Shown in pieces: positions 1 through 64,000 of a DNA stretch of 64,000 nucleotides. Source of the DNA: Rhodococcus opacus (GTDB taxonomy: Bacteria > Actinomycetota > Actinomycetes > Mycobacteriales > Mycobacteriaceae); assembly GCF_012396235.1 (NCBI RefSeq), contig NZ_JAAXPA010000014.1, positions 124,001 to 188,000 of the forward strand. The letters run 5' to 3'. Positions within the stretch are counted from its first letter, which is position 1. Each line of letters begins with the position of its first letter. The position numbers were made by a program, and so were the translations under genes. Below the pieces are notes generated by a model that made no database searches, was not told where the DNA came from, and was given only the letters and a program-made list of their open reading frames with translations.

Positions 1-326
1 GTGGCCATCACGAGAGCGTCGTACGCGACGACCTCACCCGAATCGGTGGTGACCTTGCGGGACTCCCGATCGATGGTCGCGGCCCGGCGGCCGATCCGGA
101 GATCGACGAGAGCGTCGTCCGGGTAGTCGTTACCCGCGAGCGCAAGCTCCTTGGGGTCCCACGCCCCCACATAGGAGGACAGTCCCACCCGGTCGTACGC
201 GGGGAGGGGCTCCTCGCAGAGCACCGTCACCGACCAGTCGTCCGACTCGTCGCGCGCACGCAACGCCTCGACGAATCGATGTCCGACCATTCCGTGCCCG
301 ATGACCACTGCTGACTTGCGGCTCAT
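1..326 (-). CDS. nirB: Nitrite reductase large subunit NirB, N-terminal fragment (cut by window edge)
   Basis: Only the first 108 codons are inside the window. The ATG is at 324-326 on the minus strand, with a GAAGGAG Shine-Dalgarno 5-6 nt upstream. The protein opens with a Rossmann FAD-binding loop (IGHGMVGHRF, residues about 9-18) followed by the PAYDRVGLS stretch typical of the NirB flavin domain. In the family this domain passes NAD(P)H electrons to a siroheme/4Fe-4S centre that reduces nitrite to ammonium in the cytoplasm. The NarK-type transporter ends 52 nt upstream on the same strand, so a narK-nirB nitrate assimilation operon is likely. The siroheme domain lies outside the window, so a smaller FAD-dependent oxidoreductase cannot be strictly excluded. 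Confidence 0.85.
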   Translation of the reverse strand, partial: MSRKSAVVIGHGMVGHRFVEALRARDESDDWSVTVLCEEPLPAYDRVGLSSYVGAWDPKELALAGNDYPDDALVDLRIGRRAATIDRESRKVTTDSGEVVAYDALVMA

Positions 327-378
327 GCCGTCGCTCCTTCTAGCTTAATTACTCGAGTTCATGCGGTACTGCGTGAGG

Positions 379-1791
379 TCACGCCGAGACCGACACCTTT
401 TCGTCGTCGCCGTCGGAGACGGTGAGCCCACGAGTGACGGACGGGCGGCGCAGGAAGACGAACCAGGTGACGAAGATGCAGGCGATGTAGAAGGCGAGGA
501 ACACCCAGAACGCCATGGTCGCGGACTTCGCGGTGCCGCCGTAGGACGCGCGCAGCACCAGGTTGATGCCGACGCCGCCGAGGCCGCCGATGGCGCCCGC
601 GAACCCGATGAGGGCGCCGGACATCGCGCGCGACCACGCCGCCTTGGCGTCCCGGCTCAGTCCCTCGAGTCCCTGCGCCTTGGCCTCGAAGATCGACGGA
701 ATCATCTTGTAGACCGAGCCGTTGCCGATGCCCGACAGCAGGATGAGGGTGATGAAGCCGAACACGAACGCCACCAGCACTCCGGCCGTGGCCGCGCCGG
801 GCGTCCCGTCGTCGACGGTGCCGGCGGTGACCAGCACTGCGGCGGCGAGCGCCATGGCGACGAACGTGTAGAGCGTGATCTTGCCGCCGCCGATGCGGTC
901 GGCGAGCTTGCCGCCCATCGGCCGCGCGATGGAGCCGAGCAGCGGTCCGATGAAGGCGATCTGCGCGGCGTGCAGCGCGGCCGCGGCGGGGGTGGCGCCA
1001 CCGGCGAGGAAGTTGATCTGCAGGACCTGGCCGAACGCGAAGCTGAAGCCGATGAACGATCCGAACGTGCCGATGTAGAGGAAGCTGATGACCCACGAGT
1101 CGGAGAACTTCAGCGCCTTGGCCATCGACCGGAGATCGGACTTCTGGTTGCCGAGGTTGTCCATGAACAGGGCGGCGCCGACCGCGGCGACGGCGATGAA
1201 GACGAGGTAGACGGCGCAGACGATCCAGGGCTCCGTGTTACCCAGGGTGGCGATCACGAGCAGGCCGATCACCTGGATCATCGGGACGCCGATGTTGCCG
1301 CCGCCGGCGTTGAGGCCGAGTGCCCAGCCCTTGAGTCGCTGCGGGTAGAACGCGTTGATGTTGGTCATCGACGAGGCGAAGTTGCCGCCGCCGACGCCGG
1401 CGAGTGCGGCCACGAGGATGAACGTCGTGTAGGACGCGCCGGGGTTCATCATCAGGTACAGGGTGAACAGCGTCGGCACGAGCAGGACGAGGGCACTGAA
1501 GACGGTCCAGTTGCGGCCGCCGAATCGGGCCGTCGCCACCGTGTACGGGATGCGCAGAATCGAGCCGACGAGGGTCGGGACCGCGACGAGGAAGAACTTG
1601 CCCGCCGCGTCGATCCCGTAGATGTCGGTCGGCATGAACAGCACCATGACGGACCAGATCGACCAGACGGAGAAGCCGACGTGCTCAGCGACCACCGACC
1701 AGATCAGGTTCCGCTTGGCGATGTCCTTGCCGCCCGCCTCCCAGGCGTCGACGTCTTCCGCGTCCCAGTGCTCGATGTAGTGCTTCTTCAC
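379..1791 (-). CDS. narK: NarK-family nitrate/nitrite transporter (MFS)
   Basis: Major facilitator of about 470 residues with roughly 12 hydrophobic segments. Both NarK signatures are visible: a glycine-rich GGGNFASSMTNINAFYP segment in the first half and GIGNGSVYKMIP in the second. Known family members import nitrate or exchange nitrate and nitrite across the plasma membrane. I place the start at GTG 1789-1791 because GAGGAGG lies 5 nt upstream. An in-frame TTG at 1819-1821 would add ten residues but lacks a ribosome site. The nirB start follows 52 nt downstream, so the pair probably serves assimilatory nitrate use. A GlnR-like box lies about 115 nt upstream. Confidence 0.9.
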   Translation of the reverse strand: MKKHYIEHWDAEDVDAWEAGGKDIAKRNLIWSVVAEHVGFSVWSIWSVMVLFMPTDIYGIDAAGKFFLVAVPTLVGSILRIPYTVATARFGGRNWTVFSALVLLVPTLFTLYLMMNPGASYTTFILVAALAGVGGGNFASSMTNINAFYPQRLKGWALGLNAGGGNIGVPMIQVIGLLVIATLGNTEPWIVCAVYLVFIAVAAVGAALFMDNLGNQKSDLRSMAKALKFSDSWVISFLYIGTFGSFIGFSFAFGQVLQINFLAGGATPAAAALHAAQIAFIGPLLGSIARPMGGKLADRIGGGKITLYTFVAMALAAAVLVTAGTVDDGTPGAATAGVLVAFVFGFITLILLSGIGNGSVYKMIPSIFEAKAQGLEGLSRDAKAAWSRAMSGALIGFAGAIGGLGGVGINLVLRASYGGTAKSATMAFWVFLAFYIACIFVTWFVFLRRPSVTRGLTVSDGDDEKVSVSA

Positions 1792-1878
1792 CCGGGCCTC
1801 CTCGTTGTGTGGGAGACCCAAAGGTAGAAAACCGGTGTTGCGGCGGTGCTGCGGTCGGTGACCACAACGTCAACTGAT

Positions 1879-1907
1879 CCTCACTTTTCAGCCAGGCTGA
1901 TGTGAGG
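1879..1907. repeat. Inverted repeat between MFS gene and narK
   Basis: Arms CCTCAC (1879-1884) and TCAGCC (1888-1893) pair with GGCTGA (1895-1900) and GTGAGG (1902-1907), giving a two-step hairpin with a small bulge. It lies just downstream of the CynX-like gene (minus strand) and upstream of narK. It may be a weak terminator for the former or an operator for the latter. There is no T-tract on the minus strand. Confidence 0.45.
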
Positions 1908-1922
1908 TTTCCTGCATGTTTC
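1907..1922 (-). promoter_or_regulatory. Candidate GlnR box upstream of narK
   Basis: On the minus strand the sequence reads GAAAC-ATGCAG-GAAAC, which fits the actinobacterial GlnR pattern GnnAC-n6-GnnAC. It lies about 115 nt upstream of the narK start and abuts the stop codon of the preceding gene. GlnR is the known activator of nitrate assimilation genes in mycobacteria and streptomycetes. A 16-bp match to a loose consensus can occur by chance, so the call rests mainly on its position. Confidence 0.45.
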
Positions 1923-3173
1923 CTAGGCGTGTCGAAGAGCGTCCTCAGGCTCGGAATCGACGTGCCAGCTGTCCTCGAGCATGCGCGGCTTGCACGCCTG
2001 GAACGCTGCGATGAGGAGGATCACCACACCGAACGTCAAGAATCCGAACGACAGGGTCCACCCGCCGGAGGCATCGTGGAACACCCCGAACAGTAACGGC
2101 CCGAGGCACGCGACGGCGTAACCCACTCCCTGGGTGAAACCGGACAGCGTCGCCGAGCCGATGTGGCTGCGCGTGCGGAGATTGATCAGCGTCAGCGACA
2201 TCGGGAACGTGCTGGGCCCGAGCCCGAGCAGCACGATCCACAGGATCGGCGCGCTCATCGGGGCGAGCAGCAGTCCACTGAAGGCCACGAGGTAACAGAC
2301 CGCACACCCGATCACGATCGGGAACGGGTTGCGCATCCGGGCACACAGCGTGGGGGCCCCGAACGCCGCGACGAGACCCATGAACGAGAACAGACCGACC
2401 ATGGCTCCCCCGAACGCCTCGCTCGCGCCGGCGTCGGACAGGATGTCGGGGATCCAGGTGAACATCGAGTACGTGATCATCGACGTCATCCCGAACATGC
2501 CGGCCATTCCCCAGCCGACGGGCGATCGCCAGGCCTTCCCGTGGGGACGGTCGGCCGGCACATCCGCGGGCGGTTGCGCGGTCACGACCACGGCGCGACG
2601 TCGTTCGCGGGTGAGAAGGAAAATCCACGGGACCGCCGCGGCGAAGCCGAGGAGCGCCCAGACGCCGATCGAGAACCGCCAGCCGAAGGCCTCGGCGAGC
2701 GGGACGGCCACGAAGGCGGGCGCGATGGTGCCGATCTGCACGCCGACGATGTACACCGAGCTCATCACGGCCAGCCGGTCGGAGAAGTAACGCTTGACGA
2801 GCGGCGGAATCACCACGTTGCCGATGCCCATGCCGGCCAGCGCGAGCGCCGACAGTGCCAGCAACGACCAGGTGTCGCTCATCAGGGCTCTCGTGAGCAT
2901 GCCGACCGCGGCCATCAGCATCGCGACGAGGGCGGTCCGTTCCAGGCCCCACCGCTTGGCGATGAGCGGCGTTCCCAGTCCGAACAGCGCGAACATGGCC
3001 GTCGGCACCATCCCGAACACCCCGACGACGGTCGGTGAGAACCCGATGTCCTCCCGGATCTGCGAGGCCAGCGGGGTGAACGAGGTGACCGCCAGCCTCA
3101 GCACGAGGGCAGACATGGCGATCGCACAGAAGACGAGGAGGCGGCCGCGTAGAAGAGTCACGAGATAAATCAT
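1923..3173 (-). CDS. CynX/NimT-like MFS transporter
   Basis: Twelve-helix major facilitator of about 416 residues resembling the CynX (cyanate) / NimT (nitroimidazole) branch. A basic SDRLAVMSS loop follows the first six helices and a charged RERRRA loop sits mid-protein. The substrate cannot be read from sequence; cyanate or another small anion or drug is possible. I chose ATG 3171-3173, where the hydrophobic N-terminus begins (MIYLVTLLRG); an upstream in-frame extension to 3227 would run through the divergent regulator. The start lies 11 bp from that of the GntR regulator on the other strand, so the regulator probably controls this carrier. Confidence 0.8.
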   Translation of the reverse strand: MIYLVTLLRGRLLVFCAIAMSALVLRLAVTSFTPLASQIREDIGFSPTVVGVFGMVPTAMFALFGLGTPLIAKRWGLERTALVAMLMAAVGMLTRALMSDTWSLLALSALALAGMGIGNVVIPPLVKRYFSDRLAVMSSVYIVGVQIGTIAPAFVAVPLAEAFGWRFSIGVWALLGFAAAVPWIFLLTRERRRAVVVTAQPPADVPADRPHGKAWRSPVGWGMAGMFGMTSMITYSMFTWIPDILSDAGASEAFGGAMVGLFSFMGLVAAFGAPTLCARMRNPFPIVIGCAVCYLVAFSGLLLAPMSAPILWIVLLGLGPSTFPMSLTLINLRTRSHIGSATLSGFTQGVGYAVACLGPLLFGVFHDASGGWTLSFGFLTFGVVILLIAAFQACKPRMLEDSWHVDSEPEDALRHA

Positions 3174-3184
3174 AGGATGACAGG

Positions 3185-3850
3185 ATGACCTTTGGAAAAC
3201 CCGTGCGCCGTTCGAGTCTGATCTCACAGGTCACCGAGCAGCTGCGCGACGAGATCTGCAGTGGTCGGTGGGCGGTCGGCGAGAGGATCCCCACCGAGAC
3301 CGCGCTGTCCGACCTCACTGGAACCGGACGCAACACCGTCCGCGAGGCAGTGCAGGCGCTCGTCCACACCGGGCTGCTCGAACGGCGGCAGGGATCCGGC
3401 ACGTACGTCGTCGCCACCTCCGACGTCGGGGGCACACTCGGCAAGTACTTCGCCGGCGCGCACGAGCGCGACGTCACGGAACTGCGGCAGGCGCTCGACG
3501 TCACCGCCGCCGCCCTCGCCGCCCGGCGCCGCACCCCGGACGACGTCGCTCGCCTGCAGAACCTCCTCGACGAACGCTCCCGGTGCTGGGCCGAATCCGA
3601 CACGGAGGCCGCCGTCGCGGCGGACATCAGCCTGCACCGCGCGATCGTCGAAGCGAGTCACAACGCCGTGTATCTGGAGTTCTACGACTCGCTACTGCCC
3701 TCGATCGCCCAGACCGTCGACCGGCACGTGCACGCGACCGGCGCGGGGTTCCACGACGAGCACGGGCGTCTGATCCGGGCGGTGATCGACGGGGACGAGT
3801 CCGCCGCGACCACGGCCGCCCGCGATCTGTTCGCGGAGCTACTCACCTAG
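3185..3850 (+). CDS. FadR-subfamily GntR transcriptional regulator (FCD domain)
   Basis: Protein of 221 residues with an N-terminal winged helix (about 10-75, containing the RIPTETALSDLTGTGRNTVR recognition region and the QGSGTYV wing). A helical FCD ligand domain follows (about 85-215) with the DISLHRAIVEASHN metal/ligand-binding segment and a second DEHGRLI segment. FCD proteins bind small carboxylates or metals and usually repress an adjacent transporter or pathway. It is divergent from the CynX-like gene with 11 bp between start codons, so one operator could serve both. A TAGGAT hexamer ends 6 nt before the ATG, consistent with leaderless transcription. Its stop overlaps the stop of the convergent neighbour. 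Confidence 0.88.
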   Translation: MTFGKPVRRSSLISQVTEQLRDEICSGRWAVGERIPTETALSDLTGTGRNTVREAVQALVHTGLLERRQGSGTYVVATSDVGGTLGKYFAGAHERDVTELRQALDVTAAALAARRRTPDDVARLQNLLDERSRCWAESDTEAAVAADISLHRAIVEASHNAVYLEFYDSLLPSIAQTVDRHVHATGAGFHDEHGRLIRAVIDGDESAATTAARDLFAELLT

Positions 3851-4701
3851 AGGAGGAGGCGCACCACGTCGGCCGTGCGGGCGAGTCCGGGAAACGCTTC
3901 TGCGGTCGAGCGGGGGTGCAGCACGTGGACGGCGAGCCTGAACAGCACCGCACGCAGAAGCATCTGCGGCCATTCGGGCAGATCTTCCCAACGGCCGATG
4001 AGGGCCTCGTCGGCTCCACCCCAGGAAATCGCATCCACCACGGCCACCGCCGCCGCCCACGACGCGGGACGCCAGTACGGGGTGATGTCGGTGATCCCGG
4101 GCGCGAGGGCACCGGCGAACAGGACGGTACCGAACAGGTCCCCGTGCACCAACTGGTCCGGGCTGGTGACGGGCTTGCGCAGCGTCGCGAGCCCGGTGAT
4201 CAGTTCCAGGCTCTTGCGACCGTCGGGGGACGGCGTCTCGAGCTGTTCGGCACCCTTCGCGCTGCGCAGCGGGATCTTCTCCCAGGCGGCCCGGTCCGCC
4301 GCCACGAACACGTCGACCTCCGCCCACGGCGCGACCGGGGGTTGGACGAGGAACCGGGGACGGTCGAGCTGCGAGGTCGCGGCGTGGAGCCGCCCCGACA
4401 TCGACACGACCTCGTCGTGACGCGGCTCGGGTGTGCCCTCGATGAACGTGTCGGCGCGCCACCCGGACACCACATACCTGCCATCGGTGGACCGCACGGG
4501 ACGCGCAAGCCGCACCCCGTCCACCTCGAGCGTCTCGCGGACCTTGGCGGACCACGCGGCGCGCGCGTGGTCGGCGACGGCTGACAGGACTACGTCTCCA
4601 CAGAGCCACCCGCCGTCCCAGTCCGCACCGAGTGGGATGGGCTCGACTTCCCGGAGGCCGAACGTGGAGCACACGTGTTGAGGGGGTTGGCCTGTGCTCA
4701 C
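3847..4701 (-). CDS. TIGR02569 family protein (Rv3205c-like, unknown function)
   Basis: Protein of 284 residues matching what I recall of the actinobacterial TIGR02569 family, found beside moeZ in mycobacteria. The VHGDLFGTVLF stretch near residue 195 resembles the catalytic HGD loop of aminoglycoside/choline phosphotransferase folds, suggesting a kinase-like ancestry. The usual following Asn and a clear metal-binding Asp are not obvious, so activity is uncertain. The start is taken at GTG 4699-4701: a TAGCGT -10 box ends 7 nt upstream and there is no Shine-Dalgarno. It lies 82 nt downstream of moeZ, and its stop overlaps that of the GntR gene. The molecular function is not known to me. Confidence 0.75.
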   Translation of the reverse strand: MSTGQPPQHVCSTFGLREVEPIPLGADWDGGWLCGDVVLSAVADHARAAWSAKVRETLEVDGVRLARPVRSTDGRYVVSGWRADTFIEGTPEPRHDEVVSMSGRLHAATSQLDRPRFLVQPPVAPWAEVDVFVAADRAAWEKIPLRSAKGAEQLETPSPDGRKSLELITGLATLRKPVTSPDQLVHGDLFGTVLFAGALAPGITDITPYWRPASWAAAVAVVDAISWGGADEALIGRWEDLPEWPQMLLRAVLFRLAVHVLHPRSTAEAFPGLARTADVVRLLL

Positions 4702-4708
4702 GGACTCA

Positions 4709-4714
4709 ACGCTA
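4709..4714 (-). promoter_or_regulatory. -10 box, putative leaderless promoter of TIGR02569 gene
   Basis: TAGCGT on the minus strand, 7 nt before the GTG start, so transcription would begin at or next to the start codon. No Shine-Dalgarno is present. Confidence 0.5.
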
Positions 4715-4783
4715 CCGCCGGGTGGGCCGGGGACAGCGCAAGGCGCGCTGGCCCGGGGACGGGCAATCACGCCACGACGAAGG

Positions 4784-5986
4784 TCAGTAGACAGGCAGGC
4801 TGGTGTCGACCTGTTTCGCCCACGCGATCACGCCGCCCTGCAGATGCGTGGCGTCGGAGAAGCCGGCCTTCTTCAGCGCGGCCAGCGCCTCCGCCGACCG
4901 GACCCCGGTCTTGCAGTGCAGCACGATCGGCTTGTTCTGCGGAAGCTCCGACAGCGCCTCGCCCGACAGGATGCGGTCCTTCGGGATCAGCACCGCACCG
5001 GGCAGGTGCACGATGTCCCACTCGACCGGCTCGCGCACGTCGATCAGTTCGATGTCCTTGCCGGAGTCGAGGAGATCGCGCAGCTCCGTGGCCGTGATGG
5101 TCGAACCGGCCGCCGCCGCCTGCCCCTCGTCGGACACCACGCCGCAGAACGCGTCGTAGTCGATCAGTTCGGTGACGGGGGTCCGCGCCGGATCCCGGCG
5201 CAGTGTGATGGTGCGGTAGGTCATGTCGAGTGCGTCGTAGACCATCAGTCGCCCGAGCAGCGACTCCCCGATGCCGGTGATCAACTTGACCGCCTCGGTG
5301 GCCATGATCGAACCGATCGACGCGCAGAGCACACCCAGCACCCCGCCCTCGGCGCACGACGGGACCATGCCCGGCGGGGGCGCCTCCGGGTACAGGTCGC
5401 GATAGTTGAGTCCGCGACCGTTCGGCGCGTCCTCCCAGAACACGGACGCCTGGCCCTCGAATCGGTAGATCGAGCCCCACACGTACGGCTTGTGCGCGAG
5501 GACGGCGGCATCGTTGACGAGGTACCGGGTGGCGAAGTTGTCGGTGCCGTCGAGGATCAGGTCGTACTGCTCGAACAATTCGACGGCGTTGTCGGGCTCG
5601 AGCCGGAACTCGTGCAACCGGACGTCGACGTTGTCGTTGATCTCACGGATCGAGTCGCGCGCACTCTCGGCCTTGGGACGGCCCACGTCGGACCGGCCAT
5701 GGATCACCTGTCGCTGCAGATTCGACATGTCGACCTCGTCGAACTCGACGATGCCGAGTGTCCCGACACCGGCCGCCGCAAGATAGAGCAAAGCGGGTGA
5801 GCCGAGGCCGCCCGCGCCGATGACGAGGACCTTCGCGTTCTTCAAACGCTTCTGCCCCGCCATGCCGACGTCCGGGATGATCAGGTGCCTGCTGTACCGC
5901 GCCACCTCGTCGCGGGAAAGTTCGGCGTCCGGTTCCACCAGTGGCGGCAGTGCCTCGGTGGTCTTCACAGAACGGTCAAGCGACAC
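4784..5986 (-). CDS. moeZ: MoeZ: MoeB/ThiF-type adenylyltransferase fused to rhodanese
   Basis: Protein of 400 residues. The ThiF/E1-like domain (about 20-255) carries the nucleotide loop VIGAGGLGSP and the SNLQRQVI segment. The C-terminal rhodanese domain (about 295-395) has active-site loop HCKTGVRS with the sulfur-carrying Cys near 358. In mycobacteria MoeZ adenylates and then sulfurates the C-terminal Gly-Gly of carriers such as MoaD (molybdopterin) and CysO (cysteine synthesis). The start is GTG 5984-5986 with CAGGAG 6-7 nt upstream. The gene stands alone between two unknown genes, as in mycobacteria. The full two-domain length makes the identification secure; the carrier partners are outside the window. 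Confidence 0.92.
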   Translation of the reverse strand: MSLDRSVKTTEALPPLVEPDAELSRDEVARYSRHLIIPDVGMAGQKRLKNAKVLVIGAGGLGSPALLYLAAAGVGTLGIVEFDEVDMSNLQRQVIHGRSDVGRPKAESARDSIREINDNVDVRLHEFRLEPDNAVELFEQYDLILDGTDNFATRYLVNDAAVLAHKPYVWGSIYRFEGQASVFWEDAPNGRGLNYRDLYPEAPPPGMVPSCAEGGVLGVLCASIGSIMATEAVKLITGIGESLLGRLMVYDALDMTYRTITLRRDPARTPVTELIDYDAFCGVVSDEGQAAAAGSTITATELRDLLDSGKDIELIDVREPVEWDIVHLPGAVLIPKDRILSGEALSELPQNKPIVLHCKTGVRSAEALAALKKAGFSDATHLQGGVIAWAKQVDTSLPVY

Positions 5987-6102
5987 GGTCCACTCCTGAC
6001 GATTGCGCGACAGCTTCCGATGTGTCGGACAGCATTGACTTCAACGTTCCGACGGGGTCCATTCTTCCCCTCCCGCCGGCAGTCGCGCGGGGCGGGCCCG
6101 GC

Positions 6103-7197
6103 TCACGCCCTCGGGAACGGCCACGGATTGAAATGGCAGGTCAGACCGTTCATCGGGACGATTCCCTCGGGGTCGAGTTGCGCGATGTCGTTGTTGGCCG
6201 TCCCGAACGTCTGCTGCATCATCACCGGCGCGAGGCCGCCTTCGGTCTCGCACGGCTGGTGGTCCTGGTAGCCGATGGCGTGCCCGACCTCGTGATTGAT
6301 CTGGTACTGCCGGTACGACCCGATGTCGCCCTGGAACGCGATGGCACCGCGCACCCAGCGCGGCTCGTTGAGGACGACGCGATCGATTCCGGGGTTGTAG
6401 CAGGACACCTCCAGCTGGATGTCGTAGCCGCACGCCTCGCGGATGGTCATCTGCGACGTCAGCGACACCCGGAAGTCGGGGTCGCCCTGGTCGACGCGGC
6501 GGAACGCGAACCGCGGGTCCTTCGTCCAGCTCTTCGGATTCGACAGCGTCTGGTCGACCATCCGCCCGAACGACTCGTCGCCGCCGAATCCGGACGTGTC
6601 GACCCCGTCCTCGATCTCGACGCTGTACGTGAATTCGCGTTCGGTGCCCTGCCCGACCTTGGTCCCGCTTCCAGGAACCACGTGCCAGGTGCCAGCGCCG
6701 ACCGCCGTGAACGGACCTCCCTCGGGCAGCGCGCCCGCGGGAAGTTCGGCGGCGAAGTTACCGTCGGCCTCCGGCGGGATCCCGATGACGCTCGAACCGT
6801 CGGTGTCCCGGGACAGGGTGCCGAATCCGGGGGTGTCGGTCTCGGCCGTCGTCTCGCTGCCACCGCCGGTGTCCCGGACCGCGTCGACCACGACGAGAAC
6901 CGTGACCACCAGCAGGATCGGGATCGCGTAGGCCCGCCAACCGTAGGTGGAGACGAACCGGCCGATGCGACTCTGCTTCCTCGCCTGCCGCTCGGGGCGC
7001 GGGTTCCGGGGCCTGCCGACGTCGCGGCTGGTCGGGTCCCATTGCGCGCGGAGCGGTTGATGCGACTGCGCCTTCGGTGCCGACTGCGAAGCGCGGGGAC
7101 GGACGTCACGCTGGTCGATGCTGCGCGATCGTCGCTCCCCGTCCTCGGAGCTCTGGGGAGCCCGGCCGCGAACACGCGGTCCTCCTCGGTCAGTCAC
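6103..7197 (-). CDS. DUF3152 membrane-anchored zincin-like protein (Rv3207c-like)
   Basis: About 364 residues: an Arg/Pro-rich cytoplasmic N-terminus, one transmembrane helix (AYAIPILLVVTVLVVVDAV), then an extracytoplasmic domain. The domain contains HEVGHAIGYQDHQPC, an HExxH motif with a further His downstream, as in metzincin-type metallopeptidases. The late MMQQTFGTA is reminiscent of a Met-turn. I infer a cell-surface zinc peptidase, but no member with known substrate comes to mind. The start is uncertain: GTG 7195-7197 is preferred, and ATG 7240-7242 adds 15 residues; neither has a good ribosome site. The gene is divergent from the TetR regulator across about 270 nt. Confidence 0.75.
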   Translation of the reverse strand: MTDRGGPRVRGRAPQSSEDGERRSRSIDQRDVRPRASQSAPKAQSHQPLRAQWDPTSRDVGRPRNPRPERQARKQSRIGRFVSTYGWRAYAIPILLVVTVLVVVDAVRDTGGGSETTAETDTPGFGTLSRDTDGSSVIGIPPEADGNFAAELPAGALPEGGPFTAVGAGTWHVVPGSGTKVGQGTEREFTYSVEIEDGVDTSGFGGDESFGRMVDQTLSNPKSWTKDPRFAFRRVDQGDPDFRVSLTSQMTIREACGYDIQLEVSCYNPGIDRVVLNEPRWVRGAIAFQGDIGSYRQYQINHEVGHAIGYQDHQPCETEGGLAPVMMQQTFGTANNDIAQLDPEGIVPMNGLTCHFNPWPFPRA

Positions 7198-7436
7198 GCA
7201 GCCCAGAATCTCACAGTCCGGCACCGCCTCGTCCCAGCGCACCGTCCGCAGGTCATTCGGCGTGTCACGCGGATGCGATCCGCAACGTCGCGGCTACCCG
7301 GATCACCTGGCGCCCCCGCCCCCTACCTGGTCCCAGTTACCGGTCAGGCAATATGCTTGACCGGGCGAGTCCAGCGAGTCCACCATGAACGGTTCACTAC
7401 GCGCGGGTATCGTTCACACAGTTACACAGAATGTGA

Positions 7437-8138
<702 letters not shown>

Positions 8139-8145
8139 CACCGTG

Positions 8146-8192
8146 CACGAGAAAGGGCCCGCAGTCGAGTCGACTGCGGGCCCTTTCTCGTG
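8146..8192. terminator. Perfect 23-bp inverted repeat, bidirectional terminator
   Basis: Arms 8146-8168 and 8170-8192 are exact reverse complements around a single central base, with GAAAGGGCCC in the left arm and GGGCCCTTTC in the right. It sits between the convergent TetR and DUF3107 genes, 8 nt after one stop and 4 nt after the other, so it can terminate both. The short TTTC runs within the arms replace a classic T-tract. Confidence 0.85.
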
Positions 8193-8195
8193 TGT

Positions 8196-8426
8196 TCACT
8201 TGGTCGGCGCGAATCCGACCTTGCGGATATCGGACGGGCCGATCTCCACGTAGGCGATCTTGCTGGACTGCACGAGGTACTTGCGTCCCTTGTCGTCCTG
8301 CAGAGACAGGATCCCGTCGCCACCGGTGAGGGCGTCCGAGACCAATGTCTCGACCTCGTCCGGGGTCTGCTCGCTGCTGACGATGAGCTCACGCGGGCTG
8401 TCGATTACACCGATCTTGACCTCCAC
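8196..8426 (-). CDS. DUF3107 small protein (Rv3208A/TB9.4-like)
   Basis: Acidic 76-residue protein matching DUF3107, including the SPRELIVSSEQ and YVEIGPSDIRKVGF segments. The start is GTG 8424-8426: GGAGG lies exactly 6 nt upstream, whereas the in-frame TTG at 8430-8432 touches the GGAGG and cannot be used. It is predicted to be cytoplasmic with a mixed alpha/beta fold. No function is known to me; in mycobacteria the protein is small and abundant. It converges on the TetR gene, sharing the hairpin terminator between them. Confidence 0.85.
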   Translation of the reverse strand: MEVKIGVIDSPRELIVSSEQTPDEVETLVSDALTGGDGILSLQDDKGRKYLVQSSKIAYVEIGPSDIRKVGFAPTK

Positions 8427-8538
8427 GGTCAACCTCCGAACTCTCCGAGAAACATCAGCTGTCCTGGCAAGGCTAATGCAGCGGCCGCCGCCGGTGCGCG
8501 TCTGCGGGCTGTGCCCTGAGCGAACATGCCGTCACACC

Positions 8539-9219
8539 TCACACGAGCCCGAGCACGGCCATGCGTTCGGCGTGCATCTCCTGCATGCGATCGAAGAGCG
8601 CGACGACACCGTTGAGGTCGCCGGACGCGGAGATGACGAGTTCGGTCAGCGCCTCCCGCTGCGCCAGGACGAACTGTGCCTGGGTGATGGCCTCGCCGAG
8701 CAGTCGCCTGCCCCACAGCATGAGGCGGTCCTTGTCGCGGTTGCTGGCCTTGATCGCCTGCTGCACCTCGTGGACGACGAATTCCGAGTGGCCGGTCTGC
8801 GAAAGCACCTCCTCGACCGTCCGCGAGACCTCGGCGGGCAGCGAGTGCCCGATCTCGCGGTAGAAGTCGGCGGCGATCCCGTCACCGACGTACGCCTTCA
8901 CCAGTGCCTCGAGCCACGTCGACGGGGTGGTGGACGCGTGGTAGTTGTCCAGGGCGCGGACGAACGGATCCATCGCCTCGAAGATGTCGAACCCACGCGC
9001 GGTCAGCGCCTTCTCGAGCATCTCGAAGTGGCCCATCTCGGCGGCCGCCATGCTGGCGAGCGCCACTTTGCCCTGCAGGGTCCGCGCCATCTGCGCGTCC
9101 TCGGACAGCCGGTAGAACGCGGAGATCTCGCCGTACGCGAGGACCGCGAAGAGTTCACTGACGCCGGGGTGATCAGCGGGAATGGTGGAATCAGAGGATG
9201 CAGGCGTGTTGGGCTCCAT
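8539..9219 (-). CDS. Ferritin-like MiaE_2-type protein (Rv3210c-like)
   Basis: Protein of 226 residues, almost entirely helical. Carboxylate/His motifs match a di-iron four-helix bundle: ELFAVLAYGEISAFYRLSEDA, an ExxH in AAEMGHFEML, and a later HSEFVVHEV. It matches the family named after tRNA hydroxylase MiaE, whose classical members hydroxylate the isopentenyl group of ms2io6A37 in tRNA. Whether the actinobacterial branch acts on tRNA is not established to my knowledge. Start ATG 9217-9219, with a TAGGCT -10 box 8 nt upstream and no Shine-Dalgarno. It is divergent from the DEAD-box helicase gene, another RNA-related function. Confidence 0.8.
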   Translation of the reverse strand: MEPNTPASSDSTIPADHPGVSELFAVLAYGEISAFYRLSEDAQMARTLQGKVALASMAAAEMGHFEMLEKALTARGFDIFEAMDPFVRALDNYHASTTPSTWLEALVKAYVGDGIAADFYREIGHSLPAEVSRTVEEVLSQTGHSEFVVHEVQQAIKASNRDKDRLMLWGRRLLGEAITQAQFVLAQREALTELVISASGDLNGVVALFDRMQEMHAERMAVLGLV

Positions 9220-9571
9220 GGCGCCACAGCCTAGTGTGTCAGCCAGTGATGTTTGCCATGCGTAACCGGTTCTGGGGCGTTCTCCGGCTACAATGATCAT
9301 GGGCAACCGCTCGTCACCACGTTCGCCTCCACGGAGAACGCGGTTTGAGTGATGATCGATCACGATCCGATCAGCGGTTCCCACCGATAATGTGCGCGCA
9401 CCTGATCGACGGTCCCAGCCGCGCCTCGCCGAAATCTTCGATTTCTGCGCTGAGGCAGAGGCAGGATCGACTCGGAAGAGGACATCGACGAGCGTCGACT
9501 GGGAAATCGGGCCGACCAGCGGCCTGGCCCTTACCTCGTGCGTGCGTGCAGCTACGAGGAAGGCCAGTCCC
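9220..9571 (+). other. Divergent control region and long leader of the DEAD-box helicase gene
   Basis: About 350 nt without a convincing gene. It holds TACAAT (9289-9294), a consensus -10 box for the plus strand, flanked by a 10-bp inverted repeat: GCGTTCTCCG (9277-9286) and CGGAGAACGC (9332-9341). A second possible -10, GATAAT, is at 9386-9391, and a small hairpin GAAATC-TTC-GATTTC is at 9431-9445. If transcription starts near 9300, the helicase mRNA has a leader of about 270 nt, which is common for cold-inducible helicase genes. The frame stays open back to a GTG at 9392, but those residues do not resemble the family. Confidence 0.5.
9228..9233 (-). promoter_or_regulatory. -10 box, putative leaderless promoter of MiaE_2 gene
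   Basis: TAGGCT on the minus strand, 8 nt before ATG 9219. No ribosome-binding site is present between them. Confidence 0.5.
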
Positions 9572-11176
9572 CTGAGCAAGATCACTGTCGACCATGAAGA
9601 CGACGCAACCGAGACCACGCTGTCGGCGCAACTCGACTCCACGCACGTCGCCCCCACCTTCGCCGAGCTCGGAGTTCGTGACGAGATCGTCCGCGCTCTC
9701 GACGAGATCGGCATCGAGCGCACGTTCGCAATCCAGGAGCTGACGCTCCCCCTCGCCCTCGCCGGCGACGACCTGATCGGTCAGGCCCGCACGGGCATGG
9801 GCAAGACGTTCGGTTTCGGCGTCCCGCTTCTCCACCGCATCTCCAGTGGCACCACCGGGACGGCCGCACTCGACGGCACTCCCCGCGCGCTGGTCATCGT
9901 CCCCACCCGCGAGCTGTGCATCCAGGTCACGAAGGACCTCGAGGGCGCCGCGAAGTACCTGAAGGGCGAGAAGAACAAGCTCGAGGTCCTCGCCATCTAC
10001 GGTGGCCGCCCCTACGAGACGCAGATCGCGACGCTCCAGAAGGGCGCCGACGTCGTCGTGGGCACCCCGGGCCGTTTGCTCGACCTCGCCAACCAGGGTC
10101 ATCTGATCCTGGGCAAGGTCGAGGTCCTCGTCCTCGACGAGGCCGACGAGATGCTCGACCTGGGCTTCCTGCCCGACATCGAGCGCATCCTCGGAATGGT
10201 GCCGGACAAGCGGCAGACGATGCTGTTCTCGGCGACCATGCCGGGTCCGATCATCACGCTCGCCCGCACGTTCCTCACCCAGCCGACGCACATCCGCGCC
10301 GAGCAGGCCGACGACTCGGCGGTGCACGACCGGACCAGCCAGCACATCTACCGGGCGCACGCACTCGACAAGGCGGAGATGGTGGCCCGCGTGCTGCAGG
10401 CCGACGGCCGCGGTGCGACGATGATCTTCACCCGCACCAAGCGCACCGCCCAGAAGGTCGCCGACGATCTCGCCGAGCGCGGTTTCTCCGTCGGCTCGGT
10501 CCACGGCGACCTCAATCAGGTCGCTCGCGAGAAGGCGCTGAAGGCGTTCCGCACGGGCAAGATCGACGTGCTGGTCGCAACGGACGTCGCGGCCCGCGGT
10601 ATCGACATCGACGACGTCACCCACGTGATCAACTACCAGTGCCCGGAGGACGAGAAGACGTACGTCCACCGGATCGGCCGCACCGGCCGGGCGGGCCGCA
10701 CCGGCATCGCCGTGACGCTGGTGGACTGGGACGACATCCCCCGCTGGCAGCTCATCGACAAGGCTCTCGACCTCGGCATCCCCGATCCCGCGGAGACGTA
10801 CTCCAGCTCCCCGCACCTGTTCGAGGAGCTGTCGATCCCGGCCGGCGCGACCGGCACGATCAAGCGCCCCCGGGTGGAGAAGGTCGCATCCGAGCCGAGT
10901 GAGAAGACGGGCACGGAGCAGAGCGAGAACACCGATTCCGAGCGGGGCGAGAAGGCCGAGCGCACGGAGCGTCCGGCCCGCACCCGCACCCGCCGCCGCA
11001 CCCGTGGTGGCCGCCCCGCGGACTCCGTGGGACCCAAGTCCGTGTCGCCGGAGCCGACGGCACCCGAATCCGCCGCTTCGAGCGGGGACACCGACGGCGA
11101 GGGTGCCTCCAAGCCCCGCCGGCGTCGTCGCCGCCGGACCACGAAGGTCGGCGCCGCCGCGACGAACGCGGAGTAA
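9572..11176 (+). CDS. rhlE: DEAD-box ATP-dependent RNA helicase (RhlE/Rv3211-like)
   Basis: Two RecA-like domains with all helicase motifs: Q motif near FAELGV, Walker A ARTGMGKT, PTREL, GTPGR, VLDEADEML, SAT, and HRIGRTGRAGR. The tail (about residue 430 on) is charged and ends in two Arg-rich blocks (RTRTRRRTRGGR and RRRRRRTTK) that probably bind RNA. It likely remodels structured RNA in ribosome assembly or decay. Start: GAGGAAGG (9556-9563) lies 8 nt before CTG 9572, giving a protein that begins (M)SKITVDHED and is about 534 residues. A GTG at 9542 is in frame but has no ribosome site. The CTG start is inferred from the sequence only. Confidence 0.9.
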   Translation: MSKITVDHEDDATETTLSAQLDSTHVAPTFAELGVRDEIVRALDEIGIERTFAIQELTLPLALAGDDLIGQARTGMGKTFGFGVPLLHRISSGTTGTAALDGTPRALVIVPTRELCIQVTKDLEGAAKYLKGEKNKLEVLAIYGGRPYETQIATLQKGADVVVGTPGRLLDLANQGHLILGKVEVLVLDEADEMLDLGFLPDIERILGMVPDKRQTMLFSATMPGPIITLARTFLTQPTHIRAEQADDSAVHDRTSQHIYRAHALDKAEMVARVLQADGRGATMIFTRTKRTAQKVADDLAERGFSVGSVHGDLNQVAREKALKAFRTGKIDVLVATDVAARGIDIDDVTHVINYQCPEDEKTYVHRIGRTGRAGRTGIAVTLVDWDDIPRWQLIDKALDLGIPDPAETYSSSPHLFEELSIPAGATGTIKRPRVEKVASEPSEKTGTEQSENTDSERGEKAERTERPARTRTRRRTRGGRPADSVGPKSVSPEPTAPESAASSGDTDGEGASKPRRRRRRRTTKVGAAATNAE

Positions 11177-11185
11177 ACAGCCACC

Positions 11186-12400
11186 GTGCTGGCACCTGAG
11201 CGGCGCTCGCGCGCCGATCTCGTCGTCGCTGCCGCAATCGCCGTTGCGGTCGTGGTCGCCCTCACCGTGGTGTGGTTCCGCAGCGATGCCCGGGGCACCA
11301 CCTCGGTCACCGCCGCCGAACCGCCGCCTGCGCTCGTCACAGCCCTGACGGTTCCGGAGACGCTGAACCCGATCTGGGATTCCGCCAGTTCCGCCACCAC
11401 CGCACCCCTCGCCGTCGGTGGTGCGGTCGTCACCGCGGACGGCGGGGACGTCGTGGGACGGGACCGGATGTCGGGTACCGAGCTGTGGCGGTACGAGCGT
11501 GATCTCGACCTGTGCGGTGTGACGGCGTCGTGGGAGAAGGTCGTGGCCGTCTACCGCGACGACCGCGGTTGCTCCCAGGTCACCGAACTCGACGGTGGTA
11601 CCGGCGAGCGCCTGGCGCAGCGGAGCAGCGACGCCGATTCCGAGGTGACGTTGAAGGCCGACGGAACGTATGTGGCGTCCCTCGGCGACCGCAGGCTGGA
11701 ATTGTGGCGCTCCGACCTCGTCCGCACCGTCGAATACGGACGGGTGGACGCGCCCGTGAATCCCAAGAAACAGCCACGCGCCGGATGCACGCTGATCGAC
11801 GTCGGTTCGAGCAGCAGCAGGCTGTCCGTTCTCGAGCGCTGCCCCGGCGAGGTGGCCGATCGTCTGACGGTCATGAACCCGTCGCCGAAGGACAATCAGG
11901 AGCCCGAGGAGTACGGGTCGAGCGTCCTGGCGGGGGTGGATGCCGGTGTCGAGGGTGCGCGCATCCTCGGGGTGTCGGGCGAGACCACGGCCGTCTACCT
12001 CCCCGCGGGCACGTCGTACGGACCGCGGATCGGCCTGTTCGACGGCACCGGCAACGCCGTGTCCGAATACGCGCTCTCCCAACGGGTCGGACCGGATCCC
12101 GTCACGTCGACGAGCAGTTCGGTGGTCACCTGGTGGACCGGTACGGACGTGGTGTCGCTCGGCGCATCCGATCTCGCACCGCGCTGGATCTTCCCCGGCG
12201 CTCTCGGCCCGGGAGCTGTGATGGCCGGAAACCTGCTGGTCCCGGTGGAATCCGGCATCGCCGTGCTCGACCTGTCGACCGGCGCGTTGCTTCGCACGAT
12301 CCCGGTGACGCGTGACGCCGCGGCGGGGCCGATCATCACGACGGTGGCCGGCGACATCGTGCTCGAGCAACGCGGCGATGATGTCGTGGCGCTGCGCTGA
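11186..12400 (+). CDS. Membrane-anchored beta-propeller protein (Rv3212-like)
   Basis: Protein of 404 residues: short basic N-terminus, one membrane helix (about residues 11-30, LVVAAAIAVAVVVALTVVWF), then an extracytoplasmic domain. The domain has repeated segments such as VVGRDRMSGTELWRYER and IAVLDLSTGALLRTIPVT, which are typical PQQ-type beta-propeller blades. Two Cys pairs in the exported domain (LCGV, DRGCSQ, AGCTLID, ERCPGE) may form disulfides. It follows the helicase gene by 9 nt and is probably co-transcribed. The function is unknown to me; a scaffolding or sensory role at the cell surface is inferred from the fold. Start GTG 11186. Confidence 0.8.
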   Translation: MLAPERRSRADLVVAAAIAVAVVVALTVVWFRSDARGTTSVTAAEPPPALVTALTVPETLNPIWDSASSATTAPLAVGGAVVTADGGDVVGRDRMSGTELWRYERDLDLCGVTASWEKVVAVYRDDRGCSQVTELDGGTGERLAQRSSDADSEVTLKADGTYVASLGDRRLELWRSDLVRTVEYGRVDAPVNPKKQPRAGCTLIDVGSSSSRLSVLERCPGEVADRLTVMNPSPKDNQEPEEYGSSVLAGVDAGVEGARILGVSGETTAVYLPAGTSYGPRIGLFDGTGNAVSEYALSQRVGPDPVTSTSSSVVTWWTGTDVVSLGASDLAPRWIFPGALGPGAVMAGNLLVPVESGIAVLDLSTGALLRTIPVTRDAAAGPIITTVAGDIVLEQRGDDVVALR

Positions 12401-12409
12401 GGTCGCCCC

Positions 12410-12823
12410 TCACCCGGGTTCGGCGAACACCACCAGATAGCCGTCGAGGTCGCGGATCCAGATCTCGCGATGTCCCGCATTGGGATTGACGTGCACGTCC
12501 GTGACCACGTCGGCACCTACCTCCCGCACCCGCGCGACGGTGCCGTCGAAGTCGGGGGTCTCGAACCAGATCGCCACCCCATTTCCCCGCGGGAGCGCAG
12601 GGTCGCCGAGGGTGCCGTGGTGGTGGCCCTCGTCGAGCCGGTGCAGTTGCAGGATCATGTGCCCGTCGACGAGGAGTTGCTCGTAGTCCCGTCCGCCGTG
12701 GCCGCTGCGCGCGTCCAGGACCTTCCGGTACCACTCGCCTGCGCGTTCGACGTCGTCGACGGCGAGGAGCGGCTGCGCCCGCATCGTCAGGGTGTTGCTT
12801 CGAGGCGTATCCGAGACTGTCAT
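12410..12823 (-). CDS. Glyoxalase/bleomycin-resistance (VOC) family protein
   Basis: Protein of 137 residues with the paired beta-alpha-beta-beta-beta modules of the vicinal-oxygen-chelate fold. The first module is about 15-65 (VDDVERAGEWYRKVLDA, then MILQLHRLDEGHHH). The second is about 80-135 (VAIWFETPDFDGTVARVRE, then EIWIRDLDGYLVVF with a metal-type Glu/Asp). Family members isomerise or cleave small aldehydes or sequester antibiotics; the substrate is not evident here. Start ATG 12821-12823, with TAACGT 7 nt upstream and no Shine-Dalgarno. It converges on the Rv3212-like gene (gap 9 nt) and begins the accessory redox island. Confidence 0.82.
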   Translation of the reverse strand: MTVSDTPRSNTLTMRAQPLLAVDDVERAGEWYRKVLDARSGHGGRDYEQLLVDGHMILQLHRLDEGHHHGTLGDPALPRGNGVAIWFETPDFDGTVARVREVGADVVTDVHVNPNAGHREIWIRDLDGYLVVFAEPG

Positions 12824-12830
12824 GGCCCCG

Positions 12831-12836
12831 ACGTTA
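12831..12836 (-). promoter_or_regulatory. -10 box, putative leaderless promoter of glyoxalase-family gene
   Basis: TAACGT on the minus strand ends 7 nt before ATG 12823. No ribosome-binding site lies between. Confidence 0.45.
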
Positions 12837-12878
12837 GCGCCGTGCACTCCCCCCGCACTTGGACGAATGAGCATGCCG

Positions 12879-13865
12879 TCAACGGAAAGTGGCGCGGTAT
12901 GCGGACGGCGAGACGCCGACCGTGCGCGAGAGGAGCTGTCGCAGCGACGTCGCGGTGCCGAATCCCGCAGCCGCGGCCACGCCGTCCACCGGCAGGTCGG
13001 TGTTCTCCAGCAGTTCGCGGGCACGGATGATCCGCTGTTCGAGAATCCACTGAGTCGGCGACATCCCGGTCTCGGCCCGGAATCGCCGGGTGAACGTGCG
13101 CACGCTCATCGACTCCCACGCGGCCAGCTCCCGCAGCGACAGCGGTTGATCGAGATGCGACAGCGCCCGGGCCCGCGCTCGCGCCGTGGACGCACCGTCG
13201 GCCTCCGGGACGGGCTCGGTGATGAACTGCGCCTGACCGCCGCTGCGATGAGGGGGCACGACCGTTCCCCGTGCCACCTCGTTGGCCACCGACGCACCGT
13301 GGTCGAGACGAATCATGTACAGGCACAGATCGATTCCGGATGCGACGCCGGCGGCGGTGAGCACGCTGCCGTCGTGTGTGTAGAGCACGCCGGGGTCCAG
13401 GTGCACGTCGGGGTACAGCCGCCGGAACGCGTCCGCCGACTTCCAGTGCGTCGTGGCACGCCGTTTCTCGAGCAGGCCGGCCGCCGCGAGGACGAACGAG
13501 CCCGTGCAGATCGATGCCACCCGCGTGTCCGGGCGAATGTGCGCGAGGGCGTCCGCGAGGCGACGGGGCAGGCGTCCGCCCTCCGGAGGGTCGTAGTCCT
13601 GATCGGATGCCGGGATCACGACGGTGTCGGCCGTGCCGAGCAGCGCCGGACCGTGCTCGACCGAGAGCGTCACGTCGGTGTCGGTCCGGACCTCGCCGGG
13701 GGTGAGGGCGCACGTGAGGACCTCGTACAGCGGCTCGCCGTCCCGCGACCGCGCCTCACCGAACAGTCGGTGGACGATCCCGAACTCGATCGGGAGCAGA
13801 CCGTCGCGCACGAACACGACCACGCGATGACGGCGCCCGGTCCGCCCGCCTCTCGATTCGGACAT
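12879..13865 (-). CDS. GlxA-type AraC-family transcriptional regulator
   Basis: Protein of 328 residues with an N-terminal DJ-1/PfpI-like domain (about 13-190; nucleophile-elbow region SICTGSFVLAAAGLL contains a Cys). A C-terminal double helix-turn-helix follows (about 225-325; ELAAWESMSVRTFTRRFRAETG and then VAAAAGFGTATSLRQLL). GlxA-like regulators usually control detoxification or nitrogen-compound catabolism and are encoded near their targets. This one is divergent from a flavodoxin-fold quinone reductase across 98 bp. It is followed, 55 nt downstream on the same strand, by the glyoxalase gene, suggesting control of an electrophile or quinone response. The inducer is unknown. Start ATG 13863-13865. 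Confidence 0.88.
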   Translation of the reverse strand: MSESRGGRTGRRHRVVVFVRDGLLPIEFGIVHRLFGEARSRDGEPLYEVLTCALTPGEVRTDTDVTLSVEHGPALLGTADTVVIPASDQDYDPPEGGRLPRRLADALAHIRPDTRVASICTGSFVLAAAGLLEKRRATTHWKSADAFRRLYPDVHLDPGVLYTHDGSVLTAAGVASGIDLCLYMIRLDHGASVANEVARGTVVPPHRSGGQAQFITEPVPEADGASTARARARALSHLDQPLSLRELAAWESMSVRTFTRRFRAETGMSPTQWILEQRIIRARELLENTDLPVDGVAAAAGFGTATSLRQLLSRTVGVSPSAYRATFR

Positions 13866-13963
13866 GGCCCGATTATTTCACATATCGTCTCATCGGCCAC
13901 TGTCGCGACCGCAGCCCCGCGTCCATGATCGGAGGGTCAGGACGACCGAGCGGAAGGTGAACC

Positions 13964-14794
13964 ATGAAGATCCTGTGGGTATCGGCACATCCCGAGCCGA
14001 AGTCCCTGAACGCGGCCCTCCGCGGCGACGCCCTCGCGGCCCTGCGCGGTGCCGGCCACGACATCCGGACATCGGACCTGTACGAGATGCGATGGAACCC
14101 GGTGGTGACGGCTGGCGATTTCGGACACGACCCCCACCACCGCCTCCTCGTCGGCGCGCGGTCGGGCCGGGCCCTGACCGAGGGCACCCTGGCCCCCGAC
14201 ATCCGCGCCGAGCAGCGCAAGCTCGCGTGGGCCGACGCGGTGATCGTGCAGTTCCCGCTGTGGTGGTACGGCATGCCCGCGATCCTCAAGGGCTGGTTCG
14301 ACCGGGTCTTCGTCGAGGGTTACGGCTACGGACTGCGCAGCGAGGACGGCTCCACCCGGCGGTACGGCGACGGCACCCTGGCCGGCAAGCGCGCGATGAC
14401 GGTCGTCAGTTTCGGTGGCAGCGCCGACAGTGCGGGCCCGCGTGGGATCAACGGCCAGATGGACGAACTCCTGTTCCCGATCCACCACGGAATCTTCTGG
14501 TACACGGGGATGTCGGTGGTGCCCCCGGTTCTGATCGACAGCGCGGACCGGTTGCCCGCCGAGCACTATCCGGGTGTCGCGGCCCGGTTGATCGATCGCC
14601 TGTCCGGCCTGTTCACCGACGCGCCGTTGCCTTTCCGCTCCCAGAACGGCGGCGACTACGACGCCCGGTTCGTGCTGCACGAGGACCGGGCGCCCGGCGT
14701 CACGGGACTGCGCGCCCACTACGCCGACGCGGATTCCGGCACGCGTGAATCGGAGTCCGAAGTCCGCACCACCGCGATCTGTAACGTGTTCTAA
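13964..14794 (+). CDS. Flavodoxin-fold NAD(P)H quinone oxidoreductase
   Basis: Protein of 276 residues of the NQO1/MdaB flavodoxin-like family: N-terminal KILWVSAHPEPKSLNAAL phosphate-binding loop, QFPLWWYGMPAILKGWFDR FMN/substrate segment, then a longer C-terminal part. Relatives carry out two-electron, FAD- or FMN-dependent reduction of quinones or nitro-compounds in the cytoplasm, avoiding semiquinone formation. GGAAGGTG lies 5 nt before ATG 13964. An SDR gene follows after 8 nt, so the two are probably one unit controlled by the divergent GlxA-type regulator. The substrate is not evident; the neighbourhood suggests aromatic or aldehyde stress. Confidence 0.88.
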   Translation: MKILWVSAHPEPKSLNAALRGDALAALRGAGHDIRTSDLYEMRWNPVVTAGDFGHDPHHRLLVGARSGRALTEGTLAPDIRAEQRKLAWADAVIVQFPLWWYGMPAILKGWFDRVFVEGYGYGLRSEDGSTRRYGDGTLAGKRAMTVVSFGGSADSAGPRGINGQMDELLFPIHHGIFWYTGMSVVPPVLIDSADRLPAEHYPGVAARLIDRLSGLFTDAPLPFRSQNGGDYDARFVLHEDRAPGVTGLRAHYADADSGTRESESEVRTTAICNVF

Positions 14795-14802
14795 TTCACG
14801 GC

Positions 14803-15633
14803 ATGGCAACCTACGTGATCACCGGCGCCGCCTCGGGCATCGGGGCGGCGAGCCGCCGCACGCTCGAGTCCGGCGGTCATACCGTCATCGGAGTCGACCT
14901 CGCACACACCGACGTGACCGCCGACCTGTCGACCCCCGGCGGACGAACCGCGGCGGCCGACGCCGTGTCCGAGGCGAGCGGCGGAGTCGTGGACGGTCTC
15001 GTCTGCTGCGCCGGACTCGGCTCGCTGTCGCACGTCCCGGGCGGCAGGCTCGTCGCGGTCAACTACTTCGGGGCCGTGGAACTCGTGACGGCCCTGAAGC
15101 CCGCCCTCGAGCGCGCGGGCGGCGCCTCGGTGGTGGTGATCTCGTCGAGCAGCACCACCACGCAGCCGGGGATTCCCGAGAATCTGGTGACCGCGTGCCT
15201 CGACGGCGACGAGACGGAGGCGGTGCGCATCGGCGACCAGGTGACCGCCATCCCTGCGTACCCGGCGTCCAAGCTCGCGCTGGCCTGGTGGATTCGGCGT
15301 GAAGCGGTACGGCCGGAGTGGATCGGCAACGGCATACGACTCAACGCGATCGCGCCGGGAATGATCGACACGCCGATGACCAGCGGCGACGACCTCGACC
15401 CCGAACTGGCGAAGGCGCTGGACTTCTATCCGGTGCCGCTGGGCAGGCGCGGACGTCCGGACGAGATCGCCGCGCTCGTCGAGTTCCTGCTCGGACCGGG
15501 CTCGACACTGTTCTGCGGCAGCGTCGTCTTCGCCGACGGGGGCACGGACGCCCAGTTACGCCAACAGGATTGGCCCGCCGCGTGGAATCCGACGCCGGAA
15601 GAACTTACTCGGCACTTCCAGGCGAAAACGTAG
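14803..15633 (+). CDS. Short-chain dehydrogenase/reductase
   Basis: Classical SDR of 276 residues: TGAASGIG cofactor loop (about 7-14), GVDLAHTD acidic end of beta-2 favouring NAD(H), CCAG in place of NNAG, and catalytic Ser (VVISSSSTTT) with YPASK. The PGMIDTPMTSG loop is also present. The insert between the catalytic Ser and Tyr resembles 3-alpha-hydroxysteroid or coniferyl-alcohol dehydrogenases, so a secondary alcohol/ketone substrate is likely, but I cannot name it. It lies 8 nt downstream of the quinone reductase gene. Its last 29 nt overlap the 3' end of the convergent parA-like gene. Confidence 0.87.
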   Translation: MATYVITGAASGIGAASRRTLESGGHTVIGVDLAHTDVTADLSTPGGRTAAADAVSEASGGVVDGLVCCAGLGSLSHVPGGRLVAVNYFGAVELVTALKPALERAGGASVVVISSSSTTTQPGIPENLVTACLDGDETEAVRIGDQVTAIPAYPASKLALAWWIRREAVRPEWIGNGIRLNAIAPGMIDTPMTSGDDLDPELAKALDFYPVPLGRRGRPDEIAALVEFLLGPGSTLFCGSVVFADGGTDAQLRQQDWPAAWNPTPEELTRHFQAKT

Positions 15634-16402
15634 CGAGCTCGGATCCCGCCCAGTGCTTGGCGAGATTCTCGGCCAGGTCCCGGTACGCCTGGGCACCCTT
15701 GTTCTTGCGCCCCGCCAGCACGGTGGCACCCGACGCCGTGGCCTCCGCAAATCGCACCGTCCGCGGGATCGGCGGAGCGAGAACCGGCAGGTTGTAGCGG
15801 TCGGACACGTCGGAGAGCACGTCCCGGCTGTGCGTCGTGCGTGCGTCGTACAGCGTCGGCAGTGCTCCGAGCAGCACCAGGTCGGGGTTGGTGATCTGCT
15901 GTACCTCGGTGACCGTCCGCAGCAACTGCCCCACACCGCGGTGGGCGAGCGTCTCACACTGCAGGGGCACCAGTACCGACTGCGCCGCCGTGAGCCCGTT
16001 GAGCGTGAGCACACCGAGAGACGGCGGGCAGTCGATGATGATCGTGTCGTAGTCGTCCAGCAGCGGCGCCAGAGCGCGCTTGAGGGCGAACTCGCGACCG
16101 GGACGCATGAGCAGCAACGCTTCCGCACCCGCGAGGTCGATCGTCGCAGGCAGGAGAGCGACACCGTCCTCGGTGTCGATCACGGCCTCCTGCGCCGCCA
16201 GATCACCTGTCAGCACCTCGTGGACGGAGGCGTCCAGGCGGTCCGGGTTGTGCCCGAGGGAGAACGTCAGGCATCCCTGCGGGTCGAGATCCACCACCAG
16301 AACCTTCTGGCCCAGCCCCACGAGGGCTGCGCCGAGAGAAGCGACCGTGGTGGTCTTCGCGACCCCACCCTTCTGATTTGCCACTGCAAGAACCGTTGTC
16401 AC
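15605..16402 (-). CDS. ParA/Soj-family ATPase without ParB partner (Rv3213c-like)
   Basis: Protein of 265 residues with a deviant Walker A loop (ANQKGGVAKTTT, about 8-19), Walker A' VVDLDPQGCLT and Walker B TIIIDCPPSLGVLT. These are the motifs of dimerising ParA ATPases that bind DNA nonspecifically when loaded with ATP. No parB or parS lies nearby, as in mycobacteria, so it is an orphan that may position another cargo. The start is GTG 16400-16402 with AAGGA upstream. A longer reading frame to 17056 is excluded because it runs through the divergent gpm2-like gene. Its 3' end overlaps the SDR gene by 29 nt. Confidence 0.87.
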   Translation of the reverse strand: MTTVLAVANQKGGVAKTTTVASLGAALVGLGQKVLVVDLDPQGCLTFSLGHNPDRLDASVHEVLTGDLAAQEAVIDTEDGVALLPATIDLAGAEALLLMRPGREFALKRALAPLLDDYDTIIIDCPPSLGVLTLNGLTAAQSVLVPLQCETLAHRGVGQLLRTVTEVQQITNPDLVLLGALPTLYDARTTHSRDVLSDVSDRYNLPVLAPPIPRTVRFAEATASGATVLAGRKNKGAQAYRDLAENLAKHWAGSELATFSPGSAE

Positions 16403-16471
16403 GGCTCGATCCTTACCTACTTCGTCCCCGGAGGCGAGCCATACACGCAGATTGACTGCCATGATGGATGG

Positions 16472-17086
16472 ATGCCACCCAGTGATTCGCCGCGCGGCCG
16501 TCGGATCGTCCTCCTCCGACACGGCGAAACGGAATGGGCCCGTTGGGGTAAACACACCGGTCGAACCGACGTCCACCTCACCGAACTGGGTGAAGCCCAG
16601 GCGCGGCGGATAGGTCCGGCGATGGACGCCCTCGAACTGCGCGACCCCCTCGTCATCGTCAGTCCGCGGCAACGCGCCCGGGAGACGGCGGAGCTGGCGG
16701 GATTGAAGATTCAGCGCACCTGGGACGCGCTCGCCGAATGGGATTACGGGATCTACGAGGGCATGACGACCCCCGAGATCAGGCAGCAGGTGCCGGACTG
16801 GACCGTGTGGACGCACCCGTGCCCTCGCGGTGAGCAGGCCGAGCAGGTGCACACCCGGTGCGACCTCGTCCTGTCCGTCGCGCATTCGCAACTCGTGGAC
16901 CGTGACGTGATCCTCGTCGGGCACGGACACTTCTCGCGCGCGCTCATCGCCCGCTGGGCGGAGCTTCCGATCAGCGAGGGACGCCGGTTCGCGATGTCGC
17001 CGGGTGCGTACTCCGTCCTCGGCTTCGAGCACGGGGCACAACAGGTGGTCAGCCACAACGTCACGAGCGAGGAAGGTGCCCGATGA
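16472..17086 (+). CDS. gpm2: Phosphoglycerate mutase-family phosphatase (Gpm2/Rv3214-like)
   Basis: Histidine phosphatase of 204 residues: LLRHGETEWA motif near residue 14 (phospho-accepting His), SPRQRARETA, the acid/base Glu region EWDYGIYEGM, and GHGHFSRAL with the second catalytic His. The M. tuberculosis relative Rv3214 was reported as an acid phosphatase rather than a true mutase, and the length here agrees with that. The exact substrate is unknown. ATG 16472 is the only in-frame start near the conserved N-terminus. Its stop overlaps the ATG of the following GNAT gene (ATGA). In M. tuberculosis entC lies between these two genes; it is absent here. Confidence 0.87.
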   Translation: MPPSDSPRGRRIVLLRHGETEWARWGKHTGRTDVHLTELGEAQARRIGPAMDALELRDPLVIVSPRQRARETAELAGLKIQRTWDALAEWDYGIYEGMTTPEIRQQVPDWTVWTHPCPRGEQAEQVHTRCDLVLSVAHSQLVDRDVILVGHGHFSRALIARWAELPISEGRRFAMSPGAYSVLGFEHGAQQVVSHNVTSEEGAR

Positions 17087-17562
17087 TCAGACGCGCAGTA
17101 CCCGAGGACGTCTCTGCGATCACCGCGATGATCTACGAACTCGCCGAACACCAGCGGGCCCGTGACGAGTGCACCGTCACCGCCGACCAGATCGACGACG
17201 CCCTGTTCGGTCCGCAGCCGTCGACCTTCGCCCACGTCGCGGCGAACGACGACGACCGGGTCGTCGGGATCGCGGTGTGGTTCCGGAATTTCTCCACCTG
17301 GGACGGAACGCACGGCATCTACCTCGAGGACTTGTTCGTCAGCCCGTCGGAGCGCGGTTCCGGGCACGGCAAGGCCCTGCTCGCCACACTCGCGAAGGAG
17401 TGCGTCGACAACGGCTACACGCGACTGTCGTGGTCGGTGGTCAACTGGAACAAGCCGTCGATCGCGTTCTACGAGTCGCTGGACGCGCACCCGCAGGACG
17501 AATGGACCACGTATCGGCTCACCGGGGATCCGCTCGCCCGCCTCGCGTCCGAGGTGAGTTAG
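17083..17562 (+). CDS. GNAT-family N-acetyltransferase (Rv3216-like)
   Basis: Protein of 159 residues with the GNAT fold. The acetyl-CoA pyrophosphate loop is ERGSGHGKALL (about 88-98), preceded by the YLEDLFV strand and followed by WSVVNWNKPSIAFYESL. The pattern is close to diamine/spermidine N1-acetyltransferases, so a small polyamine or amino-acid-like acceptor is plausible. Translationally coupled to the upstream phosphatase gene through an ATGA overlap; its stop overlaps the stop of the convergent membrane-protein gene by 2-3 nt. Confidence 0.86.
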   Translation: MIRRAVPEDVSAITAMIYELAEHQRARDECTVTADQIDDALFGPQPSTFAHVAANDDDRVVGIAVWFRNFSTWDGTHGIYLEDLFVSPSERGSGHGKALLATLAKECVDNGYTRLSWSVVNWNKPSIAFYESLDAHPQDEWTTYRLTGDPLARLASEVS

Positions 17563-17996
17563 CGGTCCGACGGGTTGTCGGCGTCGGCCTCCTGGCCGTA
17601 CTCGGCAGCCATCCACTTCGACGTGGGACTGCTGAACAGGCACCCGAGGGCCGCCACGACCACGACTCCGAGCAGCACACCGAAGAACGGCTGGTGCGAA
17701 TCGGTGAGCAGCGACCACGCCACCGGTAGCAGGAGGAGTTGGGCGACGATCGCGATCGCCCGCCCCCAGCGCCGGCCGAAGATCAGGGCGAGCCCGGCGG
17801 CGAACACCGCGCCGCCGAGAATCGCGAACCAGGCCGCGGTGCCGTATCCACTGCTGACGCTCTGGTCGTGCCCGAGGAGTCCCCGGATCACCAGCACCAC
17901 GGCGACGCCGACCGCCACCGCGCCCTCGAGCGACACCAGGGCGCCCGCCGCGCGGACCGTGGTGGGCGTGGACTTGCTGAGAGACGGCTTCGGCAC
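17559..17996 (-). CDS. Four-helix integral membrane protein (Rv3217c-like)
   Basis: Protein of 145 residues with four predicted membrane helices (about 15-35, 50-72, 78-98, 103-125) and a short acidic, Asp-rich tail (EADADNPSDR). It shows no catalytic motif and matches the position and length of Rv3217c. The start is GTG 17994-17996, with a TAGGCT -10 box 7 nt upstream and no Shine-Dalgarno. It is divergent from the lipid kinase gene with two facing leaderless-type promoters. The function is unknown to me. Confidence 0.78.
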   Translation of the reverse strand: MPKPSLSKSTPTTVRAAGALVSLEGAVAVGVAVVLVIRGLLGHDQSVSSGYGTAAWFAILGGAVFAAGLALIFGRRWGRAIAIVAQLLLLPVAWSLLTDSHQPFFGVLLGVVVVAALGCLFSSPTSKWMAAEYGQEADADNPSDR

Positions 17997-18003
17997 GTCG
18001 GCC

Positions 18004-18009
18004 AGCCTA
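18004..18009 (-). promoter_or_regulatory. -10 box, putative leaderless promoter of Rv3217c-like gene
   Basis: TAGGCT on the minus strand, 7 nt before GTG 17996. It faces a similar box at 18059-18064 serving the divergent gene. Confidence 0.5.
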
Positions 18010-18058
18010 GAACACCCCGTCGCCGGCGGCCTCGGACGGTGACACGTGCCGCCCCCGC

Positions 18059-18064
18059 TAGGCT
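18059..18064 (+). promoter_or_regulatory. -10 box, putative leaderless promoter of lipid kinase gene
   Basis: TAGGCT, 8 nt before GTG 18073. No ribosome-binding site precedes the start. Confidence 0.5.
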
Positions 18065-18072
18065 TGGGCCCC

Positions 18073-19029
18073 GTGCGCGCGCTGCTGATCGTCAACCCCA
18101 ATGCCACATCGACGACCCCGGCCGGGCGTGATCTCCTCGCCCATGCACTGTCGAGCCGGGTGCGGTTGACGGTCGCGCACACGGCACACCGCGGCCACGC
18201 CGCCGAACTGGCGCAGCAGGCCTGCGTGGACGGGATGGGTCTGATCATCGTCCACGGCGGCGACGGCACCGTGAACGAGGTGGTAAACGGACTGCTCGGC
18301 ACCCCGGTACCGAAGTCGATGAGCGCGGTGACGGTGGGGCCGATTCCCCCGATCGCCGTCGTCCCCGGCGGGTCGGCGAACGTGTTCGCCCGCTCGCTCG
18401 GCATCGCGCCGGACCCGGTGGACGCCACCAACCAGCTCATCGATCTGCTCGCCCGCAGGCAGCGGCGCAGGATCGGGCTCGCGCACTGCGACAACCGCTG
18501 GTTCACGTTCAACGCCGGCCTCGGCTGGGACGCCCAGGTGTGTGAGGCGGTCGACATGCACCGCAAGAACGGGCGCCCGGCCACACCGGCGCAATATGTC
18601 CGCGCGGCGGTGCGCGTGTTCTTCCGGTCGAAATATGCGGAGCCGACGCTCACCGTCGAGGTTCCCGATCACGACCCGGTCGAGGGTGTCCACTACGCAT
18701 TCGTGTCGAACGCGAGTCCCTGGACGTATCTGAACAAGCGGGAAGTGCACACGAATCCCGACACCACCTACGACACGGGCCTCGGTGTCTTCGCGATGCG
18801 GTCCACCGCGATCCTCACCACGCTGCGGGTGGCCCGCCAGCTGCTGACTCCCGGAACCCGTCCGAAGGCGAAGAAGCTGGTCCGGGTCGACGACGTGCCG
18901 TCCGTGCGGATCTCCGCGTCGGAGCCCATCGGACTGCAGATGGACGGCGACTACATCGGACTGCGCAATGTCGTCGAGTTCGTGTCGGTGCCCGAGGCGC
19001 TGGATGTGGTCGCCCCGGCGCGACCCTGA
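18073..19029 (+). CDS. Diacylglycerol kinase-family lipid kinase (Rv3218-like)
   Basis: Protein of 318 residues with the DAGK/sphingosine-kinase catalytic domain: NPNA near the start, VVHGGDGTVNEVVNGLLG (nucleotide-binding GGDG), VPGGSANVFARSLG, and a C-terminal beta-sandwich ending in LQMDGDYIG. These enzymes phosphorylate diacylglycerol or related lipids at the inner membrane face. The precise substrate in this branch is not established to my knowledge. I use GTG 18073 rather than GTG 18046 because the -10 box TAGGCT sits between them, so the mRNA would start at 18073. Confidence 0.86.
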   Translation: MRALLIVNPNATSTTPAGRDLLAHALSSRVRLTVAHTAHRGHAAELAQQACVDGMGLIIVHGGDGTVNEVVNGLLGTPVPKSMSAVTVGPIPPIAVVPGGSANVFARSLGIAPDPVDATNQLIDLLARRQRRRIGLAHCDNRWFTFNAGLGWDAQVCEAVDMHRKNGRPATPAQYVRAAVRVFFRSKYAEPTLTVEVPDHDPVEGVHYAFVSNASPWTYLNKREVHTNPDTTYDTGLGVFAMRSTAILTTLRVARQLLTPGTRPKAKKLVRVDDVPSVRISASEPIGLQMDGDYIGLRNVVEFVSVPEALDVVAPARP

Positions 19030-19167
19030 GCAATTCTCGAGAATCCCCGTTTTCACCTAGCGGGAAGTGCCTGCACGAGGTACAAAGGACGGCGCGCCTC
19101 GAAGGGCAGCCTAAGTACGTGAGCTCCCCCACGGTGCGGCGGTTTTCTATTGACATCCCGCCAGTTC

Positions 19168-19181
19168 GTGAAAGCATTCAC
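19168..19181. promoter_or_regulatory. CRP/GlxR-type site upstream of whiB1
   Basis: GTGA-AAGCAT-TCAC, a perfect GTGA-N6-TCAC palindrome core, lies 88 nt upstream of the whiB1 ATG. It overlaps or follows a TTGACA-like element at 19150-19155. In M. tuberculosis whiB1 is controlled by the cAMP receptor protein Rv3676 through comparable upstream sites. The rest of the 239-nt intergenic region shows no gene. Confidence 0.65.
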
Positions 19182-19268
19182 AAGCAACAGTGCGGAAACA
19201 TTCTCTACGCACACATGAACTCATGAAGACGAAACGGTGCATTTCGCACCCAGTTAAGGAGCAGAAGG

Positions 19269-19523
19269 ATGGACTGGCGCCACAAGGCAATCTGTCGCGA
19301 CGAAGACCCCGAGTTGTTCTTCCCTGTGGGCAACAGCGGTCCGGCCCTCGCGCAGATTGCTGATGCCAAGGTTGTCTGCAACCGCTGCCCGGTGACCGCC
19401 GAATGCCTCTCGTGGGCACTCGAGTCGGGCCAGGACGCCGGTGTGTGGGGCGGCATGAGCGAAGACGAGCGACGCGCACTCAAGCGCCGCAACGCTCGGA
19501 CGCGTGCCCGCACCACCGTCTGA
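19269..19523 (+). CDS. whiB1: WhiB1 iron-sulfur transcription factor
   Basis: Protein of 84 residues with the four WhiB cysteines (Cys9; Cys37-x2-Cys40; Cys46), the GVWGGMSEDER turn and a basic C-terminal tail (KRRNARTRARTTV). WhiB1 carries a 4Fe-4S cluster that reacts with nitric oxide. In mycobacteria the holo-protein binds the housekeeping sigma factor region 4, and the nitrosylated or apo form binds DNA. AAGGAG lies upstream of ATG 19269. The gene is monocistronic: a CRP-type site precedes it and a strong terminator follows 15 nt after the stop. Confidence 0.95.
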   Translation: MDWRHKAICRDEDPELFFPVGNSGPALAQIADAKVVCNRCPVTAECLSWALESGQDAGVWGGMSEDERRALKRRNARTRARTTV

Positions 19524-19538
19524 CACTTCAGAAGGAGA

Positions 19539-19568
19539 CGGGCCCGGCACCACATGGTGCCGGGCCTT
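19539..19568 (+). terminator. Rho-independent terminator of whiB1
   Basis: Perfect 12-bp stem, GGCCCGGCACCA (19539-19550) and TGGTGCCGGGCC (19553-19564), followed by TTTT. It lies between whiB1 and the convergent pdtaS gene. Confidence 0.9.
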
Positions 19569-19583
19569 TTGCTTGCCCGCCGG

Positions 19584-21086
19584 TCAGTACCGGGGCCCAC
19601 GACGGCCCAGCGGTACGCGTAACACGGCATCCGTGCCACCGTCCGCCCCGGGATGCAGCCCGAGGGAACCGTTCAGCTCGGCGGCCACCAGGGTCCGGAC
19701 GATCTGCAGACCGAGACGGTCGGACCGCTCGAGGCTGAAACCGGGTGGTAATCCCCTGCCGTCGTCGTGGATCACGACGTCCAGCCACCGCGCGGAGCGT
19801 TCGGCCCTCATGGTGACCGTCCCCGGCGCGCCGGGTTCGAAGGCGTGCTCGATCGCGTTCTGCACGAGTTCGGTCAGCACCATCACCAGTGGCGTGGCCC
19901 GCTCCGCGGAGAACACGCCGAAGCTACCCTCCCGGCGGACCTTGATCGGCGTGCTCACCGTCGCCACGTCCGACAGGATCGGCACGAGGCGGTCGACGAC
20001 CTCGTCGAGGTTCACTTCCTCGTCCACCGACATCGACAGTGTGTCGTGCACCAGGGCGATCGAGGTGACGCGGCGCACCGATTCGCTCAGCGCCTGCCGG
20101 GCTTCCTCGTTGTTGGTGCGCCGGGCCTGCAGTCGCAGGAGCGCCGCCACGGTCTGCAGATTGTTCTTCACCCGGTGATGGATCTCGCGGATCGTCGCGT
20201 CCTTGCTGAGCAGGGCGCGATCCCGCCTCTTCACCTCGGTGACGTCCCGCACGACGACAGCGGCGCCCACCCGCTTCCCGCCGGGTTTGAGGACCAGCGC
20301 CCGGAGCAGCACGGTCGCTCCCCTGGCTTCGATCTCCATGCGACGACCCGGCTTGTCGGCGATGGTGTCGCGGATGTACCCGGCGACCTCCTGCGACTCG
20401 AACGGGTCCGTCACGAGCGAGCGCGTGGTGGCGGCGAGGTTCTGACCGATCAGGTCCGAGCTCAGACCCATCCGGTGGTAGGCCGACAGCGCATTGGGAC
20501 TCGCGTAGACCACGCTGCCGTCGGTGTCGAGACGGATGAAGCCGTCGCCGGCACGGGGACTCGAGTTGGTGTCCGACCGGGCCTCCCGGATCGGGAAGGT
20601 GCCGTCGCTGATCATCTGGCACAGATCCTCGGCGCAGTCGAGATACGCGACCTCGAGCGGGCTCTGCGCCCGCTGGTGCGACAGGTTGGTGTCCCGGCTC
20701 AGGACCGCGATCACCTCGCCGTTCCACCGCACCGGGACCGCCTCTCCGCGCGGCGGCAGACCCTCGTGCCCGCCGCCGTCCTCGGGGCGCACGACGCGGC
20801 CCTCGAGCAGCGCCTGCAGCACCTGCGGGTGTTCCGACTCCGACACGACGGTCCCGACGACGTCCTCCGGGAACGCGGTCGACGCGGTGGTGGGTCTGCA
20901 GTGCGCGACGCAGATCACGGTGCCGGTGGGGTTGGTGGCCGCGGAATCCGTTCCGACCCAGAGCAGAACGTCCGCAAAGGAGAGGTCGGCGAGCAACTGC
21001 CATTCACCGACGACGCGCTGGAGATGATCGACGGCCTCGCCGGGCAGGTCGGTGTGTTCGGCGAGCAGGTCACTCAGTGTGGACAT
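19584..21086 (-). CDS. pdtaS: PdtaS-type sensor histidine kinase (Rv3220c-like)
   Basis: Soluble kinase of 500 residues: GAF-like region (about 1-150), PAS region (about 180-300, GFIRLDTDGSVVYASPNALS), HisKA_2/HWE box REIHHRVKNNLQTVAALLRL with the phospho-accepting His, and an HATPase domain (ELVQNAIEHA, DDGRGLPPGF). In mycobacteria PdtaS phosphorylates the RNA-binding antiterminator PdtaR, and copper, zinc or nitric oxide modulate it; pdtaR is not in this window. No membrane helix is seen. It converges on whiB1. The TB7.3-like gene lies 17 nt upstream on the same strand, so the two may share a transcript. Confidence 0.92.
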   Translation of the reverse strand: MSTLSDLLAEHTDLPGEAVDHLQRVVGEWQLLADLSFADVLLWVGTDSAATNPTGTVICVAHCRPTTASTAFPEDVVGTVVSESEHPQVLQALLEGRVVRPEDGGGHEGLPPRGEAVPVRWNGEVIAVLSRDTNLSHQRAQSPLEVAYLDCAEDLCQMISDGTFPIREARSDTNSSPRAGDGFIRLDTDGSVVYASPNALSAYHRMGLSSDLIGQNLAATTRSLVTDPFESQEVAGYIRDTIADKPGRRMEIEARGATVLLRALVLKPGGKRVGAAVVVRDVTEVKRRDRALLSKDATIREIHHRVKNNLQTVAALLRLQARRTNNEEARQALSESVRRVTSIALVHDTLSMSVDEEVNLDEVVDRLVPILSDVATVSTPIKVRREGSFGVFSAERATPLVMVLTELVQNAIEHAFEPGAPGTVTMRAERSARWLDVVIHDDGRGLPPGFSLERSDRLGLQIVRTLVAAELNGSLGLHPGADGGTDAVLRVPLGRRGPRY

Positions 21087-21103
21087 CGTCGGTGGGTGTC
21101 AGC

Positions 21104-21319
21104 TCAGGAGATGACAGCGATCAGATCGCCCTGCTGGATCACGTCGCCGACCTTGACGTCCACGGAGGTGACCGTGCCGGGCTCTTCGGCGATGACGGGG
21201 ATCTCCATCTTCATCGACTCCAGGATGACGAGGGTGTCACCCTCCTTCACCTCGTCACCCGCGCTCACCACAACCTGATACACCGTCGAAACCATTTCGG
21301 CGCGCACGTCTTCTGCCAT
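21104..21319 (-). CDS. Small biotinylated protein (TB7.3/Rv3221c-like)
   Basis: Protein of 71 residues consisting only of a biotinyl/lipoyl domain. The biotin-attachment motif is ESMKM with the modified Lys at position 37, flanked by the GDTLVILE and IAEEPGTVTSV strands. It resembles the biotin carrier domain of acyl-CoA carboxylases but has no attached carboxylase domain, so it may act as a free carrier in trans. In M. tuberculosis TB7.3 is known to be biotinylated; its carboxylase partner is unclear to me. The gene lies just upstream of pdtaS. Start ATG 21317-21319. Confidence 0.9.
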   Translation of the reverse strand: MAEDVRAEMVSTVYQVVVSAGDEVKEGDTLVILESMKMEIPVIAEEPGTVTSVDVKVGDVIQQGDLIAVIS

Positions 21320-21413
21320 TGTGATCCTTCACTCCCGGGTGTCGAGAAAGCCCTGTTGCAAGGACACCCAACCACACGTGGAAGACTGTGGTGAAAAGAA
21401 GGGAGATCTACTC

Positions 21414-21488
21414 GTGGGTAAGCGTGGTCGTAAGAAGCGCAGTCGCAAGGGCAACGCCGCAAACCACGGCAAGCGTCCCAACGCCTGA
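21414..21488 (+). CDS. 50S ribosomal protein bL37 (24 residues)
   Basis: GTG start at 21414 with AAGGGAG about 9 nt upstream. It encodes a 24-residue, extremely basic peptide beginning GKRGRKKRSRKG and ending NHGKRPNA. This matches the actinobacterial ribosomal protein bL37 seen in mycobacterial ribosome structures (pattern KRGRKKR...ANHGKRPN). It is normally missed by gene finders because of its size. It is divergent from the TB7.3-like gene and has its own terminator, so it is a single-gene transcript. Confidence 0.88.
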   Translation: MGKRGRKKRSRKGNAANHGKRPNA

Positions 21489-21506
21489 CGCGCCGTAGAA
21501 CGCACC

Positions 21507-21540
21507 AGGGGCCGGAAAGCAGCGATGCTTTCCGGCCCCT
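21507..21540. terminator. Hairpin terminator between bL37 and rshA
   Basis: Perfect 15-bp stem (21507-21521 with 21526-21540) around a GCGA loop, containing GGGGCCGGAAAGC and its complement. It lies between the convergent bL37 and rshA genes and can serve both. The T-tract is poor on either strand. Confidence 0.8.
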
Positions 21541-21558
21541 GATTGCTGTTCTGACGAG

Positions 21559-21840
21559 TTATGCGTCTGGTTCGGTGTTCGTGATCAGGATTGTCCGCCG
21601 CAACTCGATGGAGAGCCTCTGACGCAGACTTTCCGGCGCGTGCTCCCCACCGCACTTGCGGTTCACGAGGCTCTTCACCTTCTCCTCGATCCCGTACGCC
21701 TCGAGGCACGACCCGCACTCGTCGAGGTGCCTCTGCAGCCGCGCCCTCGACGCCTCGTCGCATTCACGGTCCAGCATCAGCCAGACGTCCGCGATGACGG
21801 CGGAGCAGTCGAGCTGCTCGAATTCGTCCTGCTCGCTCAC
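21559..21840 (-). CDS. rshA: Zinc-associated anti-sigma factor RshA
   Basis: Protein of 93 residues with the ZAS motif His38-x3-Cys42-x2-Cys45 (RHLDECGSC), plus Cys12 and Cys27. In the family these residues hold zinc and form a disulfide on oxidation, which releases the sigma factor. The partner is the SigH encoded immediately upstream. GTG 21838-21840 overlaps the sigH stop (GTGA), implying coupled, stoichiometric synthesis. Length is close to mycobacterial RshA (about 100). Redox, heat and diamide-type stress are the expected signals. Confidence 0.92.
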
Positions 21841-22496
21841 CGAGAAACCTCCTGCTCCGTGCTCACTACACTGTCGCCGGGCACCTCGTCGGTGCCCCCA
21901 CGGTTGAATCCACGTTCGCGTGCGACATCGGCGAGCAGACCCCGGAGCTGCTTGCGCCCGCGGTGCAGTCGCGACATCACGGTCCCGATCGGGGTGCCCA
22001 TGATCTCGGCGATCTCCTTGTAGGGGAATCCCTCGACGTCGGCGTAGTAGACGGCCATCCGGAACTCCTCCGGCAGGGCCTGGAGTGCTTCCTTGATGTC
22101 GTCGTCGGGGAGCGCGTCCAGGGCCTCGACCTCGGCGGACCGCAGACCGGTCGACGAATGTTCCGCCGTCGCCGCCAGCTGCCAGTCGGTGATCTCGTCG
22201 GTGGGGTACTGCGCGGGCTGGCGCTGCTTCTTGCGGTACGAGTTGATGTACGTGTTCGTGAGAATCCGGTACAGCCATGCCTTGAGGTTGGTGCCCTCGC
22301 GGAACGAACGGAACGCCGTGTAGGCCTTCACGTACGTTTCCTGCACGAGGTCCTCGGCGTCCGCCGGGTTCCTGGTCATCCTCAGAGCAGCGCCGTACAG
22401 CTGATCCAGAAGTGGGAGCGCATCCCTTTCGAAACGCGCGATCAACTCGTCCTGTGGCTCGGCCTGGTCTGCCGTCGGACGGTCATGTTCCTGCAC
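21837..22496 (-). CDS. sigH: ECF sigma factor SigH (SigR-type, oxidative/heat stress)
   Basis: Protein of 219 residues with sigma region 2 ([18 protein letters not shown], then [25 protein letters not shown]) and region 4 ([44 protein letters not shown]). This is near-identical in pattern to mycobacterial SigH. It directs transcription of thioredoxin, chaperone and its own genes when RshA is oxidised. GTG 22494-22496 is preceded by GAAGGGAT at a good distance. The frame is open upstream to GTG 22589, and a SigH-type promoter lies at 22622-22648, so a longer isoform is possible. It overlaps rshA by 4 nt. Confidence 0.95.
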
Positions 22497-22621
22497 GCTG
22501 ATCCCTTCGGTCGCCGTGGGCGTCAACGTTACCGCCAACTGCAAACGCGACGTGGGCTCCATCACCGAGGACATCACGATACGGACCACTCCCTTCGATG
22601 CACTGTTCTTCTGCAGGTACC

Positions 22622-22648
22622 AACACGCCTCGCGTCCGCTGTGTTCCC
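22622..22648 (-). promoter_or_regulatory. SigH/SigR-type autoregulatory promoter of sigH
   Basis: On the minus strand GGGAACA (22648-22642) is followed after 17 nt by GTT (22624-22622), i.e. GGAAC-N18-GTT, the SigH/SigR consensus spacing. The expected transcript start is near 22615, about 120 nt before the GTG at 22496 and about 26 nt before the upstream in-frame GTG at 22589. Confidence 0.75.
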
Positions 22649-22672
22649 GACCGCGTGGCAGAGTGTCTGTCC

Positions 22673-23167
22673 ATGGCCGGAACTGCCACTCCCGCGACGA
22701 AGCTGCTCGTCGAACACCGCATCGACCACAACGTGCACAGCTACGCGCACGATGCGCGGGCGGAATCGTACGGTTCGGAGGCCGTCGACGCCCTGGGCGA
22801 GACGGTCGGCGTCACCGCCCACCAGGTCTTCAAGACGCTGGTGATCAAACTCGACACCGGCAAGCTGGCGGTGGCGGTCGTGCCGGTGCCGGAGAAACTG
22901 TCGCTGAAGGCGGCGGCCGCGGCGCTGGGCGCGGGCAAGGCCGTGATGGCGGAACGCACCGAGGCGGAGCGCTCCACCGGGTACGTCTTCGGCGGCATCT
23001 CACCGCTCGGCCAGCGCAAGGCACTCCCGACGGTCGTCGACGCGTCGGCTCTCGACTGGGACCGGGTGCTGTGCAGCGCCGGCAGGCGCGGACTCGAGAT
23101 CGAACTCGCGCCCGCCGACCTGGTGCGGCTCAGCGGCGCCGTCACCGCGGCGGTCACAGCAGGCTGA
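22673..23167 (+). CDS. ybaK: YbaK/EbsC-type aminoacyl-tRNA deacylase
   Basis: Protein of 164 residues of the YbaK fold: N-terminal HSYAHD segment, catalytic Lys region [12 protein letters not shown], and [13 protein letters not shown] with the conserved Gly-Ile-Ser-Pro loop. Family members hydrolyse Cys-tRNA(Pro) mischarged by prolyl-tRNA synthetase. Start ATG 22673; an in-frame extension to 22598 would cross the sigH promoter and does not look conserved. It is divergent from sigH and converges, with a 14-nt overlap, on the SRAP gene. Confidence 0.88.
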
Positions 23168-23912
23168 TCTGCTCCCCCACCTGTGCCTCGTCACGACCGG
23201 CCGCGTCCGGGTCGAGGAGTTCCGGTCCGTTGTTCTTCACACTGTTCACCAGCGTGGACACCCGCCGGACGGTGATATCGGCGATGGCGTCGGGTGACAC
23301 CTCGAGCAGATCCGTCGACGCGGGATGCTCGGGATCGAGCCATGCGGTCCAGCGGTCGCGGGGCATCACCAGCGGCATCCGGTCGTGCACGTTCTCGAGT
23401 TGGGCGGCTGAGTCGACCGTGATGATGCTGCAGCTCAGAACCGGGGGCGACTCCGCGACCGCGGGATCGTGCCAGACCGACCACAGCCCGGCCATGTACA
23501 GGCGCGAGCCGTCCTCCGGCGACATGTAGTACGGGATCTTCTTCGCCTTGCCCGACTTCTTCCCGGCGGCCGCCGCATCGACCTCGGTCTGCCACTCGTA
23601 CCAGCCGTCCATCGGAACGAGGCAGCGCTTGTACTTGAACGCGTTCCGGAAGGCCGGTTTGTTGTCGACCGAATCCGCTCGCGCGTTGAACAGCACCGGC
23701 CCCTTGCCGAGCTCCTTCGTCCACGACGGCACGAGCCCCCACCGCATCCGCCGGATCCGCCGGGCGTCGTGGCGGTCGACGACCGTCAGGACCTGCGTGG
23801 TGGGCGCCACGTTGTAGTCGGGCGGACTCTCCTCCTCGCCCGCCTCGTTGATCGCATCGAGGTCGGCCGCGAGTGTCGCCGGATTCGCAGTGGTCGCATA
23901 CCTGCCGCACAT
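23154..23912 (-). CDS. SRAP/HMCES-type DNA-protein crosslink protein (Rv3226c-like)
   Basis: Protein of 252 residues starting MCGRYA, so Cys2 becomes the N-terminal nucleophile after Met removal; this fixes the start at ATG 23910-23912. Other SRAP residues are present: Asn in YNVAPTTQVL, Glu in GWYEWQ, and His in VHDRMPLVM. SRAP proteins (YedK, HMCES) form a thiazolidine crosslink to abasic sites in single-stranded DNA and shield them during replication. There is no obvious partner next door. Length equals that of the mycobacterial relative as I recall it. Confidence 0.92.
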   Translation of the reverse strand: MCGRYATTANPATLAADLDAINEAGEEESPPDYNVAPTTQVLTVVDRHDARRIRRMRWGLVPSWTKELGKGPVLFNARADSVDNKPAFRNAFKYKRCLVPMDGWYEWQTEVDAAAAGKKSGKAKKIPYYMSPEDGSRLYMAGLWSVWHDPAVAESPPVLSCSIITVDSAAQLENVHDRMPLVMPRDRWTAWLDPEHPASTDLLEVSPDAIADITVRRVSTLVNSVKNNGPELLDPDAAGRDEAQVGEQISLL

Positions 23913-23990
23913 GCCCACCAGAGTGGCACGAACCACCGACACCCGCGACACGCCGCCCACCCCGCCCCGCGACCCGCCCGATAGGCGAAG

Positions 23991-25307
23991 ATGGAGACCG
24001 TGAGCCTGAGCCTGTGGAACGCCCCCCGTGCCGAAGCGCCCGTCGTCGCGACGGTCGCCCTCCCCGGATCGAAGTCGATCACCAATCGCGCGCTGATCCT
24101 CGCCGCACTCGCGGACGGTCCGTCCACCCTCACCGGGGCACTGCGCAGCCGGGACACCGACCTCATGATCGGCGCGCTCCGCACGCTCGGCATCAGCATC
24201 GAGACGGTCGGCGCCGACACGACGCTGCGGGTCACCCCCGGACGACTCCGGGGCGGTGCGGTCGACTGCGGACTGGCGGGCACCGTCATGCGGTTCCTTC
24301 CGCCGGTCGCGGCGCTCGCGAGCGGAACGGTTCACTTCGACGGGGACGAGCAGGCGCGCACCCGGCCCCTCGACACGATCCTGGATGCGCTGCGCGGTCT
24401 CGGCGCGGACATCGACGGCGATTCCCTCCCGTTCACGGTCCGCGGTGCGGGCTCGCTGCGCGGTGGACGGGTCACCATCGACGCGTCCGGCTCGTCACAG
24501 TTCGTCTCCGGGCTGCTGCTGTCGGCGGCCGCGTTCGACGAGGGTGTCACGGTCCATCACGACGGCAAGACGGTCCCGTCCATGCCGCACATCGACATGA
24601 CGGTCGAGATGCTGCGCGAGTCGGGTGTCGAGGTCACGACCCCGGCGACGGGCGGGGAGGCCGACACGTGGCGGGTGAGCCCCGGTGTCGTCCGGGCCGT
24701 CGACCGGGCGATCGAGCCCGATCTGTCGAATGCCACCGCCTTCCTGGCCGCCGCCGCCGTCACCGGCGGTGAGGTGACCGTTCCCCTGTGGCCGAGCAGG
24801 ACGACGCAACCAGGCGACGCGATCCGGGAAATCCTCCTGGCGATGGGCGCGGACGTCCGGCTGGACGGCGCGAACCTCACCGTCCGTGGTCCGCAGCAGC
24901 TGACCGGCATCGACATCGACCTGCACGACGTGGGCGAACTCACCCCGACCGTGGCGGCGCTCGCCGCACTCGCGGACGGCCCGTCGCACCTGCGGGGCAT
25001 CGCGCACCTGCGCGGTCACGAGACCGACCGGCTGGCCGCGCTCGCACACGAGATCAACTCGCTGGGCGGGAACGTCACCGAGACCGAGGACGGCCTCACG
25101 ATCGTCCCGGCGGACCTGCACGGTGGGACGTGGCACTCCTACGCCGACCACCGGATGGCGACCGCGGGCGCCATCGTCGGGCTGCGGGTCGACGGCATCG
25201 AGATCGAGGACGTCGGCACCACGGCCAAGACCCTGCCCGGTTTCGAGAACCTGTGGGCCACAATGCTGTCCGCGGCCGCGGGCACCGAACGGAAGGCGAG
25301 CTTCTGA
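23991..25307 (+). CDS. aroA: EPSP synthase (3-phosphoshikimate 1-carboxyvinyltransferase)
   Basis: Protein of 438 residues; transfers enolpyruvyl from PEP to shikimate-3-phosphate, step six of the shikimate pathway. Seen: [19 protein letters not shown] (phosphate binding, conserved Lys/Ser/Arg), [13 protein letters not shown] (the PEP/glyphosate loop in its actinobacterial form), [13 protein letters not shown], and [13 protein letters not shown] near the C-terminus. Start ATG 23991 or GTG 24000; GGAG lies just before the latter. It is divergent from the SRAP gene, and its stop TGA overlaps the CTG start proposed for rsgA, giving an aroA-rsgA operon as in mycobacteria. Confidence 0.95.
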
Positions 25308-26293
25308 GTCGCAGGCAGTACGACGAGTCCGACGTCCGGGTACGCCCGGGCCGAGGAACGCGCCCGCGCACGAAGACCCGGCCGGAGCACCTCGCCGCGG
25401 AGTCGGCGATGGTCGTCTCGGTCGACCGCGGCCGGTGGGGTTGCGTGCTGGGCGGCGACCCCGAGCGTCCCCTCGTCACCATGCGCGCCCGGGAACTGGG
25501 CCGCACCCCCATCGTGGTCGGCGACGAGGTGAGTGTCGTCGGTGATCTGTCCGGCAAGCCCGACACCCTGGCGCGGATCGTGCGGGTCGCCGAACGCTCC
25601 ACGGTGCTGCGACGCACCGCCGACGACACCGATCCGTACGAGCGGATCGTCGTGGCCAACGCCCAGCAGCTGCTGATCGTCGTGGCGCTCGCCGACCCGC
25701 CGCCCCGGACGGGATTCGTCGAACGTGCGCTCGTCGCCGCGTACGCGGGCGGATTGAGTCCCATCGTGTGCCTCACGAAGAGCGATCTCGAGCCGCCCGA
25801 GGAGTTCGCGAGCGCGTTCGCCGACCTCGACGTCCCCGTCGTCGTGGCCGGTCGCGACGATCCGGTCGACGAGGTCTTGTCGATGCTGTCGGGCCGGCTC
25901 ACCGCGCTGATCGGCCACTCGGGGGTCGGGAAGTCGACTCTCGTCAACCGCCTCGTGCCCGACGCCGACCGGGCCGTCGGCGTGGTCTCCGGCGTCGGCA
26001 AGGGCAGGCATACGTCCACGCAATCGGTGGCGCTGCCGCTTCCGACGGGCGGCTGGGCGATCGACACCCCCGGCATCCGGTCGTTCGGACTGGCCCACAT
26101 TTCCCCGGAGAACGTGGTGGCCGCGTTCTCCGATCTGGCCGCGGCCATCGAGGACTGCCCGAGGGGGTGCACCCACCTCGGCCCGCCCGCAGACCCGGAA
26201 TGCGCGCTCGACCGGCTGGAGGGCAAGGCCGCCAAACGCGTCGACGCGGTCCGTCACCTCCTCACGGCCATCGCGTCCAACGAAGCCTGGTGA
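25304..26293 (+). CDS. rsgA: Ribosome small subunit-dependent GTPase RsgA
   Basis: Circularly permuted GTPase of 329 residues: an OB-fold region first ([13 protein letters not shown]...), then G4 LTKSD, G1 [10 protein letters not shown]3 DTPG, and a C-terminal zinc knuckle [16 protein letters not shown]. RsgA tests late 30S assembly and is released on GTP hydrolysis. The N-terminal [13 protein letters not shown] is family-like, so the start must precede it. The only suitable codon is CTG 25304, with GGAAGG 7-9 nt upstream and overlapping the aroA stop (CTGA). This is therefore a probable CTG start. An ATG start at MVVSVD would cut off a conserved segment. Confidence 0.9.
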
Positions 26294-26322
26294 GGGACGA
26301 ACCGCGTCGATAGCGGTACTTT

Positions 26323-27561
26323 CTAGCGGGACAGCAGCGCGCGAAGACCGCGGCGCTTGCGGGTGCGCTTGATCGCGGTACTCAATCCCTGACGGCGACC
26401 GGTTACGGGATCGATTGTCGCCGTGGTGTTTCCACCGAACTTGCGCTCCGACGCCGTCTCCGGCGCGTCGTCCGCGGTCGCCTTGAGGTACTTGTTCGGC
26501 AACGACAGCTTGGCGATGGTGCGCCACGACTTCGCGTACTGCACGAGGAAGGGCCCGGTCGTGTACGGCAGGTCGTACTTGTCGCACAGTTCCCGCACCC
26601 GCACGGCAATCTCCGAGTAGCGGTTGCTGGGCAGGTCGGGGAACAGGTGGTGCTCGATCTGGTAGCTGAGATTGCCGGACATGAAGTCCATCAGCTTGCC
26701 ACCCTCGATGTTCGCGCTACCGAGCATCTGCCGCAGGTACCATTCGGCCGGCGTTTCCTTGTCGATGTCCGCCTTGGTGAACTTCTCGGCGCCGTCCGGG
26801 AAGTGTCCACAGAAGATGATCGCGTTGGTCCACACGTTGCGGATCATGTTCGCGGCGATGTTTGCGGTGAGCGTGCTCTTCCACGCGGGACCCGTGACCG
26901 CGGGGTGCACGACATAGTCCTTGAGGATCTGCTTGCCGACCTTCTCGCCGACCTCACGGAGCTTGCGCTGGGTCTCCTCGCTCGGCACGCGCCCCTTGGC
27001 GACCTTGCCGAGTTCGAGATGCTGCGCCGCGATTCCGTACTCGAAGAACAGCGCGAGCAGCGTGTTGTACAGGAGATTGCCGGTGTTGAACGGCTTCCAC
27101 CGCTGGTCACGCGTGACGCGCAGCAGTCCGTACCCCACGTCGTCGTCCATGCCGAGGACGTTGGTGTACTTGTGGTGAATGTAGTTGTGCGTCTGCTTCC
27201 AGTGAGCGGACGGTCCCGTCACGTCCCACTCCCACGAGGTGGAGTGGATCTCGGGATCGTTCATCCAGTCCCACTGGCCGTGCATGACGTTGTGGCCGAG
27301 TTCCATGTTCTCGATGATCTTCGAGAGAGACAGCATGGCCGTACCCGCCAGCCAGGCGGGACGCCGCTTGCTCGCGAAGAGGACGGCTCGGCCACCGATT
27401 TCGAGGGAACGCTGCAGTCTGATCGTGTTTCGCACGTACCGCGCGTCACGCTCCCCGCGGGACTCTTCGATATCGCGCCGGATCGCATCGAGCTCGCGTC
27501 CGAGCGACTCGATGTCGGCTTCGGTGAGATGTGCGTATTCCTTGACGTCTGCAATCGCCAT
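26323..27561 (-). CDS. desA3: DesA3-type acyl-CoA delta-9 desaturase, copy 1
   Basis: Membrane di-iron desaturase of 412 residues. His boxes: GHNVMHGQWDW (about 85-95), HNYIHHKYTN (about 125), and YQIEHHLFPDLPSNRY (about 300). M. tuberculosis DesA3 inserts a cis-9 double bond into stearoyl/palmitoyl-CoA using electrons from the Rv3230c reductase. GGAGGAGG lies 6 nt before the start codon at 27559-27561. Its own promoter region holds two overlapping 18-bp palindromes (27616-27648), also present before the reductase gene. A very similar paralogue is encoded 113 nt upstream. The tail is strongly basic (KRTRKRRGLRALLSR). Confidence 0.93.
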   Translation of the reverse strand: MAIADVKEYAHLTEADIESLGRELDAIRRDIEESRGERDARYVRNTIRLQRSLEIGGRAVLFASKRRPAWLAGTAMLSLSKIIENMELGHNVMHGQWDWMNDPEIHSTSWEWDVTGPSAHWKQTHNYIHHKYTNVLGMDDDVGYGLLRVTRDQRWKPFNTGNLLYNTLLALFFEYGIAAQHLELGKVAKGRVPSEETQRKLREVGEKVGKQILKDYVVHPAVTGPAWKSTLTANIAANMIRNVWTNAIIFCGHFPDGAEKFTKADIDKETPAEWYLRQMLGSANIEGGKLMDFMSGNLSYQIEHHLFPDLPSNRYSEIAVRVRELCDKYDLPYTTGPFLVQYAKSWRTIAKLSLPNKYLKATADDAPETASERKFGGNTTATIDPVTGRRQGLSTAIKRTRKRRGLRALLSR

Positions 27562-27615
27562 GGGGGACCTCCTCCTGGCTGGGTCGACAGTTCACACCCG
27601 AAAGGCGCTGACTCG

Positions 27616-27648
27616 ACCTACCGTACCGTAAGTTACGACACCGTAGGT
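27616..27648. promoter_or_regulatory. Two overlapping 18-bp operators upstream of desA3 copy 1
   Basis: Site A1 (27616-27633) and A2 (27631-27648) both fit ACYTACG-N4-CGTARGT; A2 reads AGTTACG-ACAC-CGTAGGT. Their centres are 15 bp apart. TACGGT hexamers that could be the -10 box lie inside A1, 55-70 nt before the start codon, so occupancy should block transcription. The same motif occurs before the reductase gene. Confidence 0.7.
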
Positions 27649-27673
27649 TACCTGAGTGTAGGTGTGAGTGAAA

Positions 27674-28930
27674 TCACCGTCGACGTCGAGGAATCTTGGC
27701 CTCCGCGCGGGCGCGCAACGCCGACAGCAGACCCCGCCGCTGCCCCGTGACGGGATCCGTGCGCAACGTCTCGACCATGGCGGCACCCGCATCACGGGCG
27801 TCGCGGAACTTGCGTTCCGAGGACGTCTCCGGGGCGTCGTCCGCCGTCGCCCGCAGGAACCGGTCGGGCAGGGCGAGCTTGTGGATCGTGCGCAGAGCCA
27901 GCAGGTACTGCTTGGCGAGCGAACCCGTGGTGTACGGCAGGTCGTACTTCTCGCACAGCGCCCGCACCTTCACGGCGATCTCCGGGTACCGGTTGCTCGG
28001 CAGGTCCGGGAACAGGTGATGCTCGATCTGGTAGCTGAGATTGCCGCTCATGAAACCCATGACCTTGCCGGAATCGAAATTGGCACTGCCGAGCATCTGC
28101 CGGAGATACCACTCGTGCCGGGTCTCGTTCTCGTACTCGTCCACCGTGAACTTCTCGGCACCGTCCGGGAAGTGCCCGCAGAAGATCACCACATAGGCCC
28201 ACAGATTCCGCACGAGATTGGCGGTGGCGTTGGCCGTCAGCGTCGACTTCCACGCCGGCCCCGCGAGCACCGGGAACAGCAGGAAGTCCTTGCCGACCTG
28301 ACGGAAGATCTTGCGACCGAAATCCTTGTTGGCCTGGGAATTGAGCTGACCCTTCTCCGCACCCTCGAGCTCGGCCGCGAAGGTGAGGTCGTGGAGCGCG
28401 ATCCCCCACTCGAACGTGGCGGCCAGGATGATGTTGGCGAACGGCTGCAGCAGATTGATCGGCCGCCACTCCTCGTCGCGGGTCATCCGGAGGATGCCGA
28501 ACCCCACATCGGAATCCATTCCCACGATGTTGGTGAACGTGTGGTGGGAGTAGTTGTGCGCCCGCTTCCAATGCTCCGAGGGGCCCGTCTGATCCCACTC
28601 CCACGACATGGAGTGGATCTCCGGATCGTTCATCCAGTCCCACTGGCCGTGCATCACGTTGTGGCCGAGTTCCATGTTCTCGATGATCTTCGAGAGGGAC
28701 AGCATCGCGGTGCCCGCGAGCCAGGCCGGGCGGTAGCGGCTTCCGAACAACGCAAGCCGGCCACCGAGCTCCAGCAGCCGTTGCGCCCTGATGGCCCGGC
28801 GGATGTAGCGGGCGTCGCGAACGCCGCGCGAATCCTCCACGTCGAGCCGGATCGCATCCAACTCACGCCCGAGCGATTCGATGTCCGCTTCGGTCAGATG
28901 CGCGAACTCTTTGATGTCGGTGATCGCCAC
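27674..28930 (-). CDS. DesA3-type acyl-CoA desaturase, copy 2
   Basis: Protein of 418 residues with the same architecture and His boxes as copy 1 (GHNVMHGQWDW, HNYSHHTFTN, YQIEHHLFPDLPSNRY). The two are obvious paralogues. Differences cluster between the second and third box (residues about 150-230), where chain-length preference could differ, and in the tail. A ribosome site (GGAGGAGCAC) precedes the start codon at 28928-28930. It follows the reductase gene by 62 nt on the same strand and has no copy of the 18-bp operator, so it is probably co-transcribed with the reductase. Confidence 0.92.
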   Translation of the reverse strand: MAITDIKEFAHLTEADIESLGRELDAIRLDVEDSRGVRDARYIRRAIRAQRLLELGGRLALFGSRYRPAWLAGTAMLSLSKIIENMELGHNVMHGQWDWMNDPEIHSMSWEWDQTGPSEHWKRAHNYSHHTFTNIVGMDSDVGFGILRMTRDEEWRPINLLQPFANIILAATFEWGIALHDLTFAAELEGAEKGQLNSQANKDFGRKIFRQVGKDFLLFPVLAGPAWKSTLTANATANLVRNLWAYVVIFCGHFPDGAEKFTVDEYENETRHEWYLRQMLGSANFDSGKVMGFMSGNLSYQIEHHLFPDLPSNRYPEIAVKVRALCEKYDLPYTTGSLAKQYLLALRTIHKLALPDRFLRATADDAPETSSERKFRDARDAGAAMVETLRTDPVTGQRRGLLSALRARAEAKIPRRRR

Positions 28931-28992
28931 CGTGCTCCTCCGTCTGGTGAGAGTCCGAGAATAGCGGAGTCAGGTGAACAACACGCCCACGC

Positions 28993-30108
28993 TCACGCGT
29001 CGAGCGTGCAGTCCCCTGCCGCCGCGGAGATACAAGTCTGGACTCGGTCACCTTCGGCGTGCTGCTTGCCGGACCTCAGGTCGATGGCGTGCCCGGCGAG
29101 GATCGGCACGACACAGGTCTGGCAGATACCCATCCGGCAGCCGAACGGCATCAGTGCCCCGACCTGCTCACCCGCCTCGAGGAGAGTGGTGGCACCGTCG
29201 ATCGTCACGGTCTTGTCGGCCTTGGCGAACGTGACGGTCCCGCCCTCGCCGGACGTGTCCGCGCGGGAGACGGCGAACCGCTCGAGGTGCAACTTGTCCT
29301 CGATGCCCTCGTCACGCCACAGCGTCTCGATCTCGTCGAGCATCGGCAGCGGTCCGCACGCCCACGTCTGCCGTTCGCGCCAGTCGGGACACACCTCGTC
29401 GAGCGAGGACAACGCGAACTTGCCCTGGCTGCGGGTGAGCTGGATCTTGCACCGGAAGTCGTCGTGCTCCTCGTGGAGCCGGGTGAGCTCGTCGGCGAAC
29501 ATCACGTCGGCGTCGGTGGGGGCCGAGTGGACGTGGAAGACGTCGGGGAGCTGACCGCGCCGGTTCATCGTGCGCAGCATCGCCATGACGGGAGTGATGC
29601 CGCTGCCCGCGGTGAGGAACAGGATCCGCTGCGGCGGCGGGTCGGGCAGCGCGAAGTTGCCCGTGGGGGTCGCGAGCCGCACGATCGTCCCCGAGGGCAC
29701 ACCGTTGACGAGGTGACTCGACAGGAACCCCTCGGGCATCGCCTTGACGGCGATGGAGATGAGCTTGTCGTCCCAGTTCGGCGGCGAGGTGAGGGAGTAC
29801 GAGCGCCAGTGCCAGCGTCCGTCGATGTGCAGACCGATGCCGATGTACTGGCCGGGCTCGTAGTCGAAGTCGAATCCCCAGCCCGGCTTGATGACGATCG
29901 TGGCCGAGTCCGCGGTCTCCGCGCGCACCTCCATGATCTGTCCGCGCAGTTCGCGAGCCGACCACAGTGGGTTGGCGAGATGCAGGTAGTCGTCGGGCAG
30001 CAACGGCGTCGTGAGCCGTGCCGCCGCACCTCGCAACCAATTGAGCTTGGACCGCTTGGCGGGCACAACCGCTGCTGCGGGCGCCTCGATCCAATCCTTC
30101 AGACCCAT
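28993..30108 (-). CDS. NAD(P)H oxidoreductase with 2Fe-2S domain, desaturase electron donor (Rv3230c-like)
   Basis: Protein of 371 residues: FAD-binding domain (about 45-150, [11 protein letters not shown]), NAD(P)-binding domain (about 155-265, [18 protein letters not shown] and [10 protein letters not shown]), and C-terminal plant-type ferredoxin with CRMGICQTC and a later Cys in RVQTCIS. In M. tuberculosis this protein passes electrons from NADPH to DesA3. Start ATG 30106-30108 with GGTGGAGG upstream. It heads an apparent reductase-desaturase operon whose promoter region carries two 18-bp operators (30133-30173) shared in design with desA3 copy 1. Confidence 0.93.
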
Positions 30109-30132
30109 CCGACCTCCACCTTTTCCGTCATG

Positions 30133-30173
30133 ACCTACGCTACCGTAGGTTATCAAGTTACGGTACCGTAGGT
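30133..30173. promoter_or_regulatory. Two 18-bp operators upstream of the desaturase-reductase operon
   Basis: B1 (30133-30150) is ACCTACG-CTAC-CGTAGGT with perfect 7-bp arms. B2 (30156-30173) is AGTTACG-GTAC-CGTAGGT with a perfect 12-bp core (30159-30170). Centres are 23 bp apart, 25-65 nt upstream of the reductase start, and overlap possible TACGGT/TAGCGT -10 boxes. The match to the sites before desA3 copy 1 is clear. Confidence 0.72.
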
Positions 30174-30199
30174 TACCCCAAGGTAAGAGGACGTACCGG

Positions 30200-30712
30200 T
30201 CAGAGCAGTTCGAGAAGGAACGGAAGCTCCTGAGTGGCGTACCACGCCAGGACATGATCCTCCGCGTCACCGAGAACGAACTCGGCGTCGGGGTCCCCGA
30301 GATCCGCCTCGTCGATCGCCGACACGGCCCGTTCGATGTCCGGCTCCGCCTCCGCGAGATCCACGTGCACCGACGCGACCGTGCCGATCGTCACCGGACC
30401 GGGCAACCGGACCACGGCGTCGTCGAGATCCGGCCGCGGCGTCACCTCGTCCACGTCCGCGGCGACCACGGCGCGACGGAAGCGAACCCCGTCGCTTCCG
30501 CTCTCCCCCACCCGGCCCGCGATCAGTCGCAGCGAGGCGCGGGCGGCCTCGGCCATCGCGACCTCGGCCAGTTCCTCGTCGTCGCCCGACGAGTACGCCT
30601 CGCGGAGCGTGGGGGTGACGGCGAAGGCGGTACGGCTCATCGGATCGAACTCCCGGTCGGCGACGAGCCGCTGGAGGATCTCGATCGTCGCGGGAACGTA
30701 CACCCTCGTCAT
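30200..30712 (-). CDS. Conserved hypothetical protein (Rv3231c-like)
   Basis: Acidic protein of 170 residues with no membrane segment. It starts [16 protein letters not shown] and ends with an aromatic, hydrophobic tail ([18 protein letters not shown]). Position and features match Rv3231c, a family restricted to Actinobacteria as far as I know. No catalytic motif is visible. In M. tuberculosis ppk2 (Rv3232c) comes next; here it is missing and a wax synthase-type gene lies directly upstream. The function is unknown. Confidence 0.75.
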
Positions 30713-30742
30713 GCGTCACCCGTCATTCGCACCGCGGACTTC

Positions 30743-32167
30743 TCACCGACTGGCATCCAACAACTCCTCGAGAGATTCGTACAGCAGCGCCGCCACCACG
30801 TCCACGTCGGCCATGGCGTCACGGTCTGCATTCAAACCGTAGTAGACGTTGCCGTCGTAGGACGTCAGGCCGATGCTCAAAGTCTGGTTTTTCAGCAGCG
30901 GCGACACCGGATACATCTCGAGCATCCGCGCTCCCCCGACGTACAGCGGCAGCTGCGGTCCCGGCGCGTTGGTGATCATCAGGTTGAACATCCGCTGCGA
31001 GAAGCTGCTCGCGACACGGGCACTCATCGCGTGCAGCGTGGCGGGCGCGAATCCCGACAACCGCACCAGGGTCTCCGCGGTGACCCTCTGGCTCTGCTTG
31101 GCGTGCGCCTCCATGGCGTGCGCCACGTGCGACAGCCGCACCACGGCATTCGGTTCCCCGACCGGCAGGTCGATGAGGAACGACGACACCATGCTTCGCG
31201 GATCCGCCCATTCGCCGCGGCGTGACTCCTCGTCGTCGGTCTCGGGGTCCGTCGCGTACACGGACATCGGGACCATGGCCCGGACCGTGGTCGACTCGGC
31301 CACCGGCTCGCCGCGGGAGAGCAGCCAATACCGCATCGCACCCGACACGACGGCGAGGATGACGTCGTTGACCTCGCACCCGTACTGCGCGCGGATCTTC
31401 CGGTAGTCACCCAGCTCGGTCTTGACCACCGCGAAGCGCCGATTGCGTGAAATGGTCGCGTTCAGCGGACTCGCCGGCGCCACCTGCGTGGCGGTGCGCA
31501 CGACGGCGGCGACCTTGCCGACGGCGCGCACGGTCTCACCGAGCGCGGACGCCATGTCACCCAACGTCATCCGCAGCGCCGCCAGCCCTTCGCCCGGCCG
31601 CGCCACCATCTCCGCCAGCGCCCCGGCGATCAGTGTGGACTCACTGGGGGCGGGGCTCGGCATCCACAGCTCCTCGGCCATGGGACGCCGGGTCTTCGCC
31701 GGGTCGAGGATCACCTGACCGATCTCGAGCGCCGTCTCACCGTCGACCAGCGACGAATGGGACTTCGTGAAGATGGCGAAGCGATTGTTCGACAACCCCT
31801 CCACCAGGTACATCTCCCACAGCGGTCGCGTGTTGTCGAGCGGCCGGGACGTGAGCCGTGCGACCAGATCGTGCAACTGGGCATCCGATCCGGGCTTCGG
31901 CAGCGCCGACCGCCGGACGTGGTACTCGATGTCGAAGTCCTGGTCGTCCACCCAGACCGGCCGCGACAGTCCCAGCGCCACCTCCCGCACCTTCTGCCGG
32001 TAGCGCGGGACCAGACTCAGTCGTTCCTCGACGAGGCTCAGTAATTCCTCGTAGGACAACCCGTTTCGCGGCTTGCGGAAGATCGCGAGCGAACCCACGT
32101 GCATCGGCGTACTGCTCGCCTCGAGAAAATAGAACGACGCGTCCTGCGTAGTCAGTCTCGTCACCAT
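30743..32167 (-). CDS. WS/DGAT-family acyltransferase (Tgs3-like) with altered active-site motif
   Basis: Protein of 474 residues of the wax ester synthase/diacylglycerol acyltransferase family: N-terminal QDASFYFLE and MHVGSL, later NDVILAVVSGAMRYWL and FNLMITNAPGPQLPLYVGG. The HHxxxDG motif reads HSSLVDG (around residue 140), so the second His, the usual general base, is Ser. That position is occupied by other residues in some relatives, so function may be retained with another mechanism or lost. The M. tuberculosis counterparts are Rv3233c/Rv3234c (tgs3). The start overlaps the end of the upstream HAD gene by 7 nt, implying coupling. Triacylglycerol or wax synthesis is expected only if active. 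Confidence 0.85.
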   Translation of the reverse strand: MVTRLTTQDASFYFLEASSTPMHVGSLAIFRKPRNGLSYEELLSLVEERLSLVPRYRQKVREVALGLSRPVWVDDQDFDIEYHVRRSALPKPGSDAQLHDLVARLTSRPLDNTRPLWEMYLVEGLSNNRFAIFTKSHSSLVDGETALEIGQVILDPAKTRRPMAEELWMPSPAPSESTLIAGALAEMVARPGEGLAALRMTLGDMASALGETVRAVGKVAAVVRTATQVAPASPLNATISRNRRFAVVKTELGDYRKIRAQYGCEVNDVILAVVSGAMRYWLLSRGEPVAESTTVRAMVPMSVYATDPETDDEESRRGEWADPRSMVSSFLIDLPVGEPNAVVRLSHVAHAMEAHAKQSQRVTAETLVRLSGFAPATLHAMSARVASSFSQRMFNLMITNAPGPQLPLYVGGARMLEMYPVSPLLKNQTLSIGLTSYDGNVYYGLNADRDAMADVDVVAALLYESLEELLDASR

Positions 32168-32598
32168 GTCGGCGCCTGTCCCCCTTGCATCCCATCTCGA
32201 TCGACCTCGAGAAGTATCGCTATCTCGTCCGCGGTGGCGCCGCCGTCGACGTGGTGGATACCCACCATCCCGACGGCCACCGCACCCCGGACATTGACCG
32301 ACAGGTCGTCGACGAAGATACAGTCCCCCGGGGCCAGACCGAGCGCGTCGGCCGTCAGCCGGTAGATCCGCGGATCAGGTTTGGCGACACCGACATCCCC
32401 GGACAGCACGACCTGATCGACCAGCCGGCCGTCACCGAGTTCCCGCAGCCACTGCGCGCCGGGACCACCGGGATCGTTGCTGAGGATCGCGGTCCGCACC
32501 CCACGAGTCCGGGCACCGGCGAGGACGGACGACAGGCCGTCCATGTCCGAACCGGGACCCGCGAGAACTCCTCCGAAGTCCAATATCAATCCCCGCAC
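32161..32598 (-). CDS. HAD-superfamily hydrolase
   Basis: Compact protein of 145 residues with HAD motif I LILDFGGVLAG, motif II AILSNDPGG, motif III Lys in VGVAKPDPRIY, and motif IV FVDDLSVNVRGA. The cap is very short. Motif I keeps the nucleophilic Asp but has Gly (DFGG) where many phosphatases have a second Asp, as in other DFGGVL members. The substrate is unknown. The start is GTG 32596-32598, and TAGGGT lies 6 nt upstream with no Shine-Dalgarno. The stop overlaps the start of the acyltransferase gene. Confidence 0.82.
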   Translation of the reverse strand: MRGLILDFGGVLAGPGSDMDGLSSVLAGARTRGVRTAILSNDPGGPGAQWLRELGDGRLVDQVVLSGDVGVAKPDPRIYRLTADALGLAPGDCIFVDDLSVNVRGAVAVGMVGIHHVDGGATADEIAILLEVDRDGMQGGQAPTW

Positions 32599-32604
32599 GT
32601 CCCC

Positions 32605-32610
32605 ACCCTA
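32605..32610 (-). promoter_or_regulatory. -10 box, putative leaderless promoter of HAD gene
   Basis: TAGGGT on the minus strand, 6 nt before GTG 32598. It would drive the HAD-acyltransferase pair. Confidence 0.45.
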
Positions 32611-32703
32611 GGGTCCGCTCCCCGGTTCGGCGACACGACGACGGGATCCGTGCGAGTATGACCGCTACGACGGCCGTCTCATGCCGAAACCGGGGGGTAA
32701 GAA

Positions 32704-33228
32704 ATGAGTGAGTCCTACACGTTCCTGTCACGGGTGCCGCACTTCGAGCCGGCGGCCGGTGACGTTCCCGCACCGCCTCTGCCGGGGCGTTCGGCGGCGC
32801 CGTCGGGCGAACGGCACGCGTCCGGGCGCGGCAGGCACCGCTCGTCGCCCCACTCGGGGGCGTCGCCACGCACCGCCGCGACACAGCCGGGAACGCTGCC
32901 TCTTCCCTCACCGGACGTCCAGCGGTTCACGGAGCAGGCGTTCCGGCTCGTCCTCGAAGTGCTGGATCGGCGCCGCAACGTACGGCAATTGCGGCCGCTG
33001 GTGACGCCGTCGCTCGTCGACGTCGTGCGCACGCTCGCGCTGTCGGAGTCGCCCGCCCGGCGACTCGGTGTCGCGACGCTCGTCCGCGTGCACCTGCGCG
33101 CGGTGGAGCCGTGCGCGTTCGAGGCCTTCGGCACCTACGGCCGGGGACCGCGGATCTTCGTGATCGCAGCCCGTGTCGAACAGCAGTCCGACACGGGCTG
33201 GACCGTCACCTCGCTGGTGATCGGCTGA
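32704..33228 (+). CDS. Rv3235-family protein (DUF6459-like)
   Basis: Protein of 174 residues. The first 65 are disordered and rich in Pro, Ser, Arg and Ala. The rest is a folded domain from PSPDVQRFTEQAFRLVLEVLDRRR to VTSLVIG with an RQLRPLVTPSLVDVVRTL core. It matches the Rv3235 family, always next to secA in this group as I recall. It converges on secA with 16 nt between stops. Some relatives are annotated as SecA-associated only from position; the function is unknown. Confidence 0.78.
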   Translation: MSESYTFLSRVPHFEPAAGDVPAPPLPGRSAAPSGERHASGRGRHRSSPHSGASPRTAATQPGTLPLPSPDVQRFTEQAFRLVLEVLDRRRNVRQLRPLVTPSLVDVVRTLALSESPARRLGVATLVRVHLRAVEPCAFEAFGTYGRGPRIFVIAARVEQQSDTGWTVTSLVIG

Positions 33229-33244
33229 TCGTCTTCGTCTGCGG

Positions 33245-36115
<2,871 letters not shown>

Positions 36116-36162
36116 AGTCTTGTTCGTCCTCAATCTTCGGCAGTGGATGGGTGACACACAAA

Positions 36163-36197
36163 ATCCGGCCGGAGGTCCGAGAACCCCGGCCGGATTC
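36163..36197 (-). terminator. Rho-independent terminator of hpf
   Basis: Perfect 11-bp stem AATCCGGCCGG (36163-36173) with CCGGCCGGATT (36187-36197), 13-nt loop. On the minus strand the stem is followed by TTTTGTGTG-type sequence. It separates hpf from secA. Confidence 0.85.
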
Positions 36198-36266
36198 CAT
36201 GGTAGGCGCTTCCGCGATCGGACGAGTAGACCGACCGCTCGGATCGTCAGGCGGAACGGGAGTTCA

Positions 36267-36944
36267 TCACGCCAGACGGATCAATCCGTAGTCGAACGCG
36301 TGCCGCCGGTAGACGACGGTCGCCTTGTCCGACTCCTTGTCGTGGAACAGGAAGAAATCGTGTCCTACCAGCTCCATCTCGTACAAAGCATCGTCGACGG
36401 TCATCGGCGCGGCCTTGTGTTCCTTGGTACGCACGACATGACCCGGTGTGTGCTCGTCCGGCATCTGACCGTCCAGGGAGATGTCGGGACTGATGCCGAG
36501 ACTGTCGTCCTCGGCGAGTGCGGCGGTGGCCTCCGCCACCGACACCGGGGTCTTTTCCCCGTAGTGGACCTTTTTGCGATCCTTGGTGCGGCGGAGCCTG
36601 CTCTCGAGCTTGGCGGTCACCGACTCGAATGCTGCATAGAAGCTGTCGGCGGATGCCTCGGCTCGGGCTACCGGCCCCTTGCCTCGGGCAGTGATCTCGA
36701 CGCGCTGGCAGTTCTTCCTCTGGCGTCGATTGGGTTCGTGGTGAAGTTCGACATCGAACAGGAATATGGAGGGATCGAAGCGCTCGAGGCGCGACAGCTT
36801 CTCGGAGACGTACACGCGGAAGTGGTCGGGTACCTCGACGTTGCGTCCCTTGACGACGATCTCGGCGTTGGGGGTATCCGTCTTCTCTTGTGCATCCGTT
36901 GTGCGGTCGTCGACGAAAACCGAGGCTTGCGAAGGGGTCGTCAC
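36267..36944 (-). CDS. hpf: Long-form ribosome hibernation-promoting factor HPF
   Basis: Protein of 225 residues: N-terminal S30AE domain (about 28-125; [20 protein letters not shown] and [11 protein letters not shown]), an acidic linker (about 130-160), then the C-terminal dimerisation domain (about 170-223; [20 protein letters not shown] and [15 protein letters not shown]). Long HPF dimerises 70S ribosomes into inactive 100S particles in stationary phase; mycobacterial homologues block 30S sites. GTG 36942-36944 with GGGAGG 5 nt upstream. A 170-nt region precedes it, containing an unused AGGAGG and a possible 27-codon upstream frame. Confidence 0.92.
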
Positions 36945-37115
36945 TCGTACCTCCCGATTACGGCCCCGCCCCTTGATGGGCGGCGGCGAGTTTGAGCAAT
37001 GCCGGAAGGGGGTCCGCCCGGCACCAGGTTCGAAGTTCCACCTCCTACCTGTGTTTTCGGGTGTGTCCGCGACGCTAGTACGTAACGCGCGCGAGTGCCA
37101 CTGTTCGGCAGAATT

Positions 37116-37814
37116 TCATCTGACACCCGCCACGACGACCACCGCGCTCACTCGGATACCCACTCGCGACAGCACCCGGACCGACTCGGCGGCGGTCGCC
37201 CCGGTGGTCGACACGTCGTCCAGCAGTACCACCGAGATGCGTTGCAGTGCAGCCGGTTCCGACGCGAGATGCCGCGCGAATACTTGACCGCTGCGGGTCA
37301 ACCGGACGCCACCCTCGAGGTTTACTCGACGTTGATCTGCGCTCAATCCGACCGAATCGCGCACGGCGCGTCGCATCACGAGCGCGGGACACACGCGTCT
37401 GCCTCCCACCGCGGCGACGGCGATCCGGGTGACGGGGTCGCCACCGCGTGCACGGGCGGCCCGGGGACGCGTCGGAGCCGGCACCAGAACCACCGGGGCG
37501 ACGTCCGGCGGGTCGAGTTCTCGCCACTGCTGCAGACGGCCCAGGGCGCCCGCGACGGCGGATCCGAGGGGCGCGGCGAGATCACGCCGCCCGCGTTCCT
37601 TCGCGGCGATCACGGCGCGACGGCGGGCACCCGAGTACGGTCCGAGTGCCCACACCCCGACCCCGGGATCCACGCGGGGCCGGAGCAGCACGGGATCGTC
37701 GGCCAGCTCCGTGGCGCAGCGGGCACACCACTGCGTGCCCGGCACGCCGCACCCGCCGCATTCGGCGGGCAGGATCAGGTCGAGCAGGCTCCGGAGGCCG
37801 GGCAGGGCGCGCAT
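37116..37814 (-). CDS. comF: ComF-family phosphoribosyltransferase-like protein
   Basis: Protein of about 232 residues: N-terminal zinc-type cysteine cluster CGGCGVPGTQWCARC and C-terminal PRPP-binding loop VVLLDDVSTTGATAAES, with the ADQRRVNLEGG segment between. ComF proteins take part in DNA uptake in competent bacteria; in actinobacteria the role is unclear. Start ATG 37812-37814; a longer frame to 37877 would overlap lpqB by 32 nt. It follows lpqB as the last gene of the mtrA-mtrB-lpqB-comF array. Confidence 0.88.
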   Translation of the reverse strand: MRALPGLRSLLDLILPAECGGCGVPGTQWCARCATELADDPVLLRPRVDPGVGVWALGPYSGARRRAVIAAKERGRRDLAAPLGSAVAGALGRLQQWRELDPPDVAPVVLVPAPTRPRAARARGGDPVTRIAVAAVGGRRVCPALVMRRAVRDSVGLSADQRRVNLEGGVRLTRSGQVFARHLASEPAALQRISVVLLDDVSTTGATAAESVRVLSRVGIRVSAVVVVAGVR

Positions 37815-37845
37815 GCGGGCAGTATCGGCGACCGCACCGACAGCC

Positions 37846-39639
37846 TCAGCCCGGCAGGACCGGGATCGCCTTGACACCCGTCAACCCGGGAACCTCCCGC
37901 CAGTACCGGTCGCCCGCCGGATCGTTGTTGTTCAACTGGAACACCGCCCGGGAGTCGGCGACGAACTCCGTGGTCGTCGACGCGTCCACGGCCACCACCG
38001 GCGCGGTCAGATTACGGCTCGGCAGCGCGTCCATCCGTGATCCGTCGACGGCCACCTGCACCACCGGGATGTCCGAGGCCGCGCGCGCGACGACGATCGT
38101 GTCGCTCGTGCTCCAGTCCAGGGACAGCGCCGGGCTGCCCAGACCGATCGCGACCGCACGGGGATTCGTCAAAGCGTACTCACCACCCGGCATCTGGGTG
38201 ACGATCGCGAGGTAGACCTTGCCGTCGACGATCAGTGCCGCGCGCACCCCGTCGCGGGACAGCCGCAACTCGGTGATCGTGGCACCCAGCGCGGTGACGG
38301 CGCCGGCGTCGACGTTGACCACCGACGTCCGGCCGGTGCCGGGCTCGCGCAACACCCGAATCACCGTGTTGCCGTTGACCGCTGCCCAGATCGCCGAATT
38401 GTCGGGTGCCCATGTCGGGCGGGTGATCGCGCCGCCTTCGAGCACCGACGCGGCACCGTCCTCGTACGCGCCGACCATCAGCGAACTCGCGGGTTCCGGG
38501 GCGGGACGCCCCGTGTCCGCGACCGCGGCGACCAGCTTTCCGTCCTGCGACAGCGCGAGCGAACGCATGTTGCGGGCCGAACCGAAGTACCCGGGCACCG
38601 GGGTGACCCCGGTCTCGGTGACGCTCACCATCGACCCCTCGCGCAGCGCGTGCAGCCCCACGGTGGCGCTCGAGGTCGCGAACGGATTCATCGACGCGAC
38701 GTCGGCGGTGGTCCACCCGTTCGGGAACCGCTCGTCGAAGGGCTCGCCGTCGGCGAGCAGCACATAGGGGCCCGAGATCTCCGCGTTGGCCAGCGTCCAG
38801 ATCACCTGCGCCGCGAACAGCTGCTTCGCCTGCGCGTCCATGGGCGGCACGCCGGCGAAATCGATCCGGATGCCGCCGAGCCCCACCCCCACCTGCGCGG
38901 TGCCGCCGTCGGCCTTCGTGATCGGGCCCCGCACCGACACGCCGTCGCCGAGCTCGTTGCGCACGGCCGGGGCCAGGGCGGCCTTCGGCCCGTCGATCAG
39001 CAAGCCGATCAACTGCGACGCCATCTGGTCCTGGGCGCCCGACACCCAGCGCGGATCCGGCACGACCGTCGTCCCGGCCGGATCGAGGAAGTACAGCGAT
39101 TTGCGCTGATAGGTGTTCAGGAACTGTGCCCGGTCCAGGATCACGCCGGCGGGGAGCTCGGAGATCCGCCACTCCCCGTCGAGTAGCTCGAGGCTGATCT
39201 TCGTCTCGAAGCTGCCCTCCTCCGCCACGTACAGTCCGCCGGGCTCGAGCTGCCCCACCTTGTTGGCGCGGATCGTGTACGTCGCCTTGTCGGCGGACCG
39301 CGTCTCCGGGAGGACGTCGACCTTGTCGACGATGGTCGCGCTGGCCGCGTCGTCCCACCTGCCGGTCACACCGGGGGTGAGGAATTGACGGGCCGCGAGG
39401 TGCCGGTTGGACGGATCGGTACTGGCCTTGAAGAAGTCGCGGAGCAGCAGGTCGGGTTCACGCCCCGGCGCGGGGGCCGCGACGCTCGATCCGGGCGAGT
39501 CACGGTTGATCGTGCCGATCGCCTGCGGTGTGGAGGAATCCGGGAGGCTCGCGCACCCGCTGACCGTCACGAGCACCGCGAGGACGATCGCTCCGCATAC
39601 CGACCGCGACAGCAGGGCGGATCGCCGCCGGGGCGTCAC
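37846..39639 (-). CDS. lpqB: Lipoprotein LpqB
   Basis: Protein of 597 residues with a lipoprotein signal peptide (basic RRRS, hydrophobic core, lipobox VSGC with lipid-modified Cys29). A GerMN-type domain follows (about 200-320; [21 protein letters not shown]) and then a beta-propeller-like C-terminal half. LpqB binds the extracellular part of MtrB and tunes MtrAB signalling in mycobacteria. Its GTG start overlaps the mtrB stop (GTGA), so it is translationally coupled. Located outside the membrane, anchored by lipid. Confidence 0.94.
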
Positions 39640-41408
39640 AGGTCCTGCTCCGGAAGGTGCGAACCGTCTCGGTCACCGACGTGCGCGCGCTCGCGCTTCT
39701 TGGGAACCGTGCGGGATTCGTCGGCCACCGTCTCCGGGCTCTCGTTGCGCACCGGCAACGTGGTGTCGCCCGGGACAGGCTGACCCTGAACGTATTTCGC
39801 GGTTCCCGGTTTCAGCGGCAGCGGGCTCGACACGACCTTGCGGCCCCGCACCCGCGGCAGCGTCAACCGGAAGCAGGCGCCTTGGCCGGGTTCGCCCCAC
39901 GCCTCGAGCCTGCCGTCGTGGAGATTCGCGTCCTCCACACTGATCGCGAGTCCGAGGCCGGTACCGCCCGACCGCCGCACCCGCGACGGGTCGGACCGCC
40001 AGAACCTGTTGAACACCAGCTTCTCCTCGCCCGGCCGCAGACCCACGCCCTGGTCGCGCACGATGAACGCCGCAGCGCTGTCGTCGGCGCGCAGGCGCAG
40101 CAGCACCGGTTTGCCTTCTCCGTGATCGATCGCGTTCGCGAGCAGGTTCCGCAGAATGCGTTCCACGCGACGCGGGTCCACCTCGGCCATGACTGCCTGA
40201 TCGGGCAGGTCCACGATCAGTTCGGTCCCGCTCTCGCGCGCGAGGTGACGGACCGTCGAGACCGCCGCACGCGCACACATCCGGACGTCGAGTTGCTCGG
40301 CGGCCAGTTCCGCGACACCGGCGTCGTGCCTGCTGATCTCGAGGAGGTCGGCCAGCAGCCCCTCGAACCGGTCGAGTTCGGCGACCAGCAACTCCGACGA
40401 CCGCCGGAGCACAGGGTCGAGATCGTCGCTGCCGTCGTGGATGAGATCGGCCGCCATGCGCACCGTCGTCAGCGGTGTCCGCAGCTCGTGGCTCACGTCG
40501 GAGGTGAATCTCTTCTGAAGATTTCCGAACTCCTCGAGCTGGGTGATCTGCTTGGACAGGCTCTCCGCCATCTCGTTGAACGACATCGCCAGCCGGGCCA
40601 TGTCGTCCTCGCCGCGCACGGGCATGCGTTCCTTCAGCCGGCCGTCGGCGAAGCGCACCGCGATCCGGGACGCCGACCGGATCGGCAGAACCACCTGCCG
40701 GGCGACGAGGAGCGCGATGGCCGCGAGCAGCACGGCGAGCACCGCACCACCCACCAGCAGCGTGCCGCGGACCAGCGACAGACTGCGGTCCTCACTGGCC
40801 AGCGGGAACACCAGGTACAACTCGAGCGTGGAGATCGCGGATGCGGTCGGGCTCCCGACGATCAGCGCCGGCCCCGAATAGCCTTCGGGATCGTTGACCG
40901 TGGCGAACTGGTAGGCCACCTGACCGGCCTGGACGAACGCCCGCAGTGATTCCGGAATCTGGTCCGCCGGGCCGCTGGACGTCGGGGCGCGGGGGCCGTC
41001 ACCGGGCACGATGAGCACAGGATCGAACGTTCCCGCCGACCCCGACGCCTGACCGGCGTCGGGCTCCCGGTTCGTCAGCGCAGCCCGGGCACCGTCGAGC
41101 TGAGTGGTGGGCGAACTACTGTCGTCCGCCCCCGCCAGCTGCCCCTCGACCGTGCTGCGGGCACGGTCCATCTCCTCGGTCGCCGCGTTGATCTTCGTTT
41201 CGAGCAGACGGTCGGTGATCTGGCTCGTCAGCACGACGCCGAGCACGACGATGACGATGAGCGACAACGTCAACGTCGAGACGACGACCCTCAGCTGCAG
41301 CGAACGACGCCATGTGTGCGCGAGGGTATTGCTCAGTGAGTGACCCCACCGAAGGATCGGCGAAACGCGTCGGTTGACACGACGCCGCCATCGGGAAACA
41401 CCTGTCAC
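39636..41408 (-). CDS. mtrB: Sensor histidine kinase MtrB
   Basis: Protein of 590 residues: first membrane helix about 45-67, extracytoplasmic sensor region, second helix about 210-235, HAMP ([20 protein letters not shown]), HisKA with [20 protein letters not shown] (phospho-accepting His), HATPase ([26 protein letters not shown]), and a charged C-terminal tail. MtrB phosphorylates MtrA to co-ordinate cell division, wall hydrolase and osmotic responses. Overlaps mtrA and lpqB by 4 nt at each end. Confidence 0.96.
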
Positions 41409-42082
41409 GGCGGTCCGGCCTTGTAGCCGACCCCCCTGACCGTCAAAACCACTTCGGGATTCTCGGGATCAGTCTCGACCTTGGCCCGCAGACGCTGAAC
41501 GTGCACGTTGACCAGTCGGGTGTCGGCTGCATGTCGGTAACCCCACACCTGCTCGAGCAGGACCTCACGGGTGAACACCTGTCGCGGTTTGCGCGCCAGA
41601 GCCACCAGGAGGTCGAACTCGAGGGGGGTGAGGGAGATCAGTTCTTCGCCCCGGCTCACCTTGTGGGCGGGGACGTCGATGACGATGTCGGCGATGCTGA
41701 GCAATTCGGCCGGCTCGTCCTCGGTCCGGCGAAGCCGTGCCCGGACCCGCGCCACCAGCTCCTTCGGCTTGAACGGCTTCATGATGTAGTCGTCCGCGCC
41801 GGATTCCAATCCGAGGACCACGTCGACGGTGTCCGTCTTCGCGGTCAGCATCACGATGGGGACACCGGAGTCGGCGCGCAGGACCCGGCACACGTCGATG
41901 CCGTTCATGCCGGGCAGCATCAGGTCGAGCAGCACCAGGTCCGGGCGTGTCTCCCGGACGGCGGTGAGCGCCTGGGTCCCGTCCCCCACCACATACGGAT
42001 CGAATCCTTCGCCGCGGAGGACGATCGTGAGCATCTCCGCGAGCGCAGTGTCGTCGTCGACAACCAGAATCCTTGGCTTCAT
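41405..42082 (-). CDS. mtrA: Response regulator MtrA (OmpR family)
   Basis: Protein of 225 residues: receiver domain (about 1-120) with the acidic pocket VVDDD, phospho-accepting Asp53 in [11 protein letters not shown], conserved Thr in MLTAK and Lys in MKPFKPKEL. The winged-helix DNA-binding domain follows (about 130-225, [20 protein letters not shown] and [10 protein letters not shown]). MtrA is essential in M. tuberculosis and activates wall hydrolase and dnaA-related promoters. Start ATG 42080-42082. The tmk gene ends 45 nt upstream; mtrB follows with a 4-nt overlap. Confidence 0.97.
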
Positions 42083-42127
42083 GTCCCTATCGTTGCATCT
42101 TCGGAGGCCGTAACAGCCCGTTCGCCG

Positions 42128-42811
42128 TTACGGCGTGCCGTGTTCTTTCTCGTCACGGCGTGCCGTGTCGTCACTCAAGAGTGCCAGGTTTTCGGCGAGC
42201 GTGACCGGATCGGTGTCCGGGGTGAGCACCCACCACGGCGAAATCCAGTCCTTCCCGGCCAGCTCCCGGTACACCTCGCCGGTGCGTTCCTGCAGTCCAC
42301 GGTCGCGTTCGTAGGCGTCCAGCGACCGGCTCGCATCCGCCGATTCGCGGCCGCGGGCGCGTTGCTCGGCGAGTGCCACGGGAACGTCCAGATACAGCTG
42401 CAGGTCGGGCCGGGGCAGCCCCAGCCGCTCGAATTCGAGGTTCCCCACCCAGCCGACGAACTCCCCGTCCGCCCCCTGATGCAACCGGGCCGCACCATAC
42501 GCGGCGTTGGACGCCACGTAGCGGTCGAGAATCACCAGGTCGTGTTCGGCGAGCAGCGCCGACAGCTCCCCGACGGCACCGGACCGGTCCAGCGCGAACA
42601 TCACCGCCATCGCGTGCACGGAGTCGCTGAGGTCACCGTGCGCGCCCTTGAGGGCCTCGGACGCCAGATCGGCGTGCACGGACCTGCCGTACCGCGGAAA
42701 GTCGAGGGTGCCGACCGTCAGACCCTGCTCGATGAGGCGTGTCACCACTGCGCCGACGAGTGTTCGCTTGCCCGCGCCGTCCAGGCCTTCCAGCGCAATC
42801 AGTTTTCCCAC
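42128..42811 (-). CDS. tmk: Thymidylate kinase
   Basis: Protein of 227 residues: P-loop EGLDGAGKRT (about 8-17), FPRYG, the DRY motif in VILDRYVASNAAYGAARL, and a lid region with AEQRARGRESAD. It phosphorylates dTMP to dTDP. The start is GTG 42809-42811, with a TAGCCT -10 box 8 nt upstream and no Shine-Dalgarno. Longer upstream frame is shadow sequence inside sahH. Located between sahH (57 nt upstream) and mtrA. Confidence 0.93.
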   Translation of the reverse strand: MGKLIALEGLDGAGKRTLVGAVVTRLIEQGLTVGTLDFPRYGRSVHADLASEALKGAHGDLSDSVHAMAVMFALDRSGAVGELSALLAEHDLVILDRYVASNAAYGAARLHQGADGEFVGWVGNLEFERLGLPRPDLQLYLDVPVALAEQRARGRESADASRSLDAYERDRGLQERTGEVYRELAGKDWISPWWVLTPDTDPVTLAENLALLSDDTARRDEKEHGTP

Positions 42812-42819
42812 GAGGAAGA

Positions 42820-42825
42820 AGGCTA
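42820..42825 (-). promoter_or_regulatory. -10 box, putative leaderless promoter of tmk
   Basis: TAGCCT on the minus strand, 8 nt before GTG 42811. No ribosome-binding site lies between. Confidence 0.45.
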
Positions 42826-42867
42826 TCCCCCGGCCCGTGCGCGACGGACCGGGGGACGCCGCGGCCT

Positions 42868-44352
<1,485 letters not shown>

Positions 44353-44442
44353 CTGCCTCTCCTGGTTGACTGCTGTTTCGGTCAAGGCTATCGGTACTGC
44401 GTCCCGAGGGTCACACTCACGTGAGGCTCCGCCGCGGGGCGG

Positions 44443-45063
44443 TCACTCCCGATCGGCCCCGTCGACCGCCTCGTCCACGAAAGGCCCCAGAAGAGCACCC
44501 AGATCCTCGGCGACGTTGGCCTCGGATTCGGGTGGCATCGAGATGTAACTCATAGCGAGGCGCACGATGGCGCGGCTGAGAATCCCCGCGTCCGACGGGT
44601 TCGCCCGCACCCAGCCCCGCTGGAAGACGTCGGCGAGCCGCGTCGACGCCCGCTCGATGATCGGCGCGCTCTCGGTCGTGATCAGACGCAGCAGATCGGG
44701 CTTGGTCTCGCCACGCAGAAGTGACTGCACGAGCGGGTCGGACAGGCTGGCTGCGAAGAACGCGGTGAATCCGGAAAGCAGCGCGGCGCGGCCTTCCCCG
44801 ACGTTCGCCGCCAGCGCCTCGTCGACCGCGTCGACCAGTTCGTCGGCCAACCGGAGGGCGTACGCCTCCGCCAGCCCCTGCCGCGACTTGAACTCGTTGT
44901 AGAGCGTCTGCCTGCTCACCCCGGCGCCGGCCGCGACATCCGACATCGTGATGTCCGACCAGTCCTTCTCGAACAGGAGATCCCGCATCGCATCGAGCAC
45001 CGACTGACGCAGCAGCAGCCGCGCAGCCTCCTGATAGGGCACCCGGACACGCGACGAAGTCAT
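44443..45063 (-). CDS. TetR-family regulator (Rv3249c/AlkX-like)
   Basis: Protein of 206 residues with a TetR helix-turn-helix at about 20-65 (MRDLLFEKDWSDITMSDVAAGAGVSRQTLYNEFKSR). In M. tuberculosis the equivalent gene Rv3249c follows alkB-rubA-rubB and related regulators respond to fatty acids and repress alkane hydroxylase genes. Here no alkB or rubredoxin gene is present and an APC permease lies directly upstream, so the present target is unknown. Start ATG 45061-45063. The regulator of the desaturase operators is not identified; this protein is one possible candidate. Confidence 0.85.
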   Translation of the reverse strand: MTSSRVRVPYQEAARLLLRQSVLDAMRDLLFEKDWSDITMSDVAAGAGVSRQTLYNEFKSRQGLAEAYALRLADELVDAVDEALAANVGEGRAALLSGFTAFFAASLSDPLVQSLLRGETKPDLLRLITTESAPIIERASTRLADVFQRGWVRANPSDAGILSRAIVRLAMSYISMPPESEANVAEDLGALLGPFVDEAVDGADRE

Positions 45064-45147
45064 GGCGAAGACATTAGTGCCCGCCGCCTCCGGGGTACTC
45101 GCCCGGTACTGCCGCTCCGACCCCCGGCCGTCGAATCCCGTTGCGTG

Positions 45148-46656
45148 TCAGACCTCGCCGCGACTTCTTCTCTCCATCATCGAATGGCGGCGGCTGTAGG
45201 CGAAGTAGATGATCACGCCGAGCGCCATCCACACGATGAACCGGATCCACGTCTCGACCGACAGATTCACCATCAGCCACAGGCAGGCGAGGACGGCGAG
45301 GACAGGCACCCACGGAACCAGTGGGACACGGAATCCGCGGGGCAGGTCCGGTCGCGTCCGGCGCAGCACGATCACGCCGACCGACACGAGGACGAACGCG
45401 AACAGCGTTCCGATGTTGACCATTTCCTCGAGGGTGCCGATCGGGAAGATGCCCGCGAGCACGGCCACCACGACACCGACGAGCATGGTGATCCGAACGG
45501 GTGTGCCGTGCTTGCCGGTCGGCGCCAGGCGCCTCGGCATCAGTCCGTCCCGGCACATGGCGAACAGAACCCGGGTCTGCCCGAGCATCAGCACCATCAC
45601 CACGGTGGTGAGACCGGCGAGCGCACCGAACGAGATCAGGTTCTTCGCCCACGTGACCCCGTGGATGCCGAACGCCGTGGCCAGATTGGAACTGTCCCCG
45701 GCCAATTCGTGGTAGTCGACCATGCCGGTGAGCACCAGCGTCACCGCCACGTACAGGATCGTCACGATCAGCAGCGATCCCAGAATTCCGCGGGGCAACG
45801 CCTTCTGCGGATCCTTCGTCTCCTCGGCGGTGGTGGCGACGATGTCGAAACCGATGAACGCGAAGAACACCAGGCTCGCCGCCGCCAGCAGGCCGTACCA
45901 GCCGAACGTGCTGCCGCCGGCACCCGTGACGTAGGAGAACAGGGACTGGTGGATGCCCTCGCCCGTGCTGCCCGCCTCGGACGGGGGAATGTACGGGGAG
46001 TAGTTGTCGGTGTCGATGTAGAACGCGCCGACCACCACCACGACGAGCACCACGGCCACCTTGATCGAGGTGATTACGAGTGAGACCCGCGACGACAGCT
46101 TGGTGCCCGTCGCCAGCACGACGGTGATGATCGCGACGATGAGTACCGCACCCCAGTCGAACGTGACCGAGCCGAGCTGCGCCACCGGTGTGTGGTTGCC
46201 GATCACCTCACCGAGATAGAGCGACCAGCCCTTCGCCACGACCGACGCGGCGAGCGCGAATTCGAGGATGAGGTCCCAGCCGATGATCCACGCGATCAGT
46301 TCACCGAACGTCGCGTACGAGAACGTGTACGCGCTGCCCGCGACCGGAACGGTCGAGGCGAACTCGGCGTAGCAGAGCGCGGCGAGCCCGCACGCGATGG
46401 CGGCGATCACGAACGCCGCCGACACGGACGGACCGGCGACGTTGCCTGCGGTGCGCGCGGTGAGCGTGAAGATGCCGGCGCCGATGACGACGGCGACACC
46501 GAAGACGGTCAGGTCCCACGCCGTCAGATCCTTGCGGAGCTTGGTTTCCGGTTCGTCCGTGTCTCGGATCGACTGCTCGATCGACTTGGTGCGGAACAAT
46601 CCGGTCGGCCTGCCGCTCAGGTGCGGTTCTCCGCTGCCTTTGTCCTGGATGGCCAC
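45148..46656 (-). CDS. APC-family amino acid permease (Rv3253c-like, cationic amino acid type)
   Basis: Protein of 502 residues with about 12 membrane helices. The unwound helix-1 motif GAGIFTLTA is present, as are FAFIGFDIVATTAEE of helix 6 and the EETKDPQKALPRGI loop typical of CAT/YfnA-like permeases. Likely imports basic or neutral amino acids by proton symport. GTG 46654-46656 with GAGGAGG 5 nt upstream. It lies 28 nt downstream of the CDF transporter gene, so they may be co-transcribed. Confidence 0.9.
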   Translation of the reverse strand: MAIQDKGSGEPHLSGRPTGLFRTKSIEQSIRDTDEPETKLRKDLTAWDLTVFGVAVVIGAGIFTLTARTAGNVAGPSVSAAFVIAAIACGLAALCYAEFASTVPVAGSAYTFSYATFGELIAWIIGWDLILEFALAASVVAKGWSLYLGEVIGNHTPVAQLGSVTFDWGAVLIVAIITVVLATGTKLSSRVSLVITSIKVAVVLVVVVVGAFYIDTDNYSPYIPPSEAGSTGEGIHQSLFSYVTGAGGSTFGWYGLLAAASLVFFAFIGFDIVATTAEETKDPQKALPRGILGSLLIVTILYVAVTLVLTGMVDYHELAGDSSNLATAFGIHGVTWAKNLISFGALAGLTTVVMVLMLGQTRVLFAMCRDGLMPRRLAPTGKHGTPVRITMLVGVVVAVLAGIFPIGTLEEMVNIGTLFAFVLVSVGVIVLRRTRPDLPRGFRVPLVPWVPVLAVLACLWLMVNLSVETWIRFIVWMALGVIIYFAYSRRHSMMERRSRGEV

Positions 46657-46684
46657 ATCAGCCTCCTCAATCGAAAGTTGCCGT

Positions 46685-47611
46685 TCAGCCTATGCCTTCG
46701 GTTGCCCGGAACAGATCGGGTTCGATGTAGATGCGGCGAGCCGCGGGGACTGCGCCGCGCACTCGCGCCTCGGCCTCGTCGATGGCTTCGGCGACGGCGC
46801 TGATGTCCGATCCGGCGGCCACGGCCACTTTCGCGGCCACGAGGATTTCCTCGGGTCCGAGGTACTGCGTCTTGCAGTGGATGACGCGCTCGATCTTCTC
46901 ACCGTCGACGAGGGCGGCGAGAATCCGCGCCTCCTCGTCTGCGGTGGCTCCCTCACCGATCAGCAGGCTCTGCATCTCGACGATGAGGATGATCGCGATG
47001 ATTCCGAGCAGGGCGCCGATGCAGAGGGTGCCGACACCGTCCCACACCGGATCGCCGGTGAGCATCGTCAGTCCGACACCACCGAGAGCGAGGACCAGAC
47101 CGACCAGTGCGCCGGTGTCCTCGAGCAGCACGACGGGAAGCTCCGGGCTGCGCGACGTGCGAATGAATCCCCACCAGCTCGCCTTCCCCTTGAGGGGACG
47201 CGACTCCCGCACGGCGGTGAGGAAGCTGAACGTCTCGAGCCCGATGGCGATCACCAGGATGACCACCGCCACGAGGGGCGACGTGAGTTCCTCGGGGTGC
47301 TGGATCTTGTGGATGCCCTCGTAGATCGCGAACAGCGAACCGAGGCTGAACAACACGAGCGCGACGACGAACGAGTAGAAGTAGCGGCTACGCCCGTAAC
47401 CGAACTGGTGCAGATCGTCGGCGGCGCGTTCGGCCTTCTTCTGGCCGAGCAGGAGCAGGCCCTGGTTGGAGGTGTCGGCCACCGAGTGCACGGATTCCGC
47501 CAGCATGGACGACGAGCCGGTGATCAGGAAGCCGGCGAACTTGGCTACCGCGATACCGGCATTGGCGCCGAGCGCGGCGAGAATCGCCTTCTTTCCCCCA
47601 TGAGCCGACAA
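46685..47611 (-). CDS. Cation diffusion facilitator family transporter (ZnT9-like branch)
   Basis: Protein of 308 residues with six membrane helices and a cytoplasmic C-terminal domain. Helix 2 has the metal-site HSVAD (in AESVHSVADTSNQ). Helix 5 has LLEDTGALVGL, where the canonical HxxxD is replaced, a pattern I associate with ZnT9-like members. A YGRSRYFYSF loop joins helices 2 and 3. The metal could be zinc, manganese or cobalt. The start is TTG 47609-47611 with GAGGAG about 7 nt upstream. It is an insertion relative to the M. tuberculosis order (permease directly followed by manA). Confidence 0.85.
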   Translation of the reverse strand: MSAHGGKKAILAALGANAGIAVAKFAGFLITGSSSMLAESVHSVADTSNQGLLLLGQKKAERAADDLHQFGYGRSRYFYSFVVALVLFSLGSLFAIYEGIHKIQHPEELTSPLVAVVILVIAIGLETFSFLTAVRESRPLKGKASWWGFIRTSRSPELPVVLLEDTGALVGLVLALGGVGLTMLTGDPVWDGVGTLCIGALLGIIAIILIVEMQSLLIGEGATADEEARILAALVDGEKIERVIHCKTQYLGPEEILVAAKVAVAAGSDISAVAEAIDEAEARVRGAVPAARRIYIEPDLFRATEGIG

Positions 47612-47689
47612 CTGACTTCTCCTCTCGGTCGCACACGACCCTCACGACGGGCCGCGGAGCCCTTCTCGGATCGCAGGGCGGGTCACAGG

Positions 47690-48922
47690 CTACGCGATCG
47701 GCGGGCCGACCCTCGCACTGAACAACTGGGCAGACTCGGTGCCCGCGGTCACCACGACTTCGGGGTCCTCGGCCGCGATCCAGACGGCGTTGCCCTGGGA
47801 CAGGTCGAGGGCAACGGTTCCGCACCGCAACTCCACCGAACCCGAGGTGCACAGCAGAATGTGCGGCCCCTCCGAGTCGAGCCGGTGCTCCGTGGGGCCG
47901 TCCGGCGACAGATCGATCCGCGCGAGGACGAATTCCGGCGCCGGTGTGGAGTACACGAATTCGCCACGGCCCGGGCGTTCTTCCGCTTCCAGTATCGGAA
48001 TGTCGACGGTGTCGAAGTCGAGGACGCGCAGCAACTCCGGAACGTCCACGTGCTTGGGCGTGAGTCCCCCGCGCAGCACGTTGTCGGAGTTGGCCATGAT
48101 CTCGACGGCCATCCCGTGCAGGTAGGCGTGGAGGTTGCCCGCGTCGAGGTACAGGCCCTGCCCTGGTTCGAGGGTGACCCGGTTCAGGAGGAGCGCGGCC
48201 AGCACCCCCGCATCCCCCGGGTACACCTCACTCAATTCGAGGGCGGTGCGGATCTCCGCCGCGAACTCACCGTCCTTGGTGTTCGACAGATAGGCGACGC
48301 ATCCGTCGAGCACTCTCGGCATCAGCGCGCCGAGCACCGGCTGCGGCAACGTGATCCATGTGGTGAACAACGCGCGGAGACCGTCCGAGTCGGGTTGCCC
48401 GGCGATCAGGCCGGCGTAGGGCTGCAGCTCCGGAACCGCGATCGCCTCGAGCAGTTTGACCGTCCGCTGAGGGTCCCGGAAACCGGCGAGCGCGTGGAAC
48501 CGGCTGAGGGCCACGACGAGTTCGGGTTTGTGGCTGGCGTCCTTGTAGTTGCGCACCGAGGATTCGAGGGGTATTCCCGCCTCGTTCTCCCGGGCGAACC
48601 CCTCCCACGCCTGCTCGGCGCTCGGATGGGCCTGCAACGACAGTGGTTCCTCCGACGCGAGCAACTTCAGCAGGAACGGGAGACGTTCTCCGAACGTCTC
48701 CACACTCCGCTTGCCGAGCTGGCGTTCGGGTTCCGAGTGCACCAGGTCCAGAAGGGACCGGGGCCCCTCCTCGGTGAGGACGCGGGCGGGATCACCCGGG
48801 TGCGCGCCCAACCACAGTTCCGCCTCCGGATGCGCCGTGGGAACCGGAAGTCCACGCAGCTGTGCGATGGCTGTGCGCGATCCCCACGCGTAGGACCGGA
48901 GCGCACCTTCGAGTCGGTGCAC
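47690..48922 (-). CDS. manA: Mannose-6-phosphate isomerase, class I
   Basis: Protein of 410 residues; interconverts fructose-6-P and mannose-6-P. Zinc ligands are visible in LQAHPSAEQAW (Gln, His), HKPELV (Glu) and the later LHAYLHG (His). It supplies mannose for GDP-mannose, lipomannan and mannosylated lipids. GTG 48920-48922 overlaps the tobH stop by one base, so translation is probably coupled. Last gene of the pmmA-tobH-manA unit. Confidence 0.95.
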   Translation of the reverse strand: MHRLEGALRSYAWGSRTAIAQLRGLPVPTAHPEAELWLGAHPGDPARVLTEEGPRSLLDLVHSEPERQLGKRSVETFGERLPFLLKLLASEEPLSLQAHPSAEQAWEGFARENEAGIPLESSVRNYKDASHKPELVVALSRFHALAGFRDPQRTVKLLEAIAVPELQPYAGLIAGQPDSDGLRALFTTWITLPQPVLGALMPRVLDGCVAYLSNTKDGEFAAEIRTALELSEVYPGDAGVLAALLLNRVTLEPGQGLYLDAGNLHAYLHGMAVEIMANSDNVLRGGLTPKHVDVPELLRVLDFDTVDIPILEAEERPGRGEFVYSTPAPEFVLARIDLSPDGPTEHRLDSEGPHILLCTSGSVELRCGTVALDLSQGNAVWIAAEDPEVVVTAGTESAQLFSARVGPPIA

Positions 48923-50001
48923 TAGATACCGCCGATCAATTGGAGGTACGCGGCAGTCATGTCGAGCCTGCCGACGAGAACCGCCGCCTGTTCCAGCTCG
49001 GGACGCTGCGACGGAACCTGACCCTCGTCCGAGGACGCGAGGACGAGATCGACGTCGCCCAGGGCGGCGATCCTGCGTTCGACGAGCATCCGATCGGCGT
49101 CTGCCGACAGCACGAACGTGCGCACCGGGCTCGCCGACGGTGGACCGTCCAACTCGGGATCGTGGAATATCGAGTCGTGCGCCGAGAGCGCCTGGTCGAC
49201 ACGGAACGTGCCCGCCGCGCTCAGAACGTCCGGAAGCTCCGACGCGGTCACCACCCGGCCCGCGTGCAGCAGCGCCTCGGCGCCGTGCCGGGCCAGTTCC
49301 ACCGTGCTCTCCGTATCGCCCGTGAGCACGATTCGGCGTCCCTGCATGCGGGAGGCCAACGATTTCGCGGGATTGTGGAACACCTCGCTGTTCGGCCTGT
49401 CGCGCAGCGCCTCACCGTCGACGGCGTCGGCGATCTGCTCGAGGTCGGGAACCTCGTCACCCCAGCGTTCCGAACCGACCACCCGGAGGACGGCCAGCAG
49501 AACGGCGAAGTACCGCAGCAGACCGTGCCGGGTGAGTGCCCGGACCCGCGGCGCGAACATGACGACGCGTCCGGCCGCCGCGGCCTGCAAGGGTCCCTCG
49601 TCCGGTGCCGCCACCACCACTTCGGCGCCGCGGCGCACCGCCGCATCGATGGCCTGCACGAGTCGTGGGTCGCCTGCGTCGTCGCCGGCCACCACGACCA
49701 CGTCGAGCGGGCCCACCCACACGGGGGTCCGGGTGGCGCGCACCAGCGGGAAACCGATCCGTTCGGCGAGGACCGCCGTCAGGATCGCCGCGCCGCGACT
49801 GGCACGCCCCGCACCGGTCACCACCACCACGCTGCGCGGACGCAGCCCCTGCAGTCGTTCGAGAGCCCCCTCCTCGACCGCGGACCGGGTCGCCCGGATC
49901 TGGGCACCCCCCATGGCGGCGGATCGCAACACACCCTCGGTGTCCGCCGCAACCAGTGCGTCCCCGTCGTCCAGATCGACCAGGGGCGTCGGCGCTGTCA
50001 T
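48922..50001 (-). CDS. TobH-like SIS-domain protein (Rv3256c-like)
   Basis: Protein of 359 residues, rich in Ala and Val, with a Rossmann-like arrangement of sugar-isomerase (SIS) type: VVVVTGAGRASRGAAILTAV, VGPLDVVVVAGDDAGDPRL and EVVVAAPDEGPL segments. Its fixed location between pmmA and manA suggests a role in mannose-phosphate metabolism, perhaps as phosphosugar isomerase or its regulator. No biochemical proof is known to me. ATG 49999-50001 has an AAGGGGG ribosome site upstream. Confidence 0.82.
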   Translation of the reverse strand: MTAPTPLVDLDDGDALVAADTEGVLRSAAMGGAQIRATRSAVEEGALERLQGLRPRSVVVVTGAGRASRGAAILTAVLAERIGFPLVRATRTPVWVGPLDVVVVAGDDAGDPRLVQAIDAAVRRGAEVVVAAPDEGPLQAAAAGRVVMFAPRVRALTRHGLLRYFAVLLAVLRVVGSERWGDEVPDLEQIADAVDGEALRDRPNSEVFHNPAKSLASRMQGRRIVLTGDTESTVELARHGAEALLHAGRVVTASELPDVLSAAGTFRVDQALSAHDSIFHDPELDGPPSASPVRTFVLSADADRMLVERRIAALGDVDLVLASSDEGQVPSQRPELEQAAVLVGRLDMTAAYLQLIGGI

Positions 50002-50078
50002 GACACCGCACCCCCTTTCTTCATCGGTGCAAGCCACATTCGCAGCACGAGCAGAACCTGTACTTCCAACTATGGCAG

Positions 50079-51446
50079 TCAGGCTCGGACGATGCCCAGT
50101 ATCTCGGTAACGAGTGCATCTACCTCGGCCGCCGTCGCCGCCTCCACGTTGAGTCGCAGGAGCGGTTCGGTGTTGGAGGCCCGCAAGTTGAACCACGCGC
50201 CGTCCGCCAGTGCGACCGTGACACCGTCGAGCCGATCCACGTCCGCGGTGCGCTCGGCGAACTCCGACAGCACCGCGGCGGTCCGTTCGGCGGCGTCCGC
50301 GACGGTCGAGTTGATCTCGCCCGACGCCGCGTACCGCTCGTACTTCGCCATCAGTTCGGACAGCGGACGATCCTGCTCCCCCAGTGCCGCGAGGACGTGC
50401 AGTCCGGCGAGCATGCCGGAGTCGGCGCCCCAGAAGTCGCGGAAGTAGTAGTGCGCGGAGTGCTCGCCGCCGAAGATCGCGCGCGTCTCGGCCATCTGCT
50501 GCTTGATGAACGAATGCCCCACCCGGGTGCGGACCGGGTGTCCGCCCAGCTCGGTCACCAGCTCCGGCACCGCGCGGGACGTGATGAGGTTGTGGATGAC
50601 GGTCGCGCCGGGCTCCTTGGCCAGCTCCCGCTCGGCGACCAGGGCCGTGACGGCGGACGGCGACACCGGGTTGCCGAGTTCGTCGACCACGAAGCAGCGG
50701 TCGGCGTCGCCGTCGAAGGCCAGACCGATGTCGGCCCCGGTCTCACGGACGTACCGCTGCAGGTCCACGAGGTTCGCCGGGTCGAGCGGGTTCGCCTCGT
50801 GATTCGGGAACGTGCCGTCGAGTTCGAAGTACAGCGGTTCCAGCTTCACCGGCATCGGCTCGAACACGGCGGGGACGGTGTGCCCGCCCATGCCGTTGCC
50901 CGCGTCGACGGCCACCGTCAGCGGGCGGAGGTCGGAGAGGTTCACCAGTCCGCGGACGAAACTCGCGTACTGCTCGAGCACGTCCTCCTCGGACACCGTG
51001 CCGGGAGCACCGTCGAACGCGGGAACCCCGTCGACGACCTCGGCTGCAATGGTGGCGAGGCCCGTCTCCTGCCCCACCGGCTTCGCGCCTGCGCGGCACA
51101 GCTTGATGCCGTTGTATTTCGCCGGGTTGTGGCTCGCCGTGAACATCGCACCCGGGCAGTCGAACAGCCCCGAAGCGAAATACAGCTGATCGGTGGACGC
51201 GAGTCCGATGAGGACGACGTCCAGACCCTGGGCGGTGACGCCGTCGGCGAACGCGCGGGCCAGATCGGGGGAAGACGCGCGCATGTCGTAGCCGATCACG
51301 ACCTTCGTGGCGCTGTCCTCGCGAACGAGTCGTGCGAATGCGCCACCCACGTCCTGCACGAACGCGGAGTCGATGTGTTCACCGACGACACCCCGCACGT
51401 CGTAAGCCTTGATCACGGCATGTACGGACTCGGCTGATCGCGCCAC
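50079..51446 (-). CDS. pmmA: Phosphomannomutase/phosphoglucomutase
   Basis: Protein of 455 residues, alpha-D-phosphohexomutase family. Active-site Ser loop FTASHNPAKYNGIKL, metal loop FDGDADRCF, sugar-binding loop GGEHSAHYYFRDF and phosphate loop LRASNTEPLLRLN are all intact. It converts mannose-6-P to mannose-1-P for GDP-mannose synthesis. The start is GTG 51444-51446 with AAGGAG upstream. It precedes tobH by 77 nt and manA after that; ManB (56929-58008) carries out the next step. Confidence 0.95.
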   Translation of the reverse strand: MARSAESVHAVIKAYDVRGVVGEHIDSAFVQDVGGAFARLVREDSATKVVIGYDMRASSPDLARAFADGVTAQGLDVVLIGLASTDQLYFASGLFDCPGAMFTASHNPAKYNGIKLCRAGAKPVGQETGLATIAAEVVDGVPAFDGAPGTVSEEDVLEQYASFVRGLVNLSDLRPLTVAVDAGNGMGGHTVPAVFEPMPVKLEPLYFELDGTFPNHEANPLDPANLVDLQRYVRETGADIGLAFDGDADRCFVVDELGNPVSPSAVTALVAERELAKEPGATVIHNLITSRAVPELVTELGGHPVRTRVGHSFIKQQMAETRAIFGGEHSAHYYFRDFWGADSGMLAGLHVLAALGEQDRPLSELMAKYERYAASGEINSTVADAAERTAAVLSEFAERTADVDRLDGVTVALADGAWFNLRASNTEPLLRLNVEAATAAEVDALVTEILGIVRA

Positions 51447-51549
51447 TTCTTGTTTCTCCTTTACGAGCACCAGTGCTGGCGCAAGCCTAATGCCTGCCCG
51501 TCGCGGACACGGCACGCCGCGGACCGCAGGCCCGGAAACAGGCTGGACG

Positions 51550-51945
51550 TCAGTTGGAAGGGTCGGGAAGTACCCGCAGGTGGCCGCGACGACCGGTGCG
51601 CGCCGGGCTGGGCTGGGTGCCGGTCTCCGCGCGATCCTCGGTGGACAGGGCCCGTTCGGACCGCCCGCGATCGCCGAGGCCCGCCTCCCGCACGGCCTCC
51701 GCCAGCGCGGTCAGGTCGTCCTCGTCCGGGGTGCTCGACGAGAACCCACCCTCGTACCGAACCAGTTCCCAGCCCTTGGGTGCGGTGATCCTCGACGCGT
51801 GCGTTTCGCACAGATCCCACGAGTGCGGCTCGTCGACCGTGGCAAGCGGGCCGACGACGGCGGTGGAGTCGGAGTAGACGTACGTGAGCGTCGCGACAGC
51901 GGGGTTCTTGCACCCGGGGCGGCAGCATCGACGCAGAGATCTCAC
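51550..51945 (-). CDS. DUF3499 zinc-ribbon-like protein (Rv3258c-like)
   Basis: Protein of about 131 residues. The N-terminal half has CCRPGCKNPA and DLCETHASRI, a CxxxC...CxxH arrangement that could bind zinc. The C-terminal half is charged and probably disordered. Conserved next to whiB2 and pmmA in mycolate-producing actinobacteria. GTG 51943-51945 has a TAGGCT -10 box 8 nt upstream and no Shine-Dalgarno. It is divergent from the Rv3259-like gene. Function unknown. Confidence 0.8.
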   Translation of the reverse strand: MRSLRRCCRPGCKNPAVATLTYVYSDSTAVVGPLATVDEPHSWDLCETHASRITAPKGWELVRYEGGFSSSTPDEDDLTALAEAVREAGLGDRGRSERALSTEDRAETGTQPSPARTGRRGHLRVLPDPSN

Positions 51946-51953
51946 AGCTAGGA

Positions 51954-51959
51954 AGCCTA
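51954..51959 (-). promoter_or_regulatory. -10 box, putative leaderless promoter of DUF3499 gene
   Basis: TAGGCT on the minus strand, 8 nt before GTG 51945. Confidence 0.5.
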
Positions 51960-52012
51960 GCCCCACGAGGGCCCGACACCTACTCGGACACACCGAGAGT
52001 GTGCGGCTGTCG

Positions 52013-52018
52013 TAATGT
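52013..52018 (+). promoter_or_regulatory. -10 box, putative leaderless promoter of Rv3259-like gene
   Basis: TAATGT, 7 nt before ATG 52026, with no ribosome-binding site between. Confidence 0.5.
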
Positions 52019-52025
52019 CCACACC

Positions 52026-52517
52026 ATGTCCAGAGCACGACGCAGGCGTCCCGTGACCACCCGATCCGTCGACCGACGGGGACGGGGAATCCGCGGGTCC
52101 GTCTTCCCTCCGGACGCGCCGGCACGACGGAGCCGCGCAGAGAAGTTCGATCTGGTGGTGCTCGAGGCATTCGCGCCGATCGACGCGCGCTGGCGCGAAC
52201 GCCTGACGAAGCTGGACATCGCTGTCGACGAGGTCCCGAAGATTCATGCGCTCGACCCGGATTCGGTCAACTGGCCCGCCGAGGTCGTGGCGGACGGGCC
52301 CGTGCCACTGTCCCGACTGATCCCGGCCGGCATCGACCGGCACGGATCCACGACGCGGGCGCGAGTCGTCCTGTTCCGACGACCGCTCGAACAGCGCGCC
52401 AAGGACCCGGACGACCTCACCGACCTGGTGCACGACGTGCTCGTACAGCAGGTGAGTACTTACCTCGGAGTCGAACCCGAGGTCATCGACCCGGATCTGC
52501 CGGGCGACGAAGACTGA
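52026..52517 (+). CDS. Metallopeptidase-family protein (Rv3259-like, degenerate zincin motif)
   Basis: Protein of 163 residues with a basic N-terminus (SRARRRRP) and a core (FDLVVLEAFAPIDARWRERL, then VVLFRRPLEQRA). It resembles the minimal zincin-like family in which HExxH lies in the last helix. Here that helix reads LVHDVLVQQVSTYLGV, so only the first His remains in an HDxxx context; the peptidase function may be lost or altered. It ends close to the convergent whiB2 stop (gap 1 nt). ATG 52026 is chosen for the -10 box at 52013-52018. Confidence 0.75.
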   Translation: MSRARRRRPVTTRSVDRRGRGIRGSVFPPDAPARRSRAEKFDLVVLEAFAPIDARWRERLTKLDIAVDEVPKIHALDPDSVNWPAEVVADGPVPLSRLIPAGIDRHGSTTRARVVLFRRPLEQRAKDPDDLTDLVHDVLVQQVSTYLGVEPEVIDPDLPGDED

Positions 52518-52518
52518 A

Positions 52519-52971
52519 CTAGACGATCCCCCGCTTCAGGCGCCGGCGCTCACGCTCCGACAGGCCACCCCAGATACCGAACCGCTCGTCATTGGCCAGT
52601 GCGTAGTCGAGGCACTCGTCCCGCACCTCGCAGCCCAGGCAGATGCGCTTCGCTTCCCTGGTGGAGCCTCCCTTTTCAGGGAAGAAGGCCTCCGGGTCGG
52701 TCTGCGCACAGAGCGCGCGTTCCTGCCACTGGTCCTCGATGGTCTCGAACAGTTCGTCGAAACCGGTCACCAGACTCAACGCCGGGCGGGGGCCCGTCGT
52801 CTCGACTTCCTGTGCGACGAGTTCCGGCACAGGAATTTCTTTCACACTGCCTTCTTGCACACAGACTTCTTGAACACAGACGCCGTCCGCTGCGCCTGCT
52901 TCGGAATTGGTCTGCGGTTCGTCGCTTACTGTGCTCCAGCGAGTCTCCGACTCGATCTGCTCATTGGGCAT
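52519..52971 (-). CDS. whiB2: WhiB2 (WhmD) iron-sulfur transcription factor with long N-terminus
   Basis: Protein of 150 residues. The WhiB core (about 80-150) holds Cys in RALCAQTDP, CxxC in RICLGCEVRDEC with the last Cys five residues on, the GIWGGLSERER turn and a basic tail. WhiB2 is essential for septation in mycobacteria. The start ATG 52969-52971 has a strong GAGGAGG site about 7 nt upstream, so the 75-residue extension is real; mycobacterial WhiB2 is about 90 residues. The extension includes five-residue repeats with two extra Cys. A LexA-type palindrome lies 80 bp upstream. Confidence 0.93.
   Translation of the reverse strand: MPNEQIESETRWSTVSDEPQTNSEAGAADGVCVQEVCVQEGSVKEIPVPELVAQEVETTGPRPALSLVTGFDELFETIEDQWQERALCAQTDPEAFFPEKGGSTREAKRICLGCEVRDECLDYALANDERFGIWGGLSERERRRLKRGIV
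52837..52881 (-). repeat. Three 15-bp tandem repeats within whiB2
   Basis: On the minus strand three units of 15 bp follow each other: GTCTGTGTTCAAGAA, GTCTGTGTGCAAGAA, GGCAGTGTGAAAGAA. They encode VCVQE, VCVQE and GSVKE, and two further degenerate five-residue units (IPVPE, LVAQE) follow. The first two differ at one base. Confidence 0.85.
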
Positions 52972-53050
52972 CGTTCCGCCTCCTCACCTGTGATAGCGCA
53001 GAAAATTTCGATCGATCATGTACCCCGAACCGAACACCCCTGCCACCCGT

Positions 53051-53066
53051 TCGAACAACCGTTCGA
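53051..53066. promoter_or_regulatory. LexA (SOS)-type operator between whiB2 and fbiA
   Basis: TCGAAC-AACC-GTTCGA, a perfect palindrome of the TCGAAC-N4-GTTCGA form of the actinobacterial LexA box (consensus core CGAAC-N4-GTTCG). It lies 80 bp upstream of the whiB2 start and 180 bp upstream of fbiA. Possible whiB2 -10 boxes (for example TACATG at 53018-53023) are downstream of it, so LexA could block the -35 region. The rest of the 275-nt region shows no gene. Confidence 0.7.
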
Positions 53067-53234
53067 ATTGATCCCCGCTGCAAGTGATTCCACGCCCACA
53101 ACGTCGGAATGACATATTTGTGATTAGACACGCCCAGCGTGTCGCGGTCAAGCTAACCGTCGAAAGTCGATTACTATTTCGCGCTCTCGATTCGCTTCGG
53201 GGAAGCAGCTCACAGGAGGCGGTCGGCCACCGCC

Positions 53235-53240
53235 TAGGCT
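53235..53240 (+). promoter_or_regulatory. -10 box, putative leaderless promoter of fbiA
   Basis: TAGGCT, 6 nt before GTG 53247, with no ribosome-binding site between. Confidence 0.5.
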
Positions 53241-53246
53241 TGCACC

Positions 53247-54236
53247 GTGAACGTGACTGTATTGGTTGGCGGGGTGGGCGGGGCCCGGTTCCTGCAAGGT
53301 GTGCGGAGGTTGCTCGGGGCCGATGCGCCCGGTCGTGCGGGCGCCGATTCCGGCCATTCCATCACCGCTGTCGTCAATGTCGGCGACGACGTGTGGATGC
53401 ACGGACTACGGATCTGCCCGGACCTGGACACCTGCATGTACACCCTCGGCGACGGCATCGACACCGAGCGTGGGTGGGGGCATGCCGGTGAAACCTGGAA
53501 CGCCAAGGCCGAACTCGCCGCCTATGGTGCGAAACCGGATTGGTTCGGGCTCGGTGACCGGGACATCGCCACGCACCTGATCCGCACGCAGATGCTGCGG
53601 ACGGGGTATCCGTTGTCGGCGGTGACCGAGGCGTTGTGCAACCGGTGGCAGCCGGGTGTGACGCTGCTGCCGGTGACCGACGATCGTAGTGAAACTCACG
53701 TCGTGATCACCGATCCCGAGGACGGGGAGCAGCGGGCGATCCACTTCCAGGAGTGGTGGGTGCGGTACCGCGCCCAGGTCCCGACGCACAGCTTCGCGCA
53801 CATCGGCGCCGAGCAGGCCGCCCCGGCGCCGGGGGTGCTCGAGGCGATCGAGACGGCCGACATCGTGCTGCTGGCACCGTCGAATCCCGTGGTCAGTGTG
53901 GGGGCGATCCTGGCGGTGCCGGGGATCCGCGGTGCGTTGCGCACCACCGCGGCGAAGGTGGTCGGGATCTCGCCGATCGTCGGCGGAAAACCGTTGCGCG
54001 GCATGGCCGACGAATGCCTCGACGTGATCGGCGTCGACACCTCCGCGGAGGCGATCGGCCGCTGGTACGGGGCCCGGAGCGGGACCGGGATCCTCGACGG
54101 CTGGCTTGTCCACGACACCGACACCGCCGAGGTTCCCGGGGTGGAGGTGGCCCGGGTGCCGCTGATCATGTCCGACCCCGACGCCACCGCCGCGATGGTG
54201 CGGGCGGCGCTGGACGTGGCGGGGGTGGCGCTGTGA
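53247..54236 (+). CDS. fbiA: FbiA/CofD: phospholactate-type transferase of F420 synthesis
   Basis: Protein of 329 residues of the CofD family: N-terminal [39 protein letters not shown] (metal/nucleotide region), [14 protein letters not shown], and a C-terminal [17 protein letters not shown]. FbiA joins the 3-carbon moiety (from enolpyruvyl-diphospho-5'-guanosine in mycobacteria) to the deazaflavin Fo, giving dehydro-F420-0. The GTG start overlaps a leaderless-type promoter. The stop TGA overlaps the fbiB GTG (GTGA). Confidence 0.95.
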
Positions 54237-55597
54237 GCGACGCCACCGGTTCCGCCCGGCTCGATCACGCCCCGGGCGGTGCGCTCGAGATCCGCCCGGT
54301 GATCGGTCTGCCCGAGTTCCGGCCCGGCGACGACCTGGCGGCGGCGATCGTTGCGGCCGCGCCGTGGCTCGCCGAAGGGGACGTGCTGGTGGTCACCAGC
54401 AAGGTGTTCTCGAAGGTCGAGGGCCGGATCGTGTCCTCGCCGACCGACCCGGAGGAACGCGATGCCGCCCGGCGGCGGCTGGTCGAGCAGGAAGCGGTCC
54501 GGATCGTGGCCCGCAAGGGCCGGACCCTGATCACCGAGAACCGGCTCGGGATCGTGCAGGCCGCCTCGGGCATCGACGGCTCGAACGTGGCGGGCTCCGA
54601 ACTGGCGTTGCTGCCGGAGGATCCCGATGCCAGCGCCCGCACCCTGCGCGACGCGATCGAGGTGGCGCTCGGGGTGCGGGTGGCGGTGGTGGTCACCGAC
54701 ACCATGGGCCGGGCGTGGCGCAACGGCCAGATCGACGCCGCGATCGGCGCGGCCGGGCTGCCGGTGTTGCACGGGTACGCCGGGTCCCGCGACAGTCAGG
54801 GCAACGAACTGGTGGTGACGGAGGTGGCGGTCGCCGACGAGATCGCCGCGGCGGGCGATCTCGTGAAGGGCAAACTCGGCGGGGTACCGGTCGCGGTCGT
54901 GCGTGGTCTGGATCTGGCCGACGACGGTTCGCGGGCACAGGATCTGATCCGGCGTGGCGCCGAGGACCTGTTCTGGCTCGGCACCGCCGAATCGGTCGAG
55001 CTGGGCCGGGCCGAGGCGTTGCTGCTGCGCCGCTCGGTCCGCCAGTTCTCGACCGACCCGGTCGATCCGGATGCGGTGCGGGCGTCGATCGCGGACGCCC
55101 TGACCGCGCCCGCACCGCACCACACCCGCCCGGTCCGGTTCGTGTGGGTCCGCACCCGCACCGTCCGAGACGCCCTGCTGACCCGGATGCGGGAGCAATG
55201 GCGCACCGACCTGACATCCGACGGGATGAGCGCGGACGCGGTGGCGGCGCGGGTGGCCCGCGGCAACATTTTGTTCGACGCACCGGAGGTGATCATCCCG
55301 TTCTGCGTCCCCGACGGCGCCCACACCTACCCCGACAAGCGCCGGCAGGCGGCGGAGACGACGATGTTCACCGTCGCGGTCGGCGCCGCGGTGCAGGGGC
55401 TGCTGGTGTCGTTGGCCACCAAGGGAATCGGCAGCTGCTGGATCGGGTCGACGATCTTCGCCGCCGACATCGTCCGCAGCACCCTCGACCTCCCCGCCGA
55501 CTGGCAACCCCTCGGAGCGGTCGCCGTCGGCCACCCCCTCGAACCACTCACCCCCCGACACGCCGCCGACCCCGGCGACGCCCTGATCGAGAGATGA
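54233..55597 (+). CDS. fbiB: FbiB: F420-gamma-glutamyl ligase fused to nitroreductase-like domain
   Basis: Protein of 454 residues: N-terminal CofE-type ligase (about 20-255; [33 protein letters not shown]) and C-terminal FMN nitroreductase-fold domain (about 260-450; [25 protein letters not shown]). It reduces dehydro-F420-0 and adds the poly-gamma-glutamate tail. Coupled to fbiA by GTGA overlap. F420 serves many reductases in this group. A NUDIX gene follows 10 nt later on the same strand. Confidence 0.95.
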
Positions 55598-55607
55598 CCC
55601 ACGCGCA

Positions 55608-56156
55608 ATGAGCGCCGAATCACTACACCGCACCGCGACCGCCGCGCTCGAGGGCTGGAAAACGCTCGACGAGAACGACGAATCGTTGCGCCACACCATG
55701 CTCGCGTTCCTCGCGTCGGCGCCGCTCGGGTGCCTGCGTGAGCACGCACCCGGACACATCACGGCGTCGTCCCTCGTCCTGGACGAGGGAGGATGTCACG
55801 TGCTTCTGACCCTGCATCCCCGGGTCGGCCGGTGGATCCAATTGGGCGGTCACTGCGAGCCTTCCGACGAGACCGTCGTCGACGCCGCGCTGCGGGAGGC
55901 GTGCGAGGAATCGGGAATTCCCGACCTCCGCATCGATCCCGACCTGCTGTCGGCGCACACCCACCCGATCACGTGCTCACTCGGACAACCCACCCGGCAC
56001 CTGGATCTCCGGTTCCTCGTCCGCGCGCGTCCCGACGCCCACATCGTGCGCAGCTCCGAATCCACGGATCTCCGCTGGTGGCCGGTGGACGCACTGCCGC
56101 CGAACGCGGAGAAGTCCACGATCGACCAGCTCGTGCACCTGGCCGGACTGCGCTAG
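55608..56156 (+). CDS. NUDIX hydrolase
   Basis: Protein of 182 residues with the NUDIX box GGHCEPSDETVVDAALREACEESGI (about 85-109), fitting GX5EX7REUXEEXGU. It hydrolyses a nucleoside diphosphate linked to another group; the substrate is unknown. It lies 10 nt after fbiB, suggesting co-transcription and possibly clean-up of a GTP- or sugar-derived diphosphate. It converges on the SGNH hydrolase with stop codons overlapping by 3 nt. It is not in the M. tuberculosis order as I recall it. Confidence 0.88.
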   Translation: MSAESLHRTATAALEGWKTLDENDESLRHTMLAFLASAPLGCLREHAPGHITASSLVLDEGGCHVLLTLHPRVGRWIQLGGHCEPSDETVVDAALREACEESGIPDLRIDPDLLSAHTHPITCSLGQPTRHLDLRFLVRARPDAHIVRSSESTDLRWWPVDALPPNAEKSTIDQLVHLAGLR

Positions 56157-56917
56157 CGGAGCGGTTCCAGCGTCGGGCGCTTCGCCGCGATCCCGTCACC
56201 CGAGGACGTGCCACGGACACGTCGGCCGATCCACGGAACGAGAAAGTCCTTGGTCCACAGCAGATCCGCTCGGCGCTGCTCCGATTTCGCCAGAGCGGGC
56301 GCCGGACCGAGATCGGGCGGCGCGATGTCGTGCGGGGTGCCGAGAACCTCCAGCACCCGCAGGGCCATGTTCTCGTGACCGGCGACGGACATGTGCAGCC
56401 GGTCCCAGTCCCACATCCGCGCATCGTCGTATTCGTCGAACCGCCAGAAGTCGACGAGCGCCGCGCCGTGCCGATCGGCCACCTCGCGCACGAGTTCGTT
56501 GTAGATCGCCAGGCGCCCACGAAGTTTCCCGAACACCGGCGACCAACCGGCGTCGTACGCCGTGAACATCAGCACCCGCGCGCCGGTGGCCGCGAGCTTC
56601 GCGATGCCGGTGTCGTACTGCGCGACCATCGCGTCGATGTCGAGTTTGGGCCGCATCAGGTCGTTGCCGCCGGCGTAGACCGTCACCAGATCGGGTTCGA
56701 GTGCCACCGCGGCGTCGACCTGCTCGTCCACGATCGGGCCGAGCAGCCTGCCCCGGATCGCGAGGTTGGCGTAGCCGAAATGTGCCGACCGCGCCGCGAG
56801 TTGCTCGGCCACCCGATCGGCCCAGCCGCGTAATCCGTTGGGATGCCTCGGGTCCGGGTCGCCGACCCCCTCCGTGAAGGAGTCGCCGAGCGCCACGTAG
56901 CGCGTGAAGTCGTGCAT
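56153..56917 (-). CDS. SGNH/GDSL-family hydrolase
   Basis: Protein of about 254 residues with SGNH blocks: GDS motif YVALGDSFTEGVGD (nucleophilic Ser), Gly in NLAIRGRLL, Asn in YAGGNDLMRP, and the C-terminal catalytic Asp/His in DWDRLHMSVAGH. There is no signal peptide, so it is a cytosolic esterase or lipase. ATG 56915-56917 has AGGTGA just upstream. It lies directly downstream of manB (12 nt) on the same strand, so is probably the last gene of the rmlD-wbbL-manB unit. Confidence 0.9.
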   Translation of the reverse strand: MHDFTRYVALGDSFTEGVGDPDPRHPNGLRGWADRVAEQLAARSAHFGYANLAIRGRLLGPIVDEQVDAAVALEPDLVTVYAGGNDLMRPKLDIDAMVAQYDTGIAKLAATGARVLMFTAYDAGWSPVFGKLRGRLAIYNELVREVADRHGAALVDFWRFDEYDDARMWDWDRLHMSVAGHENMALRVLEVLGTPHDIAPPDLGPAPALAKSEQRRADLLWTKDFLVPWIGRRVRGTSSGDGIAAKRPTLEPLR

Positions 56918-56928
56918 CACTTCACCTA

Positions 56929-58008
56929 TCACACGTCCGTGCTGAACCGGACCCCGCCGTCGGGCAACGTCACGCCCGGCCACACCCGGGCGCCGCGCAG
57001 GAGTTCGCATCGGGCGCCGATGTCGGCTCCGTCACCGATCACCGCGTCACGCACCAGAGCCCGCGGCCCGATGCGTGCGCCGAAACCGATGATGGACCGT
57101 TCGACGGTCGCTCCGGCCTCGACCACGGCGCCGTCGAACAGCACCGCGCCGTCGAGTCGTGCGCCCGCACCCACCTCGGCGCCGCGACCGACGACGGTTC
57201 CGCCGATCAGTAGTGCACCCGGGGCGACACCCGCGCCCGGGTGGACGAGCGATTCGCCGCGGGGCCCGTCGAGCGCAGGTGACGGTGCGATGCCGCGCAC
57301 CAGGTCCGCGGAACCGCGCACGAAGTCCTCGGGGGTGCCCATATCGCGCCAGTACGAGGAGTCGACGTGTCCGTAGACGCGGGCGTCCTCGGCCAGCAGC
57401 GACGGGAACACCTCGCGCTCCACCGACACCGCGCGTCCCTCGGGGATCCGTTCGATGATCTCGCGCTTGAAGACGTAACAGCCGGCGTTGATCTGGTCGG
57501 TCGGCGGGTCCTGCGTCTTCTCGAGGAACGCGGTCACCCGGCCGTCCGCGTCGGTCGGCACGCAGCCGAACGCCCGCGGATCCCCCACCCGCACGAGGTG
57601 CAGGGTGACGTCGGCGTCCCGGTTCCGGTGGGTGTCGAGGATCGCGCCCAGGTCGGTGCCGCCGAGGACGTCGCCGTTGAAGACCATGGCGTGGTCACCA
57701 CGCAGCTTCGGCAGAACGTTGCGGATGCCGCCACCGGTGCCGAGCGGCTCGGTCTCGGTGACGTAGTCGATCTCGAGTCCCAGCTTCGAGCCGTCGCCGA
57801 AGTACTCCTCGAAGACCTCCGCCTTGAAGGATGTGCCGAGGACCACGTGCTTGATCCCGGCCGCGCCGATCCGTGCGAGCAGATGCTGGAGGAACGGCAG
57901 ACCCGCCGTGGGCAGCATGGGCTTGGGCGCCGACAACGTCAGCGGGCGAAGCCTCGTTCCCTTACCGCCGACCAGCACCACTGCATCGGTCGCCTTCTCA
58001 ATTGCCAT
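56929..58008 (-). CDS. manB: Mannose-1-phosphate guanylyltransferase (GDP-mannose pyrophosphorylase)
   Basis: Protein of 359 residues: N-terminal nucleotidyltransferase (VVLVGGKGTRLRPLTLSAPKPMLP, signature GGxGxRLxPLT; FNGDVLGGTDL metal site) and a C-terminal left-handed beta-helix of hexapeptide repeats (about 260-345; VVGRGAEVGAGARLDGAVLF). Makes GDP-mannose from mannose-1-P and GTP for polyprenyl-mannose and mannan. It overlaps wbbL by 11 nt, implying coupling with arabinogalactan linker synthesis. Confidence 0.94.
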   Translation of the reverse strand: MAIEKATDAVVLVGGKGTRLRPLTLSAPKPMLPTAGLPFLQHLLARIGAAGIKHVVLGTSFKAEVFEEYFGDGSKLGLEIDYVTETEPLGTGGGIRNVLPKLRGDHAMVFNGDVLGGTDLGAILDTHRNRDADVTLHLVRVGDPRAFGCVPTDADGRVTAFLEKTQDPPTDQINAGCYVFKREIIERIPEGRAVSVEREVFPSLLAEDARVYGHVDSSYWRDMGTPEDFVRGSADLVRGIAPSPALDGPRGESLVHPGAGVAPGALLIGGTVVGRGAEVGAGARLDGAVLFDGAVVEAGATVERSIIGFGARIGPRALVRDAVIGDGADIGARCELLRGARVWPGVTLPDGGVRFSTDV

Positions 58009-58897
58009 GAGTCGTTCCCCCCTCGTTCTGGTTCGTGCGTCGTTCCCGGACTGCGGCAGCCACGGCGATCTTCGACCGCACTGCCAATCCTCCCCGAAGT
58101 GCCCACCGCAGCGGCGCCTGCCACCAGTGGGGATGACGATCGGCCTGGAACCGGTACGCGCTCTGATGGTGAGCGGGCAGCATCAGTTCCGGATGCTTGC
58201 CCGCGGCGTGCCCCTTTGCGTGGGTGACCTCGGCGGAGGGCACGTACACGTTGAGCCACCCGGCCTTGCCCAGACGGTCGCCGAGGTCGACGTCCTCCAT
58301 GTACATGAAGTAGCGGGAATCGAAGCCGTTGATCGAGTCGAACGCCGCTCGCCGCATCAGCAGGCACGAACCGGACAACCATCCGACCGACCGCTCGCTG
58401 ACCGTCTCGTTCTCCTGGCGGTAGCCGGCAGTCCACGGGTTGGACGGCCACACGGTGCCCAGAATCGCGTGCCCTGCCCCCGACACGAGGTCGGGCACCT
58501 GGCGCGCCGACGGGTAGATGCTCCCGTCGGGTTCCAGAACGAGAGGTCCGAGCGCCCCCGCTCGCGGCCAGCGCTCGGCGGCCGCGAGAAGAACGTCGAT
58601 CGATCCGGGCGCCCAGCGAACATCCGGATTGGCGATGACGACGAATTCGATCTCGTCGTCGATCTCCGCCACAGCCCTGTTGATGGCACCGCCGTAGCCG
58701 ATGTTCCCGCCGGTGCGCAGCAGGCGCACGTGGTCGTGCGCCGCGTCCGCGGCCTCGGGGGCGCCGTCCGTCGATCCGTTGTCGGCCATCACGACCTGCG
58801 GATCTTCTTTCGTCGCCTCGGCGAGAGTGCCCAGGAATTGCTCCAGATGCTCACCTGGCGAAAAGGTCACCGTCACCACGGCCAGCTTCGAACTCAC
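57998..58897 (-). CDS. wbbL: WbbL: rhamnosyltransferase of the arabinogalactan linker
   Basis: GT2-type glycosyltransferase of 299 residues: VVTVTFSPGEHLEQFL start, MADNGSTDG, metal-binding ANPDVRW (in place of DxD), and FMYMEDVDLGDRL near 210. WbbL transfers L-rhamnose to GlcNAc-P-P-decaprenol, making the linker between peptidoglycan and arabinogalactan; essential in mycobacteria. GTG 58895-58897 follows a TACGCT box by 7 nt, with no Shine-Dalgarno. Overlaps manB by 11 nt; rmlD, which makes the dTDP-rhamnose donor, lies 34 nt upstream. Confidence 0.93.
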   Translation of the reverse strand: MSSKLAVVTVTFSPGEHLEQFLGTLAEATKEDPQVVMADNGSTDGAPEAADAAHDHVRLLRTGGNIGYGGAINRAVAEIDDEIEFVVIANPDVRWAPGSIDVLLAAAERWPRAGALGPLVLEPDGSIYPSARQVPDLVSGAGHAILGTVWPSNPWTAGYRQENETVSERSVGWLSGSCLLMRRAAFDSINGFDSRYFMYMEDVDLGDRLGKAGWLNVYVPSAEVTHAKGHAAGKHPELMLPAHHQSAYRFQADRHPHWWQAPLRWALRGGLAVRSKIAVAAAVRERRTNQNEGGTTHGN

Positions 58898-58904
58898 GCG
58901 GGCA

Positions 58905-58910
58905 AGCGTA
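58905..58910 (-). promoter_or_regulatory. -10 box, putative leaderless promoter of wbbL
   Basis: TACGCT on the minus strand, 7 nt before GTG 58897; it would lie in the 34-nt rmlD-wbbL gap. Confidence 0.45.
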
Positions 58911-58931
58911 GCCGTTGAGAGAGGGTCCGCC

Positions 58932-59780
58932 TCACACCGCTGCATGCAGGGCGGCATGCAACGCGTCTCGCCACGGCCGCAACGGGGTCAGCCCGGCGTC
59001 GGCCCAGGCGCGACCGGACAGCACCGAGAACGCCGGTCGAGGGGCGGGCCGCACGAACTGGGCACTCGTGCACGGCCGCACTCGCTGCGGGTCCGCGCCT
59101 GCTTCCTCGAACACGGCGCGCGCGAGGTCGAACCAACTCGCCCGGCCCGAATTGGTGGCGTGCAGCACCGGCGCGTCGACGTCGCTGCGACCGGCGAGTT
59201 CGAGCAGCGCGCCGGCCAGGTCACCGGCGAATGTGGGCGAGCCCACCTGATCGTCCACGACGTCGACCGTGTCACGTTCGCGCTCGAGCCGGAGCATGGT
59301 GGAGACGAAGTCGGAGCCGACCCCGGTGTAGACCCATGCGGTGCGCACGACATGGGCGGACGGAAGCGCTGCGTGGACGGCGCGTTCGCCGGCGAGCTTG
59401 GTGCGTCCGTAGGCAGTCGCCGGACCGGTCGGGGCGTCCACCTCGTACGGCGTGTCCCCCTGCCCGGCAAAGACGTAGTCGGTGGAGACGTGGATCAGCC
59501 GGGCACCCACCCGGGCGCACGCCGCCGCCAGGTTGGCAGGCCCCAGCTCGTTCACCGCCAAGGCGGTGTCCTCATCCGACTCCGCAGCGTCGACCGCCGT
59601 GTACGCGGCACAGTTGATCACCACCGATCCACCCTCGACCTGCGCATTCACCGCGTCGGCGTCGGTGATGTCGAGCTCGTCCGACCCCACACCCCGGGCC
59701 GGGATTCCGGTCGCCTCGGCTCGCCGAAGAAGGTGCCCGCCCAGCTGTCCCCGGGCGCCGGTCACAAGGATGTTCGTCAC
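58932..59780 (-). CDS. rmlD: dTDP-4-dehydrorhamnose reductase
   Basis: Extended SDR of 282 residues: ILVTGARGQLGGHLLRR cofactor loop, VVINCAAYTAVDAAESD, catalytic Tyr/Lys in AYGRTKLAGERAV, and STDYVFAG. Makes dTDP-L-rhamnose from the 4-dehydro sugar, the donor for WbbL. The start is GTG 59778-59780, with CAGACT 7 nt upstream and no Shine-Dalgarno. Heads the rmlD-wbbL-manB-SGNH unit. It is divergent from the LCP gene, another arabinogalactan-related function. Confidence 0.93.
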   Translation of the reverse strand: MTNILVTGARGQLGGHLLRRAEATGIPARGVGSDELDITDADAVNAQVEGGSVVINCAAYTAVDAAESDEDTALAVNELGPANLAAACARVGARLIHVSTDYVFAGQGDTPYEVDAPTGPATAYGRTKLAGERAVHAALPSAHVVRTAWVYTGVGSDFVSTMLRLERERDTVDVVDDQVGSPTFAGDLAGALLELAGRSDVDAPVLHATNSGRASWFDLARAVFEEAGADPQRVRPCTSAQFVRPAPRPAFSVLSGRAWADAGLTPLRPWRDALHAALHAAV

Positions 59781-59787
59781 GGGGGTC

Positions 59788-59793
59788 AGTCTG
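59788..59793 (-). promoter_or_regulatory. -10 box, putative leaderless promoter of rmlD
   Basis: CAGACT on the minus strand, 7 nt before GTG 59780; a weaker match to TANNNT. Confidence 0.35.
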
Positions 59794-59835
59794 GCACGCC
59801 GATCGACGCCTCCCTGCTCCCGGCGCGTCGACCAG

Positions 59836-59841
59836 TAGCCT
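59836..59841 (+). promoter_or_regulatory. -10 box, putative leaderless promoter of LCP gene
   Basis: TAGCCT, 7 nt before GTG 59849, with no ribosome-binding site. Confidence 0.5.
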
Positions 59842-59848
59842 GGTTTCC

Positions 59849-61378
59849 GTGTCACACGAGCAACCCGCACCAGACGCACCCCCGAGCACGGCTCGGCGGC
59901 CGATTCACATCGCTGTGGCGGTGCTGTCGGTGCTCGCCCTCGTCGTGACGGGATTCGCCTGGCGGAGCATCGACTCGCTGCGCAACAATCTGGCAACCGC
60001 GGGCGGTCTGGGACTCGGCGGAAGCGCCGACGGCGCCGTCGACATCCTCATGGTCGGAACCGACAGCCGCACCGACGCCCACGGCAACCCCCTGTCCCAG
60101 GACGAACTCGACTCGCTGCGGGCCGGCGAAGAAGTGGCGTCCAACACCGACACCATCGTCCTCATCCGCGTTCCCAACGACGGAAGCTCCGCCACCGCCA
60201 TCTCGATCCCCCGCGACTCCTACGTCGACGTGCCGGGCATCGGCATGTCGAAGATCAACGCCGCGTACGGCGCAACCAAGGAGACCGAGCGGCTCCGACT
60301 CGTCGAGGACGGAGCCACCGACAAGGAAGCCGAGGAGGAGTCGACGAAGGCCGGCCGTGAGGCGCTCATCCAATCGGTGGCCGATCTCACCGGGATCACC
60401 GTCGACCACTACGCCGAGGTCGGACTGCTCGGATTCGTCCTCCTCACCAACGCCGTCGGCGGCGTCGACGTCTGCCTCAACGAACCGGTGGACGAGGACA
60501 TGTCCGGCGCGCACTTCCCCGCCGGTGAGCAGACCCTGAAGGGGGCGGACGCACTGAGCTTCGTGCGTCAGCGCCACGACCTCCCGCGCGGCGACCTCGA
60601 CCGCATCGTGCGTCAGCAGGTGTTCATGGCCTCGCTCGTCGGCAAGGTGCTGTCCGCGAAGACTCTCAGCGACCCGGGCAAACTGAACGAACTCAGCGGC
60701 GCCGTGCAACGCTCGGTCGTGCTCGACGACGACTGGGACATCATCGAATTCGCCACCCAACTGCAGGACCTCGCCGGCGGCAAGGTGCAGTTCGAGACGA
60801 TTCCGGTCGCGGATCTCAACGGCATGACCGACTACGGCGAGTCCATCGTCGAGGTCAAGCCGAAGGACGTGAAGAAGTACGTGGCCGGTCTCGTCGGCGA
60901 GGAACCCACCGACTCGGAAGACCCCACCACGTCCGAGACCCCGAAGATCGACGCCTCGACCGTCACCGTCGACGTCGCGAATGCCAGCGACGTCGGGGGC
61001 CTCGCGAACGGCGTCGCCGACGCCCTGACGTCGCTCGGCTACGGCCAGGGTGAGGTCGGCAACTACACGGGCGCGTCGGTGAGCGAGACCACCGTCTTCG
61101 CGCACTCCGCGGACGACGACAGCGCCAAGGCGGTCGCCGCAGCACTCGGCGGACTCCCCACCGACACCGACGCGACACTGCCCGAAGGCTCGGTGCGGGT
61201 GGTGCTGTCGAGTGACTACCAGGGCCCGACGTCCGCCGAGACAACCAGCACCACCACGTCATCCGAGTCGTCGGAGACAGGCCTCGAGCCCGCGTCCACA
61301 GCCGGGACGACACCCACCCCGGCACCGCCCGGCCCGCCCATCGATGCCGGCTCGTCGGGCCCGCGTTGTGTGAACTAG
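59849..61378 (+). CDS. lcp1: LytR-CpsA-Psr (LCP) family ligase (Lcp1/Rv3267-like)
   Basis: Protein of 509 residues: short cytoplasmic start, one membrane helix (about 20-38, IAVAVLSVLALVVTGFAW), LCP domain (about 60-290; DILMVGTDSR, SIPRDSYVDVPG with conserved Asp/Arg, FVRQRHDLPRGDLDRIVRQQ). A LytR_C domain follows (about 370-450) and a Thr/Ser/Pro-rich tail. LCP enzymes transfer the arabinogalactan chain from its lipid carrier to peptidoglycan. It stands opposite rmlD-wbbL, which make the linker it attaches. Start GTG 59849. Confidence 0.93.
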   Translation: MSHEQPAPDAPPSTARRPIHIAVAVLSVLALVVTGFAWRSIDSLRNNLATAGGLGLGGSADGAVDILMVGTDSRTDAHGNPLSQDELDSLRAGEEVASNTDTIVLIRVPNDGSSATAISIPRDSYVDVPGIGMSKINAAYGATKETERLRLVEDGATDKEAEEESTKAGREALIQSVADLTGITVDHYAEVGLLGFVLLTNAVGGVDVCLNEPVDEDMSGAHFPAGEQTLKGADALSFVRQRHDLPRGDLDRIVRQQVFMASLVGKVLSAKTLSDPGKLNELSGAVQRSVVLDDDWDIIEFATQLQDLAGGKVQFETIPVADLNGMTDYGESIVEVKPKDVKKYVAGLVGEEPTDSEDPTTSETPKIDASTVTVDVANASDVGGLANGVADALTSLGYGQGEVGNYTGASVSETTVFAHSADDDSAKAVAAALGGLPTDTDATLPEGSVRVVLSSDYQGPTSAETTSTTTSSESSETGLEPASTAGTTPTPAPPGPPIDAGSSGPRCVN

Positions 61379-61395
61379 AAAACGAGAGACGGATC

Positions 61396-62121
61396 GTGTC
61401 CATGAACCATGCGTCCCGCACGCTGACCGACGCCCTGCTCGACCCCATCCTGAAGAACGACCCGGCCGGACCCCGCGTCACGTTCTACGACGACGCCACC
61501 GGCGAACGGGTCGAACTCTCGGCCCTCACCCTCGCCAACTGGGCGGCCAAGACCGCCAACCTGCTGCGTGACGAATTCGGCGTCGAGCCCGGCGCCCGCG
61601 TCGCGGTGCTCCTTCCCGCGCACTGGCAGACCGCCGCGGTTCTGCTCGGCGCATGGTGGGCAGGCGCCGAAGTCGTCCTCGAAGCCGATGCGGACGCCGA
61701 GATCGCACTCGTCTCGGCCCAGCACCTGGGCGACGTCGAGGACGTACCCGAGGTAGCGGCGCTGTCGCTGGACGCATTCGGCAGGCCCGTCCCCGACCTC
61801 CCCGTCGGCATCACCGACTACGCCACGTCCGTGCGCGTCCACGGCGACCAGTTCCGGCCGACGGTCGCCGGACCCGCACTGGCGGGCAAGAGCGTCGACG
61901 ACGTTCTCGCCGCAGCGCTCGCCTCCGCCGAATCGCAGGGGATCACCGGTACCGACCGGGTGCTGTCCGAAGAGGCGTGGGACTCCCCCGACGCCCTGAT
62001 CGACGGTCTGGTGGCCGTCTTCGCGGCCGGAGCGTCACTCGTGCAGGTCACCAACGCCGACGACGCAGCCCGGTCGAGGCGCGTGGACACCGAGAAGATC
62101 ACCCGTCAGCTCTCCCGGTAG
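61396..62121 (+). CDS. TIGR03089 family protein (Rv3268-like, truncated AMP-binding relative)
   Basis: About 241 residues (start GTG 61396; ATG 61402 is an alternative two codons on). It matches the N-terminal part of acyl-CoA synthetase-type AMP-binding enzymes: FYDDATGERVELSALTLANWAAKTANLL, VAVLLPAHWQTAAVLLGAWWAGA. It lacks the later ATP-binding P-loop and the C-terminal domain, so it cannot work as a normal adenylating enzyme. TIGR03089 proteins accompany LCP genes in this group. Follows the LCP gene by 17 nt; overlaps the convergent small gene by 16 nt. Confidence 0.82.
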   Translation: MSMNHASRTLTDALLDPILKNDPAGPRVTFYDDATGERVELSALTLANWAAKTANLLRDEFGVEPGARVAVLLPAHWQTAAVLLGAWWAGAEVVLEADADAEIALVSAQHLGDVEDVPEVAALSLDAFGRPVPDLPVGITDYATSVRVHGDQFRPTVAGPALAGKSVDDVLAAALASAESQGITGTDRVLSEEAWDSPDALIDGLVAVFAAGASLVQVTNADDAARSRRVDTEKITRQLSR

Positions 62122-62486
62122 CCGCCGTCCGCGAGGCCCGCGGCGATCTCGAACCTGTTCCGGGAACCGCGGTGCCGCAACTCCTCGAACAGGTACCGCA
62201 GCGCGAAGGTCCACCCGTACGCAGCCCACTGGTCGGCGTGGACCGCTTCGTGTCGCACGAGTGCTCTCGCCGGATCCCGGCCGGTGAGAAATGCGCCGCC
62301 GATCGTCGTCCCGCTGCGCGCGTACCCACCCCGCATCCGGCTGCACACGAAGATGCCGAACTCGGCGTCGAACGTGATGCGGGCGCCCCACAGCCGGGCA
62401 TACGCCAACGCGAGCCGTGTGATCGCCGCGGACTGGGGGTTCCCCCGCGACGCGCGGATCATCGGCACACCGCGGCTGCGTTTCAC
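62106..62486 (-). CDS. Small HEAVH-motif protein, putative zincin-like
   Basis: Protein of about 126 residues. RHEAVHADQWAAYG around residue 80 is an HExxH zinc-type motif inside a helix, with a Tyr-rich LRYLFEELRHRGSRNRFE segment after it. GGAFLTGRDPAR precedes it, reminiscent of the DUF4157-like metal-protein motif region. Start uncertain: GTG 62484-62486 or ATG 62460-62462. The nearby stop overlaps the TIGR03089 gene. Not among the M. tuberculosis neighbours I recall. Function unknown; activity not proven. Confidence 0.65.
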   Translation of the reverse strand: MKRSRGVPMIRASRGNPQSAAITRLALAYARLWGARITFDAEFGIFVCSRMRGGYARSGTTIGGAFLTGRDPARALVRHEAVHADQWAAYGWTFALRYLFEELRHRGSRNRFEIAAGLADGGYRES

Positions 62487-62499
62487 GGGCGCAGGATAC

Positions 62500-63027
62500 T
62501 CAGCCCAGCAGCTTGTCGCGCAGTGCCTTGTCCTTGTCCAGGACCATCTTCTCGAGCCCGTCCTGGAACGCGACCATCTGCTGCTGCAGGGCGGGGTCGG
62601 AGGCGCCGAGGATGCGGACGGCGAGCAGACCGGCGTTGCGGGCGCCACCGATGGACACGGTCGCGACGGGGACGCCTGCGGGCATCTGCACGATCGAGAG
62701 CAGCGAGTCCATGCCGTCGAGGTATTTCAGCGGGACGGGCACACCGATGACGGGCAGTGGGGTGGCCGACGCGACCATGCCCGGTAGGTGGGCGGCGCCC
62801 CCGGCGCCGGCGATGATCACCTGGATGCCACGGCCGGCCGCGTCCTTCGCGTAGTCGAGCATGCGCTGCGGTGTGCGGTGCGCGGAGACGACACCGACCT
62901 CGAAGCGCACACCGAACTCGGCGAGCGCCTCCGCGGCGGCCTCCATGGTGGGCCAGTCGGAGTCGCTGCCCATGATGAGCCCGACCTGTGCGCCCTGCCG
63001 TGCTGCCGTGTCACTCACCGTGTACAT
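62500..63027 (-). CDS. purE: N5-carboxyaminoimidazole ribonucleotide mutase
   Basis: Protein of 175 residues of class I Pur[30 protein letters not shown] (catalytic His), and [14 protein letters not shown]. It moves the carboxyl of N5-CAIR to C4 giving CAIR in purine synthesis. Start ATG 63025-63027, or GTG 63018 nine nt inside. Overlaps the end of purK, so the two are coupled; PurK supplies its substrate. Ends 14 nt from the convergent-free small HEAVH gene on the same strand. Confidence 0.95.
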
Positions 63028-64000
63028 CCCATCCGTCGGTCCATTCAGCGTGCGAGAGCCAGTGCGCGGCGCGCTCGGCGCGCTCGCGCACCCGCGCCAC
63101 GTATTCGGGGTCGTCGATCGAGCCGGGTCCGCCGACGATGTTCACGTGGCCGATCTTCCGGTCCTCACGTTCACCCTTGCCGTACAGGTGAATCTTCGCG
63201 TCGGGCATCCGGGCGAAGAGGTGGTGGACGCGTTCGTCCATGCTCATCTCGGGGGCGGTCGGCGCACCGAGCACGTTCGCCATCACCGTGATCGGCGCGA
63301 GCGGTGCGGTGTCGCCGAGCGGGTAGTCGAGGACAGCGCGCAGGTGCTGCTCGAACTGGGAGGTGCGGGCACCGTCCATGGTCCAGTGGCCGGAGTTGTG
63401 CGGGCGCATCGCGAGTTCGTTGACGACGAGCGCGCCGTCGGTGGTTTCGAAAAGTTCGACGGCCATCGCGCCGACCACACCGAGTTCGGAAGCGATGCGG
63501 AGCGCCAGTTCCTCGGCAGCCTCGGCGACCGAGTCGGGCAGTGCGGGGGCGGGGGCAAGGACGACGGCGCACTGCCCGTGGCGTTGCACCGTCTCCACGA
63601 CGGGCCACGTGGCGCCCTGCCCGAACGGCGACCGCGCCACCATCGCGGACAGCTCACGCCGCATCTCGACCTTCTCCTCGACGATGAGGGAGACACCCTT
63701 GTCGAGTTGCTGAGTGACGATGCGCTCGGCTTCGTCGGAATCGTCGGTGATCCACACGCCGCGACCGTCGTATCCGCCGCGGACGGCCTTGATCACGACC
63801 GGCCATCCGTGTTCAGCGCCGAACTTGACGACGTCCTCGGCCCAGGTCACCTCGGCGTACGCCGGAACGGGTGCGCCGAGTTCCGCGAGCTTGCGGCGCA
63901 TCGCCAGCTTGTCCTGCGCGTAGATGAGCGCGGTCGGCGGCGGTTGCACGTTGACACCCTCGGCGACCAGGATGTCGAGATGCTCGGTCGGCACGTGCTC
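63011..64000 (-). CDS. purK: N5-carboxyaminoimidazole ribonucleotide synthetase PurK (5' end outside window)
   Basis: The last 330 codons are inside the window; the N-terminus continues beyond the edge. ATP-grasp features: [13 protein letters not shown] loop, [18 protein letters not shown], and [17 protein letters not shown] with the metal-binding Asn/Glu/His. It carboxylates AIR with bicarbonate and ATP to N5-CAIR. Followed by purE with an overlap of 17 nt (ATG start) or 8 nt (GTG start). Confidence 0.95.

What the first reader, a model, noticed from the sequence alone, without database searches (positions are those of the whole stretch)
53051..53066. LexA/SOS-type operator upstream of whiB2
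TCGAAC-AACC-GTTCGA is a perfect palindrome in the form recognised by actinobacterial LexA. It lies 80 bp before whiB2, whose mycobacterial homologue is needed for septation. A direct SOS link to WhiB2 would offer a route from DNA damage to division control, and I know of no report of it in Rhodococcus or Mycobacterium.
Basis: partly seen in the sequence, partly recalled or inferred. Interest (0 to 1): 0.72.

Follow-up and report, generated by a model that had tools for sequence, protein, structure and literature searches.

The report
Conserved SOS box in whiB2 leader
A DNA-damage (SOS) repressor site really lies beside a cell-division gene, is kept in many related bacteria at one fixed distance after the point where that gene's transcription starts, and was already listed for the tuberculosis bacterium in 2002, but what it does is unsettled.

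Summary
The palindrome is real and perfect (53051-53066), one of five perfect SOS boxes in the 8.1 Mb genome. A LexA matrix built only from lexA and dnaE2 operators scores it 23.4 bits, the training median, 9 bits above the next site in the window. The link is not unreported: Davis 2002 listed an SOS box between whiB2 and fbiA in M. tuberculosis (seen as cited in PMC4181829). New here are position and conservation. By homology the box lies in the transcribed leader, at +50 of the whiB2 promoter that carries the McdR operator at its start (PMC9040748). A box with <=2 mismatches starts at +46..+50 in 83 of 137 family genomes (18 of 30 genera) and in 0 of 30 outside the family. It is not an RNA hairpin. 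I favour LexA as a roadblock to early elongation (about 0.5), but published expression runs against that sign: whiB2 falls after DNA damage in M. tuberculosis. LexA binding and the sign of regulation in Rhodococcus are untested.

The parts
53051..53066 (.). SOS box / LexA-type operator TCGAAC-N4-GTTCGA, +50 to +65 of the whiB2 transcript
   Evidence: position
53146..53151 (-). inferred -35 element TTGACC of whiB2 promoter P1
   Evidence: conserved in relatives. The generic promoter scan did not report P1 (its rule requires A at position 2 of the -10)
53137..53144 (-). CGACACGC in the P1 spacer; matches the published WhiB2 motif cGACACGc
   Evidence: motif from PMC9040748. Weakly conserved: CGACACGC in 19 of 137, GACAC in 39 of 137 family genomes
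53123..53128 (-). inferred -10 element TCTAAT of P1
53108..53125 (.). AATCACAAATATGTCATT, exact match to the published McdR operator AATnACAnnnnTGTnATT, over the start site
   Evidence: PMC9040748; exact in 124 of 137 family and 23 of 30 outside genomes
52972..53115 (-). inferred 144-nt whiB2 leader, +1 at 53115 (an ATG triplet stands at +1)
   Evidence: inferred by homology; codon at +1 GTG 81, ATG 54, ACG 2 of 137
52979..52985 (-). Shine-Dalgarno sequence GAGGAGG of whiB2
52519..52971 (-). whiB2 (WhiB protein, 150 aa)
53247..54236 (+). fbiA/cofD (2-phospho-L-lactate transferase), divergent neighbour

Best explanation
The palindrome is a LexA operator that belongs to whiB2 and sits in its transcribed leader, at a fixed +46 to +50 from the start of the McdR-controlled promoter. 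LexA bound there most likely acts as a promoter-proximal roadblock: RNA polymerase that starts at P1 meets the LexA dimer after roughly 30 nt, stalls, and holds up whiB2 transcription until LexA is cleaved. whiB2 would so combine McdR repression at the start site with an SOS gate just downstream. Shown here: sequence, score, position relative to the conserved promoter, conservation. Shown by others: the mycobacterial start site and McdR binding there. Inferred: that P1 is the start site in this genome; LexA binding in Rhodococcus (about 0.85); that the box acts on whiB2 (about 0.8); the roadblock and its repressive sign (about 0.5).
For: Matrix score at the training median and 9 bits above the next site in the window. 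Box <=2 mismatches at +46..+50 in 83 of 137 family genomes, 18 of 30 genera, against 0-8 genomes in 16 other 5-nt windows and at most 2 for 179 permuted half-sites. Not conditioned on position: of 90 genomes with P1 and a box anywhere in 1.2 kb, 80 have it at +46..+50; 73 of 83 matrix hits >=10 bits in 162,345 positions fall there. Box to start codon varies 49-214 nt. In G254 and G265 the box lies at +63, so strict helical phase is not needed. LexA stalls polymerase in vitro and a short promoter-roadblock spacing prevents help by trailing polymerases (PMC4132739; PMC10310618).
Against: A released roadblock should raise whiB2, but whiB2 falls: 0.32-fold with moxifloxacin, among the most reduced genes with nargenicin, anti-correlated with LexA targets; PMC7911356 takes this as doubt that LexA binds there. 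LexA appears positive at S. mobaraensis whiB. 54 of 137 family genomes lack the box at +46..+50. No binding or start-site data for Rhodococcus.
Confidence: 0.5

Rival explanations
1. LexA bound at the box supports whiB2 expression, so its cleavage lowers WhiB2 and stops septation (as PMC4181829 proposed for M. tuberculosis).
For: whiB2 anti-correlates with LexA targets and falls after damage; S. mobaraensis LexA binds the whiB promoter region in EMSA and whiB falls in a lexA deletion. It fits the logic of a division checkpoint.
Against: A site at +46..+65 is an unusual place for an activator. In S. venezuelae whiB also falls after mitomycin C, while 0 of 21 sampled loci outside the family (mostly Streptomyces) have a box with <=2 mismatches, so the fall need not come from the box; McdR can give it too.
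Confidence: 0.25
2. LexA binds, but with little effect on whiB2 output; the fall after damage comes from McdR, growth arrest or other routes.
For: PMC7911356 found no induction of whiB2; Davis 2002 did not list whiB2 as likely LexA-regulated (as told in PMC4181829).
Against: Long conservation at one position.
Confidence: 0.1
3. Another DNA-binding protein that likes the same palindrome is the real reader of the box.
For: Most family copies are imperfect (72 of 83 have 1-2 mismatches); in all 12 genomes of g2, and all 16 of g64 and g72, position 5 is T or C. PMC8151990 speculates that ArsR proteins bind SOS-box-like motifs. A second LexA-like gene exists in this genome.
Against: The same variant TCGA[TC]C-N4-GTTCGA stands upstream of lexA itself in 22 of 30 loci; in this genome the box is perfect.
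Confidence: 0.1
4. The box serves the divergent gene fbiA, is an RNA hairpin of the leader, or is chance.
For: It lies in the shared intergenic region and would read as a 6-pair stem in RNA.
Against: Position is tied to P1 of whiB2; fbiA shows no significant change in LexA-inducing conditions in M. tuberculosis. Pair 5-12 is unpaired in 34 of 83, the leader folds no better than shuffles (z -0.06), no Rfam match. Permuted half-sites give at most 2 of 137.
Confidence: 0.03

Closest known systems
SOS box between whiB2 and fbiA of M. tuberculosis (Davis 2002, as cited in PMC4181829)
   Same: Same palindrome type in the same divergent intergenic region.
   Different: Original not held, so its exact letters and place were not seen. 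Position behind the start site and conservation across 18 of 30 genera are added here.
McdR/ResR-controlled whiB2 promoter of mycobacteria (PMC9040748, PMC10336103)
   Same: The operator AATnACAnnnnTGTnATT over the start site is exact in the window and in 124 of 137 family genomes.
   Different: The term LexA does not occur in the main text of either paper; a LexA input at +46..+50 is not part of that loop.
LexA at Streptomyces whiB (PMC11157053; PMC9380542)
   Same: LexA binding to a whiB promoter region and a fall of whiB without LexA, or after mitomycin C.
   Different: No box with <=2 mismatches within about 1 kb upstream in 0 of 21 sampled loci L062, L063, L065, L067-L084.
Transcriptional roadblocks (LacI; LexA at uvrA), PMC4132739 and PMC10310618
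   Same: A DNA-bound repressor placed downstream of a promoter.
   Different: No roadblock has been measured at whiB2; the parallel rests on position alone.

Membership tests
LexA operator (SOS box) | TCGAAC-N4-GTTCGA palindrome | tested here: met
   perfect
LexA operator (SOS box) | Scores like operators of known LexA-controlled genes of the same family | tested here: met
   23.41 bits, training median 23.37; training sites were chosen at <=1 mismatch to the consensus
LexA operator (SOS box) | LexA present in the genome | tested here: met
   LexA_DNA_bind and Peptidase_S24 in L290, with boxes upstream
LexA operator (SOS box) | Conserved beside the orthologous gene | tested here: met
   83 of 137 family genomes, 18 of 30 genera; absent at that place in 54 of 137 and in 30 of 30 outside
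LexA operator (SOS box) | Bound by LexA | not testable with these tools
   needs EMSA or ChIP
SOS-induced gene | mRNA rises after DNA damage, depending on RecA and LexA | not testable with these tools
   published data for the M. tuberculosis orthologue show a fall; none found for Rhodococcus (search)
McdR-controlled promoter | AATnACAnnnnTGTnATT around the start site | tested here: met
   exact at 53108-53125; start site inferred by homology
McdR-controlled promoter | mcdR gene present in this genome | not tested
   no search for mcdR was made
Transcriptional roadblock | Stalled short transcripts; read-through rises when the protein leaves | not testable with these tools
   needs in vivo or in vitro transcription
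RNA hairpin element | Paired positions covary | tested here: not met
   pair 5-12 unpaired in 34 of 83; changes in the box are one-sided

The most novel reading that the evidence does not exclude
whiB2 is a multi-input checkpoint promoter in much of the family: WhiB2 feedback in the spacer (motif in this genome), McdR over the start, and a LexA gate at +46..+65 that stops polymerase within the first 50 nt. SOS opens the gate for a short WhiB2 pulse, WhiB2 raises McdR, and McdR then shuts whiB2 and raises imuAB and dnaE2, so that one leader couples DNA damage, error-prone repair and septation arrest.
Probability: 0.2. Interest if true: 0.75.

Novelty: new variant of a known kind. Interest (0 to 1): 0.5.

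Why it matters
How DNA damage reaches division control in mycobacteria and their relatives is not settled. The whiB2 box was listed long ago and set aside because whiB2 is not induced. Its fixed place behind the start site and its conservation in 18 of 30 genera argue that it does something, and give a cheap, clear test (box scrambled or not, LexA cleavable or not) of what and in which direction.

Tried and rejected
RNA hairpin: rejected on uncompensated changes, folding and Rfam. Coding conservation: the frame opened at +1 ends after 1 to 281 codons and crosses the box in different frames (read by eye), so the box is not kept as peptide. Second promoter with the box over its -35: an ATAGT-like stretch follows the box in some Mycobacterium-like genomes but not in the window; the generic scan found no promoter at all in 52900-53300, and missed P1 too. 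fbiA as target: see rivals. Second LexA-like gene: no box with <=2 mismatches in the 6 kb around it. A single-gene dnaE2 tree needs 7 changes of box state (shuffled mean 9.1; 47 of 500 shuffles as low) and does not settle gain against loss; in it G166 was labelled 'nobox' although its upstream region is cut off by the contig end, so that row is wrong.

Limits of the counts. The +46..+50 spread and the identities are for genomes picked because they have a box with <=2 mismatches, which inflates box identity; the counts are not picked by position. Start codons are by a Shine-Dalgarno rule. Rows dropped: G161 and G232 (no hit at 1e-33); G166 (98 nt of upstream only); G123 (family hit, never fetched); 5 of 142 family and 18 of 48 outside genomes without P1 at <=4 mismatches, among them a Corynebacterium-like G226 with a one-mismatch box elsewhere upstream. 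The 48 outside genomes are those fetched, of 130. lexA and dnaE2 regions: 30 loci each, of 59 and 55 genomes with hits. Own-genome scores: 21 of 93 sites. L356-L358 were fetched and not studied.

Full report
What is there. TCGAACAACCGTTCGA lies at 53051-53066. It is the only perfect match in the window and one of five in the genome, where the reversed control pattern has none. Of the other four, one stands 14 nt before a DUF222/HNH frame and one before a DnaE-type polymerase with PHP domain, which I take to be dnaE2; lexA has boxes with one mismatch. The gene 79 nt away on the minus strand is a WhiB protein, divergent from fbiA. The closest named relative in the scan is Rhodococcus wratislaviensis, 99% identical in this protein.

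Is it a LexA operator? I built a weight matrix from boxes upstream of lexA and dnaE2 in 30 + 30 family loci (83 sites, 46 distinct, chosen at <=1 mismatch to the consensus, so biased to it, but holding no whiB2 site). The window box scores 23.41 bits against a training median of 23.37; the next site in the window scores 14.5. Among 21 own-genome sites that I scored, of 93, it ranks sixth. LexA binding itself was not tested.

Where it lies. Aligning relatives on the box showed a far more conserved block about 50 nt upstream: TTGACC, 17-18 nt, TCTAAT, 7 nt, [AG]TGTCATT. Its 21-nt core is present with <=4 mismatches in 137 of 142 family genomes and 30 of 48 outside, and a more diverged form stands before whiB of the Streptomyces loci. 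Published work explains it. In mycobacteria McdR represses whiB2 through AATnACAnnnnTGTnATT around the mapped start site, and WhiB2 activates mcdR through cGACACGc (PMC9040748: outline, abstract, passages, sections 6 and 10). In Streptomyces BldO covers the start and -10 of a whiB promoter at TGxAATTxCA (PMC5485038, passages). The window has the McdR motif at 53108-53125 and CGACACGC at 53137-53144; the first is exact in 124 of 137 family genomes, the second in only 19. With +1 at 53115, inferred by this homology, the SOS box is +50 to +65, inside the leader. The generic promoter scan did not find P1, because TCTAAT lacks the A that its rule demands.

Conservation. With <=2 mismatches the box starts at +46..+50 in 83 of 137 family genomes (66 with <=1, 11 perfect), in 18 of 30 genera, and in 0 of 30 outside the family. 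Sixteen other 5-nt windows gave 0 to 8 genomes, and 179 permuted half-sites at most 2. Without conditioning on position: of 90 family genomes with P1 and a box with <=2 mismatches anywhere in 1.2 kb, 80 have it at +46..+50, and 73 of 83 matrix hits >=10 bits among 162,345 positions fall there. In contrast the distance from box to start codon runs from 49 to 214 nt. Between representatives of 5 and 9 genera the box is 84-85% identical (inflated, since they were picked for having it), the stretch before it 38-42%, after it 26-28%, and its own N4 30-32%. So the palindrome is kept as DNA and tied to the promoter, not to the start codon. In the named scan 54 of 59 loci (L005-L061, L064, L066) had a match with <=2 mismatches upstream, not filtered for position, against 0 of the other 21. 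Among genera without it at +46..+50 are g58, g59 and g74, which equal contig lengths point to as Corynebacterium, Dietzia and Hoyosella. Whether these lost it or never had it is open.

Variants. All 12 genomes of g2, and all 16 of g64 and g72, have T or C at position 5, as do the 18 named loci labelled Mycobacterium, Mycolicibacterium, Mycobacteroides or Mycobacteriaceae. This does not exclude LexA: TCGA[TC]C-N4-GTTCGA stands upstream of lexA in 22 of 30 loci. Pair 5-12 is broken in 34 of 83 without compensation, so the box is not an RNA hairpin. In G254 and G265 the box lies at +63, after what reads as a tandem duplication of about 16 nt (by eye), so a strict helical phase is not needed.

What it does. 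A LexA dimer at +46..+65 would stop polymerase after roughly 30 nt. In the LacI study (PMC4132739, passages) a short promoter-roadblock spacing prevents the help of trailing polymerases, and LexA is named among proteins that stall polymerase in vitro; a review names LexA among natural roadblocks (PMC10310618, passages). Against this stands expression: whiB2 is 0.32-fold after moxifloxacin (PMC7911356, passages and section 14), among the most reduced genes with nargenicin (PMC8922275, passages) and anti-correlated with LexA targets (PMC4181829, passages and section 27). PMC4181829 concluded that LexA induces whiB2, and LexA appears positive at S. mobaraensis whiB (PMC11157053, passages and section 19). 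Yet whiB also falls after mitomycin C in S. venezuelae (PMC9380542, passages and section 7), and the sampled Streptomyces-type loci lack the box; McdR, whose overexpression represses whiB2 and raises imuAB and dnaE2, can give the fall too. These data do not isolate the effect of the box. I put the roadblock at about one half and a positive role at one quarter.

Prior art. 'No report' is wrong for Mycobacterium (Davis 2002 through PMC4181829). Davis 2002 and Smollett 2012 are not held. I found no statement of the +46..+50 position, or of conservation beyond mycobacteria, in the listings or in the passages read; the library holds open-licence papers only, and supplements could not be read. A 2026 preprint lists whiB2-fbiA among regions enriched for within-host variants in tuberculosis and notes its ResR site (PMC13308281, passages). 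Seen as passages only: PMC8151990, PMC8607333, PMC10336103, PMC6683498, PMC8870461 (ciprofloxacin raised lexA about 13.5-fold, whmD is not named among the raised genes).

Verdict. A real, long-kept LexA-type operator at a site already listed in one species, in a place that I did not find described. It is interesting mainly because it turns an old loose end into a direct test.

Noticed in passing
L355 2632-3375 (own genome C2:121215-121871): A second LexA-like gene, 57% identical to LexA; 14 of 61 family genomes have two LexA-like hits. No box with <=2 mismatches within the 6 kb held around it.
   Followed up: partly
G264, G241, G067, G213, G228 (genus g4), +37 and +49 of the whiB2 leader: Two overlapping box-like palindromes share a half-site (GCGAAC-N4-GTTCGA-AC-N4-GTTCGC), read. 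One of these contigs has the length of the Rhodococcoides corynebacterioides record.
   Followed up: no
window 53113-53115: A start codon stands exactly at the inferred +1 in 135 of 137 family genomes (GTG 81, ATG 54), but the frame's length is not conserved: a possible leaderless short ORF upstream of whiB2.
   Followed up: partly
L002 1501-1516 and L004 1501-1516 (own genome C12 and C20): Two further perfect SOS boxes with high matrix scores (26.4 and 25.3 bits); one near frames without a Pfam match, one inside a frame with a GNAT acetyltransferase match.
   Followed up: no
PMC13308281, whiB2-fbiA intergenic region of M. tuberculosis: Listed in a 2026 preprint as enriched for unfixed within-host variants (4 participants, p 7.9e-6; passages); whether any hits the SOS box was not seen.
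   Followed up: no
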